Below are positions 1 through 64,000 of a DNA stretch of 64,000 bases, piece after piece. The stretch is from positions 4,278,001 through 4,342,000 of the forward strand of contig NZ_CP139960.1 of NCBI RefSeq assembly GCF_034424215.1. The letters run 5' to 3'. Each line of letters opens with the position of its first letter. Within the stretch, counting starts at the first letter, position 1. The DNA is from Niabella yanshanensis. Its GTDB lineage: Bacteria; Bacteroidota; Bacteroidia; Chitinophagales; Chitinophagaceae. The notes under the pieces were generated by a model that was given only the letters and a program-made list of their open reading frames with translations, was not told the DNA's origin and did not search any database. Position numbers and translations under genes: made by a program.

Positions 1-1
1 T

Positions 2-946
2 AAAAAGTTTAATATAAAAAAGGAAAACATCTACGCTAATACCTTTTTATTCGACAGCGAGGGTACTATTATTGGCTACGATACAGCTAATCCTTTAAGC
101 CAGGAAGGAGGGAAGGTAAAGCTGATGAAGGAATTGAAACTGGAAGGAAATCTTTATGGTATTGGCGACGGCTATTCAGACTTTCAATTGAAAGAAAGCG
201 GGCATGTTAAAAAGTTCTTTGCTTACACCGAGAACATTTCCCGTAACAGTGTTACTTCAAAGGCCGATTACATCACACCCAGCTTCGATGAGTTTTTATA
301 CCTCAATAAATTACCCGGCTCTATCTCTTATCCTAAGAACAGGATCATTGCCATTGTAGCAGGCAGTGTTCCGGAGGAAAGCGTTGAGCTGCTCAGGCAG
401 GAAGGGTTTACCGTGGTAGCAGAACAGGAGGCAGATGAAAAAACGATTCAGAAAGCAGGGATTCTGCTGGTAGCTGACAAAATTATATTAGACAGCAAGC
501 AAATCAAAAAAGCCACACGTCTTAAAGTGATCGGCTATTTTGGTCATGCACAAACGGAATTGCCGGTATCGTTTTGCACCGAAAAGGGTATTGTTATTTT
601 TGATGCATCTAAAACATCTGCAAAGGGAGCCAATGCTATTTCCCAAAGAATCATAGATTTTATCAACAGGGGATCTGTTCAGCATAGTATTAATTTTCCT
701 TCTCTTCAACTGACTGCGGTAACAAAAACGCATCGCATTATTCACATTCATAAGAATGTACCGGGTGTTATGGCGCATATCAATACAGTACTCGCCGAGC
801 ATGCTATTAATATTGATGCGCAATATTTAATGACGAACCCAACCATCGGGTATGTCATCATTGACATCAATAAAGAATACGATAAGCAGCTGCTGAAAGA
901 GCTGAAAGCCATTGAGCATACGATCCAGTTCAGGGTATTGTATTAA
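2..946 (+). CDS. HAD-family (SerB-like) phosphatase fused to a SerA remnant and ACT domain, 5'-truncated by the window
   Basis: The frame is open from base 2, so the gene starts left of the window; the first ATG at 125 is internal. The N-terminal part is the end of a phosphoserine-phosphatase-like HAD domain (ANTFLFD, then IGDGYSDFQL at about 155-185). Next come about 95 residues resembling the first part of the D-3-phosphoglycerate dehydrogenase substrate domain (from NRIIAIVAGS to IVIFDASKTSAKGAN). The text then jumps directly to the C-terminal SerA ACT region (FINRGS..INFP, HIHKNVPGV, NIDAQYL, GYVIIDI). The NAD-binding Rossmann domain, roughly 190 residues in E. coli SerA, is absent. It is probably a phosphoserine phosphatase with a serine-sensing ACT domain, not a dehydrogenase. 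The role is inferred. Confidence 0.75.
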   Translation, partial: KKFNIKKENIYANTFLFDSEGTIIGYDTANPLSQEGGKVKLMKELKLEGNLYGIGDGYSDFQLKESGHVKKFFAYTENISRNSVTSKADYITPSFDEFLYLNKLPGSISYPKNRIIAIVAGSVPEESVELLRQEGFTVVAEQEADEKTIQKAGILLVADKIILDSKQIKKATRLKVIGYFGHAQTELPVSFCTEKGIVIFDASKTSAKGANAISQRIIDFINRGSVQHSINFPSLQLTAVTKTHRIIHIHKNVPGVMAHINTVLAEHAINIDAQYLMTNPTIGYVIIDINKEYDKQLLKELKAIEHTIQFRVLY

Positions 947-970
947 TAGCCCGTACATCTCCGCTGCAGT

Positions 971-1627
971 TTAGATAACAATAATGTTATCTGAAAATTT
1001 CTGGCTTACAGATTTTGTTTCGCCGTTGATTTCGATGGTCATCATGCCGTCGAATGCCTCTCTGGCAATCACTTTGATCTTATTGTTGATGCCCAGGCCC
1101 AGGCTTACCACGTATTGGAGGAAGGAAGTTGAATTGTCTTTTACCGCAACCATTTTACAGGAACTGCCAGGCTCTGCTTTGGAAAGGGTTTTCTTGGATT
1201 GTTTCTGAAAGACCCCTTTTTCGTTGGGGATGGGATCGCCATGCGGATCATACTCGGGGTATTGAAGAAACTGGTCGAGCCTGTTGATCAGTTTTTTAGA
1301 GCGGATGTGCTCCAGCTCTTCTGCTACCTCATGCACTTCATCCCAGCTGAATTCCAGCTTTTCATATAAAAAGGTTTCCCATAACCGGTGCTTCCTGATC
1401 ACATCAACGGCCAGTTCACGGCCGGTTTTGGTTAGTTTAATTTTCCCGTATTTTTCATAGTTGACCAGCTTTTTGCCCTTCAGCTTCTTCAACATTTCGT
1501 TCACAGACGCGGGTTTAACGGACAGGGCTGCAGCCAGTTCATTAGTGCCCGCTTCCTCTGTGGTATTGTCCAGCCCGATCTTAAAAATCGTCTTTAAATA
1601 ATTTTCTTCTGTATATGAAAAGTCCAT
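971..1627 (-). CDS. DtxR/MntR-family metal-dependent transcriptional regulator
   Basis: 218 residues with the DtxR layout: an N-terminal winged helix (about 1-60, starting MDFSYTEENYLKTI), a metal-binding and dimerisation domain with HRLWETFL and HEVAEELEHI, and an SH3/FeoA-like C-terminal part (about 145-218). The residue before EHI is Glu where DtxR has Cys102, as in manganese-type MntR proteins. Such proteins repress uptake genes when loaded with Mn or Fe. The gene is divergent from a TonB receptor whose promoter holds a 16-bp palindrome, the likely operator. A CAAAGGTA on the plus strand (1651-1658) gives a TACCTTTG -7 element for this gene. Which metal it senses cannot be told. Confidence 0.88.
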   Translation of the reverse strand: MDFSYTEENYLKTIFKIGLDNTTEEAGTNELAAALSVKPASVNEMLKKLKGKKLVNYEKYGKIKLTKTGRELAVDVIRKHRLWETFLYEKLEFSWDEVHEVAEELEHIRSKKLINRLDQFLQYPEYDPHGDPIPNEKGVFQKQSKKTLSKAEPGSSCKMVAVKDNSTSFLQYVVSLGLGINNKIKVIAREAFDGMMTIEINGETKSVSQKFSDNIIVI

Positions 1628-1650
1628 TCTTCAATTTTTAGGTTCGATGC

Positions 1651-1658
1651 CAAAGGTA
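1651..1658 (-). promoter_or_regulatory. -7 element of the DtxR-type regulator gene
   Basis: Reads TACCTTTG on the minus strand and matches the Bacteroidota -7 consensus TAnnTTTG. No TTG is seen at the usual -33 distance, which is where the shared palindrome at 1682-1697 begins, so autoregulation is possible. Confidence 0.45.
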
Positions 1659-1679
1659 GAATAATATTTTAAAATAAAT

Positions 1680-1710
1680 TTGTTAGGCATGCCTAACTAT
1701 TATAGTTTTG
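1680..1710 (+). promoter_or_regulatory. Promoter of the metal-regulated TonB receptor
   Basis: TTG at 1680-1682, a 20-bp spacer, then TAGTTTTG at 1703-1710, a match to the Bacteroidota promoter consensus. Transcription should start near 1715. This excludes the ATG at 1712 as the receptor start and favours 1727 or 1733. Confidence 0.65.
1682..1697. promoter_or_regulatory. Perfect 16-bp palindrome, likely DtxR/MntR-type operator
   Basis: GTTAGGCATGCCTAAC is identical to its reverse complement and resembles known DtxR-family boxes (TTAGG...CCTAA). It lies wholly inside the -33/-7 spacer of the receptor promoter and just upstream of the divergent regulator gene. A protein bound here would block RNA polymerase. 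That the neighbouring regulator binds it is inferred from position and sequence type. Confidence 0.7.
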
Positions 1711-1732
1711 CATGGTAAACTTAATCATGAGC

Positions 1733-4018
1733 ATGAAAGATGGATTTGTTCTGATTGCACTACTTTGCTGCTGGCCCTCCCAGCTGATAGCACAATCGGC
1801 ATCAATAAAAGGAAAGGTGGTTAGCAATGGTAGCGCAGAGTCCTGGGTAAATGTATTCCTGGAGAATACCAACCTGGCAACGGCTACAGATAGTTTGGGC
1901 AATTTTAAATTGGACAGTATTCATCCCGGTCAATATAAACTGATTACAAGTCATCTCAGTTATGAGCCCTACATCAAAGAAGTTACAGTTGATGAAGGTC
2001 AATCTCTTACAATCAATATAGATCTCAGTGCCCTGGCTAAATCAGGTACATTAAAAGATGTGGTGATCTCCGGGACCATGAAAGCGGTGAGCCGGCTCGA
2101 AAGCCCTGTACCGGTAGAAGTATACACGCCGGCCTATTTTAAAAAGAATCCAACGCCCAGTATATTCGATGCGTTGCAGAATATCAATGGCGTAAGGCCG
2201 CAACTCAATTGTAATATTTGTAATACCGGGGATATCCATATCAACGGTTTAGAGGGGCCATACACCATGGTGTTGATCGATGGTATGCCAATTGTAAGCT
2301 CCCTGGGATCAGTGTACGGCCTTTCGGGTATTCCAAATTCCCTGGTGGAAAGGATTGAGATAGTTAAAGGCCCCGCTTCTTCTCTATATGGGAGCGAGGC
2401 CGTTGGCGGGTTGATCAATATTATTACACAAAAACCACAGAATGCGCCGCGGCTCAGTGCAGACCTGATGTCCACCACCTGGGGCGAGTATAATGCCGAC
2501 CTGGGATTTTCGTTGAAAGCAGGTAAGAAGGCAAGCGTGCTTACGGGCATTAATTATTTTAATTTTCAAAACAGGATAGACCGTAACCACGACCACTTTA
2601 CCGATGTTACCTTGCAACACCGTATATCCGTTTTCCAGAAATGGAATTTTGAAAGAAAAGAAAATCGCCTGTTCAGTGTTGCGGGAAGATACATGTACGA
2701 GGATCGTTGGGGCGGTGATACGCGATGGGATAAGCGATACCGGGGCGGGGATGAGATCTATGGAGAAAGCATTTATACCAATCGCGCCGAACTGCTGGGG
2801 AATTACCAGCTTCCTGTGAAAGAAAAGCTGTATTTTTCTTTTTCGCTTATTAACCACGACCAGGATAGCCGCTACGGAACCACTTCTTATATCGCCAATC
2901 AGAAAATTGCTTTTGGTCAGCTGGTGTGGGACAAAAAAATGGGTATACACGATTGGCTGGCTGGTACCGCCCTCCGGTATACTTACTATGATGATAATAC
3001 ACCAGGTACAGCCAATGCGAGCGGCAGGAACCAGCCGGAGAAGACCTGGCTGCCGGGTGTTTTTTTACAGGACGAAATGACGTTAGCTCCAAAACATAAG
3101 CTGCTCCTTGGTTTTCGTTATGATCATAATAATATTCATGGAAGCATTTATACGCCCAGGATAGCTTATAAATGGTCTGTTAACGATAATAACATAATAA
3201 GGCTGAATGCAGGAACGGGCTTCCGCGTAGTGAATTTATTTACCGAAGATCATGCAGCGCTTACCGGTGCAAGGGATGTGATAGTGGAAGATGACTTAAA
3301 GCCTGAAAGATCCTATAATGCCAATCTGAATTTTGTGAAGAAGCTGCATTTCAATTCAGGTACCTTCATTGGTTTGGATGCAACTGCTTTCTATACCTGG
3401 TTTACCAATCGTATTGTGCCGGATTATGAGTCCAATGTTAACCAGATTATTTATAGTAACCTGAATGGTCATGCAGTAAGTAAAGGCATCAGCCTGAATA
3501 CGGATATTAATTTCATCAATGGCCTGAAGTTTATTATAGGAGGAACTTTGATGGAGAACACGCTAACGGAGAATGGAAAAACAGAGCAGCAGATACTTAC
3601 TGAAAAGTTCACGGGTACCTGGGCTGTTTCCTATAAGATACGCCCCTTGCATCTTTCTATTGACTATACCGGGAATATATATAGTCCCATGCGCTTACCC
3701 CTGTTGGGAGATCTGGATCCCAGAAACCCCGAATCTCCCTGGTGGAGCATTCAGAATATCCAGTTCACCTACGACGGGTTTAAAAAGCTGGAACTATATG
3801 CGGGTGTAAAGAACCTGCTGAACTGGACACCGGCTAAAAGCACACCCTTTCTGATAGCCAGGTCCAATGACCCCTTTGATAAGAATGTAGTGTTTAATGA
3901 TAACGGACAGGTGGTGGCTACGCCTGATAACCCTTACACTTTAACCTTTGATCCATCTTATGTATATGCTCCCAACCAGGGCATCAGGGGCTTTTTAGGA
4001 GTGAGGTTTAAACTGTAA
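1733..4018 (+). CDS. TonB-dependent receptor, probably for metal or metal-chelate uptake
   Basis: About 761 residues. A signal peptide (MKDGFVLIALLCC...LIAQ) is followed by a CarboxypepD_reg-like beta-sandwich (about 22-105), a plug domain (VLIDGMPIVSS, RIEIVKGPASSLYGSEAVGGLINI) and a 22-strand-type barrel ending in VRFKL. The plug carries CNIC (QLNCNICNTGDIHINGL), a Cys pair that could touch metal. ATGs at 1712, 1727 and 1733 are in frame; 1712 precedes the predicted transcription start, and 1733 gives the best signal peptide. A DtxR-type operator in its promoter implies repression by Fe or Mn. A thioredoxin-fold gene follows after 3 nt. The substrate is not known. Confidence 0.85.
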   Translation: MKDGFVLIALLCCWPSQLIAQSASIKGKVVSNGSAESWVNVFLENTNLATATDSLGNFKLDSIHPGQYKLITSHLSYEPYIKEVTVDEGQSLTINIDLSALAKSGTLKDVVISGTMKAVSRLESPVPVEVYTPAYFKKNPTPSIFDALQNINGVRPQLNCNICNTGDIHINGLEGPYTMVLIDGMPIVSSLGSVYGLSGIPNSLVERIEIVKGPASSLYGSEAVGGLINIITQKPQNAPRLSADLMSTTWGEYNADLGFSLKAGKKASVLTGINYFNFQNRIDRNHDHFTDVTLQHRISVFQKWNFERKENRLFSVAGRYMYEDRWGGDTRWDKRYRGGDEIYGESIYTNRAELLGNYQLPVKEKLYFSFSLINHDQDSRYGTTSYIANQKIAFGQLVWDKKMGIHDWLAGTALRYTYYDDNTPGTANASGRNQPEKTWLPGVFLQDEMTLAPKHKLLLGFRYDHNNIHGSIYTPRIAYKWSVNDNNIIRLNAGTGFRVVNLFTEDHAALTGARDVIVEDDLKPERSYNANLNFVKKLHFNSGTFIGLDATAFYTWFTNRIVPDYESNVNQIIYSNLNGHAVSKGISLNTDINFINGLKFIIGGTLMENTLTENGKTEQQILTEKFTGTWAVSYKIRPLHLSIDYTGNIYSPMRLPLLGDLDPRNPESPWWSIQNIQFTYDGFKKLELYAGVKNLLNWTPAKSTPFLIARSNDPFDKNVVFNDNGQVVATPDNPYTLTFDPSYVYAPNQGIRGFLGVRFKL

Positions 4019-4021
4019 TAA

Positions 4022-4498
4022 ATGAAGTGGTTAAAATACATACTCATCACCATTGCCGGCATACTATTGCTTTCACACATTAGCAAAGCGCAAGTAAAAG
4101 CTTACTCGTTTGAACAAGTGGAGACGCTTCAGAAAAATGAGAAACGGAATGTGGTTGTGTTTATTTATACGAATTGGTGTCAATACTGCCAGGCAATGAA
4201 AAGTACTACGCTGGAGAATGGCCAGGTTCGTAAAATGCTAAACGATCAGTTTTATTATCTTGCATTGAACGCTGAAGAAAAAAAAGATATCCGGTTCAAT
4301 AACAAGCTGTTTAAGTATAAGCCCAATGGAGCGAATACAGGCGCCCACGAACTAGCCGAGGCCCTGGGCAATATCGACGGGAAGCTGGCATACCCGGCTT
4401 TAGTAGTATTAAACAGCAGGTACGAAATTGTTTTCCAGTATAGCGGCTTTTTACATACAAAAGCAATGCGTGCCGTGCTGGACAATACATTACAATAA
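4022..4498 (+). CDS. Secreted thioredoxin-fold protein
   Basis: 158 residues with an N-terminal signal or anchor (YILITIAGILLLSHISKAQ) and a thioredoxin domain with WCQYC, a CxxC redox motif, at about residues 57-61. It starts 3 nt after the receptor stop, so the two are surely co-transcribed under the same operator. The likely place of action is the periplasm. Its role might be keeping the CNIC cysteines of the receptor, or a partner protein, reduced; this is inferred only from the pairing. It is convergent with the GH3 gene (18-nt gap). Confidence 0.8.
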   Translation: MKWLKYILITIAGILLLSHISKAQVKAYSFEQVETLQKNEKRNVVVFIYTNWCQYCQAMKSTTLENGQVRKMLNDQFYYLALNAEEKKDIRFNNKLFKYKPNGANTGAHELAEALGNIDGKLAYPALVVLNSRYEIVFQYSGFLHTKAMRAVLDNTLQ

Positions 4499-4516
4499 AT
4501 GCATTGTTACAATAGC

Positions 4517-7180
4517 TTACTTTACTTCGAATGCTTCTCTTAGTCGTATATCTTTTGACGAAGCGCCGATCATAATGCGGAATGAACCCGGTTCAATCAC
4601 AGGTCTTAAGTCCTTATCCAGCATGGATAAATGTTCAGGACATACAACGAATGATAGTTGCCGGCTTTGGCCTCCTTTTAAATGTATGCGCTGAAATCCT
4701 TTTAGTTCCATAACGGGGCGGGCCACAGAAGCTAATTCGTCGCGCAGGTATAGCTGAACAACCTCGTCGCCATCCCTTGTGCCGGTATTTTTTACAGTGA
4801 GTTGAATGCGGATACTATCTGATGGTTTGATCTGCTTTTTATCCAACACCAGGTTGCTGTATTCGAATTGGGTATAGCTGAGTCCAAAACCAAATGGAAA
4901 CAGGGGTTGTCCTGAAAGATTATTGTAATCATCACCCCGTCCTGTTGGCTTATGGTTGTAAACTAGCGGTAGTTGCGCTTCATGCACCGGAAAAGTAATG
5001 GGTAATCGTCCTGCCGGATTGTAATCTCCAAAGAGCACATCGGCAACGGCTCTTCCACCTTCTTCACCCCCATACCAGGTATGGCCAATGGCTTTTACTT
5101 GATCGGCCCATGGTTGCATAGTAATGGCGCTTCCGCCTACCAATAACACTACAACCGGTTTGCCGATAGCCGCTATTGCCTGTATTAAGGCTTCCTGTTT
5201 GCCGGGCAAACTAAGCATCGCCCTGTCCAGGAACTCGCCTTCGGTAATGCCTGCTACAATAACGGCCACATCTGCTTTTTGCGCTGCCGCCACCGCATCC
5301 TTTATTTTTTGCGAGGTATTATCCGGCTTGCCCTCATCCCATGCCAGCCGGATGCCTCCATTGCCATTGGTTTCATAAAATTCTACTTTAATAGTATATT
5401 TTTTACCGGCCTCGAAGCTGTAATTTTTTAATGTAGTATGATAAGATAGCTTTTGCCATTGATCTACCAGCAGCTGGTCATTAATATAAAGCCGGTAACC
5501 ATCGTTGCCTTCAATGCCTATTTTATAATTACCTGTTCTTGGAGCTGTTAAAGTACCGGTCCAGCGCGCCGCATAAAAGTCGCGATTCAGTTTCGCATCA
5601 GGAGCATACAGTGTCCATAAAAAGTCAATTGCAGCATCGGTTCTTACCACGCTGGGTTTTCCTGACATATCTCGTCCTGAAAAATATTCCGCTTTCAGGC
5701 CCGGCTTTCCATTATTAGATAAATATTGTCCTGAAATCACCCGGTAGCTGCTATCCTGTCGGTCAACACCTTCTGCATAATATACCTGTGTCTTATTACC
5801 CAGTTTCTCTTTAATTGCGTCCAGCATGTTGATCTTTTTAAAGCCTTCCCCTGCATAGCCTCCCAGCCGGGCTTCTATGGCATCGGTTCCAATAATTGCC
5901 AGTGATTGTATGTTTTTAGATAGCGGCAATACGCGCTGTTCGTTTTTAAGTAATACAAACGATTTACGGGCCGCTTCCAAAGCGGTTGCCTTACCCTGCC
6001 GAAGCAGCTGCAGATTATTGGATGTTTCGGGTATATAGGGGTTTTCAAAAAGTCCCAGCTCAAACTTGGCGCGCAATACCCGTGATACCGCATCGTCTAT
6101 ACGGGACTGGTCGATCTTACCATTTAAAAAGGCGGGCATGAATAATTTATGATGTTCGTAGTCGGTTTGAAAGATCACGTCCAGTCCGCCGTTAATAGCA
6201 TGAGCGCCGCTTTCTTCATAATCTTTGGCTGTATAATGCAATACGGCTTCACCACCCACCGCATTGGCATCTGAAATAACAAATCCTTTAAAGCCCCATT
6301 TTTTTTTAAGTTTATCAATCAATAGCCAATGATTAGATGAGGCTGCGGTTCCGTCAAGCGAATTATAAGCTGTCATTATAGACCGGGCGCCCGCTTTCTT
6401 AATAGCGTCAATAAAAGGGGGAAAGTGGATCTCACGCAGGAAACGCTCATTAAAATGGATGGGGTAACTATCCCGGCCTCCATCGCCTACATTGGCCACG
6501 AAGTGCTTGGGCGTGGTGATGATACCTTTTTGCTCAAAGGCGCTCATAAAAGCCACACCCATGGCGCTGGTAAGATAGGGGTCCTCGCCATAAGTTTCTT
6601 CCGTGCGTCCCCAGCGAACATCGGAGGCTATGTTTACTACAGGCGACAATATTTGCCGGATACCTCTTTCTTTTACCTGGCTGGCAATATCAGATGCTAC
6701 ACGGTGTACCATTGCTGTGTCCCAGGTGGCAGCAAGGGCTATTGCCTGGGGAAAAGCGGTAGACTGGCTTCTTACCAAACCATGTAGTGCTTCATCAAAT
6801 GCAATCATAGGAATGCCCAGCCGGGTTTGCTCAACGAAATATTTTTGAATGCTGTTGATTTTCCGGATCACCTTAGTGGCATCTTCCTGTGTATTGTAGC
6901 TAAGCAATTGGCCAGCTGCATCGCCTTTTGCTTTGGCACTTACCTGGAAGCCGAATAAACCGTTTTTATATTGATTTGGGCCTGCATCATCCAGGTCGCC
7001 CGGAATCATGAAGAGCTGCCAGAATTTCTCTTCCGGCGTCATGCGTGCTAAAAGATCGGCAACCCTTTTTTCAACGGGTTGGGTGTTGTCTTTGTATATA
7101 TATTGCTGGCCATGTACACTAACAATACATGCGAATAGTAAGAGGCAGGAACAGGTAAGCCGGTAACTCGTAATGCTCAT
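4517..7180 (-). CDS. Glycoside hydrolase family 3 with inserted PA14 domain (beta-glucosidase-like)
   Basis: About 887 residues. After a signal peptide (to VSVHGQQ) comes a GH3 TIM-barrel domain (from VEKRVADLLARMTPEEK) with the nucleophile segment GFVISDANAV. The second GH3 domain (KSFVLLKNEQRVLPL onward) is split by a PA14 carbohydrate-binding insert (LKAEYFSG ... GNYKIGIEGNDGYRLYI), then continues with GGEEGGRAVADVLFGDYNPAGRLP. A fibronectin-III-like C-terminal domain ends the protein. It likely hydrolyses terminal beta-glucosides or xylosides in the periplasm. The longer frame begins with TTG at 7201; the ATG at 7180 starts directly at the signal peptide and is preferred. Confidence 0.9.
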   Translation of the reverse strand: MSITSYRLTCSCLLLFACIVSVHGQQYIYKDNTQPVEKRVADLLARMTPEEKFWQLFMIPGDLDDAGPNQYKNGLFGFQVSAKAKGDAAGQLLSYNTQEDATKVIRKINSIQKYFVEQTRLGIPMIAFDEALHGLVRSQSTAFPQAIALAATWDTAMVHRVASDIASQVKERGIRQILSPVVNIASDVRWGRTEETYGEDPYLTSAMGVAFMSAFEQKGIITTPKHFVANVGDGGRDSYPIHFNERFLREIHFPPFIDAIKKAGARSIMTAYNSLDGTAASSNHWLLIDKLKKKWGFKGFVISDANAVGGEAVLHYTAKDYEESGAHAINGGLDVIFQTDYEHHKLFMPAFLNGKIDQSRIDDAVSRVLRAKFELGLFENPYIPETSNNLQLLRQGKATALEAARKSFVLLKNEQRVLPLSKNIQSLAIIGTDAIEARLGGYAGEGFKKINMLDAIKEKLGNKTQVYYAEGVDRQDSSYRVISGQYLSNNGKPGLKAEYFSGRDMSGKPSVVRTDAAIDFLWTLYAPDAKLNRDFYAARWTGTLTAPRTGNYKIGIEGNDGYRLYINDQLLVDQWQKLSYHTTLKNYSFEAGKKYTIKVEFYETNGNGGIRLAWDEGKPDNTSQKIKDAVAAAQKADVAVIVAGITEGEFLDRAMLSLPGKQEALIQAIAAIGKPVVVLLVGGSAITMQPWADQVKAIGHTWYGGEEGGRAVADVLFGDYNPAGRLPITFPVHEAQLPLVYNHKPTGRGDDYNNLSGQPLFPFGFGLSYTQFEYSNLVLDKKQIKPSDSIRIQLTVKNTGTRDGDEVVQLYLRDELASVARPVMELKGFQRIHLKGGQSRQLSFVVCPEHLSMLDKDLRPVIEPGSFRIMIGASSKDIRLREAFEVK

Positions 7181-7268
7181 AAATAAAATCTTATCTCGCA
7201 ATGTAAAGAGTATATTTTAGAATTGTATGCGCCGGCCTGCAGTTTTAAAAAGTACGGTAATATGCATG

Positions 7269-7293
7269 AAAAAGGCCGGCTTGAAGGCCGGCC
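7269..7293 (-). terminator. Intrinsic terminator of lon
   Basis: On the minus strand GGCCGGC pairs with GCCGGCC across a 6-nt loop and is followed by five T. It lies a few bases after the lon stop. Confidence 0.8.
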
Positions 7294-7298
7294 CAGAT

Positions 7299-9704
7299 TT
7301 ATTTGTTTTGCAGCGCTATGGTAAGCACTTCCTCCATCTTGTCTACGTAATGAAATTTTAATCCTTTAATAAAAGATGCTTCTACCTCCGCTACATCTTT
7401 TTCGTTTTGTGCGCACAGGATAATTTCTTTAAGTCCGGCGCGTTTAGCCGCCAGTATCTTTTCCTTGATACCACCAACCGGCAATACCTGCCCGCGTAAA
7501 GTTATTTCTCCGGTCATGGCCAGGAAGGGCTTGATTTTTTTGCCTGTCAGCGCCGACGCAATAGCGGTCATCATGGTAATACCTGCGCTGGGGCCATCCT
7601 TCGGAGTTGCTCCTTCCGGAACATGTATATGTATGCTTTTTTTGCCGAAAACAGCAGGATCTATATTATATTGAGCTGCATGCGACTTCAGGTAGCTTAA
7701 AGCGGTAGTAGCGCTTTCTTTCATCACGTTTCCCAGGTTACCTGTTAAGCTAAGATCTCCCTTGCCATCGCTCAGGCTGGCTTCAATAAACAGAATATCT
7801 CCACCCACATAGGTCCACGCCAGTCCCACGGCTACACCGGGAGTATTTACTGCCTTGTACAGATCGCTGCTATATTTGGGCTTGCCGAGTATCTGTTGCA
7901 GTTCCTCCGCCGACAGGGAGGTGTTCAATACTTCTTCCATGGCTATTTTTTTCGCCCTGTTACGCATAATGCTGGCTATCATTCTGTCCAGTTCACGTAC
8001 GCCGCTTTCCCGTGTATAGTCTGCAATCAGGCGTTCTAATACTTTATCGCCAATTTTGAAGCTGCTTTTAGGGATGCCATGCATTTCTTTCTGCTTGGGC
8101 ACCAGGTGGCGCTTGGCAATTTCTATTTTTTCTTCAATGGCATAGCCACTCAGGTTAATGATCTCTAATCTGTCTCTTAAAGCAGGCTGAATATTTTGCA
8201 GGTTATTAGCAGTGGCAATAAACAATACCTTACTCAGGTCATATTCCAGTTCCAGGTAATTATCATAAAAAGTATTGTTCTGTTCCGGATCTAAAACTTC
8301 CAGTAAAGCGCTGCTGGGGTCTCCCCTGAAATCGTTACCCACTTTGTCAATTTCATCCAATACAATCACCGGGTTGCTGCTCTTGGCCTTGCGTAAAGAT
8401 TGCAGTATACGGCCCGGCATAGCGCCAATATAGGTTTTACGATGCCCGCGTATTTCACTCTCATCATGCAGGCCACCCAGGCTTAAACGGATGTATTTAC
8501 GTCCCAGTGCGCTGGCGATACTTTTGCCCAAAGAAGTTTTTCCAATACCGGGAGGACCAAAAAAGCATAGTATCGGGCTCTTCATGTCTCCTTTCAACTT
8601 TAAAACAGCCAGGTATTCCAATATCCGCTCTTTGATCTTTGCCATACCATAGTGATCATTGTCCAGGGTTTTCTGCGCATTTTTCAGATCATACTGGTCA
8701 TCGGTATATTCGTTCCACGGCAGGTCCAGCATCAGGTCCACATGGTTGTACACTACTGAATAGTCGGGTGTGCTGGGGTGCATTCTTTCCAGCTTCTCGA
8801 TCCCTTTCTTGAAAGCTTCTTTAGCAGTAGCAGGCCAGTTCTTAAGTTCTGCCTTTTTCTGCATTTCTTTTATTTCCTGGGAGTTGGAATCACCGCCTAA
8901 TTCTTCTTTAATACTTTTAAGTTGCTGTTGAAGGAAATATTCGCGCTGTTGTTTATCAAGCTCCGTGCGGGTTTTGTTAGTTACTTTGTTTTTCAGTTCT
9001 ACAAACTGCAGCTCTTTTTGCAACAGTTCCATCAGGTTTACAGCACGCTGCTTGATATCTGTTAGTTCCAGGAGCTTTTGCTTCTCCTGAATAGAGGTAT
9101 TGAGGTTGCTGCTTACAAAGTGGATCAGGAAAACAGGGCTTTCAATGTTCTTAAGGATCAACGTTGCTTCGGAAGGCAGGTTGGGCGACTGCTGAATGAT
9201 ATTGGTAGCAATATCTTTTATATTGGATATATAGGCTTCAAAATCCCCGTCAGTAGGTACTTCGTTCTCGGTTACCCGGCTGGTCCTGGCTTTGAAATAG
9301 GGGTCTTCAGTAGTAATCTCGTCGATCGAAAACTTACTGCGGCCCTGTATAATAACAGTAGTGCCGCCATCAGGCATTTTGATCAGTTTAATGATTTTTG
9401 CGATCGACCCTATTTTTTCCAGGTCATCAATTCCCGGCTCCTCGATATTCGAATCTTTCTGGGCTACCACGCCTACCAGTTTATCACCCTTGTAGGCATC
9501 ATTTACAGCCTGGATGCTTTTGTCACGTCCAACCGTGATGGGTAAAACTACTCCCGGAAATAAAACGGTATTTCTAAGCGGTAGTATAGCTATTTCGTCA
9601 GGAATAATATCCTGGCTGTCGTCATTTTCATTTTCATTAAGCGGAAGTATCGGCATAAAATCCATATCATCTTCAGGCTTCAAAAACACTTTGCTAAAAT
9701 CCAT
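7299..9704 (-). CDS. lon: ATP-dependent endopeptidase Lon
   Basis: 801 residues, the usual length for LonA. It has an N-terminal substrate-binding domain (IAILPLRNTVLFPGVVLPI), a coiled middle, an AAA+ domain with Walker A GPPGIGKTS and Walker B VIVLDEIDK, and a C-terminal protease domain with the catalytic Ser in KDGPSAG and the Lys of the Ser-Lys dyad in VGGIKEKILAAKRAG. It degrades misfolded and regulatory proteins in the cytoplasm. It is a single gene with its own terminator. The start is an ATG at the head of MDFSKVFLKPEDD. Confidence 0.97.
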   Translation of the reverse strand: MDFSKVFLKPEDDMDFMPILPLNENENDDSQDIIPDEIAILPLRNTVLFPGVVLPITVGRDKSIQAVNDAYKGDKLVGVVAQKDSNIEEPGIDDLEKIGSIAKIIKLIKMPDGGTTVIIQGRSKFSIDEITTEDPYFKARTSRVTENEVPTDGDFEAYISNIKDIATNIIQQSPNLPSEATLILKNIESPVFLIHFVSSNLNTSIQEKQKLLELTDIKQRAVNLMELLQKELQFVELKNKVTNKTRTELDKQQREYFLQQQLKSIKEELGGDSNSQEIKEMQKKAELKNWPATAKEAFKKGIEKLERMHPSTPDYSVVYNHVDLMLDLPWNEYTDDQYDLKNAQKTLDNDHYGMAKIKERILEYLAVLKLKGDMKSPILCFFGPPGIGKTSLGKSIASALGRKYIRLSLGGLHDESEIRGHRKTYIGAMPGRILQSLRKAKSSNPVIVLDEIDKVGNDFRGDPSSALLEVLDPEQNNTFYDNYLELEYDLSKVLFIATANNLQNIQPALRDRLEIINLSGYAIEEKIEIAKRHLVPKQKEMHGIPKSSFKIGDKVLERLIADYTRESGVRELDRMIASIMRNRAKKIAMEEVLNTSLSAEELQQILGKPKYSSDLYKAVNTPGVAVGLAWTYVGGDILFIEASLSDGKGDLSLTGNLGNVMKESATTALSYLKSHAAQYNIDPAVFGKKSIHIHVPEGATPKDGPSAGITMMTAIASALTGKKIKPFLAMTGEITLRGQVLPVGGIKEKILAAKRAGLKEIILCAQNEKDVAEVEASFIKGLKFHYVDKMEEVLTIALQNK

Positions 9705-9893
9705 AATATTTATTTTTGAGACAAACTGTCATATAATAGCTTTATAACCATACCGGTTAAGCTCATATATGAAAGGGTATATTAAGCGGCAATATTAATG
9801 CCATGCCGCTTAATACCGAAAACTTGTCGCAGAAAAAAAAAGATTGGCGAAATGTTATAAAAGGAAGACCCGAAGGTAATGGACTGCTACTGC

Positions 9894-10478
9894 TTAAAAA
9901 GCTACTCCCACGCTTAGCTGGAGCGCCTGGTTTTTCCATTGGTCCTGATTGGTTACCTGGCTTACGTCGCTGAGCCCTATTACATAGCGGGCCGCTACTC
10001 TAAACGCGCTGATATGAAGGCTGGCGCCGCCCACCATGGAGAAATCGCCTTTTTTAAAGGCGTCCTTACCGTTATCGAGCAACTTTTTATCTTTATTCAT
10101 GATAATGCCAAATTGCGGACCCGCTTCAATATGTAAAGGGCCAAACAGGCGCATATTAACCAAAATAGGGATAGACAGGTAGTTGAGCTTGGCTTTTAAC
10201 TGGTCGTTTTTAAAGTTAGGAAGGGTATTCGTAAATGAGGTGTCGGTAGTAGCCGTTGTTTGCGAAAACAGCACCTCAGGGTTAATGCTGAATTTGTCGC
10301 CCAGGCCAATTTCGGCAAATCCACCCGCAAGGTAGCTATAGTTAAACTCTTCCTTAAAGCTTTTACCGGTAATTTTTCCGGCGTTAACACCCGCTTTTAC
10401 ACCAATATGAAACTGGGCCTTAACGGACAGGGTGGAGAATAAGGCTACTACAGCAATGATAAAGACACGGTTGGTCAT
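9894..10478 (-). CDS. Outer-membrane beta-barrel protein (PorT-like fold)
   Basis: 194 residues with a signal peptide (MTNRVFIIAVVALFSTLSVKAQ) followed by FHIGVKAGVNAGKI, the usual opening of the small 8-strand PorT/OMP_b-brl family of Bacteroidota. It contains alternating hydrophobic strands (FAEIGLGDKFSINPEVLFSQ; LNYLSIPILVNMRL; LHIEAGPQFGIIMN) and ends in a final aromatic strand LSVGVAF. No specific function can be assigned. It is transcribed alone, between lon and the metallophosphoesterase gene. Confidence 0.8.
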   Translation of the reverse strand: MTNRVFIIAVVALFSTLSVKAQFHIGVKAGVNAGKITGKSFKEEFNYSYLAGGFAEIGLGDKFSINPEVLFSQTTATTDTSFTNTLPNFKNDQLKAKLNYLSIPILVNMRLFGPLHIEAGPQFGIIMNKDKKLLDNGKDAFKKGDFSMVGGASLHISAFRVAARYVIGLSDVSQVTNQDQWKNQALQLSVGVAF

Positions 10479-10538
10479 TTGTTTTTAGTTTAGAGGGTGA
10501 GGTTTTAAAAAAACAAATGTAAGTTTTTTCGTGCTTGT

Positions 10539-11795
10539 CTACGCCAGTTCGATTACCGTAATTTCCGGAAGGATACCCACCCTGCCAGGATACCCTATGA
10601 AGCCGAATCCACGGTTCACATAAAGTTTTTGTTGCTGCTGTTCATATAAGCCGGCCCAATGTTTATATACATATTGTACCGGGCTCCACCTGAAACCGGG
10701 AATTTCAACGCCAAATTGCATGCCGTGGGTATGACCGCTTAAGGTGAGGTCGACATCGGTGAATTTTGTACTTACTTCGGTATCCCAATGTGAGGGGTCG
10801 TGGCTCATCAGTATCTTGAATGGGTAATTGCCTGCCCCCTGCATGGCTTTGGCAAGGCTTCCATAGCTGTGGAAACTGCCCCGGCCGCTGATGTTTTGTA
10901 CTCCAACCAGGCCAATGGTAGCATTGTCCTTTTCCAGGGGCAGGTGCTCATCCAATAACAGCCGCCAACCCATATCCGCGTGTATCTTTTTCAGTGCATC
11001 CAGGTTTTCAGCTTTCTCGGTTTGCGTTTTCCATTGTACATAGTCGCCATAATCGTGATTCCCCAATACCGAGTAAACGCCCATTGGAGCTTTGAGGCGG
11101 CCAAATATTTTCTGGTATTCACCCACTTCATCACTTTTGTTATTTACCAGGTCTCCGGTAAATAATATCAGGTCGGGGTTCTGGCTCAAAATAAGATCAA
11201 TGCCTTTGTTTACTGCCTTATAATTGGTGAAGCTGCCTGTATGGATATCGGAAATGTGCACAATTTTTAAACCCTTAAAAGCAGCGGGGAGGTTGGCAAA
11301 GGGGATTTTTATATTCTTTACCTGGTAATTGTATTTGTTGCTCAGGCCATAAATAAAAGAAGAAAACATGGTACCGCCGGAGATAATGCCCAGCCAGGTC
11401 AGGAATGACGATCTGGATATACGGTCACCGGTTGTACCTGCAATCTCACTAATTTCATTGTTAGGGGAAAATATTTTGCCGGCGATCCATTGCACCGCCC
11501 TGCGCAGGTCGTCTACAAAGAAGAATAATGCTCCTATTAATTTGCCCAGGAACAACGCAAATACCAACACAAAAAGAATGCTTCTCAGCGCCTTATGTTG
11601 CTCGCTGGCCTGGAAATAGGGTAGCACGAATATTAGTAAAATGAGCGCAATTGCTGAAAAAGCCCAATAAGCCACCGTAAAAATAAACCGGCCTTTGGTG
11701 CTGGAAACAAACAGTGACCGAACAGAAAAGAACACGTACAAATCGATCAGTATCATGGCAACTATAAGTATCCACCAGAAAGGCCCATTGCGCAT
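10539..11795 (-). CDS. Membrane-anchored metallophosphoesterase
   Basis: 418 residues. Several membrane helices occupy about residues 1-125, then a short linker, then a calcineurin-like phosphoesterase domain with HISDIHTG, FTGDLVNN, LGNHDYGD, MSHDPSHW and SGHTHGMQFG, the full set of di-metal ligands. This is the YkuE-like group. The domain probably faces the periplasm. The substrate is unknown (lipid-linked pyrophosphates or nucleotides are possible). A -7 element lies 23 nt upstream. Confidence 0.88.
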   Translation of the reverse strand: MRNGPFWWILIVAMILIDLYVFFSVRSLFVSSTKGRFIFTVAYWAFSAIALILLIFVLPYFQASEQHKALRSILFVLVFALFLGKLIGALFFFVDDLRRAVQWIAGKIFSPNNEISEIAGTTGDRISRSSFLTWLGIISGGTMFSSFIYGLSNKYNYQVKNIKIPFANLPAAFKGLKIVHISDIHTGSFTNYKAVNKGIDLILSQNPDLILFTGDLVNNKSDEVGEYQKIFGRLKAPMGVYSVLGNHDYGDYVQWKTQTEKAENLDALKKIHADMGWRLLLDEHLPLEKDNATIGLVGVQNISGRGSFHSYGSLAKAMQGAGNYPFKILMSHDPSHWDTEVSTKFTDVDLTLSGHTHGMQFGVEIPGFRWSPVQYVYKHWAGLYEQQQQKLYVNRGFGFIGYPGRVGILPEITVIELA

Positions 11796-11817
11796 ATTGA
11801 ATATATTATTTTGTCAT

Positions 11818-11825
11818 CAAACGTA
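11818..11825 (-). promoter_or_regulatory. -7 element of the metallophosphoesterase gene
   Basis: Reads TACGTTTG on the minus strand, matching TAnnTTTG. A start near 11813 would leave an 18-nt leader. No clear -33 TTG is seen. The rest of the 295-bp gap up to parA is AT-rich and holds only the parA -7 element. Confidence 0.5.
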
Positions 11826-12021
11826 CATCAAATTTTTTATTCATGAATTACACATAAGATGAACAAAAAATAGGTGGAATTTCTTCCCGGCCAGCAGGCT
11901 TACAGGAGAAAATCGCAGAATTATATACTGGTAGACGTTTTAAGAAGGAAATCCCTTTAAATAATAACGAAGAAGTACGATCCGGAGGACACAATCTAAT
12001 TAACAGTTGACCCAAAAAGTT

Positions 12022-12029
12022 TACATTTG
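12022..12029 (+). promoter_or_regulatory. -7 element of parA
   Basis: TACATTTG matches TAnnTTTG, 61 nt upstream of the parA ATG. The nearest TTG (12007-12009) is only 12 bp away, too close for the consensus spacer, so the -33 part is weak. Confidence 0.5.
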
Positions 12030-12090
12030 CGTTTCGCCGCGATCGGTGAGTTTTTTCACTTTATTAATCTTTATTCGCGGGTAAGAAATT

Positions 12091-12891
12091 ATGGCAAAAA
12101 TAATTGGAGTTGCAAACCAAAAAGGTGGTGTAGGTAAAACCACAACTGCTATAAACCTGGCTGCCAGTTTTGCAGTGCTGGAATATAGAACGTTGCTGGT
12201 AGATGCTGATCCACAGGCAAATAGCACCACGGGGGTGGGTTTTGATCTGCAAAATATAACGCAGAGCCTCTACGACTGTATGGCCAATCAAACCCCGGCT
12301 CAAAACGTTATACTGAAAAGCGACATTCCCAACCTGGATCTGATTCCTTCGCATATTGACCTGGTGGGAGCTGAAATAGAAATGATCAATTATCCCAACA
12401 GGGAAACGGTGCTGAAGGAAATTCTGGCGGCGGTACAGGATAATTATGATTTTATCGTGATCGATTGCTCTCCGTCCTTAGGCTTAATCACCGTAAATGC
12501 TTTAACTGCTGCCCAGTCGGTGGTAGTGCCGGTTCAATGTGAGTTTTTTGCCCTGGAGGGACTAGGAAAGTTATTGAATACTATTAAGATCGTACAAAGC
12601 CGCCTTAATATGGATCTGAAGATTGAGGGGATATTGATGACTATGTATGATGCCCGTCTGCGTTTATGCAACCAGGTGGTGAACGAGGTACGCCGGCATT
12701 TTGATGAATTAGTGTTTAGCACGATTATTCATCGGAATTCCAAACTGAGCGAGGCGCCCAGCTTTGGCAAGCCGGTAATTTTGTACGATGGCAATAGTAA
12801 GGGCTCGGTTAACTACTTAAACCTGGCTAAAGAGATCTTACAAAAGAATAACCTTACAAAAATTCCAAACGAGGAGAAAATATTAGAATAA
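12091..12891 (+). CDS. parA: Chromosome-partitioning ATPase ParA (Soj)
   Basis: 266 residues. The deviant Walker A KGGVGKTTTAINLA is at about residues 10-23, DADPQANSTTG follows, and Walker B is FIVIDCSPSLG. It is a cytoplasmic MinD/ParA-type ATPase that binds DNA non-specifically and moves ParB-parS complexes during segregation. It is followed by parB, as is usual for chromosomal par loci. The 77-nt gap between them is filled by an inverted array of 8-nt units. I found no copy of the classical parS 16-mer in this window. Confidence 0.96.
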   Translation: MAKIIGVANQKGGVGKTTTAINLAASFAVLEYRTLLVDADPQANSTTGVGFDLQNITQSLYDCMANQTPAQNVILKSDIPNLDLIPSHIDLVGAEIEMINYPNRETVLKEILAAVQDNYDFIVIDCSPSLGLITVNALTAAQSVVVPVQCEFFALEGLGKLLNTIKIVQSRLNMDLKIEGILMTMYDARLRLCNQVVNEVRRHFDELVFSTIIHRNSKLSEAPSFGKPVILYDGNSKGSVNYLNLAKEILQKNNLTKIPNEEKILE

Positions 12892-12963
12892 GTTAACAAG
12901 TTGAAGGGTTGATAAGTTGAAAAGGATAAACCTGTGAACTTTTAAACCTGTCAACATATCAAC
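12892..12963. repeat. Inverted array of nine 8-nt units between parA and parB
   Basis: The 72 bases directly after the parA stop divide into nine 8-mers. The first four follow GTTRANNN (for example GTTGAAGG at 12900-12907). A central unit is at 12924-12931. The last four follow NNNTSAAC or NNNTAAAC, the reverse complement of the first type (for example CTGTCAAC at 12948-12955). The transcript could fold into an imperfect hairpin. The array ends 5 nt before the parB ATG. Function unknown. Confidence 0.75.
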
Positions 12964-12968
12964 TAAAA

Positions 12969-13886
12969 ATGGCTACACAAAAATCGAATAAAGACGCACT
13001 AGGAAAAGGTATCCGTTCGCTGCTGGGCAGTATTGACGCGGAGTTGAAAAGTGGTACCGGGGATCTAAAAAAAACAGTAGTAGAGGCAGCAACTAATATT
13101 TCCAAGATACCTGTGTCGGAAATAGAGACGAATCCTAAGCAACCGCGTACTGATTTTGATGAGCAGGCATTACAGGAGTTGGCTCAATCGATCAGGATCC
13201 ATGACATCATTCAGCCGCTTACCGTTTCCAAAATGGCAAACGGCAAATACAGGTTGATTGCGGGTGAGCGCCGCCTGCGTGCTTCAAAAATAGCGGGGTT
13301 AAAAGAAGTGCCGGCTTATATAAGGCAGGCCAATGATGCCGAGTTGCTGGAGCTGGCCCTGCTGGAGAATTTACAACGCGAAGATCTCAATGCGGTAGAA
13401 GTAGCTTTAAGCTACAAACGTATGATGGACGAGCTGGAATACACGCAGGACCAGGTTGCGGAGAGAATGGGTAAGGACCGGAGCACGGTTGCCAATTTTA
13501 TCAGGTTGCTGAAGCTGCCGCCCGATATTCAGCTGGCAGTGAGAAGCAGCGTCATTTCAATGGGCCATGCACGTGCGTTGATCAATGTAGATACAGTAGA
13601 CAGGCAGTTATTCATATATAAAGAAATTAAAGAAAAAGGATTGTCTGTAAGGCAAACCGAAGAGCTCGTAAGAAACCTTTATAAAGAAAGCGGCGCAGCG
13701 AAGAAGCCGGCCAAAAGCAGCTTGTCAGCCCCGTTTCAGCGTATTGAGGATAAACTGGCAACTCAGTTTGATACGCGTGTAAAGTTGAAACATAGCTCCA
13801 AGGGCAACGGGCAGATTACCTTTGATTATTATTCCGTAGAAGAGCTCAATAAGCTGTTGCAAAACTTTAACGTGTCTATCGACTAA
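12969..13886 (+). CDS. parB: Chromosome-partitioning protein ParB
   Basis: 305 residues. The order is: a flexible N-terminal tail opening LGKGIRSLLG (the typical ParB/Spo0J box that stimulates ParA); the ParB/Srx CTPase domain with NPKQPRTDF and GERRLRASKIAG; an HTH domain (YTQDQVAERMGKDRSTVANFIRLL; SMGHARALI); and a C-terminal dimerisation part. It binds parS and spreads as a CTP-dependent clamp. It forms an operon with parA; DUF5683 and dapB follow, an arrangement common in Bacteroidota. Confidence 0.95.
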   Translation: MATQKSNKDALGKGIRSLLGSIDAELKSGTGDLKKTVVEAATNISKIPVSEIETNPKQPRTDFDEQALQELAQSIRIHDIIQPLTVSKMANGKYRLIAGERRLRASKIAGLKEVPAYIRQANDAELLELALLENLQREDLNAVEVALSYKRMMDELEYTQDQVAERMGKDRSTVANFIRLLKLPPDIQLAVRSSVISMGHARALINVDTVDRQLFIYKEIKEKGLSVRQTEELVRNLYKESGAAKKPAKSSLSAPFQRIEDKLATQFDTRVKLKHSSKGNGQITFDYYSVEELNKLLQNFNVSID

Positions 13887-13927
13887 CTTTAACGTGTCAA
13901 TAGATTAATCTGTATTTTATTTGCACC

Positions 13928-14623
13928 ATGCATGTAGTTACAAAACTTTTTCTTTCTGCTTTATTATACACACTATTGCAGGTGGGTGGTGCCCATGCGC
14001 AAACTGTTGATACCACAGTTGCACGTCAGTTAATGGCTGCAAAGGACTCTGTACCAAAGCCCACTATTAAAAACCCCGCTTTCAGGGAAACAGATAGCGC
14101 CAAGCTAAGAGACCCCAATGCCCGCATCCCGAGGGTAGCGGCAATCAGGTCTGCTATTCTGCCAGGCTGGGGGCAGATCTATAATAAGAAGCTCTGGTAT
14201 GTAAAAGTACCGGTTATCTATGCCGCGTTGGGTATTACCGGTGGCATATTCGTTAACAATATAACCTGGTATAACCGTACCAAATATGCATACCGGGTCG
14301 CCATCAACATACAGCAGGGGAAAGATTCATTGACAGGTGCTGCATATGGCAAGGTGTATGAAAGCCTGAAGCGCGTTTTTTTTGAGGGAAGCCAGGGCAT
14401 TCAGCCGGAGTATTTACGTACTAACAGGGACTATTTCAGGAAAAATGTGGACTATGCAGCCATCTATTTTGTTATTGCATGGGGCCTAAATGTGGTGGAA
14501 GCTGCAGTGGGGGCTCATTTGAGCAGCTTTGATGTATCTCCCGACCTGACGTTTAAAATACACCCCGGCTACAGTGAAATGGCGCAAACAGCAGGCATTA
14601 GTTTGGTATTAAAAGTTAAATAA
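13928..14623 (+). CDS. DUF5683 family membrane protein (copy 1)
   Basis: 231 residues with an N-terminal signal peptide (to GGAHAQ), a low-complexity stretch, then the family core RVAAIRSAILPGWGQIYNKK, a hydrophobic segment (VPVIYAALGITGGIFV) and a second one near YAAIYFVIAWGLNVVEAAVGAHL. The function of the family is unknown. It sits directly after parB. A close relative with the same core lies on the other side of dapB, so the pair arose by duplication. Confidence 0.8.
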   Translation: MHVVTKLFLSALLYTLLQVGGAHAQTVDTTVARQLMAAKDSVPKPTIKNPAFRETDSAKLRDPNARIPRVAAIRSAILPGWGQIYNKKLWYVKVPVIYAALGITGGIFVNNITWYNRTKYAYRVAINIQQGKDSLTGAAYGKVYESLKRVFFEGSQGIQPEYLRTNRDYFRKNVDYAAIYFVIAWGLNVVEAAVGAHLSSFDVSPDLTFKIHPGYSEMAQTAGISLVLKVK

Positions 14624-14651
14624 ACCCGGCTATAAAATATTAATTGAAATT

Positions 14652-15368
14652 ATGAAGATTGCATTGATCGGCTATGGTAAAATGGGGAAAGCCATTGAAG
14701 CCATTGCACTGGAAAGAGGACATGAGATTGTTTTAAAGATAGATGAGAGTAATATCGCAGATTTTAATCAGGAAAATATAGCGAAGGCAGATGTTGCCAT
14801 TGAGTTCACCGGACCGCATACCGCTTATGAAAATATCAGGAAGTCAATTGAGTTGGGAGTGCCTCTTGTAAGCGGGTCCACCGGTTGGCTGGATCAAATG
14901 CCGGAGATTGAACAATTATGTTCAGATGCCAACGGGGCCTTTATCTATGCCAGTAATTTTAGTGTGGGGGTGAATTTATTTTTTGAGCTGAATAAAAAGC
15001 TGGCAGCATTAATGCATCCTCATAAAGAATATAATGTGTCTTTAGAGGAAATACATCACACTCAAAAACGGGATGCGCCCAGCGGAACCGCCATTACATT
15101 AGCCGAGGGAGTAATGGAGACCTACCAGGCAATGACGAAGTGGGTAAATGATGTAACGCCTCAACCCGGTGAACTGTTGATTGTTAGTAAAAGGATTGAT
15201 CCTGATCCCGGTACGCATACGATCCGTTATTCTTCAGAGATCGATGATATCACCATTACGCATTCAGCTCATAGCCGAAAAGGATTTGCTCTCGGTGCCG
15301 TAGTAGCAGCAGAATTCCTGAAAGATAAAAAAGGAATTTTTACGATGAAAGAGGTGTTGGGTTTGTAA
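14652..15368 (+). CDS. dapB: 4-hydroxy-tetrahydrodipicolinate reductase DapB
   Basis: 238 residues. The N-terminal Rossmann motif GYGKMGKAIE binds NAD(P)H. FTGPHTAYENI and GSTGW follow; the signature LEEIHHTQKRDAPSGTA (about residues 130-146) carries the catalytic His and Lys. It makes tetrahydrodipicolinate in the lysine/diaminopimelate pathway, in the cytoplasm. It is slightly short compared with E. coli DapB (273), as is normal in Bacteroidota. It lies between two DUF5683 genes and is followed by a terminator. Confidence 0.95.
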   Translation: MKIALIGYGKMGKAIEAIALERGHEIVLKIDESNIADFNQENIAKADVAIEFTGPHTAYENIRKSIELGVPLVSGSTGWLDQMPEIEQLCSDANGAFIYASNFSVGVNLFFELNKKLAALMHPHKEYNVSLEEIHHTQKRDAPSGTAITLAEGVMETYQAMTKWVNDVTPQPGELLIVSKRIDPDPGTHTIRYSSEIDDITITHSAHSRKGFALGAVVAAEFLKDKKGIFTMKEVLGL

Positions 15369-15390
15369 AACATATATTGGCAGAATTGGA

Positions 15391-15421
15391 AACGCGCTAC
15401 TTTGTAGGGCGTTTTTATTTT
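15391..15421 (+). terminator. Intrinsic terminator of dapB
   Basis: AACGCGCTAC and GTAGGGCGTT pair with one mismatch around a 3-nt loop and are followed by a T-rich run. Confidence 0.7.
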
Positions 15422-15521
15422 TATTGAAATGATGTTAAGCATAAGACAGTGTTTTGTTAAAGAGCATGGAGGTAAGGCCACTTTAACTTAGCATAAAGTA
15501 TTTGTACATTTTATTTGTTAC

Positions 15522-16118
15522 ATGTACACAAAAACAAGACTAACCCTTACCGTTGTAGCATTGCTACTTCTACCGTATTTGCTAATAGCTCAACACAAAG
15601 ACAGCGGGTTTAAAACCAAAAAAGAACGCATACCGCATAAGGCGGCCATTCGCTCGGCCATTTTGCCCGGCTGGGGACAGGTGTATAATAGAAAAGCATG
15701 GAAGGTGCCGGTTGTTTACAGCGCATTGGGTTTCACCGGCGGTTTGTTGATCTCTTATCTTAACTGGTACAAAAAATTTCAGACAGGCGTTAGGGTTGGT
15801 AATTATTTAATGAGTGATGGCAGTTATCGCAAAGATTCAACCGGTTATTTCGCATTGGATCGGGTAGTAAAGTTATATCTGGGTAATGGGCAGGGACTTG
15901 AAACGTTAAAAAGTATTCGGGATGATTCAAGGAAGAATATGGTTTATTCGGGTATATACTTTCTAGTTGCCTGGGGGTTGAATGTCGTAGATGCAACGGT
16001 TGATGCCCATTTAAGTCGTTTTGATGTATCAGACGATCTTACATTCGGTATACGACCTTCTATTGATATAGCTTCGCGTACTGCAGGTTTGAGTGTAGTG
16101 CTGAAAACAAATAACTGA
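15522..16118 (+). CDS. DUF5683 family membrane protein (copy 2)
   Basis: 198 residues: a signal peptide (LTLTVVALLLLPYLLIAQ), then KAAIRSAILPGWGQVYNRKAWKVPVVYSALGFTGG in two blocks nearly identical to copy 1, and YSGIYFLVAWGLNVVDATVDAHL near the end. It lacks most of the low-complexity linker of copy 1. In related genomes the gene after dapB is often lepB (recalled, not checked). Here a DUF5683 copy takes that place, separated from dapB by a terminator. Confidence 0.78.
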   Translation: MYTKTRLTLTVVALLLLPYLLIAQHKDSGFKTKKERIPHKAAIRSAILPGWGQVYNRKAWKVPVVYSALGFTGGLLISYLNWYKKFQTGVRVGNYLMSDGSYRKDSTGYFALDRVVKLYLGNGQGLETLKSIRDDSRKNMVYSGIYFLVAWGLNVVDATVDAHLSRFDVSDDLTFGIRPSIDIASRTAGLSVVLKTNN

Positions 16119-16138
16119 TCTATCCAAAACCAAGACTA

Positions 16139-17464
16139 ATGAATGCAATAGAAGATTTAAGCATAGAAAAAGAAATTTTGCCTTTGTTCGATTTTACTGT
16201 AAATCATTTTGCAAAAGAACAACTACACGAACTTTTCCGGAAACCGCTGAATTCTGTTGTCAGTATACTGGAGCGGCAAGATATTGTAAAAGGATTTATG
16301 ACTAATGAGGGCGTGTTAGCCAACTACTCTTACTCGAAGTCGGATTTTTATGAAGTATATGAATTTCTGCATAGCCAGGATAAAGCAGGTCATGCTAATG
16401 TACTTTTGCTTAGGATAGGTTTTTCTAAACGAGATACGGGCCGCGCGCGGTCAGCATTGATTCAGCTGGTTACATTGTTCAGAGAAATTGAAGTGTACTA
16501 TGTAAAGAAGTTGGATACAAAACCTTTCCCCGAAGCTTATAAGACAGAACTTAGAAAACTATATGATTTTTTTACTTCATTTAATCTGAACTATTATGAA
16601 GGGCGGATAAAGGAAGACTCTTTTGAGAAAAAAGATCAGAAAGCTTTAGCCCGGATTATTGGGGAGAAGCAGAAGAATGGTGAGATAGAACGCTTTTTTA
16701 AACACTTTGCCGTTTTCGAGGCGTATGTATCAATTAGTAAATCTGTATTGAAATATGGATTTTGTTTCCCTGTTTTTGAAGAGCGGGGCCTGGTACTTAA
16801 AGGTGTTTATCACCCTCTTTTGATAAACCCTGTGAAGAATGATTTTTCTGGAAAGAATAACGTTTTGTTGCTAACGGGTCCTAATATGTCAGGGAAATCT
16901 ACCTTTTTAAAAGCAATTGGTATTTGTGTTTACCTGGCACATGTCGGTATGGCTGTTCCTGCAACTGCAGTGCAAACGCCGTTCTACAATTTGATTACGG
17001 TCTCTATCAATCATTACGACGATATGATGAATGGTTACAGCCATTTTATGCTGGAAATAGTAAGATTGAAGGAGGTCGTAGAAAAGGCAATCGCAGGTGT
17101 AAGATGTTTTGCCATTTTCGACGAACTTTTTAAAGGCACCAATATCGAAGATGCTATTGAGGTTAGTAAAGCTACAATCAATGGACTAGCCCGGTTTAAA
17201 CCTTCTTCATTCTTAATTTCAACTCATTTACACCAGCTTAAAGATGTAGAGGCTATAGCGGAAAACAACATTGATACCTGCTATGTTGATTGCGCAGTAA
17301 ACAATGGAATTCCTGTTTTCACCTATCAGGTAAAACCAGGCTGGTCTGATCTTAAAATTGGCCAGCTTCTTTTTGCAAAAGAAGGACTGTACGATCTTTT
17401 GCAAACAACTACTACTAAAAATGTTGTCAGGCGCGGCTTTCTACCTCGCTCGCCAAATCCCTGA
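16139..17464 (+). CDS. Short MutS-like ATPase (lacks the mismatch-recognition domain)
   Basis: 441 residues. Residues 1-230 form a helical lever/core-like domain. The C-terminal part is a MutS ABC-type ATPase with Walker A LTGPNMSGKSTF (about 244-255), signature region NHYDDMMNGYSHFMLE, Walker B FAIFDELFKGTN and the H-loop STHLH. The N-terminal mismatch-binding and connector domains of MutS1 are missing, and there is no Smr nuclease tail as in MutS2. The function is unknown; it may act on recombination intermediates. Its last 38 nt overlap the 3' end of the convergent mrp gene. Confidence 0.82.
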   Translation: MNAIEDLSIEKEILPLFDFTVNHFAKEQLHELFRKPLNSVVSILERQDIVKGFMTNEGVLANYSYSKSDFYEVYEFLHSQDKAGHANVLLLRIGFSKRDTGRARSALIQLVTLFREIEVYYVKKLDTKPFPEAYKTELRKLYDFFTSFNLNYYEGRIKEDSFEKKDQKALARIIGEKQKNGEIERFFKHFAVFEAYVSISKSVLKYGFCFPVFEERGLVLKGVYHPLLINPVKNDFSGKNNVLLLTGPNMSGKSTFLKAIGICVYLAHVGMAVPATAVQTPFYNLITVSINHYDDMMNGYSHFMLEIVRLKEVVEKAIAGVRCFAIFDELFKGTNIEDAIEVSKATINGLARFKPSSFLISTHLHQLKDVEAIAENNIDTCYVDCAVNNGIPVFTYQVKPGWSDLKIGQLLFAKEGLYDLLQTTTTKNVVRRGFLPRSPNP

Positions 17465-18479
17465 AAGCTTTTTTACTCACTTCATCATCACTTACCATTA
17501 CCGGGATGCCGATATCCCCGCCTTCGCGGATACTTTGCACCAGAGGTATTTCTCCCAGGAAGGGCAATTCGTATTGTTCGGCCAGCTTTTGAGCACCCTT
17601 TTTGCCGAAAATGTAATATTTATTATCAGGTAGTTCGGCCGGTGTGAAGTAGCTCATGTTTTCTACCAGTCCCAGTATTCTTGCATTTAATTGGGCCTGG
17701 CCGAACATGGCAATACCTTTTTTAGCATCCGCAAGCGCTACATCCTGCGGGGTGCTTACAATCACAACGCCCGAAACTTTGATCATTTGAAGCAGGGTAA
17801 GGTGTATGTCTCCGGTGCCTGGAGGCATGTCTACGATCAGGTAATCCAGGTTCCCCCAGTCGACGTCGGTAACAAACTGGCGGATAGCGCTGCTGGCCAT
17901 GGGGCCGCGCCACACCACGGCCTTGCTTTCATCTACTAATAATCCAATGCTCAGGAGCCGGATACCAAATCGTTCCAGCGGAACAATGACTCCTTTGCCA
18001 TTTACATCTTTCATTAAGGGACGCTCTCCGCGTACGCCAAACATAATGGGAACGCTGGGGCCATAAATATCTGCATCCATGAGGCCTACTTTGGCGCCGG
18101 ATTCTGCCAGTGCCAGTGCCAGGTTGGCGGATACCGTGCTTTTGCCTACACCGCCCTTACCACTTATCACCGCAATTACCTTTTTTACGCCCGAAAGGGG
18201 CGCGTTTTGCTCCTGCTCATAAACGGTATCTGCCACAGGCTTATTTTGAAATGCTACTTTTATGATCGCGTCTTTATTAACCTGTTCTTTAATAGCTTTA
18301 ATGGCTTCACTCTTAAGCTTTAACCTGAGGTCCGCATCGTTGGTGTCAACAATAAGGCTAAATGAAATATAATACTTTTCGATAGTCAGATCCTGTACAA
18401 TACCTGCGCTTACAATATCTTTTTCATTGCCAGTATGATATACTGTTTTTAACGCATCCAATACTTTTTCCTTCGTCAT
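17427..18479 (-). CDS. Mrp/ApbC-type Fe-S cluster carrier ATPase
   Basis: 350 residues. An N-terminal DUF59/FeS-assembly domain (KVLDALKTVYHTG ... to about 90) precedes a P-loop domain with SGKGGVGKSTVSANLA, MDADIYGPS, DYLIVDMPPGTGD. The family transfers Fe-S clusters to apo-proteins in the cytoplasm. The usual C-terminal CxxC of Mrp is not present: the corresponding region reads VENMSYFTPAELPDNKYYIFG with no Cys, a common variant in Bacteroidota. The end overlaps the MutS-like gene tail to tail. Confidence 0.9.
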   Translation of the reverse strand: MTKEKVLDALKTVYHTGNEKDIVSAGIVQDLTIEKYYISFSLIVDTNDADLRLKLKSEAIKAIKEQVNKDAIIKVAFQNKPVADTVYEQEQNAPLSGVKKVIAVISGKGGVGKSTVSANLALALAESGAKVGLMDADIYGPSVPIMFGVRGERPLMKDVNGKGVIVPLERFGIRLLSIGLLVDESKAVVWRGPMASSAIRQFVTDVDWGNLDYLIVDMPPGTGDIHLTLLQMIKVSGVVIVSTPQDVALADAKKGIAMFGQAQLNARILGLVENMSYFTPAELPDNKYYIFGKKGAQKLAEQYELPFLGEIPLVQSIREGGDIGIPVMVSDDEVSKKAFRDLASEVESRA

Positions 18480-18542
18480 TATTAAAGCTTATGTTAAATT
18501 CAAATATAAATGCCAAAGTTAAACACCTATGCAGCCAAATTG

Positions 18543-18575
18543 TTGTCTTTATTAAAAATCATGTACTTAATTTTG
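18543..18575 (+). promoter_or_regulatory. Promoter of the CarboxypepD_reg protein gene
   Basis: TTG at 18543-18545, a 22-bp spacer, TAATTTTG at 18568-18575. The predicted start is near 18580, one base before the GTG start codon at 18581, so the message is nearly leaderless. Confidence 0.6.
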
Positions 18576-18580
18576 GCGCA

Positions 18581-19213
18581 GTGAAGAAGATATTGTTTTT
18601 AGTTAGCTTTTTAATGGGGGTAACCGCGGCAAGCGCGCAATTTGAAAAAGCCCGTGATTCTGTGGTTCAGCTTTTTGGGGTGATCATGACTGCTGATAGC
18701 CTGGAAGCAATTCCTGCCGTGAGCGTAACCGTAAAAGGAACCAAAAGAGGAACCATCACTAATAATGAGGGCGTTTTTTCAATTGCAGTACTAAAAGGCG
18801 ATGTGATCGAATTTTCGCACGTCAGCTTTCTGCCTGGTTCGGTCCATGTTCCCGATACTTTAAAAGGCAGCCAATATAGCATTGTAAAAACCCTGGTACA
18901 GGATACTGCATTTCTGCCTGTAGCAATTATCAGGCCCCGGCCAACACCGGAGCAGTTTGCCAGGGATTTCGTTAACGTCCCCATTGCGGAAGATGAATTG
19001 GAGATACTCCGGAAGGCCAATACCCCCGAAGCCAGAAGAGCGTATTTAGCCAAATTGCCGCAGGATGGCCGGGAAATGACCAACCGGCAATTGAATAACG
19101 TATTTCAACGCGCCCGTTACCAGGGACAGATACCGCCTATGAATATATTCAGCCCGGCAGCCTGGGCCGAATTTATCAACGCCTGGAAGCGGGGGGATTT
19201 TAAGCGGAAATAA
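18581..19213 (+). CDS. Secreted CarboxypepD_reg-like domain protein
   Basis: 210 residues from the GTG at 18581. The frame is open further up (ATG at 18491), but the promoter elements lie inside that stretch, and GTG gives a clean signal peptide (KKILFLVSFLMGVTAASAQ). The domain that follows (LFGVIMTADSLEAIPAVSVTVKGTKRGTITNNEGVFSI) is the beta-sandwich also found at the N-terminus of TonB receptors, here standing alone. The C-terminal 80 residues are rich in Arg and Pro and match nothing I know. Probably periplasmic or outer-membrane associated; function unknown. Confidence 0.75.
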   Translation: MKKILFLVSFLMGVTAASAQFEKARDSVVQLFGVIMTADSLEAIPAVSVTVKGTKRGTITNNEGVFSIAVLKGDVIEFSHVSFLPGSVHVPDTLKGSQYSIVKTLVQDTAFLPVAIIRPRPTPEQFARDFVNVPIAEDELEILRKANTPEARRAYLAKLPQDGREMTNRQLNNVFQRARYQGQIPPMNIFSPAAWAEFINAWKRGDFKRK

Positions 19214-19223
19214 GGTGAAGGGG

Positions 19224-19351
19224 AATAGTGAGTAGTTAATAGGCAGTGGATAATAGATAACTCCCGGCGGGAAATTATTATTATCCCGTATTCCCTATAC
19301 ATCTCGTATCTAATATCTGGTATCTAATATCTGGTATCTAATATCCCGCAT
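19224..19351. repeat. Degenerate period-7 repeat arrays downstream of ruvA
   Basis: Two runs of 7-nt units fill most of this gap. The left run (19224-19258) has five units like AATAGTG/AGTAGTT. The right run (19282-19351) has ten units alternating forms such as CTAATAT and CTGGTAT; within it the 14-mer GTATCTAATATCTG is tandem at 19306-19333, with a third copy (last two bases changed) to 19347. A CGGGA...TCCCG hairpin lies between the runs. No coding capacity. Function unknown. Confidence 0.7.
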
Positions 19352-19355
19352 CCCG

Positions 19356-19943
19356 TTACAATTCCTTCAATACTTTCTTGATCAGGTCTTCCAAAGCGAG
19401 TTCAGGTTCTGCCTGCAGTAGTTTCGACAGGTTTTGTTCTGCCTGTTGGCGGTTGATGCCCAGTGCCAGCAGCGCTTCGAGCGCATCTTGCTTTACAGAA
19501 GATACGGTTGATTTACCTGGTGTTATTACAATATCTGTATGCTGTTTGCCTATTTTGTCCTTGAGCTCTAAAACAGCTCTTTCCGCTGTTTTCTTGCCGA
19601 TGCCTTTGATCCGCTCCAGTGCTTTACTGTCTTCATGTAAAATAGCGGAACTTACTTCTTCCGGCTTCATATAAGACAGGATCAGGCGAGCCGTATTGGC
19701 CCCGATACCCGAGACACTTATTAATAATAAAAATATGTCCTTTTCCTGTATATCGCTAAATCCGTAAAGGAGATGCGCATCTTCTTTTATAATAACATGT
19801 GTATACAATAAGCCTTTTTCCTGGTTTTGTATTTTCGAATAGGTATTAAGGCTGATGTTAACCTCGTATCCGATGCCGCCAATATCTACGATCGTGGCTG
19901 ATGGTGTAATATTTACAAATGTTCCTTTTAAATAGCTGATCAT
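19356..19943 (-). CDS. ruvA: Holliday junction branch-migration protein RuvA
   Basis: 195 residues with the three RuvA domains: an OB-fold ([12 protein letters not shown] ... [13 protein letters not shown]), helix-hairpin-helix motifs ([40 protein letters not shown]) and a C-terminal RuvB-contacting domain ([20 protein letters not shown]). It binds four-way junctions as a tetramer and loads RuvB. It is divergent from fabH; the shared gap holds a period-7 repeat and the fabH -7 element. Confidence 0.96.
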
Positions 19944-19947
19944 TTGT

Positions 19948-19989
19948 CAAATATCAAATTTCAAATCATAAATCACAAATCATAAATTC
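19948..19989. repeat. Six period-7 units between ruvA and fabH
   Basis: Six consecutive 7-mers of the form YAAATNN, for example CAAATAT at 19948-19954 and TAAATCA at 19969-19975. The array ends three bases before the fabH -7 element. AT-rich, no coding capacity. Confidence 0.7.
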
Positions 19990-19992
19990 CAC

Positions 19993-20000
19993 TACCTTTG
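19993..20000 (+). promoter_or_regulatory. -7 element of fabH
   Basis: TACCTTTG matches TAnnTTTG. Transcription would start near 20005, just before a perfect hairpin. No TTG is present at the -33 position; the period-7 array occupies it. Confidence 0.55.
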
Positions 20001-20006
20001 GCGTCC

Positions 20007-20023
20007 CCGAAGGAGTACTTCGG
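20007..20023 (+). promoter_or_regulatory. Hairpin at the 5' end of the fabH leader
   Basis: CCGAAG and CTTCGG pair perfectly around GAGTA. It starts about two bases after the predicted transcription start, a place where a stem can protect the mRNA 5' end. Role inferred. Confidence 0.5.
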
Positions 20024-20044
20024 CAAAATATTTTTAAGAAAGCA

Positions 20045-21037
20045 ATGGCGAACAAAATTACAGCGGCAATCACAGCGGTTAACGGCTATGTTCCAGAAGA
20101 TAAACTAACAAATTTCGATCTTGAAAAAATAGTGGAGACCAACGATGAGTGGATACGTACCCGGACTGGTATCGAGGAAAGAAGGATATTGAAAGGTGAA
20201 GGAAAAGGGGTAAGTGAAATGATTGTGCCTGCTGTGAAGGGATTGCTGGAAAAGCGTGGCATTGATGCTACCGAAGTAGATTGTATTATCGTTGCAACCG
20301 TAACGCCGGATATGGTGTTCCCGGCAACAGCGAATCTCGTAGCTCATAAAGTAGGCGCAGTTAATGCTTTCGGGTATGATGTGTCTGCGGCATGTTCAGG
20401 TTTTTTGTACGCGCTTACGCAGGGGACGGCCCTGATTGAAAGCGGTCGTTACAAAAAAGTAATAGTTGTAGGCGCCGATAAAATGAGCGCCATTGTTGAT
20501 TATACAGACAGAACTACCTGTATTATTTTCGGGGACGGTGCCGGCGCGGCCCTGTTAGAGCCCAACGAGGAAGGATTGGGTATAAAAGACAGCCTGTTGA
20601 AAAGTGACGGGAGCGGAGCTCAGTACTTAAGGATGAAGGCTGGTGGCAGCGCTTATCCTGCCAGCGCCGAAACAGTAGCCAACCGGGAGCATTACGCTTA
20701 CCAGGAAGGGCAGACTGTATTTAAGTTTGCCGTAAAAGGAATGGCTGATGTAAGTGCAGAGCTTCTGGAAAGAAACAACTTAACCGGTAATGATATTGCC
20801 TGGCTGGTACCGCACCAGGCCAACCTGCGTATTATTGATGCGACAGCCAATCGTATTGGTTTGCCTAAAGAAAAGGTAATGATCAATATCCAAAAATATG
20901 GCAATACCACGGCAGCTACTATTCCTTTGTGCTTGTGGGAGTGGGAAAGCCGGTTGAAAAAAGGCGATAAGCTGGTACTTGCGGCCTTCGGTGGCGGATT
21001 TACCTGGGGTGCTACACTTATTGACTGGGCATATTAA
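20045..21037 (+). CDS. fabH: Beta-ketoacyl-ACP synthase III
   Basis: 330 residues of thiolase fold. The catalytic Cys is in [11 protein letters not shown] (about residue 117), the His in [11 protein letters not shown] and the Asn in [11 protein letters not shown], forming the Cys-His-Asn triad of [22 protein letters not shown] is the substrate-entry segment. It condenses acetyl-CoA or branched acyl-CoA with malonyl-ACP to start fatty-acid synthesis. It stands alone, not next to plsX or other fab genes. Confidence 0.95.
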
Positions 21038-21075
21038 AGCCAATGTTTGTAGTTTAAGGTTCCGGGTTATTTAAT

Positions 21076-21110
21076 TATCACTCATTATTCATTACTTATT
21101 ACTTACTCTT
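21076..21110. repeat. Five period-7 units running into the GNAT gene start
   Basis: Five 7-mers approximating YATTAYT, for example CATTACT at 21090-21096 and TATTACT at 21097-21103. The last unit overlaps the first base of the TTG start codon of the next gene. Confidence 0.6.
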
Positions 21111-21565
21111 TGTCATCTGATATAAAAATACGCCCTGCGGAAGCGCCTGATTGTTCACGCATTTTAGAATTGGTGCGGGAGTTGGCCGAGTATGAAAAGG
21201 CTCCGGCGGAAGTTACGGTAAGCCTGGACCATTTTTCGGAAAGTGGGTTTGGAGCCAATCCTGTTTGGTGGGGCTTTGTAGCCGAATACGAGGGCAGGAT
21301 AGTAGCCTTCGCTTTATATTATATAAGGTTTTCTACCTGGAAAGGCCAGGCTATGTACCTCGAGGATATATTGGTTACCGAAGAGATGAGAGGGAAAGGA
21401 ATAGGAAAGCTGTTATTCGAGGCATTGATTGACGAAGCCCGTAAAAAAGGACTCAGGAGAATGTGCTGGCAGGTGTTGGACTGGAACGAGCCTGCTATCA
21501 ATTTTTACAAAAAATATAATGCGTCATTTGACGGTGAATGGGTCAACTGCGCCATCGATATTTAA
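21110..21565 (+). CDS. GNAT family N-acetyltransferase
   Basis: 151 residues with the GNAT fold: IKIRPAEAPDCSRILELVRELAEYE at the N-terminus, the beta4 strand AMYLEDILVTEEMRGKGIGKLLFEAL with the acetyl-CoA loop RGKGIG, and WQVLDWNEPAINFYKKYNA near the end. It resembles diamine/thialysine acetyltransferases (SAT-like), so a small amine is a likely substrate. No ATG is available; the start is TTG at 21110, and the frame stays open upstream through the repeat, so the start is uncertain. A strong terminator follows. Confidence 0.85.
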   Translation: MSSDIKIRPAEAPDCSRILELVRELAEYEKAPAEVTVSLDHFSESGFGANPVWWGFVAEYEGRIVAFALYYIRFSTWKGQAMYLEDILVTEEMRGKGIGKLLFEALIDEARKKGLRRMCWQVLDWNEPAINFYKKYNASFDGEWVNCAIDI

Positions 21566-21570
21566 AAAGT

Positions 21571-21599
21571 AAAACCTCCTGCTCGCAGGAGGTTTTTTT
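21571..21599. terminator. Bidirectional intrinsic terminator
   Basis: AAAACCTCCTGC pairs with GCAGGAGGTTTT, with T runs on both sides. It separates the GNAT gene from the convergent porin gene. Confidence 0.9.
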
Positions 21600-21623
21600 C
21601 TATAAGCAGTGTAAAACAAAGTA

Positions 21624-22703
21624 CTAGAATGAATATACTGCAGCCACCAGGACAGATGCAGCACTTTTGGTATCGCTACCATCATTTTTCTTAAATATAG
21701 GGTCTTTGGCGCTATCGATCCTGAACTCAGGAATAATAGCCAGACCGCTAACCGGTTTGATGTTAAACGATAAGGTAGCCTGTGTTATTGAAGTTCCCTT
21801 GGGATCTACATCTCCATAGGTTCCAAAAACAAGACCTTTATCTTTATCGTCAAAATATTCACCTCTTAGTGTGATGCCAAATTTTTCAGTTGGGTCAAGG
21901 TTTAAGTATAAAGCTGATCCCCACCATTTGCCCGAACCGCCGCCTACAGGGTCGATCATTTTAACGGTTCCATCATAACCAAGCGAAAACATATCACTGA
22001 TCTTAGCTGTTGCCGTAAGGCCTATCTGGTTAATGTTGTTGCCTGCAGTGTCTTTGCCTCCCACATAGTTTAAAAATGCATTCACATGCTCCGATGTTTT
22101 GCTAAACTGTGCTATGGCATTCTTTTTTGCGAAGGAAGCCGATAGGAAGTCGGTTGGATTGGCAACACCGGCCATAAGCCCGAATCCGTTTCCTAACGTA
22201 AAGTCTGCTTTCAAACCCGTATGTGAAAAAGGCCCGTAGGAAAACATATAGCTCATGCTATAGTTACGGTTGAGTTGCGGGTCCAATACTTCATAGCCCA
22301 GGTGAGTTCCCCATTTACCTGCTGATATCCTGATATTATCTGTTGGATTATAAGTTACATAAGCTTGTTTAACAGCTTGTAAAATGCCCGACTCTGCGTA
22401 CGAGAATTCGGTAGCCCGGGTGCCGAATCCAAGATCTACTACTACGCCGGCTTTTCCTTTGGTGTAGCTGGCTTTTAAAGAAGCCATTCCCAGTTCGATA
22501 GAATTTTGAGAATTGGTAAAGCTGGTCTTATTGTTAAACGCGCCTGCCGACTTAGCGTTGGCGAAATTGTAGCGATAGTAGGCATCAACCGATCCGTTAA
22601 TTTGTAATTCGCCTTTGGGTTCTTCCGTTTCTGGTTCTGTTTGTGCAAAAATTGCAGTAGAGATGAAAAGAGCTTTGGTTGCTAAAAGAAGTTTTCCTTT
22701 CAT
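21624..22703 (-). CDS. Outer-membrane porin, OmpL-like beta-barrel (BBP2 type)
   Basis: About 359 residues. The ATG at 22703 begins a normal signal peptide (MKGKLLLATKALFISTAIFAQ); the longer frame to 22763 adds a non-signal extension and is rejected. The mature part opens GELQINGSVDAYYRYNFAN and consists of long amphipathic strands (LGMASLKASYTKGKAGVVVDLGFG; ISAGKWGTHLGYEVLD) ending VLVAAVYSF with the terminal Phe of barrels. The likely role is diffusion of small solutes. Gene start and the efp gene are separated by about 315 bp of very AT-rich DNA. Confidence 0.82.
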   Translation of the reverse strand: MKGKLLLATKALFISTAIFAQTEPETEEPKGELQINGSVDAYYRYNFANAKSAGAFNNKTSFTNSQNSIELGMASLKASYTKGKAGVVVDLGFGTRATEFSYAESGILQAVKQAYVTYNPTDNIRISAGKWGTHLGYEVLDPQLNRNYSMSYMFSYGPFSHTGLKADFTLGNGFGLMAGVANPTDFLSASFAKKNAIAQFSKTSEHVNAFLNYVGGKDTAGNNINQIGLTATAKISDMFSLGYDGTVKMIDPVGGGSGKWWGSALYLNLDPTEKFGITLRGEYFDDKDKGLVFGTYGDVDPKGTSITQATLSFNIKPVSGLAIIPEFRIDSAKDPIFKKNDGSDTKSAASVLVAAVYSF

Positions 22704-22991
22704 TGACGCTAGTTTAAAGTTTGAAAAATGTTTAAAATGAATTCGTATAGTATTTATATTCAATTTGATATTGTTTGCGGATTTCGTACTTTGTTTTTAC
22801 TAATTGCATACTTAATTTTCATATTAAATAAATACTAATTAATTGTAAACATAACAATAATTCTATTAAAATTTAAAAAACTGTTGAAATTATATAAATA
22901 TAATTATATTTAATATGATGTCCAAGCTTGTTTCTTATATCTCTATACCTATATAAACTGCGATTAATTACAGAGGGCTATTGAAAAATGC
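22704..22991. other. AT-rich non-coding gap between porin and efp
   Basis: About 290 bp, over 75 percent AT in its middle. It must hold the porin promoter, but I see no consensus element on the minus strand. The efp -7 element begins at 22992. Confidence 0.5.
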
Positions 22992-22999
22992 TATATTTG
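22992..22999 (+). promoter_or_regulatory. -7 element of efp
   Basis: TATATTTG matches TAnnTTTG, 19 nt upstream of the ATG. No TTG is found at the right distance upstream. Confidence 0.5.
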
Positions 23000-23018
23000 C
23001 GCCCTAAAAAAAATTATA

Positions 23019-23585
23019 ATGGCAAATACTGCAGATATCAGCCGTGGCATGATCATCAAACTGGACGGTAGCCTTTACTCGGTAGTTGAGTTTGGCGAAA
23101 ACAAAACAGCTCGTGCAGCTGCAAAAGTTTGGGCAAAACTGAAAGGTGTAGACAATAGCAGAACAATCGAAAAAACCTGGAACTCCGGAGATAATATTTT
23201 CCCGGTTAGAGTGGAGAAAAGAGCGTATCAATATCTTTACCAGGACGAAACCGGATACAACTTTATGGACAACAGCACATTTGAGCAAATGAGTGTAGCT
23301 GAGAGCCTGATTGATGCACCGCAGTTTTTAAAAGAAGGCCAGGAGGTATCCATTGCTATTAACACTGAAACTGAACAGCCTGTAAGCGTGGAATTGCCTG
23401 ATAAAATTGTTATGCTGGTAACTTACACAGAGCCCGGTTTAAAAGGGGATACCGCTACACGTACTTTAAAACCCGCAACAGTTGAAACTGGTGCTACCGT
23501 TAGCGTGCCTTTATTTGTGAACGAAGGAGAGCTGATAAGAGTAAACACCAAGACCGGCGAGTACGTAGAACGCGTAAAAGACTAA
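23019..23585 (+). CDS. efp: Translation elongation factor P
   Basis: 188 residues with three beta-barrel domains. The N-terminal KOW-like domain holds the modification loop KTARAAAKVWAKLKG; the residue at the tip is Ala-Lys in an unusual setting compared with the E. coli KPGKGQA loop. The middle OB domain (YQYLYQDETGYNFMDNSTFEQ) and C-terminal domain (GATVSVPLFVNEGELIRVNTKTGEYVERV) are typical. It relieves ribosome stalling at proline runs. The loop reads ENKTARAAAK rather than PGKG, so the modification may differ. A weak terminator follows. Confidence 0.93.
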   Translation: MANTADISRGMIIKLDGSLYSVVEFGENKTARAAAKVWAKLKGVDNSRTIEKTWNSGDNIFPVRVEKRAYQYLYQDETGYNFMDNSTFEQMSVAESLIDAPQFLKEGQEVSIAINTETEQPVSVELPDKIVMLVTYTEPGLKGDTATRTLKPATVETGATVSVPLFVNEGELIRVNTKTGEYVERVKD

Positions 23586-23599
23586 TTGTAAGGATATTT

Positions 23600-23647
23600 A
23601 AAATGGCTCTGATCGGTACAGGTTGTGGGCCATTTTTAATTATGGCC
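23600..23647 (+). terminator. Probable terminator of efp
   Basis: AAAATGGC and GCCATTTT form the base of a stem (with a further wobble pair) around a loop of about 30 nt, followed by T. Moderate quality. Confidence 0.45.
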
Positions 23648-23772
23648 CTACAGTGCCAAAAATTAGCAGAAATCTGCTGTTTAGTCTTATTGATTACTTA
23701 CCTTAGATGTTCGTTTCGAGCGCTGTTACACAAAAAATTGTATTAACCCCCAAAGCTGTCAAATTGAAAAGT

Positions 23773-24264
23773 ATGGACTTTAGGCAAATTCAGGAATTGA
23801 TCAAGATGATCAATAAATCTAATATCGGAGAATTAAATATAGAGCAGAAAGATTTTAAATTAACAATCAAGCAAAAAGAGGAGGCAATTACACAGGTAGT
23901 ATCAGCCCCTCCTTTTCCTGTTCAGAGTTTACCGGTTCAGGTAGCGCCTGCACAAATAACAGCACCCCAAACTCCGGCAGCAGCAGCTTCTGCTGAAAAA
24001 GTAAAAGCGGAGCCTTCAAGCAATAATACCATTGTTAAAAGCCCGATGATAGGAACCTTCTATCGCAGACCATCGCCTGATAAATCAAATTTCGTAGAAG
24101 AAGGAGATATTATTACGCCCGGAAAAGTATTGTGCGTAATAGAAGCCATGAAGTTGTTTAACGAAATAGAAAGTGAAATCAGCGGAAGGATCGTGAAAAT
24201 ATTAGTTGAGGATGCTTCTCCGGTTGAGTTCGATCAGCCTTTGTTTGAAGTGGAGACAGCATAA
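23773..24264 (+). CDS. accB: Biotin carboxyl carrier protein of acetyl-CoA carboxylase
   Basis: 163 residues from the ATG at 23773 (MDFRQIQELIKMINKSNIGEL), which matches the usual AccB start; the upstream extension to 23707 does not. After an N-terminal dimerisation helix and an Ala/Pro linker (about 50-85) comes the biotinyl domain with VIEAMKLFNEIESE, where the Lys is biotinylated. It carries CO2 between biotin carboxylase and carboxyltransferase in fatty-acid synthesis. In most genomes accC follows directly; here a four-helix-bundle gene lies between. Confidence 0.93.
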   Translation: MDFRQIQELIKMINKSNIGELNIEQKDFKLTIKQKEEAITQVVSAPPFPVQSLPVQVAPAQITAPQTPAAAASAEKVKAEPSSNNTIVKSPMIGTFYRRPSPDKSNFVEEGDIITPGKVLCVIEAMKLFNEIESEISGRIVKILVEDASPVEFDQPLFEVETA

Positions 24265-24302
24265 TAATGCGATAATGAGCTGATTTGCTAATATGCTAAT
24301 CA
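24263..24302 (+). repeat. Left array of 8-nt units flanking the four-helix-bundle gene
   Basis: Five consecutive 8-mers of the form RMTRATNN, such as GATAATGA (24271-24278) and GCTAATAT (24287-24294). The first overlaps the accB stop codon. The same unit occurs in reverse orientation on the other side of the gene. Confidence 0.8.
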
Positions 24303-24314
24303 AAAAAATGGTTT

Positions 24315-24704
24315 ATGCAAAAAGACCTTATAGAGAAAAATCCGATCCTAAAGCTGAGTTTCGAGTTTTCTTTATTAATTATTGATTACTGTGGCAAATT
24401 GGACCAGGACAAAAAGTTTGCAATAAGTAAGCAGTTATTTAGATCAGGAACTTCTATTGGAGCCAATGCATTTGAAGCTCAGAATTCTGAAAGCAAGGCA
24501 GACTTTATACATAAGATCAAGATATCTGCCAAGGAAGCAGATGAAGCCCAGTACTGGCTTACATTATGCGATTACTCGAAAGAATATCCTTCAGCATCTG
24601 ACTTACTCATAAAATTGGAGGAGATTGGTAAAATTCTGAATAAGATTCTGTCGACATCCAGAAAGAAAAATCCTTTTAGTTATATTCCTAGTTTTTTTAT
24701 ATAA
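24315..24704 (+). CDS. Four-helix-bundle protein of the 23S rRNA intervening-sequence (IVP/S23) family
   Basis: 129 residues. The family pattern is clear: FEFSLLIIDYCGKL, then ISKQLFRSGTSIGANAFEAQNSESKADFIHKI, then SAKEADEAQYWLTL. Four amphipathic helices form a bundle. Members are encoded in intervening sequences of 23S rRNA (Leptospira and others) and are related to the Avd protein of diversity-generating retroelements; most orphan copies have no known role. Here the gene sits between accB and accC and is bounded by inverted arrays of 8-nt units, so it looks inserted. It shares the transcript of accB and accC. Confidence 0.88.
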   Translation: MQKDLIEKNPILKLSFEFSLLIIDYCGKLDQDKKFAISKQLFRSGTSIGANAFEAQNSESKADFIHKIKISAKEADEAQYWLTLCDYSKEYPSASDLLIKLEEIGKILNKILSTSRKKNPFSYIPSFFI

Positions 24705-24718
24705 ATAGATGTGCGGTA

Positions 24719-24758
24719 TCATTATCGTATTAGCACATTATCATATTAGCACATTAAA
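24719..24758 (-). repeat. Right array of 8-nt units, inverted relative to the left array
   Basis: Four clear units plus one weak one; read on the minus strand they are GCTAATAT (24743-24750), GATAATGT, GCTAATAC and GATAATGA (24719-24726), the same motif as at 24263-24302. On the plus strand a 16-bp tandem (24721-24752) has one mismatch. The array ends 5 nt before the accC ATG. Confidence 0.8.
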
Positions 24759-24763
24759 AAATT

Positions 24764-26104
24764 ATGTTTAAAAAGATATTAATAGCCAACAGGGGTGAGA
24801 TTGCTTTACGCATTATAAGAACCTGTCGGGAAATGGGTATTAAAACGGTTGCTGTATATTCTACTGCCGACAGCGAAAGCCTGCACGTAAAATTTGCGGA
24901 TGAAGCGGTTTGTATTGGTCGTCCGGCCAGTTCCGAGTCTTATTTGAATATCCCGAATATTATGGCAGCCATTGAAATTACCAATGCCGATGCGGTGCAC
25001 CCAGGCTATGGATTCCTGGCTGAAAATGCAAAATTTGCTGATATCTGTAACAAGAGCAATATTAAATTTATTGGTCCTACTGCAGATATGATCAATAAAA
25101 TGGGGGATAAGATCACTGCTAAGGAAACCATGATCAAAGCGGGTGTACCTGTAGTGCCCGGCGGCGAGGGTTTGCTGGAAAGTATAGAAGAGGCGAAAGA
25201 ATTAGCTAAAGTAGTAGGATATCCGGTTATCTTAAAAGCTACAGCCGGCGGCGGCGGTAAAGGCATGCGCATTGTTTGGGACGAGAGCGAAATGGAGAAA
25301 GCATATGACACCGCTAAGATGGAAGCTGCAGCATCTTTTAAGAATGACGGTATTTATATGGAGAAGTTTGTTGAAGAGCCCCGTCACATCGAAATACAGG
25401 TTGCCGGCGACCAGTTTGGCAATGTGTGTCATATGAGTGAGCGCGATTGTTCTATTCAGAGGCGTCACCAAAAACTGGTAGAAGAATCTCCTTCTCCTTT
25501 TATGACCGATGAGCTGCGCGCTGCCATGGGGGAAGCGGCCAAAAAAGCGGCTGCTGCTATCGGCTACGAAAGTGTAGGTACCATCGAATTCCTGGTAGAT
25601 AAACATCGCAATTTCTACTTTATGGAAATGAATACCCGTATACAGGTAGAGCATTGCGTTACAGAAGAAGTAATCAACTTTGACCTTATCAAAGAGCAGA
25701 TCAAAATTGCGATGGGTGAAAAAATATCCGGCAACGATTACTTCCCTCATATGCATAGTATTGAATGTCGTATCAATGCAGAAGATCCGTTCAACGACTT
25801 CCGTCCGTCTCCGGGTAAGATTACCAACCTGCATGTACCAGGTGGTCATGGTGTAAGGGTAGACAGCCATGTTTATGCCGGCTACACCATATCCCCTTAC
25901 TATGATTCAATGATTGGCAAACTGATTACTGTTGCCCGTACCCGTAAAGAGGCTATTGACACGATGTACAGGGCCTTAAGTGAATATGTAATTGAAGGGG
26001 TGAAAACCACGATTCCTTTCCACCTACAGTTAATGAAAAATGAAGATTTCATTAATGGTAACTTCAATACTAAATTTCTGGAAACTTTTCAATTAAAGAA
26101 ATAA
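24764..26104 (+). CDS. accC: Acetyl-CoA carboxylase biotin carboxylase subunit
   Basis: 446 residues, full length. It has a pre-ATP-grasp domain ([22 protein letters not shown]), an ATP-grasp domain with the glycine loop [29 protein letters not shown], and the active-site stretch [14 protein letters not shown], followed by the C-terminal [17 protein letters not shown]. It carboxylates biotin on AccB with ATP and bicarbonate. Probably in one transcript with accB despite the interposed gene. A perfect 15-bp terminator follows. Confidence 0.96.
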
Positions 26105-26142
26105 GCAGTCTGGCAATGTAATATATGCTTATACTGCTAATA

Positions 26143-26175
26143 AAAAATGGGCTTCGATCATCGAAGCCCATTTTT
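26143..26175. terminator. Bidirectional intrinsic terminator after accC
   Basis: AAAAATGGGCTTCGA and its exact complement TCGAAGCCCATTTTT flank a 3-nt loop. It serves accC on one strand and the convergent gene at 26192 on the other. Confidence 0.92.
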
Positions 26176-26191
26176 ATGCCTGTCATAATAA

Positions 26192-27076
26192 CTATTGCTT
26201 TCGCGCCGTAGTCATCGTGATGTCGGAACTTACTGCCATAGGTATTTTTTGACCTCCTGCTTCTATATTGCCTTTCATCTTTTGTTGTATAACGGATTTT
26301 AGCGGTATGCCTGTGTCAGTATCAACTTCCGAGCTCCCGGAAAATGTTCCCTCAATAGCAAAGTTTACTTCTATACCATTAGAGGTCATCGACGCACTGC
26401 TGTCTGTAGACAGTTTACCTGTAAAATCGATGAATGCTTTCTTGCCTTCTACTTTTACCAATGTGTAGGTGGCCGACCCGGCAATGATATAAGGTTGCTT
26501 CAAACTCATTTCCGTTGACCAGGATTCGCCTGCTTTAACCGGGGTCTTTGGGTAAAAACCAAAAGATTGCTCAATCATATTTTTTAAAGCGTCTTCACCA
26601 ACCACACCCTTTATGGCTTCCTGTTGCTGACCTGCTCCCCCCATTTTATTAAGCATCTCCTCCGCACCTTCGATTCGGAGTACCTTACCATATTCGTTCA
26701 TTAATAGAGACATACTTTGACCTTTCAGCGCTCTGAAAGCCGCACTTGCCTCATTGGTGGTATCAGTATCTTCACTGCTCATCTTCACCTGCTGTCCCAT
26801 GATCTGCATATTCATATCGAATTTGTCATAAACAAGGGTCAGCTTTTTATTACTGCCTTCTGTAGCGATGCTATACGTACTGTTAAGGTTATAATCCATA
26901 TTCATGTCCATATTCTGATCCATGATGTTTTGGATCATTTTGGTTTGGCTAACCAATGCCACTGCATACTGGCTTTCGTCAGGCGGATTAAACTTTAACG
27001 TGTATGCTTTCTGAGCCTGAGCTATAGTGGTCAGCGTAAAGCATGTTAACAGATACAACAAAAGATGCTTTTTCAT
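26192..27076 (-). CDS. Secreted protein of unknown function (possibly DUF6263)
   Basis: 294 residues: a signal peptide (HLLLYLLTCFTLTTIAQAQ), then a beta-rich protein with KAYTLKFNPPDESQYAV at the start, a Met/Asn/Asp-rich segment (MDQNMDMNMDYNL, about 52-66), and GESWSTEMSLKQPYIIAGSATYTLVKVEGKKAFIDFTG later. The overall plan (secreted, repeated VKMS/SM segments, ending QKMKGNIE) recalls the DUF6263 group, which I cannot confirm. It lies 7 nt downstream of the DUF2911 gene and is probably co-transcribed with it. Confidence 0.65.
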   Translation of the reverse strand: MKKHLLLYLLTCFTLTTIAQAQKAYTLKFNPPDESQYAVALVSQTKMIQNIMDQNMDMNMDYNLNSTYSIATEGSNKKLTLVYDKFDMNMQIMGQQVKMSSEDTDTTNEASAAFRALKGQSMSLLMNEYGKVLRIEGAEEMLNKMGGAGQQQEAIKGVVGEDALKNMIEQSFGFYPKTPVKAGESWSTEMSLKQPYIIAGSATYTLVKVEGKKAFIDFTGKLSTDSSASMTSNGIEVNFAIEGTFSGSSEVDTDTGIPLKSVIQQKMKGNIEAGGQKIPMAVSSDITMTTARKQ

Positions 27077-27083
27077 GGGTGAT

Positions 27084-27914
27084 CTATTTTAATGAACTGA
27101 TCAGTTTGTTATTTAAAGTTACATAATCCTGGTTGTTGGCTGCATTGGCCAATTCCTTTGATTTTAATGCTGCTTCTTTTGCCTCTGCTTTTTTACCCAG
27201 TTTAGCTAAAGCGCGCGCCTGCTGGTAGCGGATCCAGAAAGCGTTGGGTTGTGCTTCCACTGCTTTTGCGAACCATGTTTCAGCCTGTTTCAGGTCTTTG
27301 CCGCTTTCGAGATAATAAAAGGCCGACTGAAAATAAGCAGGTTTATCAGATTTCATAGACTCTTCGATTGAAGCCATGATCTTCGCATCCACATTAGTTT
27401 TGATAGGCAGGGTAACGATTGATTTGTCCCAGCTGATGATCAGGTCGCAGCTTTCGGGCTGAATATTGTCAAACTGGATGGTGAAATTTTCAACGCTTGT
27501 ACCGGAAGGTTTTACTTTGGCAGCTACTCTTACTACATCCTGTTCCTGTTTATAAGCTGCTGGGCTGGTAACGTCAGTTTGCTTTGTTATAATGAGCGTC
27601 CAGCTGGCGGCGCCAGGAATGCTTAACAGCCCATATTTGCCGGCAGGAATTTCTTTACCCCCGATAACTACGTTATCACCAAAAGTAAGGGTAGTGGCTC
27701 CGTTGGCCCCGGTGCGCCAAACCGCGTTATAAGGCACCAGGTCGCCAAATATTTTCCTTCCTTTTTTTACGGGGCGGCTGTAAGAAAGCTCGATATTAGA
27801 TAATCCGAATTCCTGCTTAACCGTTTGCGCCGGGCTGGGAGCGGGCATTTTGATTTGTGCATTGGCATAAGACAATGCGCAGAAGAATGCAACAGACAGT
27901 ACAATTTTTTTCAT
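27084..27914 (-). CDS. DUF2911 secreted protein with TPR-like C-terminus
   Basis: 276 residues. After a signal peptide (KKIVLSVAFFCALSYANAQ) the DUF2911 domain is unmistakable: SPAQTVKQEFGLSNIELSYSRPVKKGRKIFGDLVPYNAVWRTGAN, in two blocks, and EIPAGKYGLLSIPG. Residues about 205-276 carry TPR-like helices (AETWFAKAVEAQPNAFWIRYQQARALAKLG). The function is unknown; the family is very common in Bacteroidota and is found in the periplasm. It heads a two-gene unit with the gene at 26192. Confidence 0.85.
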   Translation of the reverse strand: MKKIVLSVAFFCALSYANAQIKMPAPSPAQTVKQEFGLSNIELSYSRPVKKGRKIFGDLVPYNAVWRTGANGATTLTFGDNVVIGGKEIPAGKYGLLSIPGAASWTLIITKQTDVTSPAAYKQEQDVVRVAAKVKPSGTSVENFTIQFDNIQPESCDLIISWDKSIVTLPIKTNVDAKIMASIEESMKSDKPAYFQSAFYYLESGKDLKQAETWFAKAVEAQPNAFWIRYQQARALAKLGKKAEAKEAALKSKELANAANNQDYVTLNNKLISSLK

Positions 27915-28024
27915 GTGTGGTTTGTTTTTTATTTTGACTTGATAAAAGTAGCAAATATCAATGAGCTACATGCTACAGTAAAACATATAACGCACTGAAA
28001 GGTTAAGCGTTTCGAAAAAATAAA

Positions 28025-28924
28025 TCAGCGGAAAGAAGGATGAAACTGCTCCAGTGTTTTACGTAGAAATTCTTTGTCCAGGTGTGTGTAGATCTCGGTG
28101 GTAGTGATGCTTTCGTGCCCCAGCATTTCCTGAACGGCGCGCAGGTTGGCTCCGCCTTCTATTAAATGAGTAGCAAACGAATGCCGGAATGTATGGGGGG
28201 ACACCGTTTTGTTAATCCCGGCTTTTTGAACCAGGTCTTTAATGATCAGGAAGATCATCACACGGGTGAGTTTTTGTCCCCGCTTGTTTAAAAAAAGAAT
28301 GTCCTCATTGCCTGTTTTTACTAAAATAAGGTTGCGTATGTTTTGCCTGTAAATATTGATATACTTAGTAGCAGCGTCGCCAATGGGTACCAGTCGCTCC
28401 TTATCGCCTTTGCCGGTTACCCGAATATACCCTACATCCAGGTATAGCTGCGATATGCGCAGGTTAACTACTTCGCTGACGCGTAGGCCACAGCTGTAAA
28501 GGGTTTCCAATATGGCTTTATTGCGGCCGCCTTCGGGTTTACTCAGGTCTATTTGCGCGATAATGTTCTCGATCTCCGAGAAGCTTAGTACATCGGGTAA
28601 AGTCCGGCGGGTTTTAGGCGCTTCCAGCAAAAGGGTAGGATCTTCAGCTACTATATCTTCTAAAATACAGTACTTGTAAAAGGCCCGGATACCTGAAATA
28701 ATACGGGCCTGCGAGGTAGCTGTCATTTCCAGTTCGCCAATCCATTGTATAAAAAACTGCAAATCCTGCAGCGTAATAGCTGCAGGATTTTTTTTTATAT
28801 TTTTTATTTCAAGAAATTGTACCAGTTTATCCAGGTCCCGCAAATATGCTTCTGTAGAATTATCTGAAAGGGATTTTTCTAATTGCAGATAAACCTTAAA
28901 TCCTTTTTTATAAGATTCCCACAT
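28025..28924 (-). CDS. xerD: Tyrosine recombinase XerD
   Basis: 299 residues. The N-terminal core-binding SAM-like domain (about 1-90) is followed by a catalytic domain with Arg in YSCGLRVSEV, Lys in GKGDKERLVPI, HTFRHSFATHL (His-x-x-Arg), LGHESITTTEIYTHLD with the final His and nucleophilic Tyr. It resolves chromosome dimers with a partner Xer protein at dif and the cell-division translocase FtsK. The plus strand of the gene carries a perfect terminator-like hairpin (28761-28796). Confidence 0.93.
   Translation of the reverse strand: MWESYKKGFKVYLQLEKSLSDNSTEAYLRDLDKLVQFLEIKNIKKNPAAITLQDLQFFIQWIGELEMTATSQARIISGIRAFYKYCILEDIVAEDPTLLLEAPKTRRTLPDVLSFSEIENIIAQIDLSKPEGGRNKAILETLYSCGLRVSEVVNLRISQLYLDVGYIRVTGKGDKERLVPIGDAATKYINIYRQNIRNLILVKTGNEDILFLNKRGQKLTRVMIFLIIKDLVQKAGINKTVSPHTFRHSFATHLIEGGANLRAVQEMLGHESITTTEIYTHLDKEFLRKTLEQFHPSFR
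28761..28796 (+). terminator. Terminator-like hairpin antisense inside xerD
   Basis: On the plus strand AAATCCTGCAG and CTGCAGGATTT pair perfectly around an 8-nt loop, followed by nine T in a row. It lies inside the xerD coding region, which is read from the minus strand, so it could only stop antisense transcription. It may be chance. Confidence 0.5.
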
Positions 28925-28927
28925 TGT

Positions 28928-29596
28928 TTACTTAAACGTAAGTGGGTTATTATGGATTACTTCTTTCTTATCAACGTTGAGTTTGGCGTAAATATTAGAT
29001 TTGGTGATATTTACGGAGTCAATCAGGCCATGTACGTTATTGTAGTCAATATCGGTTACCCCCTGGTCTGTCAGCAATTGTTTTGCGGTTTGACCCGTAG
29101 TGATGTCTACAACGTAAATAAATGTATTATCGTAATAAGCCACAAGGCCATCTTCTAATTTGAACTTCGGATCAAAATTGTTGATAGCGCTGGTGTATTT
29201 ATCGGTGCTGCCTCCGGCTTTTTCAAAGGGGAGTTTAATTAGAAAACCACGTCCGGTAGCACAATCGTTAAATTTAAGCCATGCATATTTTCCTTCAACA
29301 ATATCGCAGCTGATAAACTGTTTGGACGGTTTAACAGTGTTGGGTATAAACTCGCTGAAAATAATGTCCTTGATCAGGCCCATGCCGCCTTTTTCCCAAT
29401 GGATAGAATCAATCTGGCAATCTTTAAAATTGATACGGACAAAAGGCTTGCCTGGAGCTTCGGATTCAAATTTAATAGGCTCTGTGAGGCAGGTGGTGTC
29501 AGAACAGAAAGGCGCGGAAGCTACTTCTTTACCACCATCCTTACAACTGATCAGGGCCATGGTGGCGGCAATGCAGGCAATGCTTAAAAATTTCAT
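28928..29596 (-). CDS. Putative lipoprotein of unknown function
   Basis: About 222 residues from the ATG at 29596. The N-terminus MKFLSIACIAATMALISCKDGG is a lipoprotein signal with lipobox ALISC; the longer frame to 29656 would bury it, so it is rejected. The mature protein has Cys-containing segments (FCSDTTCLTEPIKF; RINFKDCQID; ISCDIVEG; FNDCATGRG), suggesting disulfides, and no domain I recognise. It ends 3 nt before the xerD start on the same strand, so the two genes are probably co-transcribed. Confidence 0.7.
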   Translation of the reverse strand: MKFLSIACIAATMALISCKDGGKEVASAPFCSDTTCLTEPIKFESEAPGKPFVRINFKDCQIDSIHWEKGGMGLIKDIIFSEFIPNTVKPSKQFISCDIVEGKYAWLKFNDCATGRGFLIKLPFEKAGGSTDKYTSAINNFDPKFKLEDGLVAYYDNTFIYVVDITTGQTAKQLLTDQGVTDIDYNNVHGLIDSVNITKSNIYAKLNVDKKEVIHNNPLTFK

Positions 29597-29700
29597 GTTT
29601 TTTCGTTTATTATTTTGAGTGAGTTTCAAAGGAAACAAACCTACATAAAATTTCATTCAAACACAACACAATAGGCGGTTTTCTCAGTGGCTTCTGCAAT

Positions 29701-30057
29701 TTAAAGAAATACATCTTCCAGCAGGAAATATTCCGGGGAGCCATCTTTTTGAAACGTGATCGACAGAATATCGTATTGAATCCATTGGTGTCCCGGATTT
29801 AAATAAAGGTATTCGTCCGCGGCATTTTTAAGAAATCTGAATTTCTTTTTGGTTACACTGTCTTCGGGGTGGCCAAACAATTCAGAGCTGCGCGTTTTTA
29901 CCTCTATAAAATGTAGCTTTTTTCCTTTATTGGCAATGATATCAATTTCATAATAGGAGTGCCGCCAGTTTTTACATACAATGGAGTAACCTTTGCTTTG
30001 CAGATAAGCAGCAGCGAGAGATTCTCCATTTTTGCCGATGTCGTTATGAATAGCCAT
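29701..30057 (-). CDS. YraN family (UPF0102) endonuclease-like protein
   Basis: 118 residues, the usual length. The family features are GENLAAAYLQ-like GESLAAAYLQSKGY, then WRHSYYEIDII and LHFIEVKTRSS, which form the D-(x)n-ExK core of the restriction-endonuclease fold. A nuclease role in DNA processing is suspected for the family, but not settled. Divergent from manA (35-nt gap). Confidence 0.88.
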   Translation of the reverse strand: MAIHNDIGKNGESLAAAYLQSKGYSIVCKNWRHSYYEIDIIANKGKKLHFIEVKTRSSELFGHPEDSVTKKKFRFLKNAADEYLYLNPGHQWIQYDILSITFQKDGSPEYFLLEDVFL

Positions 30058-30092
30058 GCTTATCTTTACCTGAATTTACTACAAATATTTCT

Positions 30093-31298
30093 ATGCAACA
30101 ATTAGCGTCTTTAGCCGGGAGTATTAAACATTACGATTGGGGTGGCACTTCTTATATTCCGTCCTTATTACAAATTGAAAATCCTAACCTCGAACCATTT
30201 GCCGAGTACTGGCTGGGTGTGCATCCGCAGGCAGATTGTAAAATAACACTTGCCAATGGAACGCAGGTATTGCTACGGGATTATGTTGAACAAGACCTGG
30301 CCGCCACGCTGGGTTCAACCGTATTAAAACGTTTTGGTAATCTGCCCTATCTTTTAAAAGTGCTGGATGTAAAAGATATGTTGTCGATACAGGTACATCC
30401 TTCCAAAGCGCAGGCTGCTATCGATTTTGAAAAAGAAAATGAGACAGGAGTGCCATTAACAGCACCTGACAGGAATTATAAAGATGCAAATCATAAGCCG
30501 GAGTTGATGGTGGCGATGAGTGAGTTTTACCTTTTGCATGGGTTTAAGCCGGAAGAGGAGCTGATATCTGTATTGGATAAAGTGAAAGAGCTGAAAAAAT
30601 TCAAGGCCGTTTTTAAAAAGAAAGGCTATGCGGGGTTATATAAAATGTCAATGGAAATGCCGCAGGATGAAGTGAATACTTTATTGCAATCACTGTTGGC
30701 ACGTATCATTCCGTTATATCAAAATGGCCAGCTTGAAAAAAGTAATGAAGACTTCTGGGCGGCAAGGGCTGCTTTAACGTTTGGAAGGCCGGGTGTTATT
30801 GACCGCGGAATTTTCTCGGTATACTTCTTCAACCTGGTACATTTAACAACAGGCCAGGCCATCTTCCAGGATGCCGGTGTACCACATGCCTACCTCGAAG
30901 GGCAGAATGTCGAAATTATGGCCAGCAGTGATAATGTATTACGTGGCGGATTGACTACAAAACATATAGACACGGTGGAGCTTTTGAAACACACCCGTTG
31001 TGAGGCAACACATCCTAAAATACTGAAGCCGGCGAAAGGAAAATCTGTACAATCATACAAAGCGCCTGTTAAAGACTTTACCCTGACTTCTTACCAGCTA
31101 AAAAAAGGTGAATCCATAGTAGTAGATATTGCGACCGCAGAAATATTTTTGCTGATGCAGGGAAAAGTTACCCTGCAGTCAAAGAAAATTAAAGTAGCAT
31201 TAGCGCAACCGAATATTACAGCAGCAGCTTTTGCAGGGGCAGCAGTAACCGTAAAAGCAGTGGAAGATTCCTGGCTGTTTAAGGCTGCAGCTCGTTAG
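30093..31298 (+). CDS. manA: Mannose-6-phosphate isomerase, class I
   Basis: 401 residues, cupin fold. It opens LAGSIKHYDWGGTSYIP; zinc ligands are seen in LSIQVHPSKAQA (Gln, His), HKPELMVAMSEF (Glu) and DAGVPHAYLEG (His). LRGGLTTKHID is the conserved segment near the active site. It interconverts mannose 6-phosphate and fructose 6-phosphate in the cytoplasm, feeding GDP-mannose synthesis. Its last 20 nt overlap the convergent BamE-like gene. Confidence 0.93.
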   Translation: MQQLASLAGSIKHYDWGGTSYIPSLLQIENPNLEPFAEYWLGVHPQADCKITLANGTQVLLRDYVEQDLAATLGSTVLKRFGNLPYLLKVLDVKDMLSIQVHPSKAQAAIDFEKENETGVPLTAPDRNYKDANHKPELMVAMSEFYLLHGFKPEEELISVLDKVKELKKFKAVFKKKGYAGLYKMSMEMPQDEVNTLLQSLLARIIPLYQNGQLEKSNEDFWAARAALTFGRPGVIDRGIFSVYFFNLVHLTTGQAIFQDAGVPHAYLEGQNVEIMASSDNVLRGGLTTKHIDTVELLKHTRCEATHPKILKPAKGKSVQSYKAPVKDFTLTSYQLKKGESIVVDIATAEIFLLMQGKVTLQSKKIKVALAQPNITAAAFAGAAVTVKAVEDSWLFKAAAR

Positions 31299-31611
31299 TG
31301 TGATGGTCTCTTTGATTCGAGACGGGCGGAGGAGATGTTAGTGAAATAAGCTTATCGTTCCTGAATTCGAGGTAATGTACTTCGTAGGGATTTCCGAGAA
31401 CAAATTTTATATATTGCAAGCGTTCAATAACCTCGCTGTAGTTATTGGTAAAGAACTCTGTTTTGTAAGGCTTGCCCAGCTGTTCTATTACTGCTTTTTT
31501 GCTCATACCTGCTTTTATCCTGGTAGTATCAAACGCAGATTTTGACACAGAGCAGGACAAAAGTGAAAAGAGAGCCAATGATAATAATGCAGCAACCATC
31601 AACTTTTTCAT
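31279..31611 (-). CDS. BamE/SmpA-like small lipoprotein
   Basis: 110 residues. A lipoprotein signal with lipobox LLSC (MKKLMVAALLSLALFSLLSC) precedes IKAGMSKKAVIEQLGKPYKTEF, the helix-turn pattern of the SmpA/OmlA (BamE) family (G-M-s-k-x-x-V-x-x-x-l-G-x-P). Such domains help outer-membrane protein assembly or form small periplasmic modules; a specific role cannot be given. The C-terminus is encoded opposite the manA 3' end. Confidence 0.72.
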   Translation of the reverse strand: MKKLMVAALLSLALFSLLSCSVSKSAFDTTRIKAGMSKKAVIEQLGKPYKTEFFTNNYSEVIERLQYIKFVLGNPYEVHYLEFRNDKLISLTSPPPVSNQRDHHTNELQP

Positions 31612-31702
31612 AACAGTAGAATTATTTGCTATAATGATGAAGCAACTTGTTGTTCAGTTGCACTAAATACTATCTTTATTCTTATCAATAAAGTATTAAT
31701 GG

Positions 31703-32350
31703 ATGACAAAAAAAGAACGTTACCAGTTTGTAGTGGATTACTTTTCGGTTCATATGCCCGAGCCGGAGACAGAATTAGTATATGATAATCCGTATCAACT
31801 ATTGGTAGCCGTAATTTTGTCGGCTCAATGTACCGACAAAAGAGTAAATCTTACGACCCCTTTTATATTTGAAAAGTATCCCGACATCGCGAGTTTGAGC
31901 AAGGCAACCGCCGAAGATGTATTCCCATTGATCAGGAGTATTTCTTATCCCAATAACAAGAGTAAGCATCTGGTAGGGATGGCACAAAAAGTAGAGAGTG
32001 ACTTTAACGGGGAGATACCGATGACGGTTGACGAACTCGTTACGTTACCGGGGGTAGGGCGTAAAACGGCTAACGTAATTACGTCTGTAGTAGAGAAGCA
32101 GCCGAATATGGCTGTAGACACCCATGTGTTTCGGGTGAGTAAGAGAATAGGTCTTGTATCGCAAAAAGCTTCAACACCATTGGCAGTTGAAAAAGAGCTG
32201 GTTAAAAATATTGATGCTTCGCTTATTCATAAAGCCCATCACTGGTTGATCCTGCATGGCCGGTATACCTGTATCGCCAGAAATCCTAGATGCCGGGAAT
32301 GTGGTTTGCAGCAGGCCTGTTTATGGTTTCAGAAAAACAGCTTGAATTAA
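31703..32350 (+). CDS. nth: Endonuclease III
   Basis: 215 residues. The helix-hairpin-helix LPGVGRKTANVI contains the catalytic Lys; VDTHVFRVSKRIGL holds the catalytic Asp; the [4Fe-4S] cluster Cys are in C-x6-C-x2-C-x5-C (CIARNPRCRECGLQQAC). It removes oxidised pyrimidines and cuts at abasic sites. The last 4 nt overlap the end of the convergent pseudogene. Confidence 0.96.
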   Translation: MTKKERYQFVVDYFSVHMPEPETELVYDNPYQLLVAVILSAQCTDKRVNLTTPFIFEKYPDIASLSKATAEDVFPLIRSISYPNNKSKHLVGMAQKVESDFNGEIPMTVDELVTLPGVGRKTANVITSVVEKQPNMAVDTHVFRVSKRIGLVSQKASTPLAVEKELVKNIDASLIHKAHHWLILHGRYTCIARNPRCRECGLQQACLWFQKNSLN

Positions 32351-32986
32351 AGAAATACAGAAATACCGACCATAAGGCCAAATGCGTTTGTTGTTTGCTT
32401 TTCATTTGCACCTGATATTTCTTTCAGGTGGTTATTAGAGTACTGTATTAACGCATCCAGGGAAATAGCTTTATTTATAAAATAAGCAACTCCTGCAGCT
32501 CCATTAAGCGAGAGGCCGCCATATCCCTATACAATATGGTCATCCGCACCAGAGTAGGAATCTTTCTCTTTTAAGAATGCGTACCTGCCCCAACAGATAA
32601 TACCGGCTTCAATTTTTTCTCTGAGGGAATAGTAGGACAGGGAAGGGACAAGGGCCGTTGTCGTATATATATTATCGCCATAATGTACTGTACCCCCGCC
32701 CGGATTGATGTCCATATACCTGGGAGTGCGGGTATAATGGTACTGGTAAGAAGCGCTAATACCCAGGGCAAGATTATCGGTAACAAAATAGCCTATGCCG
32801 GGAGCTACGGTTAAATGAGTGTCCATCACTTTTGCCTCCGGACAACCTGCCCTTGTATTTGGTTTGGGTGAAAATGGCGCTTAAATCGGCGCTTCCACTA
32901 ATAGCGATTCGTCTTTTTTCTGTCTGGCAAAAGGATAGCAATGGCGCTGAAACAACTACGAACAATATCAAAAAATGGTAGCGCAT
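32347..32986 (-). pseudogene. Broken outer-membrane beta-barrel gene (frameshift plus nonsense codon)
   Basis: The first part (32986 to about 32845) gives a signal peptide (MRYHFLILFVVVSAPLLSFCQ) and the start of a barrel (RIAISGSADLSAIFTQTKYKG). The sense then continues in another frame from about 32840 (EAKVMDTHLTVAPGIGYFVTDNLALGIS, in two blocks). That frame meets a TAG at 32527-32529 and, read through, continues for 59 more codons (GYGGLSLNGAAGVAYFINKA ... FGLMVGISVFL) to a TAA at 32347. So there are two independent lesions in what was an OMP_b-brl family gene of about 210 residues. A sequencing error could explain one but hardly both. Confidence 0.78.
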
Positions 32987-33015
32987 GTTGGGTTGTTGTT
33001 GTAAAAAATGGGTAT

Positions 33016-33648
33016 TTAAAAATTATAACGCAGGCCGGCAACACTTTCTACCCTGGTAAGACTTTCTCTGTTATCTCCTTCCAGTTCTGTGGTAGACCCA
33101 TTTCGGGTTATGCTCGAAAGCGAACCTCCATATAAGTTGATGTCGATTCCCGCCGATAATCCTTTCACAATTTTAAAATCGATCCCGGTAGCCAGAAAGG
33201 TACCCACCGAACCGCCTTTGATAGTTCCTTCAACCCGGTCAATCCAGCCCTGATCACGATACCCGATATACCCCACCCCAATACCAGATAACCATTCTGC
33301 CTTCTCATTAAAAACCGGTTGTCTGAAATGATAAGAAGCGCCAAAGTAGGCTATTTTTATGTTGCTTAATACACTGGGAGATGCCAGCGATCCCGCAGTA
33401 CTGAACAATGAATAATCTGCCCCCAGGCCGTGCTTACTGTTGAAAAAGTAAATAAGCCCCGCATTAAAAACCGGCCCCTGGCTAATGTCCCGGAAATATG
33501 GATCGCCGGATGGTTTTTTACCGAGCCGGTAGGCATATCCCCCCGAAACAGCCACTCTCAGTTTGGAATAATCAGGTTCAAAAATCTGGGCATGGCTGGG
33601 GTAGCAGCATGCTATCGCAATTGTTAGCAGTAAATATTTTTTAGTCAT
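33016..33648 (-). CDS. Outer-membrane beta-barrel protein
   Basis: 210 residues with a signal peptide (KKYLLLTIAIACCYPSHAQ) and about ten amphipathic strands (LRVAVSGGYAYRLG; FNAGLIYFFNSKHGLGADYS; AEWLSGIGVGYIGY; GIDFKIVKGLSAGIDINLYGG), ending VAGLRYNF with terminal Phe. No specific function. It lies 29 nt upstream of the broken barrel gene on the same strand; both may have formed one unit. Confidence 0.75.
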   Translation of the reverse strand: MTKKYLLLTIAIACCYPSHAQIFEPDYSKLRVAVSGGYAYRLGKKPSGDPYFRDISQGPVFNAGLIYFFNSKHGLGADYSLFSTAGSLASPSVLSNIKIAYFGASYHFRQPVFNEKAEWLSGIGVGYIGYRDQGWIDRVEGTIKGGSVGTFLATGIDFKIVKGLSAGIDINLYGGSLSSITRNGSTTELEGDNRESLTRVESVAGLRYNF

Positions 33649-33814
33649 TGGTTAAGCAGCTCCCGTGGTAAATGTTTAGTTGACTATAAAGATAGGATGT
33701 TTTTTATTTATTTACGGATTAGCTATACATTTTTAAGGTTGCTTTTTCATAGATAAGCTCCGGGATACCCGTGATAAATTCTCTTGTGGCTTACTTTTTG
33801 TTTTTAAGGTAGTT

Positions 33815-34573
33815 ATGAAGGATTTTACTATTGTAAACAGGAAGACTCCTATTCTGGCTTTTGCCTTGCACGATGGTCATCGGATAGATGAGTCCCTGCG
33901 TAGCTATCTTTTGTTAGATGAGCAGGGGCGAGCGCGTGAGGAAGATCCCTATACGGGTTATATGATTGCTGATCTCCCGGTAACTACTGTGGCAGTTCAT
34001 GCGTCGCGTTTCCAGCTTGACCTGAACCGGGTAAAAGAGCAATCGGTTTATGCGAAACCGGAAGATGCCTGGGGCCTGCATGTATGGAACGGGCTTCCCA
34101 TTGCCGCTATTGAAGAATTAAATACCCGTTACGAAGCCTTCTATACTGAAATCCGGCTTTTAATTGAAGAGGCTGTTAAAGAGCATGGCTACTTTTGTAT
34201 ACTGGATGTTCATTCCTATAATCACCGCAGGGAAAGTCCCTTTAAAGAAGCTGATAGCGAAACGCATCCCGAAATAAACCTGGGCACTTTTTATAATAAC
34301 AAAAAATGGTTTCCCCTTTGCGACAGTTACAATAGTTTTTTGTCTGACTCGAAAATCCTGGATGCTCAGCCGGATGTGCGCCAGAATATTATTTTTAAAG
34401 GAGGGGCTTTTGCCCAATGGGTAACAGGAAATTTTGGCGAAGACGGTGCCGTGCTGTCAATCGAGTTTAAGAAAACTTTTATGGACGAATGGACCGGTAT
34501 AGCCAATATACCGCATGTCAATAACTTAAAAGAATTATTGCATTTATCAGTAAGCTTTTTACAAAAGAACTAA
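33815..34573 (+). CDS. N-formylglutamate amidohydrolase-like protein
   Basis: 252 residues of the FGase fold. ILAFALHDGHRID near the start, TTVAVHASRFQLDLNR and FCILDVHSYNHRR carry the His/Asp/Glu metal ligands, and SIEFKKTFMDEW lies near the end. Classical members cleave formate from N-formylglutamate in histidine breakdown, but no hut gene is nearby. Here it opens a three-gene set with a DUF1704 peptidase (22-nt gap) and an ATP-grasp ligase, so it more likely hydrolyses an amide or peptide made by those partners. That is inference. Confidence 0.85.
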   Translation: MKDFTIVNRKTPILAFALHDGHRIDESLRSYLLLDEQGRAREEDPYTGYMIADLPVTTVAVHASRFQLDLNRVKEQSVYAKPEDAWGLHVWNGLPIAAIEELNTRYEAFYTEIRLLIEEAVKEHGYFCILDVHSYNHRRESPFKEADSETHPEINLGTFYNNKKWFPLCDSYNSFLSDSKILDAQPDVRQNIIFKGGAFAQWVTGNFGEDGAVLSIEFKKTFMDEWTGIANIPHVNNLKELLHLSVSFLQKN

Positions 34574-34595
34574 AAAACAGAGCGGGGAATTAAGA

Positions 34596-36443
34596 ATGAC
34601 AGATGCCAATCAAAAAATATTGAATCGCCTGCAGGATAAACTTAAAAAGTCGGAGCCCATTCATATAACGTTGCCTGGAAACGGACTTCTCAAAATTGAA
34701 AAGCCCGTTCCCTTTCTTCTTGTGTATCGCTTGGGCGAAGGAAGAGATTATTTCCCCAACCGGTTGGGGAAAACAGAGTCGGCTTATTTAATTGCTGAAG
34801 ATGATGCTGAGGGGCTCATGCGAAGAATTATTCAAATAGTGAGTACGCTATTGGCCGATAGGTTTAATGGTTTTCTCATTGTAGAAACCTGGCTATCTCC
34901 CAAAGTGTATCAGTCTCCCTTTACGATCCATATCAGTCAGAAAAGGGCTATAGATACTGCCCGAAAGCTGGATGCAGAACTGAATAAAATACCAATACCT
35001 TCCTGGGGTAAAACCTCGGTGCTGAAGAAGCAGCAGGAGCCGGCTGCCCCCACAGATATGCAACCCCTTTTAAAAAAAGATTACATAGACAAGTATGGTA
35101 TTACTTTTGTCGGACTCGAAATAGCACCCGTATATGTGAATGAAGCAACCGGTAAGCCTTATCCCCTGTTTTTGCGTGAGCTAAGAGCGGGTTACAGCAG
35201 AGCCCTGCGTAAAAGCTTTTTTGAATTTATACGCCTGCAGACTTCTTTTATAGCTTCTCATTTTCAGATGTTGGGTACTACTATCATTGACGATAAGGCA
35301 CGTGAAATAGACCGGGAGCTGGCCGCATATACCAAAATGTTCGATTTTCTGATGCTGGTGACTCCCATTAATGCAGATGCGGCCTGGGAAGAGTTTCAAA
35401 ATGCCAATTATGCCAAAAATCCTGTATTCCATTACCGGCCGATGCCGGTGGACCCGGAGTTGATAAAAAGGAAAATATATAATCTCCCCATTGAGGATAT
35501 AACGGATCCTACCATTGCTTTTTTATTTCGTGATAAAAGAAAAGAGATTGACCGCATGCTGAACATGATGCAGGAAAGAGAGAAGCATGATTTTTTACTG
35601 AGCAGCTTGCAATTGTTTGGTCCGGTTAGCGAGCAATTGCTGGATGTAGCTAAAGCCTTACTGGTGGCAGTAGATGCAGGGAGTGAAGCCGCCACTGAAA
35701 CGAAAAGATTAACGGCAGCTGAGTTCGCTTTGATGGCTCAGAAGGAATTGAAATGGTTAAGAGCCCAGGATAGCAGCGTGTCGTCCAATATCCGTATTGC
35801 AGATGATATAGAAGGGATATTGGTTTCTAAGGGGGTATTGAACATCAATTCGGGCTTCGGTATTTCAAAAAAAAGAGCGCAACCGCTTCTGCAACACGAA
35901 ATTGGCACACATGTGGTAACATATTATAATGGCAAGGCACAGCCTCTCGAGCTGTTTTCAATTGGGGTGCCGGGTTATGAAGAATTGCAGGAGGGATTAG
36001 CGGTTTTGGCAGAGTATATGACAAATGGCTTAACAGCCAGTCGCATGCGAACCCTGGCTGCCAGGGTAGTAGCAGTGCAGGAGATGATCAGCGGTAAATC
36101 ATTTGTAGATACGTTTCATTTGCTTTCTGATAAATATACCTTTGCTCCACATTCTGCATTTAATATCTGCATGCGGGTTTATAGGGGAGGAGGACTTACA
36201 AAGGATGCCGTTTACCTGAAAGGCTTTTTAAATATTATCGATTATATTAAAAAGGGAAAAGACCTGAAGCACCTGTTGATTGGAAAAATACGTGAAGATT
36301 ACCTTCCGGTAGTACAGGAGCTGATACATCGCAATATTCTTTTGGAGGCACCTATAACACCCCGTTTTTTACAGGGAGATTTTCTGGCAAAGCTCGAGAC
36401 GATCAAGAAGGAGGCAAACATTTTTAAAATGATTCAACAATAA
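34596..36443 (+). CDS. DUF1704 / QEGLA-motif metallopeptidase-like protein
   Basis: 615 residues. The signature is HEIGTHVVTYYNG (HExxxH, about residues 435-440) followed by GYEELQEGLAVLAEYM (QEGLA, about 466), the layout of the MATCAP family in which the two His and a downstream Glu bind zinc. Eukaryotic MATCAP1 removes the C-terminal Tyr of tubulin. Bacterial members carry the label flavohemoglobin expression-modulating QEGLA motif protein, which does not describe an activity. Residues 1-200 resemble no domain I know. It is followed 9 nt later by an ATP-grasp ligase, giving a ligase-peptidase pair. Confidence 0.85.
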   Translation: MTDANQKILNRLQDKLKKSEPIHITLPGNGLLKIEKPVPFLLVYRLGEGRDYFPNRLGKTESAYLIAEDDAEGLMRRIIQIVSTLLADRFNGFLIVETWLSPKVYQSPFTIHISQKRAIDTARKLDAELNKIPIPSWGKTSVLKKQQEPAAPTDMQPLLKKDYIDKYGITFVGLEIAPVYVNEATGKPYPLFLRELRAGYSRALRKSFFEFIRLQTSFIASHFQMLGTTIIDDKAREIDRELAAYTKMFDFLMLVTPINADAAWEEFQNANYAKNPVFHYRPMPVDPELIKRKIYNLPIEDITDPTIAFLFRDKRKEIDRMLNMMQEREKHDFLLSSLQLFGPVSEQLLDVAKALLVAVDAGSEAATETKRLTAAEFALMAQKELKWLRAQDSSVSSNIRIADDIEGILVSKGVLNINSGFGISKKRAQPLLQHEIGTHVVTYYNGKAQPLELFSIGVPGYEELQEGLAVLAEYMTNGLTASRMRTLAARVVAVQEMISGKSFVDTFHLLSDKYTFAPHSAFNICMRVYRGGGLTKDAVYLKGFLNIIDYIKKGKDLKHLLIGKIREDYLPVVQELIHRNILLEAPITPRFLQGDFLAKLETIKKEANIFKMIQQ

Positions 36444-36452
36444 AAACGATAT

Positions 36453-37439
36453 ATGCGTATAGGTTTTGTTATTAATGATTATGACCGTGAAGAACCGTAT
36501 TTTACCACCACCCGCCTGGCGCTGCAGGCCCTGCAAATGGGGCACGAGGTGTATTATATAGCGGTGCAGGATTTTAGCTATACAGCATCCGGGCAAATGG
36601 GAGCGCATGCAAAAAAAGCGCCGGCAAAGAAGTTTCGTAGCCCGCAGATTTTCATGGAAACCGTTTTCGAGGTCGAGAAAAAACTGATCGAATCCCGAGA
36701 TCTGGATGTATTGATGCTGCGTAACGATCCTTCTGCGGACCTGGATGATCGCCCATGGGCCCAGTATTCGGGTATTGTATTTGGACAATTAGCCAAAAAG
36801 AACGGGGTGCTGGTTTTGAACAACCCCGATACGCTGGCTAAGGCCACCAATAAAATGTACTTTCAATACTTCCCGGAGATCATAAGACCTGAAACAATTA
36901 TCACCCGCAGTATTACAGAAATTAAAAGCTTTTACGCGGCTCATAAAAAGAACATTGTGTTGAAGCCACTACAGGGGTCTGGAGGGAAAAATGTCTTTCT
37001 GGTGAATGAACAAAATCAGAATTTAAACCAGATTGTAGATGCGATTGGCCGCGATGGGTATATTGTTGCCCAGGAATATTTGCCGAAAGCCAGTAAAGGA
37101 GATATACGGCTGTTTTTGCTCAACGGAAAACCTATAGAAATTGACGGCAAGGTAGCCGCTATACATCGTACGCAGGCTGGAGGCGATATTCGCAGTAATA
37201 TCCACCAGGGAGGCGCGGTATCGCAGGCAAAAATAACGCGCAAGATTTTTGATATCGTGGATGCGGTGAGCCATAAGCTGGTTAAAGACGGGATGTTTTT
37301 GGTAGGCCTCGATGTGGTGGGCGACAAAGTAATGGAGGTGAATGTATTTAGTCCGGGTGGTATGGGACATGCCTGTCGCCTGAACGACGTTAATTATTTT
37401 GAAGAAGTCATTAAAGCGATTGAGCAGGAACTGGATTAA
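36453..37439 (+). CDS. Glutathione-synthetase-like ATP-grasp ligase
   Basis: 328 residues with the GshB arrangement: an N-terminal domain (MRIGFVINDYDREEPYFTTTRLALQALQMG), a central part (LMLRNDPSADLDDRPWAQYSGIVFGQLA), and an ATP-grasp domain (NIVLKPLQGSGGKNVFLV; IVAQEYLPKASKGDIRLFLLNG; GGDIRSNIHQGG; FLVGLDVVGDKVMEVNVFSPGG). No gamma-glutamylcysteine ligase gene is in the window, so a true glutathione role is not supported here. It may ligate an amino acid to a small or peptidic carboxylate. The end overlaps the convergent ferredoxin-like gene by 4 nt. Confidence 0.85.
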   Translation: MRIGFVINDYDREEPYFTTTRLALQALQMGHEVYYIAVQDFSYTASGQMGAHAKKAPAKKFRSPQIFMETVFEVEKKLIESRDLDVLMLRNDPSADLDDRPWAQYSGIVFGQLAKKNGVLVLNNPDTLAKATNKMYFQYFPEIIRPETIITRSITEIKSFYAAHKKNIVLKPLQGSGGKNVFLVNEQNQNLNQIVDAIGRDGYIVAQEYLPKASKGDIRLFLLNGKPIEIDGKVAAIHRTQAGGDIRSNIHQGGAVSQAKITRKIFDIVDAVSHKLVKDGMFLVGLDVVGDKVMEVNVFSPGGMGHACRLNDVNYFEEVIKAIEQELD

Positions 37440-38344
37440 GATATTGCTGGTATTACTTCGAGTTTTGCCAGTTTGAACTTAGAGATATTTTCCTGCTTTT
37501 TCGCTTTACAGGTAAGAAGATGGGGGTAGTCGATCTTTACTCTTTCCAGGTCCATAATATAATGGCCATTATTACTCGTAGTTACATCTACCTCGTAATG
37601 ATCTCCTTCATGCTTCAATAGATGAGTATGAATTTCAAAGTCTATATCATAGTTCTGCAGGTGTTCACGTAAATGACATTCAATAGCCTGCTCATAAAAT
37701 GACCGGCGCGATACACCCCTGAATTTATTTTTATAGATTTTCCGTAAAAGCGTTCTTACCATAATGTGGCCTACGTCTTCAACTGCTACATGACCATAAT
37801 AAATACCAAAAGGCATGGCGATAACATTGGCCGCAAAGCGGTCACCTCCCACATGGGTGCATTCCCACACATTAACATTGGCATTAAAAGATTCAAAAAA
37901 TTTGAATACGGGGAAACCAAATTTAGCACAACATTTATCTTTTTTGCCATTGGTACAGATCACGAAAAAGGGATCGGTTTGCCATTGTGTATCGGCTGAA
38001 GTGATATGGTCCGATAGATGAACAGAGCTGATTTCATCAACAGTTGTTTGAATGGTAAAATACCGGCCGGCTTTATTATCCACAAAGGAGATCCTGCATT
38101 CTTTGAAATTGGTTTTTTTATTACGGATAAGTAATACCTTACCGCGCAAACTTTTAGCTAGCTGCTGAATCTCCCTTAGCCATTCTTTATCAAAATGGGC
38201 CTCTATTATTTTTTCAGGAAAAGGATTGGCATGTTCAATTAATATGAACGCGCCGGCATTAGCTGCAGTGCCGGCTAACTGTTCTTTAAAATACCTCGAC
38301 GCGGCACTGCAGAAAAACACCTCTTTTTTAATATCGTTGTCCAA
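37436..38344 (-). CDS. Sucrase/ferredoxin-like protein (thioredoxin-like [2Fe-2S] ferredoxin)
   Basis: 302 residues. The Suc_Fer family pattern is seen: FFVICTNGKKDKCCAKFG (Cys130, Cys138, Cys139) and VWECTHVGGDRFAANVIAMPFG (Cys162, His164). In yeast Apd1 two Cys and two His bind the [2Fe-2S] cluster; here the second His position is Asp168, as I recall is usual in bacterial members. It is probably a one-electron carrier. It starts with TTG 11 nt after the JmjC gene stop, so both form one unit; an electron donor to the Fe(II) oxygenase is a reasonable guess. The family is rare in Bacteroidota to my knowledge. Confidence 0.82.
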   Translation of the reverse strand: MDNDIKKEVFFCSAASRYFKEQLAGTAANAGAFILIEHANPFPEKIIEAHFDKEWLREIQQLAKSLRGKVLLIRNKKTNFKECRISFVDNKAGRYFTIQTTVDEISSVHLSDHITSADTQWQTDPFFVICTNGKKDKCCAKFGFPVFKFFESFNANVNVWECTHVGGDRFAANVIAMPFGIYYGHVAVEDVGHIMVRTLLRKIYKNKFRGVSRRSFYEQAIECHLREHLQNYDIDFEIHTHLLKHEGDHYEVDVTTSNNGHYIMDLERVKIDYPHLLTCKAKKQENISKFKLAKLEVIPAIS

Positions 38345-38355
38345 ATAATAATACT

Positions 38356-39537
38356 TTACAATTCGTCAATATAAACAACACCTTCCCTGATTAGTTGCGT
38401 AATCAGCCCGTTTACAGCTTCTGTCTCTCCAGGCAAATCTTTTAAAGTAAATTTCTTTTGGCTGAAAATATAATCAACTGCAGGCTTCAGTACCTCAGGA
38501 AACAGGATGGCTTTACCCAGCAAATGTAGTTCATACCCCGGTTCTTTTTTTACAAACTGGTAAATTATACCCCCATTAAGGGCTAATGCGGTATCGGGCA
38601 ATAGCTTATCAATATTCCTGATGCTTTCAAAATAATTATGAACGGGCTGGGGCTGTGCTGAATGATAGCTTTTATTGAGGCGCTCTATGCCTTTATCAAA
38701 GTTAAGCCCCGACAATTTCTGACGCAGGGTTTCTGTTTTTTCCTTGATCAGCTCTGTCAGGTCGCCTCTCCAGAAAGGAACAGCTTCCCTGAACTCCTTA
38801 AATTCTTCCAGCTGCGGGAATATTTCGTTGAAGTACCTGGCCCAGGTAAATGAAAGTACACCAATAGTGATATGAGACGAAATGCCATCGTCGGCCATAG
38901 CATCATGTACATAGCCCCGCGGCACATATAAAAAGTCACCCGGACTGAGCTGTATGGTTTGAGTAGGCTCTTTATTATAATCCTTGCTTACAAAAGACTG
39001 GTTCTTGGTGGGTAATTCTTTTTCAAATCCGTATAAATGCCAGGTTTTAGTACCTGATATCTGCAACACAAAAACATCATGCGTGTCCCAGTGAGGATTA
39101 AAACCCTGTGATTTATTAGGCGTAATATACAAATTGGCCTGTACGGGGGAATTGAATTTTTGAGAAAGTTCCAGGCTGCAGTGAGACAGGTTATTAAAGT
39201 AACGTTGTCCGGCCTGTATCACAAATGTAGCGCCGTTATTAAAAAGGGAAAAAGCCTTATCGGTATTGATGATACCATCTTTACGGTGATGACCAATTGG
39301 CGTACTTTTTAATGTATACTCGCCATTAGGAATTTCCTTCCCGTTTTTTACGATGCGAACCGAGGGGTAAAAAATGTCCTGGCGTTCGAGGTAATCTGAT
39401 ATTTCCCGGGGTGTTAGAATGTCCTGGTAGTACTGTTCATCATTTCTTTTAACATGCAGGATTTCTTTCTCATGATAGGTATTGAAAAAATCATCAACGC
39501 TATAGGGGGCTACAATTTTATCGAAAAAATAGTTCAT
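38356..39537 (-). CDS. JmjC/cupin-4 family Fe(II)/2-oxoglutarate oxygenase
   Basis: 393 residues. A double-stranded beta-helix with the facial triad His149-x-Asp151 (NPHWDTHDVFVLQISGTKTW) and His211 (VPRGYVHDA) shows a JmjC oxygenase, related to ribosomal oxygenases (RoxA/YcfD) that hydroxylate protein residues. The tail (AVDYIFSQKKFTLKDL ... REGVVYIDEL) is a winged helix, as in that group. It lies between a ferredoxin-like gene and a gene for an Asp-Gly-repeat peptide, so that peptide is a candidate substrate, with Asp beta-hydroxylation a possible reaction. This is inference from context. Confidence 0.85.
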   Translation of the reverse strand: MNYFFDKIVAPYSVDDFFNTYHEKEILHVKRNDEQYYQDILTPREISDYLERQDIFYPSVRIVKNGKEIPNGEYTLKSTPIGHHRKDGIINTDKAFSLFNNGATFVIQAGQRYFNNLSHCSLELSQKFNSPVQANLYITPNKSQGFNPHWDTHDVFVLQISGTKTWHLYGFEKELPTKNQSFVSKDYNKEPTQTIQLSPGDFLYVPRGYVHDAMADDGISSHITIGVLSFTWARYFNEIFPQLEEFKEFREAVPFWRGDLTELIKEKTETLRQKLSGLNFDKGIERLNKSYHSAQPQPVHNYFESIRNIDKLLPDTALALNGGIIYQFVKKEPGYELHLLGKAILFPEVLKPAVDYIFSQKKFTLKDLPGETEAVNGLITQLIREGVVYIDEL

Positions 39538-39586
39538 CGTGTTTAATTAGGGATACGCCCGTCTGAATAGCACAATCGGGCAAAAA

Positions 39587-39618
39587 AAGCCGCAGAAAAT
39601 ATACATTCACTGCGGCTT
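39587..39618 (-). terminator. Terminator or attenuator between the repeat peptide gene and the JmjC gene
   Basis: On the minus strand AAGCCGCAG pairs with CTGCGGCTT around a 14-nt loop and is followed by five T. It lies 28 nt after the peptide stop and 50 nt before the JmjC start, a position typical of partial terminators that keep peptide mRNA in excess of enzyme mRNA. Confidence 0.8.
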
Positions 39619-39646
39619 GAAAAATGTTCGTTTTTAATCGGGAAGA

Positions 39647-39883
39647 TTAGGCGCCTGTTGTTCCGTCAGCACCACCATCACCATCTGCACCGCCATCGCC
39701 ATCACCATCGGCTCCACCGTCGCCGTCAGCGCCACCATCACCATCAGCACCATCACCGCCGTCAGCGCCACCATCTCCGTCACCGTCTCCATCGCCATCA
39801 TAAGCACCTTCAGTGGTATTTACTTCATCTAATCTTGTTACTAATAAATCTTCCTGGTTGAATTCAATATTTGTTGTTTCCAT
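39647..39883 (-). CDS. Asp-Gly-repeat peptide, putative RiPP-type precursor
   Basis: 78 residues. Residues 1-27 look like a leader (METTNIEFNQEDLLVTRLDE, then VNTTEGA). From residue 29 the peptide is almost only Asp, Gly and Ala: first a DG run, then units of ADGDGG, ending ADGTTGA. No signal peptide. Synonymous codons vary freely in the repeats (GAT/GAC, GGC/GGT/GGA, GCT/GCC/GCA), so selection holds the peptide sequence. The DxDxDG pattern could also bind calcium. It is followed by a hairpin, a JmjC oxygenase and a ferredoxin, which suggests a modified peptide. I know no described family that fits. Confidence 0.75.
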   Translation of the reverse strand: METTNIEFNQEDLLVTRLDEVNTTEGAYDGDGDGDGDGGADGGDGADGDGGADGDGGADGDGDGGADGDGGADGTTGA

Positions 39884-39923
39884 AAAACGATTTTGAGGTT
39901 TAATAAAAATAATGTTTGCTAAA

Positions 39924-39957
39924 CTAAAGTAGCGAATCTTTTTGATTTGCCGAACAA
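39924..39957 (-). promoter_or_regulatory. Candidate promoter of the repeat-peptide operon
   Basis: On the minus strand TTG (39955-39957), a 23-bp spacer, then TACTTTAG (39924-39931), one base from the TAnnTTTG consensus. It would give a leader of about 35 nt. Confidence 0.45.
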
Positions 39958-40259
39958 ACAGTGTGCAATTTTTTCTTTATAAAATGATTAACAAGATTGA
40001 TTGAACATTTAGTCGTTTCCTGTAAAATAGTGTTAAGCTTTTGTAGCGTTGCCGGTAAGCCTGGCGACTCAAACAAATGGGGGATACTTCTTTAAAAATG
40101 GTCAAAAACCGGATGATGAAATAAGATATGAAAGAATTATCTTTCAGGGCTGTTAAGCCCCCCGATTGTAAGTCATGTGTCAGGCAATGAAGCATACATG
40201 TCATTATTAGAAGGGGTGATGACAAGCCATACATTTTTTTTAAAGTATAAAATATCCAT
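39958..40259. other. Non-coding gap between divergent operons
   Basis: About 300 bp, AT-rich. It should contain the promoter of the gene at 40260, but I see no TAnnTTTG element close to it and no long repeat. A short reading frame on the minus strand here is not supported. Confidence 0.5.
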
Positions 40260-41180
40260 ATGAACCGAAAAGTTTTTCTTAGAAATGCTTCAGCAATAGC
40301 TGCGGCCTGCGCTGTAATGCCTGCATGGGGGAAAGAGCTCATCTCCGCGAAAAAGTCTTTTTTCGAAATATCCCTGGCCCAATGGTCCTTACACAAAAAG
40401 CTTTTTGCGAAGGAAATAGACAATCTGGATTTCCCCGCGATTACAAAAAAAGAGTTTGGTATTAGTGTAGTAGAATACGTGAATGTTTTTTTTAAAGACA
40501 AAGCAGAAAATACGCAATACCTTAATGAATTATTAAAGCGTTGTAAAGATAACGGTGTAAAAAATCACCTGATTATGTGCGATGGAGAAGGAGATTTGGG
40601 AAATACTGATGCTAATGCGAGGATAAAAGCGGTAGAGAATCATTACAAATGGGTAAATGCTGCAAAGTACCTGGGGTGTGCCACGATAAGGGTTAACGCC
40701 GCGGGAAGGGGTACGGCTACAGAGGTGTCAGATGCTGCTGCAGAAGGATTAGCCAGGCTCGGTGCCTATGCCGCTAAGGAGAAAATAAATGTGATCGTGG
40801 AAAATCACGGCGGATATTCTTCCGATGGAAGCTGGTTAAGTGGCGTAATGAAAAAAGTTAATAAATCTAATGTAGGGACTTTGCCCGATTTCGGCAATTT
40901 TTGTATAAGGCGTGATGGCAATACATGTGCGGAGGAATATGACCGCTATAAGGGTACTAAAGAGCTTATGCCTTTCGCAAAAGGCGTGAGTGCCAAGAGC
41001 TATAACTTTGACGATAAGGGTAATTGTGTAGAAACGGATTATGAAAAAATGCTTAAGATCGTAAAAGAGGCAGGCTTTAACGGTTATGTAGGGATAGAAT
41101 ATGAGGGAAGTGCTTTGTCGGAGAGCGAAGGTATACTTAAAACAAAGGCTTTATTAGAACGCATACAAAAAGCGATATAA
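40260..41180 (+). CDS. Exported sugar phosphate isomerase/epimerase-like TIM barrel
   Basis: 306 residues. The N-terminus NRKVFLRNASAIAAACAVMPAWG is a Tat-like export signal without the full twin Arg. A xylose-isomerase-like TIM barrel follows: ISLAQWSLHKKLF, GATIRVNAAG-like CATIRVNAAGRG, VNVIVENHGGYSSD with the metal Glu and His, TLPDFGNF and GYVGIEYEG. Such proteins in Bacteroidota handle sugars or polyols in the periplasm; the substrate is unknown. A strong terminator follows. Confidence 0.82.
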   Translation: MNRKVFLRNASAIAAACAVMPAWGKELISAKKSFFEISLAQWSLHKKLFAKEIDNLDFPAITKKEFGISVVEYVNVFFKDKAENTQYLNELLKRCKDNGVKNHLIMCDGEGDLGNTDANARIKAVENHYKWVNAAKYLGCATIRVNAAGRGTATEVSDAAAEGLARLGAYAAKEKINVIVENHGGYSSDGSWLSGVMKKVNKSNVGTLPDFGNFCIRRDGNTCAEEYDRYKGTKELMPFAKGVSAKSYNFDDKGNCVETDYEKMLKIVKEAGFNGYVGIEYEGSALSESEGILKTKALLERIQKAI

Positions 41181-41185
41181 ATTAG

Positions 41186-41236
41186 AATGCGAATACTAAC
41201 CCGGATGGCTATAGTATTCGCATTTTTTTATTTTTT
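41186..41236 (+). terminator. Intrinsic terminator
   Basis: AATGCGAATACTA and TAGTATTCGCATT pair perfectly over 13 bp around a 13-nt loop, followed by T-rich DNA. Confidence 0.9.
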
Positions 41237-41246
41237 AATGCAGCAA

Positions 41247-41708
41247 CTACCAGTTATTACCCTGGTCTTCATTAATCCTTTCAGAAACATCCCTGGGGCC
41301 ACGGGTTCGCCAATTGGGATCATACTTTACAAACCAGGAGAGCCAGAGGCTACGCGAAAAACGCATCAGCCAGGGTTGCAAAACCACCAGGAGGATAGCG
41401 TTGAAAATGATCCAGTAAACAAAGCGGTTGTCCTGTAAGGAAAATCCAATCAATACCCACCAGGCAACAGCACTGGCTACGCTAAGTGCTACGGCAAGCA
41501 TATAACTAACATAGCTGGTTCCGTAGAAAAAGCCTACTTCAATTTCTGTGGGTTGCCCGCAAACCGGGCAGGCCTTATTCATTTTCATAAAACCGCTCAG
41601 TTTTAAGGTGAGTGGTTTTTCAAATAGTTTTCCCTCGCGGCAACGGGGGCAATAGCAGCCCAGCACCGTGCCTAAATAACTCCTCCTGGCTTTCTTATTG
41701 TTTTCCAT
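41247..41708 (-). CDS. DUF983 family zinc-ribbon membrane protein
   Basis: 153 residues. Two Cys pairs (YCPRCREGKLFEKPL and ACPVCGQPTEIE) form a zinc ribbon, followed by EVGFFYGTSYVSYMLAVALS and two membrane helices (to about residue 125). DUF983 proteins are often found near cytochrome oxidase genes in Proteobacteria; in Bacteroidota their role is unknown. It starts 8 nt after the murF stop on the same strand, so it is probably the second gene of that unit. Confidence 0.85.
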   Translation of the reverse strand: MENNKKARRSYLGTVLGCYCPRCREGKLFEKPLTLKLSGFMKMNKACPVCGQPTEIEVGFFYGTSYVSYMLAVALSVASAVAWWVLIGFSLQDNRFVYWIIFNAILLVVLQPWLMRFSRSLWLSWFVKYDPNWRTRGPRDVSERINEDQGNNW

Positions 41709-41716
41709 AACAAAAT

Positions 41717-43009
41717 TTATTGAGTTATTGCCGTTAATATTTTTTCCATCTGAGAGCTCCTGCTTCCTTTGATCAGTATATAAGCATTTTCAAAATGCTG
41801 CTGTTGGGCCCAGTTGGCAGCATCGGCAGAATTGTCAAAGTAAACGAAGTCTTTACTGTATGGAAGGAAAGGGTTGCCTACCAACACTACCTGGTGCCAG
41901 GTGCTTTTTTTAACCTGGTTAATCAACGTTTCGTGTTCAATGGCGGTTTCATCACCCATTTCGGCCATGGCACCGATCATTAATATTTTTTTATCGGCCT
42001 GAATAGCCGCCAGGTTTTCAACGGCCAGCTTCATGCTGCTGGGATTGGCATTATAGGCATCTAATATAATTTTATTGCTACCCGCTTCCACCAGCTGCGA
42101 CCGGCTGTTGGAGGGTTTATAATTTTCAATGGCCTGTTTTATCTGATTGGCCGGAACATCAAATTCGTAGCCAAGCGCGACAGCAGCCAATACATTCGGT
42201 AAATTATAATCGCCTACGAGCTGTGTAGCTATAGGAAAGGCTGCTCCGTTAACGGTTACTTTAACGGCCAGTAACTCACCTTTTGTTTCAGGCTTTCCGG
42301 TGATCATGGCATCATGAGTGCCATAGGTGACAATATGAGCAATACCCTTGCTCATATCCTGCAGGTAATCATAATCCTTCATAATAAAGGCCATGGCATC
42401 CTCACGGGTACGGAGATAGTCAAATAACTCTCCCTTTCCCTTTCTAACACCCTCCAGGCTACCAAATCCTTCGAGATGGGCCTTGCCGCAATTGGTGATC
42501 AGCCCGTGTGTAGGTTCTGCTACCCGGCAATAGCCTTCTATTTCGTGCAGGTGGTTGGCGCCCATTTCCACTACTGCTAATTCGGCATCGCTTTTTATTT
42601 TAAGCAGGGTTAGCGGAATCCCTATATGATTATTGAGATTGCCTTCTGTAGTGTATACCTTATATTTTGTACTAAGCACTGCATGTATCACCTCTTTGGT
42701 AGTGGTTTTACCATTGCTGCCTGTAATAGCAATAAACGGGATGTTGAACCGCCGGCGATGGTAATTGGCCAGTTGCTGCAAAGCAGTCAATACATCCTCC
42801 ACCAAAATGGTCCTCCCCGGAATTTCAAACCCCTGCTCATCGATAACTGCGTAAGCCGCCCCGGCATCCAGCGCCTGTTGCGCAAACAGGTTGCCGTTGA
42901 AATTGGGACCTTTAAGTGCAAAGAAAATATCGCCTGTTTGCAGTTTCCTGGTATCTGTTTGTACGTTTGGATATTGTAAATAGATCCCGTAAAGTTCCTG
43001 TATGTTCAT
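41717..43009 (-). CDS. murF: UDP-N-acetylmuramoyl-tripeptide--D-alanyl-D-alanine ligase MurF
   Basis: 430 residues from the ATG at 43009. Mur-ligase domains: N-terminal (VQTDTRKLQTGDIFFALKGPNFNGN), central ATPase with GSNGKTTTKEVI and EMGANHLHEI, and C-terminal DAYNANPSSMKLAVENL. It adds D-Ala-D-Ala to the peptidoglycan precursor in the cytoplasm. A frame start at 43027 is possible, but a TATTTTTG element lies at 43015-43022, so transcription starts close to 43009 and the message is probably leaderless. Confidence 0.95.
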   Translation of the reverse strand: MNIQELYGIYLQYPNVQTDTRKLQTGDIFFALKGPNFNGNLFAQQALDAGAAYAVIDEQGFEIPGRTILVEDVLTALQQLANYHRRRFNIPFIAITGSNGKTTTKEVIHAVLSTKYKVYTTEGNLNNHIGIPLTLLKIKSDAELAVVEMGANHLHEIEGYCRVAEPTHGLITNCGKAHLEGFGSLEGVRKGKGELFDYLRTREDAMAFIMKDYDYLQDMSKGIAHIVTYGTHDAMITGKPETKGELLAVKVTVNGAAFPIATQLVGDYNLPNVLAAVALGYEFDVPANQIKQAIENYKPSNSRSQLVEAGSNKIILDAYNANPSSMKLAVENLAAIQADKKILMIGAMAEMGDETAIEHETLINQVKKSTWHQVVLVGNPFLPYSKDFVYFDNSADAANWAQQQHFENAYILIKGSRSSQMEKILTAITQ

Positions 43010-43014
43010 AGTTG

Positions 43015-43022
43015 CAAAAATA
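43015..43022 (-). promoter_or_regulatory. -7 element of murF
   Basis: TATTTTTG on the minus strand matches TAnnTTTG. Its predicted start point coincides with the murF ATG. Confidence 0.5.
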
Positions 43023-43095
43023 AACAAATGGAGGGAGTTAGCTATATTCGCAGGAACAGATACAGATATTATTACTTATAAGAAATAAACAAATT

Positions 43096-43575
43096 ATGAG
43101 CTTTAGAATAGGAAGCGGCATCGATTTTCATCAGATGGTAGAAGGACGTGATCTTTGGATTGGCGGTATTTTAATTCCCCATACAAAAGGGGCATTGGGA
43201 CATAGCGATGCCGATGTGTTGCTACACGCGATCTGCGATGCATTATTGGGCGCCTTAAGCCTGGGTGATATTGGTGTGCATTTCCCCAATAATGATGAAA
43301 GGTACCGCGATATCGACAGTAAGATATTGCTGAAGCATTGTATGAAGCTGATACAGGAAAGAGGATATAAAGTAGTTAATATTGATTCCACGCTGACCCT
43401 GCAGGAGCCTAAAATAAAACCTTTCGTTCCTCAAATGCAGGAGACCATCGCTGGTATTTGTGAAGTACTGATTGAGGACGTGTCCGTAAAAGCAACCACT
43501 ACCGAACATATGGGCTTTGTGGGCAGGGAAGAAGGCCTGGTGGCCTACGCAACTGTACTGCTACAGAAGATATGA
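43096..43575 (+). CDS. ispF: 2-C-methyl-D-erythritol 2,4-cyclodiphosphate synthase
   Basis: 159 residues, normal length. The zinc-binding GSGIDFHQMVEGRDLWIGG (Asp, His) and ALGHSDADVLLHAICDALLGAL are intact, as is VSVKATTTEHMGFVGREEG. It acts in the MEP route to isoprenoid precursors. Its stop is one base from the start of the next gene. Confidence 0.96.
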   Translation: MSFRIGSGIDFHQMVEGRDLWIGGILIPHTKGALGHSDADVLLHAICDALLGALSLGDIGVHFPNNDERYRDIDSKILLKHCMKLIQERGYKVVNIDSTLTLQEPKIKPFVPQMQETIAGICEVLIEDVSVKATTTEHMGFVGREEGLVAYATVLLQKI

Positions 43576-43576
43576 T

Positions 43577-44080
43577 ATGAATGTCCTGTTTCATACAGTG
43601 TCGGCTATTGGAGTGGTGGCCATGGTGACTGACACCAGCGTTATTAAATCAGGCAATTCGCGTAAAGCAATAGTACCCGCTGCAATTGCATTTTTTTTGG
43701 CTGTGTTTTTTCATGGTATTTTAGACTACATGCCCCATTGCTACCCGGTTCAATCCAGGTGGGACGTCATTCTTGGGCTTTGTATTATGGTAGCCGGCAC
43801 TTTGATGGCCAGAAGGCCCTATCAATTAATTGTTGCAGCAGCTTTTTGGGGTTGTATTTTACCCGATATTATTGACTTACTTCCGGCCATTTTAAATAAA
43901 TACCTGGGATGGAAGATCCCTGTAATTCCAAAACTATTTCCCTGGCATTGGAAAGAAAACTCAGGATCTATTTATACCGGTAATTGCAAAACCTCACTTA
44001 TCAATCATTGGTCTGTATTGATTTTCGCCTTATCAATAGTTTACGCGCGGCGGCGGGATCTGAAAATGATCCTGAAATAA
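43577..44080 (+). CDS. Small membrane protein of unknown function
   Basis: 167 residues from the ATG at 43577, one base after the ispF stop; the longer frame to 43517 overlaps ispF and is rejected. Three to four hydrophobic segments (IVPAAIAFFLAVFFHGILDYM; VILGLCIMVAGTLMA; LIVAAAFWGCILPDIIDLLPAIL). The His/Asp pairs HGILDYMPH and LPDIIDLLP recall the membrane-bound hydrolase-like DUF457/YdjM family. Probably translated together with ispF. Confidence 0.68.
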   Translation: MNVLFHTVSAIGVVAMVTDTSVIKSGNSRKAIVPAAIAFFLAVFFHGILDYMPHCYPVQSRWDVILGLCIMVAGTLMARRPYQLIVAAAFWGCILPDIIDLLPAILNKYLGWKIPVIPKLFPWHWKENSGSIYTGNCKTSLINHWSVLIFALSIVYARRRDLKMILK

Positions 44081-44151
44081 CCTCCCTCCTGCAACATTTT
44101 GTTAAATATCGGCTCTCGTTAAAACAGCTTTCCGCTTTAGCGGCAAGAGGC

Positions 44152-44159
44152 TATCTTTG
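44152..44159 (+). promoter_or_regulatory. -7 element of dut
   Basis: TATCTTTG matches TAnnTTTG and would place the start within a base or two of the dut ATG at 44165, giving a very short leader. No -33 TTG is seen. Confidence 0.45.
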
Positions 44160-44164
44160 TCGCT

Positions 44165-44608
44165 ATGACCCAGTTACAAGTTAAAATCGTTAATAAATCG
44201 CAGCATGCGGTGCCGGCCTATGCCACTTCCGGTGCATCCGGTATGGACTTAAAAGCGTCTATAAATGAAGATATAGTTTTACAACCCCTGGAAAGGACTT
44301 TGGTGCCAACCGGTTTATTTATTGAATTACCCGAGGGTTTTGAAGCCCAGATAAGGCCGCGTAGCGGTTTGGCTATTAAGCAGGGATTAACCTGTCTCAA
44401 TACGCCTGGCACAATTGATGCAGATTACAGGGGAGAAATAAAGGTGATTTTAATTAACCTGTCTAACGAAGCTCAAACCATCCACAATGGCGATCGCGTG
44501 GCCCAGATGGTGATACAAAAAGTAGAGATCATAAGCTGGGTACCCGTTGAAGAACTGGGTGAAACCGTAAGGGCGGCGGGAGGTTTTGGACATACGGGAA
44601 AACAATAA
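44165..44608 (+). CDS. dut: dUTP diphosphatase
   Basis: 147 residues. All five dUTPase motifs are present: [43 protein letters not shown] and the C-terminal [12 protein letters not shown] that folds over the trimer active site. It removes dUTP and supplies dUMP for thymidylate synthesis. A DUF4292 lipoprotein and an EnvC-like gene follow. Confidence 0.96.
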
Positions 44609-44641
44609 TGGATAGCATATCCATTACATAAAAACAAAAAC

Positions 44642-45430
44642 ATGAAACAATTAGTATTAATTATAGCTGTAGCTGCACTAGCATCATGCGGTGCAAGTAA
44701 AAAAGCCGCAAAAACACCTTCGGTGGATACAAGCCAGCCACCACCGGTAGCTACGGTGGAAAATGAAGGTCCGTCTGTTGTACTTTCCAGGCTCAATAAA
44801 ATTGACTTTAAAACTTTTTCGGGCAAGGTTGATGTGGATTTTGATGATGGAAAAGGCAATGGTAAAAGCGTAAGCGCCAAGCTGGTGATTAAGAAAGATG
44901 AAGCGATCTGGATGTCGGCTGGTTTGTTAGGCTTTGAGGGAGTAAGGGCCTTGATCACCAAAGATTCGGTAAAGATCCTCAATAAATTACAGAAAGAGTA
45001 TATAGCTTCCAGCCTTTCTTATATCCAGGAAAAAATAGGATTGCCCGTTGATTTTGCAACTTTGCAGGATCTGTTGATTGGTAATGCCATTTTTGTAAAT
45101 CAGGATAATGCATCTCTCACCAGAGAGGGGAGCGGTTATGTAATAACTACCCAGGATGAGAACTTTAAAAACCTGCTCACCGTACTGTTACCAGGCTATT
45201 TGCCTGCTGCGAGTAAGTTGAGCGATGTAGATGCTGCTAAAAACAGGAGCGCCGAATTAGCTTACAATAATTATAAGCAGGTAGCAGGTAGAAATTTCTC
45301 CACTTCGAGGGACATTCGGGTTAATTATAAGAGCAATATCACCATAAAATTAAATTTCCAATCTCACGATTTTGACGGAGAAGTAGCAGTGCCTTTTTCG
45401 GTACCCTCAGGTTATAAAACAAAGCAATAA
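44642..45430 (+). CDS. DUF4292 lipoprotein (LolA/LppX-like fold)
   Basis: 262 residues. A lipoprotein signal with lipobox ALASC (KQLVLIIAVAALASCGASKK) precedes a beta-rich domain with RLNKIDFKTFSGKVDVDFDD and SAKLVIKKDEAIWMSAGLLGFEGVRALITKDSV, in blocks typical of DUF4292. The LolA-like half-barrel suggests handling of lipids or lipoproteins in the periplasm. It comes before an EnvC-like gene with a 14-nt gap, so the two are co-transcribed; cell-envelope upkeep is the likely theme. Confidence 0.82.
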   Translation: MKQLVLIIAVAALASCGASKKAAKTPSVDTSQPPPVATVENEGPSVVLSRLNKIDFKTFSGKVDVDFDDGKGNGKSVSAKLVIKKDEAIWMSAGLLGFEGVRALITKDSVKILNKLQKEYIASSLSYIQEKIGLPVDFATLQDLLIGNAIFVNQDNASLTREGSGYVITTQDENFKNLLTVLLPGYLPAASKLSDVDAAKNRSAELAYNNYKQVAGRNFSTSRDIRVNYKSNITIKLNFQSHDFDGEVAVPFSVPSGYKTKQ

Positions 45431-45444
45431 TCCGGTAAATATTT

Positions 45445-47055
45445 ATGCTCCAGGCCCCAACACTACTGTATTCCTTATTAAAACAACCTGTTCTGTTTTT
45501 AAACAAGCGGGAAAAGGGATATATAAAGCTTTTATACTTGCTAATTATGGTTGGTAGTGCTTTCGCCTGCAACCAGGCTGTAGCACAAAAAACAAGCGAT
45601 AAAACAGCAATGGAGGAAGAGCGCAGGAAATTACAGCAGGAGTTGAGACAGATTCAGCAGGCTTATGATGCAGTTAAAGGAGAAAGTAGAAATAACCTCC
45701 ACCAGTTAGCTGCGCTGAACAAAAAAATTGAGGTACAGAACCAGTATATCAATAATATTGGTAAAGAGATACGGCTTATAGATGATGATATTTATTATAG
45801 CGCCATCGAAATTAAAAGACTAAAAAAGCAGATGGATACGTTGAAGGTGCACTATGCAAGAACGGTAGTGTATGCCTATAAAAACAGGAGTAACTACGAC
45901 TACCTGAATTTTATTTTTTCTGCCAATAGTTTTAATGACGCGATCAAACGCGTAGCTTACCTGAAAAGCTATCGTAATTACCGGGAGAAGCAAATGGAAG
46001 ACATCGTTAAGACTAATAGTTTGATTGATAAGCGTTATGCACACCAGGTAGCTAGTAAAAAGCAAAAAGAAGGAGCGCTGGCTAGCAGAACCAATGAATA
46101 CTCTGTTCTTGATAATCAGCGGACAGAAAAGGATTCTGTGGCAAAATTACTGCAGTCCCAGGCGGGATCGTTGCAAAAGCAGATTGCAAAAAAGCAGCAG
46201 GAAGACAAACAATTAAAATCGGACATTGCTGCGGTGGTAAGAAGGGAGATAGCTGAGGCAAAGAAAATTGCACAGGAAGATGCTAGGCTAAGAGCAGCCG
46301 CAGAAGCTCAAGAAAGGCAGGAAGCCTGGGCCCGCGAACGGTTGCTCGAAACGGAGAAAGCGCTGGCAGGTGCAACCCCCACAACTATATCCCCCGGTGC
46401 TGTACCAGTTGCTCCGCCGCCAGCTCAGGAAGTAGCTTCGGCCCCTTCCAGGGAGTTGAAATTTGACCCCGTTGGGGCAGGTAAAACAACTACGGTGAGA
46501 GCGGTTCCTAAGTCAGATAATTCCATTGTAGCGAATACGGGTCCAATTACGGTGAGAAAAAATACGCCTCCGCCGCCGGCTCCGGTAGTGGAAAACAAAG
46601 CTCCGGCAGGAGGATATCTGAATTATAAAGCCGATGATATTGCATTAAATAGCGATTTCTCGCAGAACCGCGGCAAATTACCTTCACCCGTTGATGGCGT
46701 GATAACACTGGGATTTGGCCGCTATAAAATTGAGGGGGTCGGTCCGGATATCGTAGGCGATAATCCTGGTGTGACCTACACCGCACAGGTGGGCGCTCCG
46801 GTGCGGGCAGTTTTTGGTGGGGAGGTTGTCAGTGTCTCCAAAGTGGGCGGAACCTCGTTTGTGGTACTAAGACATGGAAAATATTTTACGGCTTATAGCA
46901 ATCTTGCGTCAGTAGCTGTGAGCAAAGGCGCTGCCGTAGCGCGCGGACAGGCTATTGGTACTGTGGGCGCCGACGAAGAAACCAGTGGCGGAAAACTCGA
47001 TTTCATCCTGATGATCGAAGAGAAAAATGTAGATCCACGCGCCTGGTTAAGATAA
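45445..47055 (+). CDS. EnvC-like murein hydrolase activator (degenerate LytM/M23 domain)
   Basis: 536 residues. A hydrophobic export segment (LLYLLIMVGSAFACNQAVAQ, about 29-48) is followed by long coiled coils (about 52-315, with EEERRKLQQELRQIQQAYD), a Pro/Ala linker, and a C-terminal LytM domain (from PVDGVITLGFGRYKIEG). The metal and catalytic His of M23 peptidases are missing: the HxH position reads KLDFILMI, as in E. coli EnvC (SLYFEIR). So it is most likely an activator of amidases at the division site, not an enzyme. The start could be a later ATG at 45547. Confidence 0.85.
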   Translation: MLQAPTLLYSLLKQPVLFLNKREKGYIKLLYLLIMVGSAFACNQAVAQKTSDKTAMEEERRKLQQELRQIQQAYDAVKGESRNNLHQLAALNKKIEVQNQYINNIGKEIRLIDDDIYYSAIEIKRLKKQMDTLKVHYARTVVYAYKNRSNYDYLNFIFSANSFNDAIKRVAYLKSYRNYREKQMEDIVKTNSLIDKRYAHQVASKKQKEGALASRTNEYSVLDNQRTEKDSVAKLLQSQAGSLQKQIAKKQQEDKQLKSDIAAVVRREIAEAKKIAQEDARLRAAAEAQERQEAWARERLLETEKALAGATPTTISPGAVPVAPPPAQEVASAPSRELKFDPVGAGKTTTVRAVPKSDNSIVANTGPITVRKNTPPPPAPVVENKAPAGGYLNYKADDIALNSDFSQNRGKLPSPVDGVITLGFGRYKIEGVGPDIVGDNPGVTYTAQVGAPVRAVFGGEVVSVSKVGGTSFVVLRHGKYFTAYSNLASVAVSKGAAVARGQAIGTVGADEETSGGKLDFILMIEEKNVDPRAWLR

Positions 47056-47121
47056 ATGCCGGCATACCCGGTTAAAGATCCCGGCAATGAATACCGCGGA
47101 TATGATTAATTTTTAATCGAT

Positions 47122-48159
47122 ATGGAGAGCGGAATTATCAAAAGGCTTGAAATCGTTTCGGTACAAGCTAATACGCCCGATTCGCGAACCCTGGTATTAA
47201 AGCCACTGGGCTGGAAAGCTCAATATAAAGCAGGACAGTTTCTAACATTGGTGTTCTACACGCAATCGGGGGAACAACGCCGTTCCTATTCGATATCCTC
47301 TTCGCCTGATGCGGGTGAGCCGCTGTCTATTACCATAAAGAAATTGGATAATGGGGAGTTCTCCAGGAAGCTGGTGTACAAAGCGAAACCAGGAGATGTA
47401 CTGCTTACATCTGGTATTGGTGGCTTTTTCGTGTTGCCGGAGAAAACAGGATATTCTACATTTTGTTTCCTGGCGGCTGGTAGTGGTATCACGCCCTGCT
47501 TTTCGCTGATCAAAACCTTACTTCTCACCACACAACAGAAAGTGTACCTCTTTTATAGTAACAGGAATGAGCAGCAGGCTATATTTTATGAACAACTAAA
47601 GTCTTTGAAGGAAGATCATAAAGATCGCTTCCATATTCATTTTATGTTTAGCAACCGGCTGGATGTTTATTATAGCCGCCTGAGCCATTGGTTGCTGAGC
47701 AGGTTATTGAATGAACATTTCACTGAAATTCATAAAAAAGATATCCTGTTTTATGTCTGTGGTCCCTTTGATTATATGTTAATGTCGGCAATCTCCCTAC
47801 GTAATAACGGGATCACCAATGCGCAGATCATCAAGGAAGATTTCAATCCGCTTCCGCCGGCCAGGCTTCCCCGGCCGCCGGATACAGCCATGCACCAGGT
47901 AACGGTACACCTCGCGGAAAATGTCCATGTTCTGAATGTTCAGTATCCGCAAACCATTGTAGCAGCAGCAAAACAGGCGGGAATTTCGGTTCCTTACAGT
48001 TGTGAAGCCGGCCGTTGCGGCAGCTGTGTGGCTACCTGTACCTCCGGTAAAATATGGATGGCTTACAACGAAGTGTTATTGGATGAGGAAGTAGCTAAAG
48101 GGAGGGTACTCACCTGCCAGGGTTACCCGGTTGAAGGGGACGCTACTATTGTGTATTGA
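47122..48159 (+). CDS. Flavin reductase with C-terminal plant-type [2Fe-2S] ferredoxin (PaaE-like)
   Basis: 345 residues. FAD domain with RRSYSISSSPDAGEPL (RxYS), NAD(P)-binding domain with FLAAGSGITPCFSL and FYVCGPFDYM, and a ferredoxin domain with CEAGRCGSCVATC plus a distal Cys in VLTCQGYP. The plan matches the reductase subunits of ring-hydroxylating systems such as PaaE and HcpC. It passes electrons from NAD(P)H to an oxygenase or desaturase; no such partner is adjacent, so the acceptor is unknown. Confidence 0.87.
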   Translation: MESGIIKRLEIVSVQANTPDSRTLVLKPLGWKAQYKAGQFLTLVFYTQSGEQRRSYSISSSPDAGEPLSITIKKLDNGEFSRKLVYKAKPGDVLLTSGIGGFFVLPEKTGYSTFCFLAAGSGITPCFSLIKTLLLTTQQKVYLFYSNRNEQQAIFYEQLKSLKEDHKDRFHIHFMFSNRLDVYYSRLSHWLLSRLLNEHFTEIHKKDILFYVCGPFDYMLMSAISLRNNGITNAQIIKEDFNPLPPARLPRPPDTAMHQVTVHLAENVHVLNVQYPQTIVAAAKQAGISVPYSCEAGRCGSCVATCTSGKIWMAYNEVLLDEEVAKGRVLTCQGYPVEGDATIVY

Positions 48160-48271
48160 TCAAAATGATTCTCCCGGCTGATATTTTTTACGTAAACCAG
48201 CAGATTATTCAGAGCCGCTTTTTAAAACAAAACTGTTTATAAAAAATATTTTTTTCTTTTTTTACCCCACC

Positions 48272-48279
48272 TACATTTG
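48272..48279 (+). promoter_or_regulatory. -7 element of tex
   Basis: TACATTTG matches TAnnTTTG, 32 nt upstream of the tex ATG. The -33 region is a run of T with no clear TTG. Confidence 0.5.
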
Positions 48280-48311
48280 CATCCCGATAACCGGGAAGAA
48301 TAAAAATTACT

Positions 48312-50558
48312 ATGGATTTAAAGTATATACAACAAATAGCGATAGAACTTTCGTTGCCTGTAAAAAATATTACCAATGTGCAGCAAATGCATACCGAGGG
48401 TGCGACTATTCCTTTTATCAGCCGATACCGTAAAGAAGCTACCGGCAATATGGATGAAGTGCAGGTAGGAAATGTGATTGATAAAATCAAATATTATGAT
48501 GAGTTGGAAAAACGGAAAGAAACCGTTTTAAAAACCATAGAAGCAGCTGGTAAATTAACACCGGAATTGAAGTTGCGTATCGAAAACTGTTTAAACGCAA
48601 CAGAACTGGAAGATATTTACCTGCCTTACAAGCCTAAGCGCAAAACCAAGGCAACAGTGGCCATAGAAAAAGGACTGCAGCCTTTAGCGCAATTGCTGTT
48701 TGACCAAAGCCAGCCGGTTTCAGACGAACAGATCGCTGCTTATATCAACGAGCAGGTGAAAGATAATGCAGACGCTTTACAGGGGGCGCGGGATATTATC
48801 GCGGAATGGATATCAGAAAGCGAACCCGCCAGAACCACCGTGCGCTCTATATTCCAGGAAACATCTGCTATCTCGGCAAGAGTGCTTACCACTAAAAAAG
48901 AATCTGAAGAGGCCCAGAAGTACAGGGATTATTTTGAGTTTAAAGAACCTTTGGCCGACTGCCCCTCGCATCGGCTCTTAGCCATCCGCAGGGGAGAAAA
49001 GGAAGGCTTCCTGATCATGGATATTGGCATAGAAAAAGAATCAGCAATTGGCGAGTTAAAGAACGTGTTTGTAAAGACTTCGAACAGCGCGGGAGAGCAG
49101 GTAGCACTGGCAACGGAGGATGCTTACAGCAGGTTGTTAAAACCGGCTATCGAAACTGAGTTCCGCATGAGCAGTAAAGCGGCTGCTGATGAGGAAGCTA
49201 TCAGGGTGTTTGCCGAAAACCTCCGTCAATTACTATTAGCCTCACCTCTTGGAAGCAAACGCGTACTGGCAATAGATCCGGGCTTCAGAACCGGGTGTAA
49301 AGTGGTTTGTTTGGATGAGAGTGGAACCTTCCTTAAGTATACCACCATCTTCCCGCACCCGCCACAAAACGACTGGAGCGGGGCTGCGGCAACGCTGAAG
49401 GAGCTGGTGAACAGGTATGAAATTGAGGCAATCGGTTATGGTAACGGCACCGCCAGTAAAGAAACAGAAAAGCTGGTGCGTAATATAGATTTTGGAAAAC
49501 CTGTTTCCATCTTTATGGTCAATGAAAGTGGCGCTTCTATTTATTCGGCAAGTGAAGTAGCCCGCGAAGAATTCCCTGAAGAGGATGTTACCGTTCGTGG
49601 TGCTATCAGTATCGGCCGCCGCCTGTTAGATCCCCTGAGTGAGCTGGTTAAAATTGACGCGAAAAGTATCGGTGTAGGACAGTACCAGCATGATGTGAAT
49701 CAAAATCGGTTAAAAGACAGCCTGGACAATGTGGTGCAAAGTTGTGTAAACTATGTGGGGGTGGATGTGAACACGGCCAGCAAGCACCTGTTAACCTATG
49801 TTTCAGGTTTGACAGCCACTACCGCTAAAAATATTGTGGAGTATCGCAGTAAAAACGGCGCGTTTAAATCTCGCAGCGAACTATTGAAAGTTTCGATGCT
49901 GGGCCCCAAAGCTTACGAACAATGTGCAGGCTTTCTAAGAATACCCGGTGCAGAAAATCCTTTGGATAACTCAGCAGTGCATCCCGAGAGTTATAGCGTC
50001 GTAGAAGAAATGGCGCAAAAAATGAGTTGTTCTGTAAATGATATTATTGCCAAGCCGGATATCAGAAAGCAGATCAACGCGAAAGATTTTATCAGCGAAA
50101 CGGCCGGCGCGTACACCATCGAAGATATTTTAAAAGAACTGGAAAAGCCAGGCCGTGATCCCCGGGATGTGATTGAAGAGTTCCGGTTTGCTGAAGGAAT
50201 TGCTACTATGGATGATTTAAAGCCAGGGATGAAGCTGCCGGGTATTGTTACCAATATTACCAACTTTGGTGCTTTTGTAGATGTAGGTGTAAAGCAGGAC
50301 GGATTGGTGCACGTTTCACACCTGGCCAATAAATTTGTAAGCGACCCCAATGAAGTGGTAAAGCTCAATCAAAAAGTAATGGTTACAGTGGTTGAAGTTG
50401 ATGCTTCCCGGAAACGCATTGCGTTGAGTATGAAAGATGAAAATAAAACGGAGTCGTCGCGCCCCCGTACCCATACGCCGAAAGGAACGCCGGTGAGCAA
50501 TAAACCTAAAAATAGTTTTCAGTCGAGCCTGGATGCTTTGAGAAAGAAATTTGACTGA
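48312..50558 (+). CDS. tex: RNA-binding transcription accessory protein Tex
   Basis: 748 residues. Order: an N-terminal helical domain with TIPFISRYRKEATGNMDE, a YqgF/RNase H-like domain (VLAIDPGFRTGCKVVCLDE), helix-hairpin-helix repeats (YVGVDVNTASKHLLTYVSGL), and a C-terminal S1 domain (PGIVTNITNFGAFVDVGVKQ) followed by a basic tail. It is related to eukaryotic Spt6 and affects transcription. Full length for the family. Confidence 0.95.
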   Translation: MDLKYIQQIAIELSLPVKNITNVQQMHTEGATIPFISRYRKEATGNMDEVQVGNVIDKIKYYDELEKRKETVLKTIEAAGKLTPELKLRIENCLNATELEDIYLPYKPKRKTKATVAIEKGLQPLAQLLFDQSQPVSDEQIAAYINEQVKDNADALQGARDIIAEWISESEPARTTVRSIFQETSAISARVLTTKKESEEAQKYRDYFEFKEPLADCPSHRLLAIRRGEKEGFLIMDIGIEKESAIGELKNVFVKTSNSAGEQVALATEDAYSRLLKPAIETEFRMSSKAAADEEAIRVFAENLRQLLLASPLGSKRVLAIDPGFRTGCKVVCLDESGTFLKYTTIFPHPPQNDWSGAAATLKELVNRYEIEAIGYGNGTASKETEKLVRNIDFGKPVSIFMVNESGASIYSASEVAREEFPEEDVTVRGAISIGRRLLDPLSELVKIDAKSIGVGQYQHDVNQNRLKDSLDNVVQSCVNYVGVDVNTASKHLLTYVSGLTATTAKNIVEYRSKNGAFKSRSELLKVSMLGPKAYEQCAGFLRIPGAENPLDNSAVHPESYSVVEEMAQKMSCSVNDIIAKPDIRKQINAKDFISETAGAYTIEDILKELEKPGRDPRDVIEEFRFAEGIATMDDLKPGMKLPGIVTNITNFGAFVDVGVKQDGLVHVSHLANKFVSDPNEVVKLNQKVMVTVVEVDASRKRIALSMKDENKTESSRPRTHTPKGTPVSNKPKNSFQSSLDALRKKFD

Positions 50559-50577
50559 TTGTTTATTAAGCAACTGA

Positions 50578-50612
50578 AAAGTCTCGCCGGTTTAGAATCA
50601 GCGGGGCTTTTT
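50578..50612 (+). terminator. Terminator of tex
   Basis: AAAGTCTCGC pairs with GCGGGGCTTT, including two G-U pairs, around a 13-nt loop, followed by T. Confidence 0.75.
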
Positions 50613-50693
50613 CGTACGATCACACTTTAAAAAATTCCGTATTTCACATATCGAAATTCCCGAATTCGTAAATATACCGACCTCCCTGGAAAC

Positions 50694-50701
50694 TACTTTT
50701 G
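50694..50701 (+). promoter_or_regulatory. -7 element of the siderophore-type receptor gene
   Basis: TACTTTTG matches TAnnTTTG. A TTG codon in frame with the receptor (50699) lies inside it, so the real start must be the ATG at 50717. Confidence 0.55.
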
Positions 50702-50716
50702 CCGAAATTTTTAGTT

Positions 50717-53077
50717 ATGGGTAGTCAAGCCAGGGCTTTCTTACTGCGTTGCTCTTTTATAATATCGTTTCTAATTGCATGCCTGATAACAATGGCTGAT
50801 GACGGGGGCGGAATAATAAAAGGAAAAATAGTTGATGCAGATCAGAACCCGGTGCGGGGCGCCAGTATTGGTTTGTTGGAAACGCCATATGCTACGTATA
50901 GCGATGCAGGAGGTAATTTTGAAATAAAGGGATTGGCAACGGGCAAATATGTTATTAGGGTGACATTTGTTGGCTTTAAACCCTATGATGAAGCTTTGCA
51001 GGTAAACAGTGAAAAGGTGACTTTTGTAAAGATCAGTTTACAAAAAGAAGCGGAGAGCCTTTCTGAAGTTACCGTGGTATCCGGTATCAACCGGTTCAAC
51101 AAAAAAGAAACCGATAATGTAGCCCGCCTGCCTTTACGAAATATAGAGAATCCCCAGGTGTATTCAGTAATTCCCAAGGAGATCATTGCTGAGCAGGTAT
51201 TGGTTGATTATAACAGCATCTTTAAAAATATTCCGGGTGCCGCTGTTCCGGTGGTATATAACCAGGGACGAAGCGCTATGTTATCGCGGGGATTTACCAC
51301 AGCCAATTTCATCCGTAACAGTATTTCAGGTTTTGTGTACACTAATATTGATCCTGCGAACCTCGAAGTGTTGCAGGCTATCAAAGGACCATCAGGGACT
51401 TTATTTAATAGCGGGCAAATTTCCTTTGGAGGCTTATTCAACAGGGTTACCAAAAAACCGTTAGAGAATAATAAAACAGAGATCGCATTTACCGGCGGTA
51501 GTTATAATTTAAACAGGCTTACCTTCGATGTCAACAGGCCGTTAACCAACGATAAGCAGGTATTGTTTCGTATCAACGGTGCCGTACATACTGAGAAAAG
51601 CTTCCAGGACCAGGGCTTTAGCAGAAATATAATGCTGGCGCCCAGCTTTATTTATAAGCTGAATGATCGCCTGGATTTTCTTTTAGACATTGAGGCTTCG
51701 ATGTATAACGCAACGTCTCCTATTCGTTTTGCTCCTTCCGTAACAGCTACCTCTGTAAAGAACATACGAGATCTTGGTATGGATTATAAACGTTCCTTCC
51801 TTACCAACTCGCTGGATTATAACACCCAGCAGGTAAATTTTTTCGGACAGATCAATTATGCTTTATCTGGTAACTGGAAATTGCAAACTAATATTACCCG
51901 AACTTTTTCAACAACAAAAGGCTATGTAACGCAGCTGATTGGAGTAAATGACAGTATGTTGCGCCAGCGTGCTCAAAAAGAAAATTTCCCTTATAACGGC
52001 GTGGAGCTGCAGCAAAACCTTATCGGCGATTTTGAGATAGGGACATTGAGAAACAGAATTGTAGTAGGTATTGACTATTACAACCAACGCAGTGACAGAA
52101 ATACACCTACAGTTACGCTACCTGCTATCAACTTTAAAAAACCTGGTACAGCTTATGCCAATTTCAATGCTGATAAGGTTGACTCGGCTGCTGCCCGTGT
52201 TGTTCCTGAAACCTATGCTACCAATGTTTCCAACTATAGCGCCTATGTATCCAACGTTTTGAATATCACATCCCGGTTTAATGTAATGCTTAGCTTAAGA
52301 CTCGATCACGTAGATAATAAAGGCCGGTATGATGTAGCTACCGCTGTGTCCACCGATGCGTTCAACCAGGCAGCCTTGTCGCCCAAACTGGGTATCGTAT
52401 ATGAAATGATAAAAGATAAATTATCGTTGTTTGGTAACTATATGAATGGGTTCGATTATAATGCCGGGTCAGATTCTGCAGGTAACCCGTTTAAGCCACA
52501 ACAGGCCAACCAGTGGGAGATAGGCTTCAAAACCGACCTGTTCCATCACCGGCTCACCGGCACCATTAGCTACTACGATATAGCCGTTAAAAATATTTTA
52601 AGACTGGCTCCCGGAGGTGTCTTTAATATCCAGGATGGCATGCAGATCAGCCGCGGTTTTGAAGCCGAGATAATTGCCAATCCGGTTGATGGACTCAACC
52701 TTATCACTGGTTATACTTATAACGACAGTAAACTAACCAATGCCGCTGCCCATGTAGATGGTTTAAGACCCGCCGCATCGGGTCCCATGCACCTCGCCAA
52801 TTTCTGGATCAGTTACCGCATTGTTTCAGGTAAAGCTAAAGGGCTGGGCGCCGGGTTGGGAGGTAATTACGGCAGCGCATCTTATCAAACCAATACGCAT
52901 AAATTTAAGTTTGAAATACCTGCCTATACCGTTTTTGATGCTACCGCATTTTATGATTTTGTAAAATGCAGGGTAGGGCTGAAACTGGATAATCTTACCA
53001 ATGAGCAGTATTGGTCCTTCCGCCTGGCACCCCAAATGCCAAGAAGGTTGTCTGCAAACCTGGTATTTCGGTTCTAA
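50717..53077 (+). CDS. TonB-dependent siderophore-type receptor
   Basis: 786 residues from the ATG at 50717, with a signal segment (CSFIISFLIACLITMA). A CarboxypepD_reg-like domain (about 28-115, GKIVDADQNPVRGASIGLLE) precedes the plug (VYSVIPKEIIAEQ; RGFTTANFIRNSISGF; NLEVLQAIKGPSGTLF) and a barrel ending in SANLVFRF. The plug resembles FhuA/FoxA-type siderophore receptors. No Fur-like box was seen. It probably imports a ferric siderophore made elsewhere; the ligand is not identifiable. Confidence 0.88.
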   Translation: MGSQARAFLLRCSFIISFLIACLITMADDGGGIIKGKIVDADQNPVRGASIGLLETPYATYSDAGGNFEIKGLATGKYVIRVTFVGFKPYDEALQVNSEKVTFVKISLQKEAESLSEVTVVSGINRFNKKETDNVARLPLRNIENPQVYSVIPKEIIAEQVLVDYNSIFKNIPGAAVPVVYNQGRSAMLSRGFTTANFIRNSISGFVYTNIDPANLEVLQAIKGPSGTLFNSGQISFGGLFNRVTKKPLENNKTEIAFTGGSYNLNRLTFDVNRPLTNDKQVLFRINGAVHTEKSFQDQGFSRNIMLAPSFIYKLNDRLDFLLDIEASMYNATSPIRFAPSVTATSVKNIRDLGMDYKRSFLTNSLDYNTQQVNFFGQINYALSGNWKLQTNITRTFSTTKGYVTQLIGVNDSMLRQRAQKENFPYNGVELQQNLIGDFEIGTLRNRIVVGIDYYNQRSDRNTPTVTLPAINFKKPGTAYANFNADKVDSAAARVVPETYATNVSNYSAYVSNVLNITSRFNVMLSLRLDHVDNKGRYDVATAVSTDAFNQAALSPKLGIVYEMIKDKLSLFGNYMNGFDYNAGSDSAGNPFKPQQANQWEIGFKTDLFHHRLTGTISYYDIAVKNILRLAPGGVFNIQDGMQISRGFEAEIIANPVDGLNLITGYTYNDSKLTNAAAHVDGLRPAASGPMHLANFWISYRIVSGKAKGLGAGLGGNYGSASYQTNTHKFKFEIPAYTVFDATAFYDFVKCRVGLKLDNLTNEQYWSFRLAPQMPRRLSANLVFRF

Positions 53078-53181
53078 AAAACAGGTTTTTGGCTGGCATG
53101 AGGCGAAGAACGGCCCTACCAGGTGTAACAAGCTTTGATCAGGTTTAACTACCTCATGACATCTTTTAATCAGCTTTTGTT

Positions 53182-53189
53182 TAATTTTG
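53182..53189 (+). promoter_or_regulatory. -7 element of the IscA-type gene
   Basis: TAATTTTG matches TAnnTTTG and places the start at about the ATG (53194), so the message has almost no leader. Confidence 0.45.
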
Positions 53190-53193
53190 CAAT

Positions 53194-53541
53194 ATGGAAA
53201 CAATTATAGCATCCAGCCCGGTTACCTTAACACCCGGTGCGGTGAAAGAAATAAAAAGACTGATCAGTGAGCCCGGATTTGATGCCACGCAATTGTTGCG
53301 CATTGGCGTAAAAGGGGGAGGATGTAGCGGAATGAGCTATGTGCTCGGCTTTGATCATAAAACGGAAGCCGATAAAGAATTTGAAATAGAGGGGGTTTTG
53401 TGCATTATCAACAAATCGCACGAATTATACCTGGCAGGTATGGAAATAGACTGGAGCGACGGTCTCGACAACAGGGGATTCACATTCTCTAACCCTAATG
53501 CAAGCAGCACCTGTGGCTGTGGAACCAGTTTTGCTGTATAA
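53194..53541 (+). CDS. A-type iron-sulfur cluster carrier (IscA/ErpA family)
   Basis: 115 residues. The three conserved Cys are present: GGGCSGMSYVLGF and the C-terminal CGCGTSF. It receives and passes on Fe-S clusters in the cytoplasm. The isc or suf operon is not nearby; the gene stands between a receptor gene and a methyltransferase gene that starts 14 nt downstream. IscA, ErpA and SufA cannot be told apart from this sequence alone. Confidence 0.92.
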   Translation: METIIASSPVTLTPGAVKEIKRLISEPGFDATQLLRIGVKGGGCSGMSYVLGFDHKTEADKEFEIEGVLCIINKSHELYLAGMEIDWSDGLDNRGFTFSNPNASSTCGCGTSFAV

Positions 53542-53555
53542 TCCTTCACATTCAA

Positions 53556-54461
53556 ATGCCTGATATACATTATTCTTTTTGCCCGGTTTGCCAATCGGAT
53601 AACCTACAGCGCGTCTTCAACGTAAAAGATTATACCGTTAGCGGTAAAGAGTTTGAAATAATTCATTGTAATGCCTGTACCGCAAGGTTTACACAGGATG
53701 TTCCGGGCCTGGACGATATAGGGTTTTATTATAAATCGGAAGATTACATCTCCCACACCAATACCAGCAAAGGGCTGATCAACCAGCTGTATCAACGGGT
53801 ACGGGTACGCACCATGAAACAAAAAGCTGCCATTATTAAGAGACATACAGGGCTGAAGAGCGGAAAGTTGCTTGATATTGGTTGCGGCACGGGTACATTT
53901 TTGCATACCATGCAGCAGCAGGGATGGGAGGTGGCCGGATTAGAGCCCGAATCTGATGCAAGGGCCATTGGTAAAGAAGAATACGGTATTGATGCCCGCC
54001 CTTCTCATGAACTTTTTTCATTGCCCCCGCAAAGTTTTAATGCCGTCACTTTATGGCATGTACTGGAGCATGTACATACTTTACATGAATACGTGGCCCA
54101 GATAAAAAACCTTTTAGCGACTGATGGGTATCTATTTATTGCAGTACCTAACTATACGGCCAAAGACGCAAAAGTTTACGGTTCTTACTGGGCTGGTTAT
54201 GATGTGCCCAGGCATTTATACCACTTTTCACCCAAAGCAATGGGGCAGCTGGTACAACAACATGGCCTGGAGATTGATGAAATGCTCCCAATGTGGTTTG
54301 ATAGCTTTTATGTAGATATGCTCAGTAGTAAGTATAAGAGTGGTAAGATTAATTATATAAGTGCAGGTCTGCATGGATTAGCTTCCAATATTAACGCCAT
54401 GGGTAATACCAAAGAGTGTTGTTCTGTTATTTATGTAATAAAAAACAAGGCAACGGTTTAA
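53556..54461 (+). CDS. Class I SAM-dependent methyltransferase with N-terminal zinc ribbon
   Basis: 301 residues. Residues 8-45 have two CxxC pairs (CPVCQSDNL; IIHCNACTARF), a zinc ribbon. The methyltransferase core follows with LLDIGCGTGTFLHTM (motif I), FNAVTLWHVLEHVHTL and LFIAVPNY. This plan is common in enzymes that act on sugars or cell-surface material. The substrate is unknown. The stop codon sits in the loop of a palindrome that ends the gene. Confidence 0.85.
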   Translation: MPDIHYSFCPVCQSDNLQRVFNVKDYTVSGKEFEIIHCNACTARFTQDVPGLDDIGFYYKSEDYISHTNTSKGLINQLYQRVRVRTMKQKAAIIKRHTGLKSGKLLDIGCGTGTFLHTMQQQGWEVAGLEPESDARAIGKEEYGIDARPSHELFSLPPQSFNAVTLWHVLEHVHTLHEYVAQIKNLLATDGYLFIAVPNYTAKDAKVYGSYWAGYDVPRHLYHFSPKAMGQLVQQHGLEIDEMLPMWFDSFYVDMLSSKYKSGKINYISAGLHGLASNINAMGNTKECCSVIYVIKNKATV

Positions 54462-54471
54462 ACCGTTGCCT
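54448..54471. terminator. 24-bp palindrome spanning the methyltransferase stop codon
   Basis: AGGCAACGG and CCGTTGCCT flank TTTAAA, a perfect palindrome. The TAA at 54459-54461 lies in the loop. A T-rich stretch follows on the minus strand, so it best serves the glutaminyl cyclase gene. Confidence 0.75.
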
Positions 54472-54478
54472 CATAATA

Positions 54479-55309
54479 TTATTGGCCCAATTGCACTTCA
54501 TACAACTCCGGCCATTTCTTACCGGTGATATATACTTTCTTCGTTTCGGTATCATAAGCGATTCCATTAGGTACTTCGTCCGGATCCCTGCTATTAATGC
54601 GTTGCCAGATATCCGAAACGTCGATTTTTCCTACGATGAGCCCGTTGTTGGGGTCAATTTTCAAAATATAAGGCTGTTGCCATACATTGGCATATACAAA
54701 GCCGTCTATATATTCCAGTTCGTTTAAATTATAAGCCAGCTCCCCGTTATGGGTAACCGATTGCGTATGTAATAGCTGAAAAGTGGAGGGGTTATAGAAG
54801 TATAAATTGCCGCTGCCATCTGTTACAATAAGTTCTTTGCCGTTATTGGTAATGCCCCAGCCATCGGTATTAAAATTAAACTCTTTCACTTTTTTAAGGT
54901 CGGGAAGGGTATATACAAATACTTTTCTTTCTGTCCAGGTAAGTTGGTATACCGTATCATTTAGTACAGTAATACCTTCTCCAAAATCATGATCATTTAG
55001 TGGAACTGACTTTTCTGCTTTCCCTGTTTGCAGGTTTACCTGTAAAAGATGAGAGTTCTTACTGCTTACAGGATTGTCGGCATCTCCGCCGGTTCCCTCA
55101 TACAATTTTCCCTTGTAAATAACCAGGCCCTGGGTAAAAGAAGAAGTGTCGTGAGGGTAGGTTTTTACCACGGATAAGCTGATATTGGGAATAGGCGCAG
55201 CTGTAGTGCCCGGCTCTGTCGTCGTGGGAGGGGTAGACGTGTTGTCGCCGCAGCTAAAAAGTAAAGCTGATAAAGATACCGCTATCAATAAAGAGAAAAG
55301 TTTGTTCAT
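54479..55309 (-). CDS. Glutaminyl-peptide cyclotransferase, lipoprotein form
   Basis: 276 residues. A lipoprotein signal with lipobox LLFSC (KLFSLLIAVSLSALLFSCGD), a Thr/Pro-rich linker, then a five-bladed beta-propeller of the plant/bacterial QC family: YPHDTSSFTQGLVIYKGKLYEGTGG, FGEGITVLNDTVYQLTW, LNELEYIDGFVYANVW, and NGIAYDTETKKVYITGKKWP. It forms N-terminal pyroglutamate from Gln on exported proteins, which in Bacteroidota often begin with Gln after signal cleavage. Convergent with the methyltransferase gene. Confidence 0.88.
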   Translation of the reverse strand: MNKLFSLLIAVSLSALLFSCGDNTSTPPTTTEPGTTAAPIPNISLSVVKTYPHDTSSFTQGLVIYKGKLYEGTGGDADNPVSSKNSHLLQVNLQTGKAEKSVPLNDHDFGEGITVLNDTVYQLTWTERKVFVYTLPDLKKVKEFNFNTDGWGITNNGKELIVTDGSGNLYFYNPSTFQLLHTQSVTHNGELAYNLNELEYIDGFVYANVWQQPYILKIDPNNGLIVGKIDVSDIWQRINSRDPDEVPNGIAYDTETKKVYITGKKWPELYEVQLGQ

Positions 55310-55393
55310 GCCTTAAAATAATTGGCTACAAAAGTAGGTAACTGAATTTCAAATAAATCATAAAACCATGAAGGTGCTGATGGAATATTGATA

Positions 55394-55464
55394 GAATATT
55401 ATTCGTTTATTTTTATTTTATAAGAATATTATTCGTTTATTTTATTATTTTCAGAATAATATTT
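55394..55464 (+). promoter_or_regulatory. Three operator-like sites spaced exactly 30 bp upstream of lrp
   Basis: GAATATTATTC, an 11-bp palindrome, occurs at 55394-55404 and 55424-55434; GAATAATATTT, with one mismatch to symmetry, is at 55454-55464. The first two lie in a 21-nt direct repeat. Spacing of 30 bp is close to three DNA turns, so all sites face one side of the helix. They end 11 nt before the ATG of an Lrp/AsnC gene. Autoregulation by that protein is inferred. Confidence 0.65.
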
Positions 55465-55475
55465 AAATTTAGGCC

Positions 55476-55946
55476 ATGGCACCAACGGATACCGGTTTAA
55501 ATGATATCGATAAGGCGATTTTGAAATTAATGCAGGACGATGCGCGCATCACCAATGTGGCCATCTCCAAAAAGCTTAAAATGGCTCCTTCGGCGGTGTT
55601 GGAACGGGTACGAAAGCTGGAGGAACGGGGAGTGATCAAGGGATACACCACCAATATCGATCCTTCTGCGTTAAACAAAGAGTTGCTGGCATTTATCTTT
55701 ATCAAATCTGCCGATGGCTTTGGTTGCGACACTTCAGCAAAAGCATTTGCTGCTATCCCGGAAGTGCAGGAAGTGCATAATATAGCAGGCGATGATTGTT
55801 ACCTGGTTAAAGTACGCGTAGCCAACACACAGGCATTAATGGATTTGCGACGAAAGAAGTTTAGTAAGATCGCCAATATTCTCTCCATGCGCACCACCAT
55901 TGTAATGGAAACTGTAAAAGAAACACAAACTATCTCAATTACCTGA
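55476..55946 (+). CDS. Lrp/AsnC family transcriptional regulator
   Basis: 156 residues. The N-terminal HTH (LNDIDKAILKLMQDDARITNVAISKKLKMAPSAVLERVRKLEERGVIKGY, in continuous stretch) and the C-terminal RAM/AsnC ligand domain (AFIFIKSADGFGCDTSAKAFAAIPEVQEVHNIAGDDCYLVKV) are complete. The family senses amino acids and forms octamers that wrap DNA. The gene starts 2 nt before an EamA exporter, so it probably regulates export of an amino acid, and its own promoter carries three phased sites. Confidence 0.92.
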   Translation: MAPTDTGLNDIDKAILKLMQDDARITNVAISKKLKMAPSAVLERVRKLEERGVIKGYTTNIDPSALNKELLAFIFIKSADGFGCDTSAKAFAAIPEVQEVHNIAGDDCYLVKVRVANTQALMDLRRKKFSKIANILSMRTTIVMETVKETQTISIT

Positions 55947-55948
55947 TC

Positions 55949-56890
55949 ATGACACTTAAAAAACAGCCCTCTGTAGCATTAGTAATACTCGCTTTTGCTG
56001 CTGTATACCTGATTTGGGGTTCTACTTATTTTTTTATTGAAATGGCAGTGAAGCATATCCCGCCAATGGTTTTAGGAGCCATACGCTTTATTATTGCCGG
56101 TATTATTATGATGATATGGGTAACTATCAAAGGAGAACGTATCTGGCAACGGGCAGCTATTGTTCCCGCGGCAGTCAGCGGCTTGCTCATGCTGTTCCTG
56201 GGGAATGGAGCAGTGATCTGGGCAGAGCAATTTTTGCCCAGTTCATTTGTGGCTATTTTCCTGGCGTCAGCGCCACTTTGGTTTTTATTGCTGGATAAGG
56301 TAAACTGGAAACAGAACTTCAACAATAAGTACATGATTATGGGAGTAGCCATAGGCTTGCTGGGAGTAGTTGCCTTATTTTATGAAAAGATAGTTGCCAC
56401 CGGGTATGGCAATAGTTTGTTGCCCCTCATTATTTTATGCGTGGCAAATATCAGTTGGGCGCTCGGCTCCCTATTTTCGAAATACAAGGTAAAAGGCACT
56501 TCGGCCTCTGTTAATTCCACCTGGCAAATGTTGGCGGCGGGTATGGCTTTTACGGTTGCGGGCGCTTTCAATAAAGAGTTTGTGTCGGTAGACTGGGCTG
56601 CAATACCTCCTAAAGCCTGGGCCTCATTGGCTTACCTGGTAGTATTCGGGTCCATCATCGGCTATAGTGCCTATGTGTTTTTGTTAAGTGTAAGAAGCGC
56701 TACACAGGTGAGTACCTATGCGTATGTTAACCCGCTGGTGGCGGTTTTGCTGGGTGTATTGATCAACCACGATAAGCTTACTCCAATGCAATTAGGCGGA
56801 TTGGCCATTATTTTATGCAGCGTATTTTTTATCAACCTGGCCAAAAAGAACCAGTTAAAAGTAAAAGCCCGTTTGAAAGCGCAAGCCTGA
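55949..56890 (+). CDS. EamA (DMT superfamily) transporter
   Basis: 313 residues with ten predicted membrane helices in two EamA repeats: FAAVYLIWGSTYFFIEMAVKHIPP opens the first, and LLPLIILCVANISWALGSLFSKYK the second. VVFGSIIGYSAYVFLL and STYAYVNPLVAVLLG are typical of RhaT/YdcZ-type exporters of amino acids or metabolites. It lies 2 nt after the lrp-type gene and is co-transcribed with it. The substrate is likely an amino acid, judged from the regulator. Confidence 0.9.
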   Translation: MTLKKQPSVALVILAFAAVYLIWGSTYFFIEMAVKHIPPMVLGAIRFIIAGIIMMIWVTIKGERIWQRAAIVPAAVSGLLMLFLGNGAVIWAEQFLPSSFVAIFLASAPLWFLLLDKVNWKQNFNNKYMIMGVAIGLLGVVALFYEKIVATGYGNSLLPLIILCVANISWALGSLFSKYKVKGTSASVNSTWQMLAAGMAFTVAGAFNKEFVSVDWAAIPPKAWASLAYLVVFGSIIGYSAYVFLLSVRSATQVSTYAYVNPLVAVLLGVLINHDKLTPMQLGGLAIILCSVFFINLAKKNQLKVKARLKAQA

Positions 56891-56945
56891 TTTTTTTCAA
56901 CTATTTGCCGCGTCATGCGTTTATAAAATACATAAGCGACAAATA

Positions 56946-57965
56946 ATGAGCGATAGCGTTTTTAACGGATTGAAATATTCCGTACTGGACCTGGCTACGG
57001 TATGCCAGGGCGATTCTTTACAGGAAACATTTGCCAGAAGCCTGCAGACTGCCCGGTTTGTTGAACAGCAGGGCTATAACCGGTATTGGTTTTCTGAACA
57101 TCATAATATGGAAAGTGTGGCCAGTGCCGCTACTTCGGTTTTGATCGGCTATGTAGCGGGCGGCACTAATACGATACGCGTTGGTTCGGGTGGGATTATG
57201 TTACCGAATCATTCTCCTTTGATCATCGCCGAGCAATTTGGAACGCTGGGCTCTTTATATCCCGGCAGGATTGACCTGGGACTGGGCCGTGCACCGGGAA
57301 CTGATGGTTTAACGGCTATGACGATCCGTAATAGCCCACTCAATATACCCTACGATTTCCAGAAGAATATTGAGCAGCTACAGGTTTATTTTAGTAAGGA
57401 AAATGCGCATGCAAAAGTAAGGGCATTGCCGGGTGAGGGTGTAGATATTCCTATTTGGGTATTAGGCTCAAGTACAGATAGCGCTTACCTGGCTGCGCAA
57501 ATGGGCTTGCCTTATGCCTTTGCAGCTCATTTTGCTCCTACTCATATGATGCAGGCTTTTGCTATTTACAAAGAATATTTCAGGCCGTCTGAGATGCTGG
57601 AAAAACCTTACGCGATGGCTTGTGTAAACATTATTGCTGCAGACACAAACGAAGAGGCTGCTTTTTTAGCTACCTCCATGTATAAAATGTTCCTGGGTAT
57701 TTTTACCAATTCAAGAGAGCCGTTACAGTCTCCGTTTGATCCGGCCGGATTGTCAGACTTATGGACGCCGGAGCAGGAATATGGCGTAAAGCATATGCTG
57801 TCGCATGCTTTTATCGGGGATAAACCCACTATCGCAAAAGGACTGAAAGGCTTTGTAGAAAATACCGGTGTACAGGAGATTATGACGATTTCCCAGATTT
57901 TTGATCAGTCCAGAAAAGAATATTCCTTTCAACTGTTTAAAGAAATAATGACCGGTAACAGCTAG
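56946..57965 (+). CDS. LLM-class flavin-dependent oxidoreductase
   Basis: 339 residues, bacterial luciferase-like TIM barrel. Features: GYNRYWFSEHHNMESVASAA, IRVGSGGIMLPNHSPLIIAEQFGTL in two blocks, and PGRIDLGLGRAPGTD. It belongs to the group often annotated as alkanal monooxygenase-like. It uses FMN; the substrate is unknown. No partner flavin reductase is adjacent. Confidence 0.88.
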   Translation: MSDSVFNGLKYSVLDLATVCQGDSLQETFARSLQTARFVEQQGYNRYWFSEHHNMESVASAATSVLIGYVAGGTNTIRVGSGGIMLPNHSPLIIAEQFGTLGSLYPGRIDLGLGRAPGTDGLTAMTIRNSPLNIPYDFQKNIEQLQVYFSKENAHAKVRALPGEGVDIPIWVLGSSTDSAYLAAQMGLPYAFAAHFAPTHMMQAFAIYKEYFRPSEMLEKPYAMACVNIIAADTNEEAAFLATSMYKMFLGIFTNSREPLQSPFDPAGLSDLWTPEQEYGVKHMLSHAFIGDKPTIAKGLKGFVENTGVQEIMTISQIFDQSRKEYSFQLFKEIMTGNS

Positions 57966-58081
57966 GCTTTTTTTATTGAACAAGGTTAATTTTCATTTCA
58001 AATATTCTATCTAACAAAAGTTGGGGCGCCTTCGCTGTTGGTACACCTAAATTAGTATCTTCAGGCCCTAAATAAACTTTT

Positions 58082-59806
58082 ATGGATAATGCAATTCAAC
58101 AAAAAGTAGATCAATGGTTGCAGGGCAATTATGATGAAGAAACAAAAAAGGAAATTCAGAGATTGCAGTCTGAAAATAGTAACGAGCTTGCAGATTCTTT
58201 CTATCAAAATCTTGAATTTGGAACCGGTGGTCTTCGTGGGGTCATGGGGGTAGGCACCAATCGTATGAACAAGTATACGGTGGGTATGGCTACGCAGGGC
58301 TATGCAAATTATTTAAAACAATCCTTTCCCGGCGAAGTGAGGGTAGCCATTGCTCATGACAGCCGTAATAACAGTCGTTTTTTTGCGGAAACAACAGCCA
58401 ATGTTTTTGCGGCCAACGATATAAAAGTCTTTTTGTTCGAAAGTCTGCGTCCGACTCCCGAGCTTTCTTTTGCAATAAGAACATTGGGGTGCCAGGGCGG
58501 TGTGGTATGTACAGCTTCTCATAATCCCAAAGAGTATAATGGATATAAGGCATACTGGAATGACGGAGGACAATTGGTACCACCCCATGATAAAAATGTA
58601 ATAAAGGAAGTAGAGAAAATTCAATCGGTTGAAGATGTGAAATGGAACGGAGGAGAAGCTAATATTACATTGATCGGAAAAGAACTGGATGAGCAATACA
58701 TCCGGATGGTTAAAGGGTTGAGTGTATACCCCGAAGTGATCAAAAAGCAGGAAGACTTAAAAATTGTTTACACGCCTGTACATGGTACCGGTATTATGCT
58801 GGTACCGCAGGTGCTGGAAGCATTTGGGTTTAAAAACGTACATATTGTAGAAGAGCAGCAAACTCCCGATGGTAATTTTCCTACCGTAGCGTATCCCAAT
58901 CCTGAAGAAAAAGAGACCATGAGCATTGGTTTGCAAAAAGCCAAAGACCTGGATGCCGATATTTTGTTAGGTACGGATCCGGATGCAGACCGCGTAGGTA
59001 TCGGCATTAAAAATAACAAAGGTGAGTGGGTATTAATGAACGGTAACCAAACAGCTGTGCTGGCGTTTAATTATTTATTGGAAGCCCGGAAAGAAAAAGG
59101 TATTGCGCAGGATAACGATATGATCATTACGACTATCGTAACAACGGGTATGGTTGATGATCTGGCAAGAGGTAATGGCGTTACCTGTTACAGGGTACTG
59201 ACCGGCTTTAAGTGGATTGCAGAAATGATCAGGTTAAAAGAGGGTAAAGAAAACTATGTAGTAGGTGGGGAGGAGAGCTTTGGATTAATGATCGGCGATA
59301 AGATAAGAGATAAGGATGCGATAAGTGCTGTAGCGCTCCTTTGCGAAATGGCATCCTACGAAAAAGAAAAAGGGAACACTTTATTTGATAAACTGGTAGA
59401 ACTATATATTAAATACGGGTTTTATAAGGAGGACCTGATCTCCATCACTAAAAAAGGAATGGATGGACAGCAACAGATAGCAGCCATGATGCAGGAGTAT
59501 CGTAATAATCCACCTCAGACCATTAATGGATCGAAGGTGACGGCTGTACTGGATTATGACAACGGCTTAGCTACGAATGTGCAAACACGTGATGTTAACC
59601 CGATCGATCTGCCCCGTTCAAACGTGTTGCAGTTTATAACAGAAGATGGGTCGCTGATCTCTGCCCGTCCCAGCGGCACGGAGCCCAAAATTAAATTTTA
59701 TTTTAGTGTGAAAGAAGCGCTGGCCAGCGCGGATCAGTTTGATGAAGTGAATGCTAAACTGGATGATAAAATAAAAGCGATTATTAAGGATATGAAATTG
59801 GGCTAA
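58082..59806 (+). CDS. Phosphoglucomutase/phosphomannomutase (phospho-sugar mutase)
   Basis: 574 residues, the long alpha-D-phosphohexomutase form of Bacteroidota and Firmicutes. The phosphoserine is in VCTASHNPKEYNGYKAYW (about residue 144), the Mg site in GTDPDADRVGI, the sugar loop in VVGGEESFG and the phosphate-binding loop in SARPSGTEPKIKFY. It interconverts hexose 1- and 6-phosphates. It ends in a terminator. Confidence 0.94.
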   Translation: MDNAIQQKVDQWLQGNYDEETKKEIQRLQSENSNELADSFYQNLEFGTGGLRGVMGVGTNRMNKYTVGMATQGYANYLKQSFPGEVRVAIAHDSRNNSRFFAETTANVFAANDIKVFLFESLRPTPELSFAIRTLGCQGGVVCTASHNPKEYNGYKAYWNDGGQLVPPHDKNVIKEVEKIQSVEDVKWNGGEANITLIGKELDEQYIRMVKGLSVYPEVIKKQEDLKIVYTPVHGTGIMLVPQVLEAFGFKNVHIVEEQQTPDGNFPTVAYPNPEEKETMSIGLQKAKDLDADILLGTDPDADRVGIGIKNNKGEWVLMNGNQTAVLAFNYLLEARKEKGIAQDNDMIITTIVTTGMVDDLARGNGVTCYRVLTGFKWIAEMIRLKEGKENYVVGGEESFGLMIGDKIRDKDAISAVALLCEMASYEKEKGNTLFDKLVELYIKYGFYKEDLISITKKGMDGQQQIAAMMQEYRNNPPQTINGSKVTAVLDYDNGLATNVQTRDVNPIDLPRSNVLQFITEDGSLISARPSGTEPKIKFYFSVKEALASADQFDEVNAKLDDKIKAIIKDMKLG

Positions 59807-59833
59807 AACGTAACTTTAAGAATAAACAGTAGC

Positions 59834-59862
59834 CGCCCCGTCCCTAAAGTCGGGGCGACTTT
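59834..59862 (+). terminator. Terminator of the phosphoglucomutase gene
   Basis: CGCCCCG and CGGGGCG pair perfectly around a 10-nt loop, followed by a short T-rich stretch. Confidence 0.78.
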
Positions 59863-60335
59863 ATAATTGGAAAGATCACCGCCACCATAAACTATGGGTA
59901 CCATTGACCATTAGTCCGGCTTAGGAGCACATGAATAACAGGTGAAGAATTGAATTGATAAACGTACAGTTGTAGTTTGATCAGTTCCCTGGAAGGCTGT
60001 TAGTGATAGTTTAGTAAGGATGTTTGCTGCTATGATAAATGGTACATCGCGTAATAGTCAAAAAACTCATTTTTTATAACGATCCTCTTTTTTCTAAACA
60101 AAATTCTTTTTACAGCGTGGATGCAGGACGTAAATATAGATCTCAATATGTTAACAAATCTGGCTTTCATCGTGTGTGATGTATAGGTTTAAGTTTACTA
60201 ATAATGTTTACAAGGCGAATGTATGCTACAAAAGAGGGACTAAATTAGGGTATTTTTCCCGTCTATCCGGCCGGCAGGATTAAATGTGGAAAACATTCAC
60301 GAATGAGGTAATGAAATTTTAAACTGCTGCTGTTT
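59863..60335. other. Non-coding gap of about 470 bp with nothing recognised
   Basis: The largest gap in the window between the terminator of the mutase gene and the promoter of the DUF3810 gene. I see no reading frame of useful length, repeat or strong hairpin. Small RNA or a decayed gene are possible. Confidence 0.5.
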
Positions 60336-60364
60336 TTGCTTTGAACATCAATTATTTACTTTTG
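60336..60364 (+). promoter_or_regulatory. Promoter of the DUF3810 gene
   Basis: TTG at 60336-60338, an 18-bp spacer, TACTTTTG at 60357-60364. The predicted start lies about 3 nt before the ATG at 60372, so the message is almost leaderless. Confidence 0.65.
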
Positions 60365-60371
60365 AACAGCT

Positions 60372-61466
60372 ATGCGAACGATCAATCTGAAAAGACGACT
60401 AGGCTGGATAATACTTCTTGTACTGGCTGTTATTATTAAAGTAATCTCCGTTAACCCCGAATGGGTGGAACGTTATTATACCTATGGTGTGTATCCTGTA
60501 ATTGCAACCGTACTAAGGTTTTCATTAGGGTGGATACCCCTCAGCATCGGAGATATACTTTACATCGTTTTAATGATATGGCTGGGATATAAGATTGCCC
60601 GGCTGATAAGGCGGATCAGGAAAAAGCAGTTTTCAAAATCATATGGATATGGCTTTATCAGGAGAACAATTTTTTTAATATTGTTTGTATACGTGGTATT
60701 CTATGGATTGTGGGGGCTTAATTATTCGAGGCAGGGAATTGCAAGTCAGTTACAACTGAAGGAGCAGCAATCTACCACTGCCGACCTGGATACTTTAGTG
60801 CGACTGCTTCACAGCAAGCTTAACGATCAGGCTCAGTTGCTGACTCCTGCTATGCGCGACTCTTTTAAAAGTAAACGGAATCTTTTTCTAAATGCTTCCC
60901 TGCTCTATCAAATAGCAGGAACAAAATATGCCTTTCTTTCTTATAAAGGCTATTCGGTAAAGCCATCCTTGTTCAGCTATATCGGCAATTACCTGGGCTT
61001 CCAGGGATATTATAATCCATTTACCGGCGAAGCCCAGGTAAATACTACCGTACCGGCATCCGTTGAGCCTTTTGTGGCATCGCACGAAATAGCTCATCAG
61101 CTCGGTTATGCAAAGGAGAGTGAGGCTAATTTTGTAGGTTTTCTAGCCTGCCGCCTGCATCCGTCCGTCAATTTTAAATACTCCGTATATTTCGATATGT
61201 ATCACTATGCGATTCGAGAACTGGCTTTTGCTGATTCGCTCAGAGCCAGAAGTTATGATAGCTCCTTAAACCTGCGTGTAAAAAAAGATATCGCCGATTA
61301 CATCGAATTCTATAAGAAATATAAGAATCCCATTGAGCCATATATCGATAAAATGTATAGTTATTTTCTAAAGGCTAATAACCAGCCAAAAGGCAAGCGG
61401 TCCTATAATGAAGTGGTTACCTGGCTGATTGCTTATTATAAAAAATATGGGAAGGATGTAATTTGA
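60372..61466 (+). CDS. DUF3810 membrane metallopeptidase-like protein
   Basis: 364 residues. Three N-terminal membrane helices (about 10-30, 40-70 and 95-118) precede a soluble domain with VASHEIAHQLGYAKESEANFVGFLACR, an HExxH motif with a downstream Glu, the layout of a gluzincin-type peptidase. It is the DUF3810 family; activity has not been shown to my knowledge. The later parts VNTTVPASVEPF and IEFYKKYKNPIEPYIDKMY are family-typical. Alone in its transcript. Confidence 0.86.
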   Translation: MRTINLKRRLGWIILLVLAVIIKVISVNPEWVERYYTYGVYPVIATVLRFSLGWIPLSIGDILYIVLMIWLGYKIARLIRRIRKKQFSKSYGYGFIRRTIFLILFVYVVFYGLWGLNYSRQGIASQLQLKEQQSTTADLDTLVRLLHSKLNDQAQLLTPAMRDSFKSKRNLFLNASLLYQIAGTKYAFLSYKGYSVKPSLFSYIGNYLGFQGYYNPFTGEAQVNTTVPASVEPFVASHEIAHQLGYAKESEANFVGFLACRLHPSVNFKYSVYFDMYHYAIRELAFADSLRARSYDSSLNLRVKKDIADYIEFYKKYKNPIEPYIDKMYSYFLKANNQPKGKRSYNEVVTWLIAYYKKYGKDVI

Positions 61467-61475
61467 GCGGTCCGG

Positions 61476-61958
61476 TTATTTTTTCTCAAAGCCTAACACT
61501 TTCATATCGGTAAAAACAACTGATTTTGTAGGATCATACACGTAATCTATATAAAACCTCACCCTGTCGCCATTTTTCAGGTTGCGGATAAATTTTACAT
61601 AGTTTAAACTGTAATCAGTTTTGTAGTAGTCGCTTAAATGCAGGCTAAAACTCGAGAGTTTCTCATTACCGCCCTCTCCATTTACTAAGAATGTTTGATA
61701 GGCCGTAACCTCAAACCTGGCGTATTCGCCCGATGCACCACAGGTTTTTGGGCACGCCGTGGTCAAAGCCATGCAAGTATAAAACTCTGTTTTTCGCAGT
61801 TTTGCCTCAAAAATATGCGTAGAGGTGTAGGGCTTTTTTTCTACTGATGCGGGGGGAGGTATTTTGATGCCTTCGGTCCATCCCTCAATCGAAACCTTTT
61901 TGTTGCAGGCGCAAATAAAGATTAATAATATAACCGGGAAAAAAAGTCGTTTTTTCAT
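61476..61958 (-). CDS. Putative lipoprotein, unknown function
   Basis: 160 residues. A lipoprotein signal with lipobox FICAC (KKRLFFPVILLIFICACNKK). The mature protein has a Cys-rich patch (TEFYTCMALTTACPKTCGASGEY) and a beta-rich remainder (VRFYIDYVYDPTKSVVFTDMKVLGF). I do not recognise the family. Convergent with the DUF3810 gene with a 9-nt gap. Confidence 0.7.
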   Translation of the reverse strand: MKKRLFFPVILLIFICACNKKVSIEGWTEGIKIPPPASVEKKPYTSTHIFEAKLRKTEFYTCMALTTACPKTCGASGEYARFEVTAYQTFLVNGEGGNEKLSSFSLHLSDYYKTDYSLNYVKFIRNLKNGDRVRFYIDYVYDPTKSVVFTDMKVLGFEKK

Positions 61959-62041
61959 AATGTAAGTTTTGAGATTATAGTGAAAGCTTCATTCTTTGAT
62001 GTAAAACGATTTTATAATCTCCATCGCAACATTAAGCCATA

Positions 62042-62671
62042 TTATTTTGTACGAATAACAGGAATATGCAGGTGCTTTTGAGCAATGACATCTAAAAAGA
62101 AGCGTAGTTTTTCATCCAGGAAAAATGATATGTGATGCTTTTGATGGTGATAGGTTTCTAAGGTAATAGTGATGCCATAGCTTCTCCCGCTTTTGAATCT
62201 TTTATAGCTGATCTCCATAATACCGGAGTAGGGTACACGGTTTATCTTTAATAATTTAGGAATGATAATGTCATTCTCAGCAAAAAGATAGGGAGCTATA
62301 TTGGCTGATAGCCGGGGTACCGCTTTTGTATATTGTTGGTATAGCAGCAGGTGCCCGGCATCTAGTTCAAACAGCAGTTGAATAAAGCGGTTCACCCGGT
62401 AGCTGGTAAATAGAATGATCGGAAGGAATACCAGGAATAAAAGCAGCAACACTCCCAATAGCGGCAAAGCAAATTCAAAAAAGGTTTTATTCCGTATATC
62501 ACGTTCGATGAAATTCATGTATACGGCGTACACCATATAGGTGAACAACCCCAATGGAATCAATACAAAAATGCCTGCGAGGAAATTTCTCAGGCGCTTC
62601 AATCCACGGATTTCCTTTTGTTGGAACTCTTTCAGGTGGCTGGTTCCCGTTGCAGATGGGTGTGGAATCAT
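62042..62671 (-). CDS. Membrane protein of unknown function with two helices
   Basis: 209 residues. Two hydrophobic helices (FLAGIFVLIPLGLFTYMVYAVYM, about 29-51; LPLLGVLLLLFLVFLPIILF, about 69-88) are followed by a soluble C-terminal domain with YSGIMEISYKRFKSGRSYGITITLET, which recalls PH-like bacterial membrane domains. I do not recognise it further. It lies 83 nt upstream of the lipoprotein gene on the same strand. Confidence 0.68.
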   Translation of the reverse strand: MIPHPSATGTSHLKEFQQKEIRGLKRLRNFLAGIFVLIPLGLFTYMVYAVYMNFIERDIRNKTFFEFALPLLGVLLLLFLVFLPIILFTSYRVNRFIQLLFELDAGHLLLYQQYTKAVPRLSANIAPYLFAENDIIIPKLLKINRVPYSGIMEISYKRFKSGRSYGITITLETYHHQKHHISFFLDEKLRFFLDVIAQKHLHIPVIRTK

Positions 62672-62835
62672 CAGGGCAATTTAATGCGGATTCCCAAAAA
62701 ACGGGCAAATAATGGCCGGAGATATCATTCATGGGAAATTTTTTAATTTTAATTTGCATAACATGTTTACAGTCAACGTGTTGCGGGGATTCTAATTCCC
62801 GGCGCTGAAAAATACGGATACCGGGATAAATAACG

Positions 62836-62843
62836 TACCTTTG
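62836..62843 (+). promoter_or_regulatory. -7 element of rpsA
   Basis: TACCTTTG matches TAnnTTTG. Transcription would start near 62848, inside the hairpin that precedes the gene. Confidence 0.55.
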
Positions 62844-62846
62844 CAG

Positions 62847-62876
62847 TCCGAATTTTTAAAACCCTTCGGATTTTTT
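62847..62876 (+). promoter_or_regulatory. Hairpin plus T6 forming the rpsA leader
   Basis: TCCGAA pairs with TTCGGA around a 12-nt loop and is followed directly by six T and then the rpsA ATG at 62877. It has the form of an intrinsic terminator, but it sits where the leader should be, so it might control rpsA. Confidence 0.55.
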
Positions 62877-64000
62877 ATGAATTTTTATTTTAAACAATTA
62901 AACGCTGATGCACAGGAGAACGCTGGCGCTACCGAACCGGTAGAGGAAGCTTCTGCAGCGACAACAAACGCACCTGAGGCACCTGCTAAAGCTCCCGTAG
63001 CTGAGGTGGTGGAAACTGCGCACGATGATTTCGATTGGAGCGTAGACAAACGTAATGTTTCTTCTTATTCTAAAGAAGAAAAAGAAAAGTATGACAAAGT
63101 TTACGACAACACTTTCATCCAGTTGAATGACGGTGAATTAGTAAACGGTACCGTTGTAGGTCTTACTAATACTGATGTTGTATTAAACATTGGTTTTAAA
63201 AGTGATGGCCTTATCTCTTTGAACGAATTCCGTGATATCCAGGGCCTGAAAATTGGCGATGAGGTAGAAGTGATGATCGTTGAAAAAGAAGACAGGGACG
63301 GACATCTGAACCTGAGCCGCAAGCAAGCCCGCACTACCCGTGCATGGGAAAAAATTGTTGAGGTTAACAAAACAGGTGAAGTGGTTACCGGTTTGGTTAC
63401 TTCTAAAACTAAAGGCGGTCTTATTGTTGATGTATTTGGTATGGAAACCTTCCTGCCAGGTTCTCAGATTGACGTTAAGCCTGTTACAGATTACGATCAG
63501 TTTGTGGGCAAAACAATGGAGTTCAAAGTGGTTAAGATCAACGAAACCATTAAGAATGCGGTTGTTTCTCATAAAGCGCTTATCGAAAGCGATATGGAAG
63601 CTCAACGTGCTGAGATCATTGGTAAACTGGAAAAAGGTCAGGTATTGGAAGGTACCGTTAAAAACATCACCGACTTTGGTGCATTTATGGACCTGGGCGG
63701 CTTAGACGGCTTACTATATATCACAGATATTTCATGGGGACGTATTTCTCACCCGAACGAGGTGTTAAAAATGGATCAGAAACTGAACGTGGTGGTATTG
63801 GATTTCGACGACGAGAAAAAACGTATCAGCCTTGGTTTAAAACAATTAACGCCACATCCTTGGGATGTATTACCGGCAGATATTGCTGAAGGTAATACCG
63901 TAAAAGGTAAAGTAGTTAATATCGAAGACTACGGTGCATTCTTAGAGATCTATCCAGGTGTTGAAGGTTTAGTACACGTAAGTGAAATTACATGGGCTAA
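62877..64000 (+). CDS. rpsA: 30S ribosomal protein S1, 3'-truncated by the window
   Basis: At least 374 residues; the gene runs past the right edge. The N-terminal part has an Ala/Glu/Pro-rich linker (about 10-50), then successive S1 domains: DGELVNGTVVGLTNTDVVLNIGF, GEVVTGLVTSKTKGGLIVDVFG, GQVLEGTVKNITDFGAFMDLGG, GNTVKGKVVNIEDYGAFLEIYPG. It delivers mRNA to the ribosome. The ATG at 62877 has six T right before it and no Shine-Dalgarno. Confidence 0.95.
   Translation, partial: MNFYFKQLNADAQENAGATEPVEEASAATTNAPEAPAKAPVAEVVETAHDDFDWSVDKRNVSSYSKEEKEKYDKVYDNTFIQLNDGELVNGTVVGLTNTDVVLNIGFKSDGLISLNEFRDIQGLKIGDEVEVMIVEKEDRDGHLNLSRKQARTTRAWEKIVEVNKTGEVVTGLVTSKTKGGLIVDVFGMETFLPGSQIDVKPVTDYDQFVGKTMEFKVVKINETIKNAVVSHKALIESDMEAQRAEIIGKLEKGQVLEGTVKNITDFGAFMDLGGLDGLLYITDISWGRISHPNEVLKMDQKLNVVVLDFDDEKKRISLGLKQLTPHPWDVLPADIAEGNTVKGKVVNIEDYGAFLEIYPGVEGLVHVSEITWA

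Follow-up and report, generated by a model that had tools for sequence, protein, structure and literature searches.

Results

Organization of the module

The window, a stretch of 64,000 nucleotides from Niabella yanshanensis (contig NZ_CP139960.1), carries on its minus strand, in this order, a 78-residue peptide with Asp-Gly (DG) repeats, a terminator-like hairpin, a JmjC oxygenase and a Suc_Fer-like protein of the [2Fe-2S] type. The peptide begins with a leader-like N-terminus (residues 1-28, METTNIEFNQEDLLVTRLDEVNTTEGAY; positions 39800..39883, minus strand), followed by the DG-repeat core (residues 29-78; 39650..39799, minus strand). According to the translation and the codon table, this core is made exclusively of D, G, A and T (17 D, 24 G, 7 A, 2 T), and His, Arg, Lys, Asn and Pro are therefore absent from it. 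The hairpin with its T-run lies in the spacer between peptide and oxygenase (39582..39618, minus strand; spacers folded for 13 loci). The next gene (38356..39537, minus strand) encodes a ROX-type (NO66/MINA53-like) JmjC oxygenase with a C-terminal winged-helix region, and the last (37436..38344, minus strand), which starts with TTG, encodes the Suc_Fer-like protein (PF06999; score 86.9 bits, cut-off 34.9, E 2.3e-24).

This layout, already described in the initial annotation, holds well beyond the window: the gene order is identical in all 12 close relatives that were found (11 of the Niabella type and one from Cruoricaptor), and thus in 13/13 loci with the window included, with reading frames broken in some assemblies (JmjC in three, the third gene in one). 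Other neighbours of the module vary. The only ORFs of at least 80 amino acids common to all 10 named close loci are those for the JmjC and Suc_Fer-like proteins, so that neither a further gene of this size nor a protease or exporter, a common but not obligatory feature of RiPP systems, is conserved with the module there. A graspetide reading, considered because of a convergent gene for a GSH-S-type ATP-grasp protein (36453-37439), was abandoned, as only 3/10 of the named close loci have a homologous neighbour. The Cruoricaptor member shows 62% identity and is nested inside Niabella (support 100/99, in a tree without L007, L014, L015 and L055, which are short or frame-broken), suggesting that the module was transferred to Cruoricaptor.

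The peptide and its partner proteins

Across the 13 close loci the peptides combine a conserved N-terminus with cores of DG or TDG type that differ in length, and thus have the leader-like and variable core parts expected of a short RiPP precursor. All 13 leaders share an Arg, which stands in VTR in 12 of them (that of the window included) and in VIR in L011. Comparison of the core with its relatives reveals mostly third-position codon changes, which bears out the earlier claim of silent codon variation in the DG frame. Those peptides that were scanned against Pfam and NCBIfam gave nothing above cut-off apart from one match to a Tat-signal model. The C-terminal DGTTGA had, from recall, suggested a flavinylation motif, an idea that was dropped because the motif is not conserved among relatives.

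Structure comparison shows that the oxygenase matches the NO66/MINA53 fold over its full length, including the C-terminal region, with the JmjC, helical and winged-helix parts of the ROX-type architecture all present. The metal triad HxD...H (H149, D151, H211) aligns with that of MINA53 and is invariant in 28 homologues. The enzyme was found in only three of 101 sampled genera of the host family, one of the three being a weak partial match, and 50,697 phage records yielded a single weak match (26.5% over 29% of the query). Pfam, which may miss such a domain, listed no RiPP-recognition domain in the JmjC or Suc_Fer-like proteins.

The Suc_Fer-like gene is the only copy found in the genome, and in the sampled family it co-occurs exactly with the JmjC module. 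The protein shares PF06999, with the C-x7-CC stretch and HxGG, with Apd1/Aim32 and Suc_Fer-like proteins. In Apd1, the cluster is ligated by two His residues (HxxxH). The second His of the Apd1-like HxGGH, present in L149, is replaced by Asp (HxGGD) in 11/11 module members aligned; H164 is kept and D168 takes the place of the second His, so that the 11 members depart from the two-His pattern.

Distant homologues

The distant set comprises 43 JmjC homologues (26-33% identity). For 40 of them, a peptide with a Tat-like signal and a tail rich in Asp or Glu is encoded no more than about 3 kb away; the distance is about 2.7 kb at L042 and at most about 1.2 kb at the other loci. This count includes L051, on its visible peptide tail, and four weak matches accepted on position and Asp content (L044, E 1.2e-4; L053, E 4.2e-3; L045, E 1.2e-4; L049, E 2.2e-5). 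The three misses are L046, from a genome in which two peptides lie on contigs other than its own, and L050 and L057, where the contig ends just upstream. Many minus-strand peptides were missed by small-ORF scans and recovered by the peptide profile. Outside the 43, a peptide was found at none of the six loci L059-L064, of which L060 and L061 start at a contig end.

The distant peptide profile (E <= 0.001) was also run against eight genomes. In seven of them all eight matches lie at the JmjC locus, one about 2.8 kb away; the eighth genome, that of Cruoricaptor, has a DG-type peptide and gave no match. Conversely, 17/21 peptides lie within 1.5 kb of a JmjC gene and one more at about 2.8 kb, while the genomes of the remaining three carry JmjC on another contig. 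The samples overlap: nine of the 19 loci L079-L097 are not among L016-L064, and four of six Gemmatimonadota loci repeat L043, L045, L051 and L054. The pairs come from Bacteroidota, Acidobacteriota, Gemmatimonadota, Pseudomonadota (Acetobacteraceae) and S. clavuligerus (Actinomycetota), with a single locus from Planctomycetota and another from Verrucomicrobiota. In S. clavuligerus, peptide WP_009999493.1 adjoins cupin WP_009999494.1.

Across repeat types as different as DGDG, TDSDQ and TDADPND, DxD recurs; it is present in 52/53 core strings, the sole exception being a spurious ORF (the collection pattern demanded some Asp, so that the presence of D, though not of DxD, is partly built in). Two Acidobacteriota peptides (L016, L018) have a short DxD stretch followed by Glu repeats. 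The signal of Acidobacteriota-type peptides is of the Tat type and often lipoprotein-like; when three distant peptides were scanned, a single one scored above the cut-off of the Tat-signal model TIGR01409. Many distant leaders have an Arg near a similar position. A common leader motif (Niabella EDLLVTRLDE, Acidobacteriota EDITTVRVDR) is nevertheless not claimed, because similarity in a PWM test against shuffled leaders was mostly non-significant (p 0.01 to 0.74, 13 leaders).

A PepSY_TM protein is encoded at 27/43 distant loci and was not seen at the other 16, some of which are cut by contig ends. L054 adjoins genes for Peripla_BP_2, FecCD, an ABC ATPase and HemS. As this is the only clear haem-uptake set, iron uptake was rejected as the general context; no TonB receptor was found among the few other neighbours scanned with Pfam.

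Branches without DxD-repeat peptides

The Acetobacteraceae list comprised 49 matches; we examined the 19 that scored best and, from the 30 below them, 11. DxD-repeat peptides adjoin 17 of the 19 (the peptide of L113 was accepted on weak matches, 6.4e-4 and 1.4e-3), and none was seen at L117 and L120. These 19 do not form a single clade. Sixteen cluster together (100/99), with L120 as the only miss among them; L115 (the same locus as L044) and L116 fall with L053, and L117 stands alone on a long branch. The 11 weaker members fetched belong to a separate clade (100/100), and none has a DxD-repeat peptide. At one of these control loci, L138, TDPD occurs once within a long open frame and is not a repeat. 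JmjC relatives beside GG-type precursors have cores without DxD in 7/7 ORFs with a GG, and annotated genes at three regions viewed around Streptomyces and Nocardia plasmid cupins include no DxD peptide. The initial annotation had regarded JmjC homologues without nearby repeat peptides as evidence against its proposal. The pairing holds within the close and distant loci, but such homologues do exist in these other branches.

Discussion

Together, the genomic data strongly support a pairing of peptide and enzyme, and it is very probable that the JmjC protein modifies the peptide in some way. The explanation that we favour is that the DG peptide is the substrate and that the Asp residues of its DxD units are hydroxylated; here we infer residue, chemistry and function, and consider the reading as a whole likely, with Asp probably the modified residue and beta-hydroxylation the best-fitting chemistry. 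The peptide would be made in excess, and the hairpin may allow just a fraction of transcripts to extend into the enzyme genes. Leader and ROX-type scaffold would position the peptide, and the Fe(II)/2-oxoglutarate site would hydroxylate the beta-carbon of Asp in DxD units, yielding an array of 3-hydroxy-aspartates. The Suc_Fer-like protein may be the redox partner in the Niabella/Cruoricaptor version. The Acidobacteriota-type branch would make the same modification on a peptide whose Tat-type signal fits modification in the cytoplasm before export. Against this explanation speak the targets of the structurally solved relatives closest to the enzyme (His or Arg of ribosomal proteins, according to entry titles), the Glu repeats of L016 and L018, the mostly non-significant leader similarity, the GG-type ORFs and the two Acetobacteraceae loci without a visible peptide.

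The oxygenase could instead modify the peptide elsewhere than at Asp: at the leader Arg, in line with the arginyl hydroxylation of ribosomal protein L16 by YcfD, or at Ala, Thr or Gly. The invariance of this Arg in the close loci and the presence of an Arg near a similar position in many distant leaders suit this alternative, and so do the Arg and His targets that entry titles give for ROX-fold enzymes whose function is known. However, the repeated part is the Asp part, DxD persists through changing repeat types, and a leader target would leave the repeats without a reason, which makes another target rather unlikely. We give slightly less credence still to an unmodified, free-standing Asp-rich peptide with a structural or ion-binding role beside an enzyme acting, for instance, on a ribosomal protein. 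Asp-rich repeats do bind cations without modification, and the fold is that of ribosomal oxygenases; but tight co-occurrence across phyla, while repeat types and other neighbours change, would then be unexpected, and the sparse distribution of the enzyme is unlike that of a housekeeping ribosome modifier. Low-complexity ORFs arise by repeat slippage, so one might come to lie beside an unrelated enzyme gene by chance. This can practically be dismissed, given its recurrence at 13/13 close loci, the third-position codon changes and the conserved leader.

As an extension of Asp hydroxylation, the hydroxylated DxD peptides might be ligands for Fe(III), or else for Ca or Cu, either at the membrane or outside it. 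A redox partner, PepSY_TM in Acidobacteriota and the Suc_Fer-like protein in Niabella, might then reduce or deliver the metal. The frequent PepSY_TM neighbours, the gene set at L054 and the exact co-occurrence of Suc_Fer-like gene and module are consistent with this; PepSY_TM proteins are described as ferric-siderophore reductases (PMC10866019). The same family is, however, also tied to copper (PMC13038864), was not seen at many distant loci and is not among the genes conserved in Niabella, and haem-uptake genes were found at L054 alone, with no TonB receptor among the few neighbours scanned. Such a module is thus possible but doubtful, and metal binding as the purpose of the peptide is equally tentative, the Ca or Fe first proposed being a guess that draws its support from context.

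If the favoured explanation is correct, a single oxygenase offers a simple route to decorating repeat peptides along their length, and ROX oxygenases, known for ribosome hydroxylation, are linked to peptide tailoring with a directly testable substrate. Beta-hydroxyaspartate groups occur in some siderophores, and hydroxy-Asp arrays that bind metals would be their gene-encoded counterpart. We speculate, with still less confidence than for metal binding itself, about a cross-phylum peptide class of ROX-type JmjC enzymes and DxD-repeat substrates, in which 3-hydroxy-aspartate arrays, in many bacteria on Tat-exported lipopeptides, serve as encoded metal chelators read out by a redox partner (PepSY_TM or a His/Asp-type Suc_Fer).

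Comparison with known systems

NO66 and MINA53, as well as B. subtilis YxbC and bacterial YcfD, share the whole-length fold and HxD...H site. According to entry titles, the first three act on His and YcfD on Arg of ribosomal proteins, which speaks against Asp hydroxylation; the linked partner here is a short repeat peptide with a core that contains neither residue. The system was initially annotated as a candidate new RiPP-type system. A modifying enzyme does lie beside the precursor (13/13 close and 40/43 distant loci), and "new" is fair for this pairing, but JmjC enzymes in RiPP pathways have already been published. BipG and PbsQ, JmjC or cupin-like Orn hydroxylases of the biphenomycin RiPPs, likewise act on a ribosomal precursor (PMC12707348, PMC12257519). 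As described there, they modify Orn, and their pathway also includes MNIO, B12-rSAM, arginase and protease. Here, JmjC is the only conserved enzyme that is a candidate for modifying the peptide, and DxD repeats make up the core; seven window proteins from around the module were scanned, and none is an MNIO, B12-radical SAM or arginase. SmaO, from a graspetide cluster, shares Asp beta-hydroxylation of a ribosomal peptide, but acts at the precursor N-terminus, and its description mentions no DxD array and does not call it JmjC (PMC13097080). Corallotide, as portrayed in the same report, is a repeat-containing peptide whose repeats are hydroxylated by a 2OG enzyme, as we propose here, but there the residue is Lys, which is hydroxylated only after its macrocyclization, and a graspetide synthetase is required. 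Among the papers that our literature search listed, none reports a JmjC enzyme paired with a DxD-repeat peptide, and this pairing points to a widespread, apparently undescribed route to modified, perhaps metal-binding, peptides.

Conservation of the module in Niabella and Cruoricaptor

In the complete, 5.54-Mb host genome, all parts of the module lie on the minus strand: the gene for the 78-aa DG-repeat peptide (39647-39883), with an N-terminal part of 28 residues and a core that translates to 17 D, 24 G, 7 A and 2 T, a hairpin with T-run between the peptide and JmjC genes, the JmjC gene (38356-39537; PF08007) and, 11 nt after it, a gene with TTG start for a Suc_Fer-like protein (37436-38344; PF06999). 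The initial annotation had described this layout, with the last product as [2Fe-2S] ferredoxin-like, and it could be read in the window and in 12 relatives. Its claim of silent codon variation in the repeat frame also holds, since third-position changes predominate among relatives (for example, 44 third, 6 first and 6 second between the window and the close locus L006). At 33815-37439 of the window, FGase, QEGLA/MATCAP and GSH-S ATP-grasp genes follow each other, the last converging on the Suc_Fer-like gene with a 4-nt overlap; this row has homologous neighbours at three of the ten named close loci.

Among named genomes, Niabella defluvii has the nearest JmjC match to the window (98% over the best segment). 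Of 195 sampled genomes of the family, five gave a match to the JmjC query: three from the window's genus, the window's own included, and two others, at 29% (L004) and by a weak, partial match (L005). G119, the fourth sampled genome of the genus, had no JmjC match. A search of 191 family genomes located the Suc_Fer-like protein in 3, which coincide with the three module-bearing ones of the genus, with one copy in Niabella yanshanensis itself; across the phylum sample, 6 of 296 genomes passed the PF06999 cut-off, two of which carry the module. Of 59 loci obtained by scanning named genomes with JmjC, ten are close, nine from Niabella and one from Cruoricaptor ignavus; together with L002 and L003 these ten make up the 12 close relatives. 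All 12 have the hairpin and T-run and a downstream Suc_Fer-like match, consisting at L015 of just three short pieces. The JmjC frame is truncated or broken in the assemblies L007 (6001-7020), L014 (6001-7058) and L015 (6001-8116), in the last together with the Suc_Fer-like frame. Because neighbouring genes in L014 and L015 are broken too, sequencing indels are suggested there rather than decay.

The genes flanking the module differ between lineages, and only JmjC and Suc_Fer-like genes cluster in all ten named close loci (ORFs of at least 80 aa). In a tree of the ten close members, Cruoricaptor nests within Niabella (support 100/99), and the module therefore seems, on this phylogeny, to have moved as one unit.

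Asp-rich peptides beside distant JmjC proteins

The next 43 loci (L016-L058; 26-33% identity to the window JmjC in the best segment) stem from Acidobacteriota, Gemmatimonadota, Acetobacteraceae, one planctomycete and one member of the Opitutaceae. The observation made in the initial annotation was right, and its refuting condition did not hold in these branches: instead of JmjC homologues that stand apart from repeat peptides, they have a DG-repeat peptide immediately upstream of JmjC at 12 of 12 close loci and a small peptide with Asp-rich tail near JmjC at 40 of 43 distant ones (Tat-like leader profile and inspection). The distant peptide genes lie upstream on the same strand or are divergent. 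Many of the peptides have a lipobox-like Cys by eye, one of three scanned passed the TIGR01409 Tat-signal cut-off, and the tails at L016 and L018 are Asp-rich, then Glu-rich. DxD occurs in 52 of 53 unique core strings from both sets, the exception being a spurious ORF, although the collection pattern itself required some Asp. PepSY_TM proteins are found at 27 of the 43 loci (PF03929 confirmed in 5/5 tested). At L054 (3864-11410), PepSY_TM, a DSDG-repeat peptide and JmjC adjoin haem-uptake-type genes (Peripla_BP_2, FecCD, ABC, HemS).

Searched genome-wide (E <= 0.001), the peptide profile gave eight matches across seven of eight genomes, all at the JmjC locus, with a distance of ~2.8 kb in the genome of L042; it had no match in the Cruoricaptor genome, where the peptide belongs to the DG type. 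Conversely, among 193 genomes of one class, 19 encode a total of 21 such peptides. JmjC lies within 1.5 kb of 17 and at ~2.8 kb from one more; the remaining three are on other contigs of two genomes with JmjC elsewhere.

Among 150 Acetobacteraceae genomes, 32 had JmjC matches (49 in total), and we examined the 19 best (L115-L133, where L115 is L044 again) and 11 of the 30 weaker ones (L134-L144). Peptides, mostly with repeats like GITDADPNDGPGNGRGG and as many as three ORFs per locus, adjoin JmjC at 17 of the 19 best loci, all except L117 and L120; the same scans found none at the 11 weaker loci, which serve as an internal control and form one clade (100/100). Another clade (100/99) holds 16 of the 19 best loci, 15 of them with peptides, while L115 and L116 group with Acidobacteriota-type references and L117 stands alone. 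The loci L118, L119, L121-L123, L125, L129 and L130 each carry two or three peptide ORFs in tandem, with an RR-type N-terminal part and [ST]DxDPxDxPGxGRG-like repeats. In scans of four such peptides (L121, L125, L129, L131), no Pfam or NCBIfam model reached its cut-off. Six of 200 Gemmatimonadota genomes had JmjC, all with the peptide or its tail nearby; four of these loci repeat earlier ones, and both L113 matches are weak. On a Streptomyces clavuligerus plasmid (L165 6787-8182), a 48-aa hypothetical protein (MDDKKTSLEPDEIEVIPPVSTPDFVIADNDPSDPPIAIADPDPFDPVI) with DxDPxD pattern (DNDPSD/DPDPFD) directly precedes a cupin gene whose product matches the window JmjC (28.4% over 98%), offering a cultivable test case.

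JmjC relatives in other RiPP-like contexts

Other Bacteroidota JmjC relatives adjoin nitrile-hydratase-leader-like precursors or LanM/LanB-like genes (L067-L070) or a radical-SAM-like gene (L059), all labelled by eye. An annotated LanM is near the relative on a Pseudanabaena plasmid and an annotated radical SAM/SPASM protein near that on a Rhizobium etli plasmid. At L004, also from Bacteroidota, HPr-kinase-like (domain score below its cut-off) and AsnB-like (by eye) neighbours are suggestive of a lasso cluster. At L066, L067 and L069, all seven precursor-like ORFs that contain GG lack DxD after it, and the L070 ORF, which has no GG, shows a single DxD near its end. DxD pairing may thus be specific to certain branches, and JmjC proteins of this fold may be general peptide-tailoring enzymes.

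At L066 (1276-3427), a tandem pair of JmjC-like ORFs, the second by eye, neighbours a peptide of 57 aa that contains GG and is rich in N, D, G and P. The JmjC query also matches 25 Escherichia plasmid records; on a 7.9-kb mobilizable E. coli plasmid (L166 3460-6442), consecutive genes for a 151-aa protein with Cys-rich tail, an ABC transporter and a cupin/JmjC protein look like another RiPP-type cluster.

Proposed mechanism and relation to known systems

Linkage of peptide and JmjC is conserved, the metal site is kept, and the JmjC fold is predicted. We suggest that the DG peptide would be the JmjC substrate and Asp the probable target, because the core in the window has no residues other than D, A, T and G. 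Hydroxylation would occur in the cytoplasm, the hairpin may tune stoichiometry, and the Suc_Fer-like protein may pass electrons; in the 11 module members aligned, the latter always has Asp at the position of the second HxGGH His of L149, a homologue that stands alone. Judging from context, binding of metals would be the most appealing function.

The window module is best viewed as a Bacteroidota example of a wide JmjC/DxD-peptide partnership, which seems undescribed and, being testable as well, is of high interest. Among the papers listed, an open-access literature search found none on the pairing, which is weak evidence as subscription papers lie outside it, nor one on JmjC with PepSY or on the Asp-rich/Tat peptide set. 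JmjC tailoring of ribosomal peptides itself is already known; BipG/PbsQ and SmaO offer the nearest chemistry in the literature searched.
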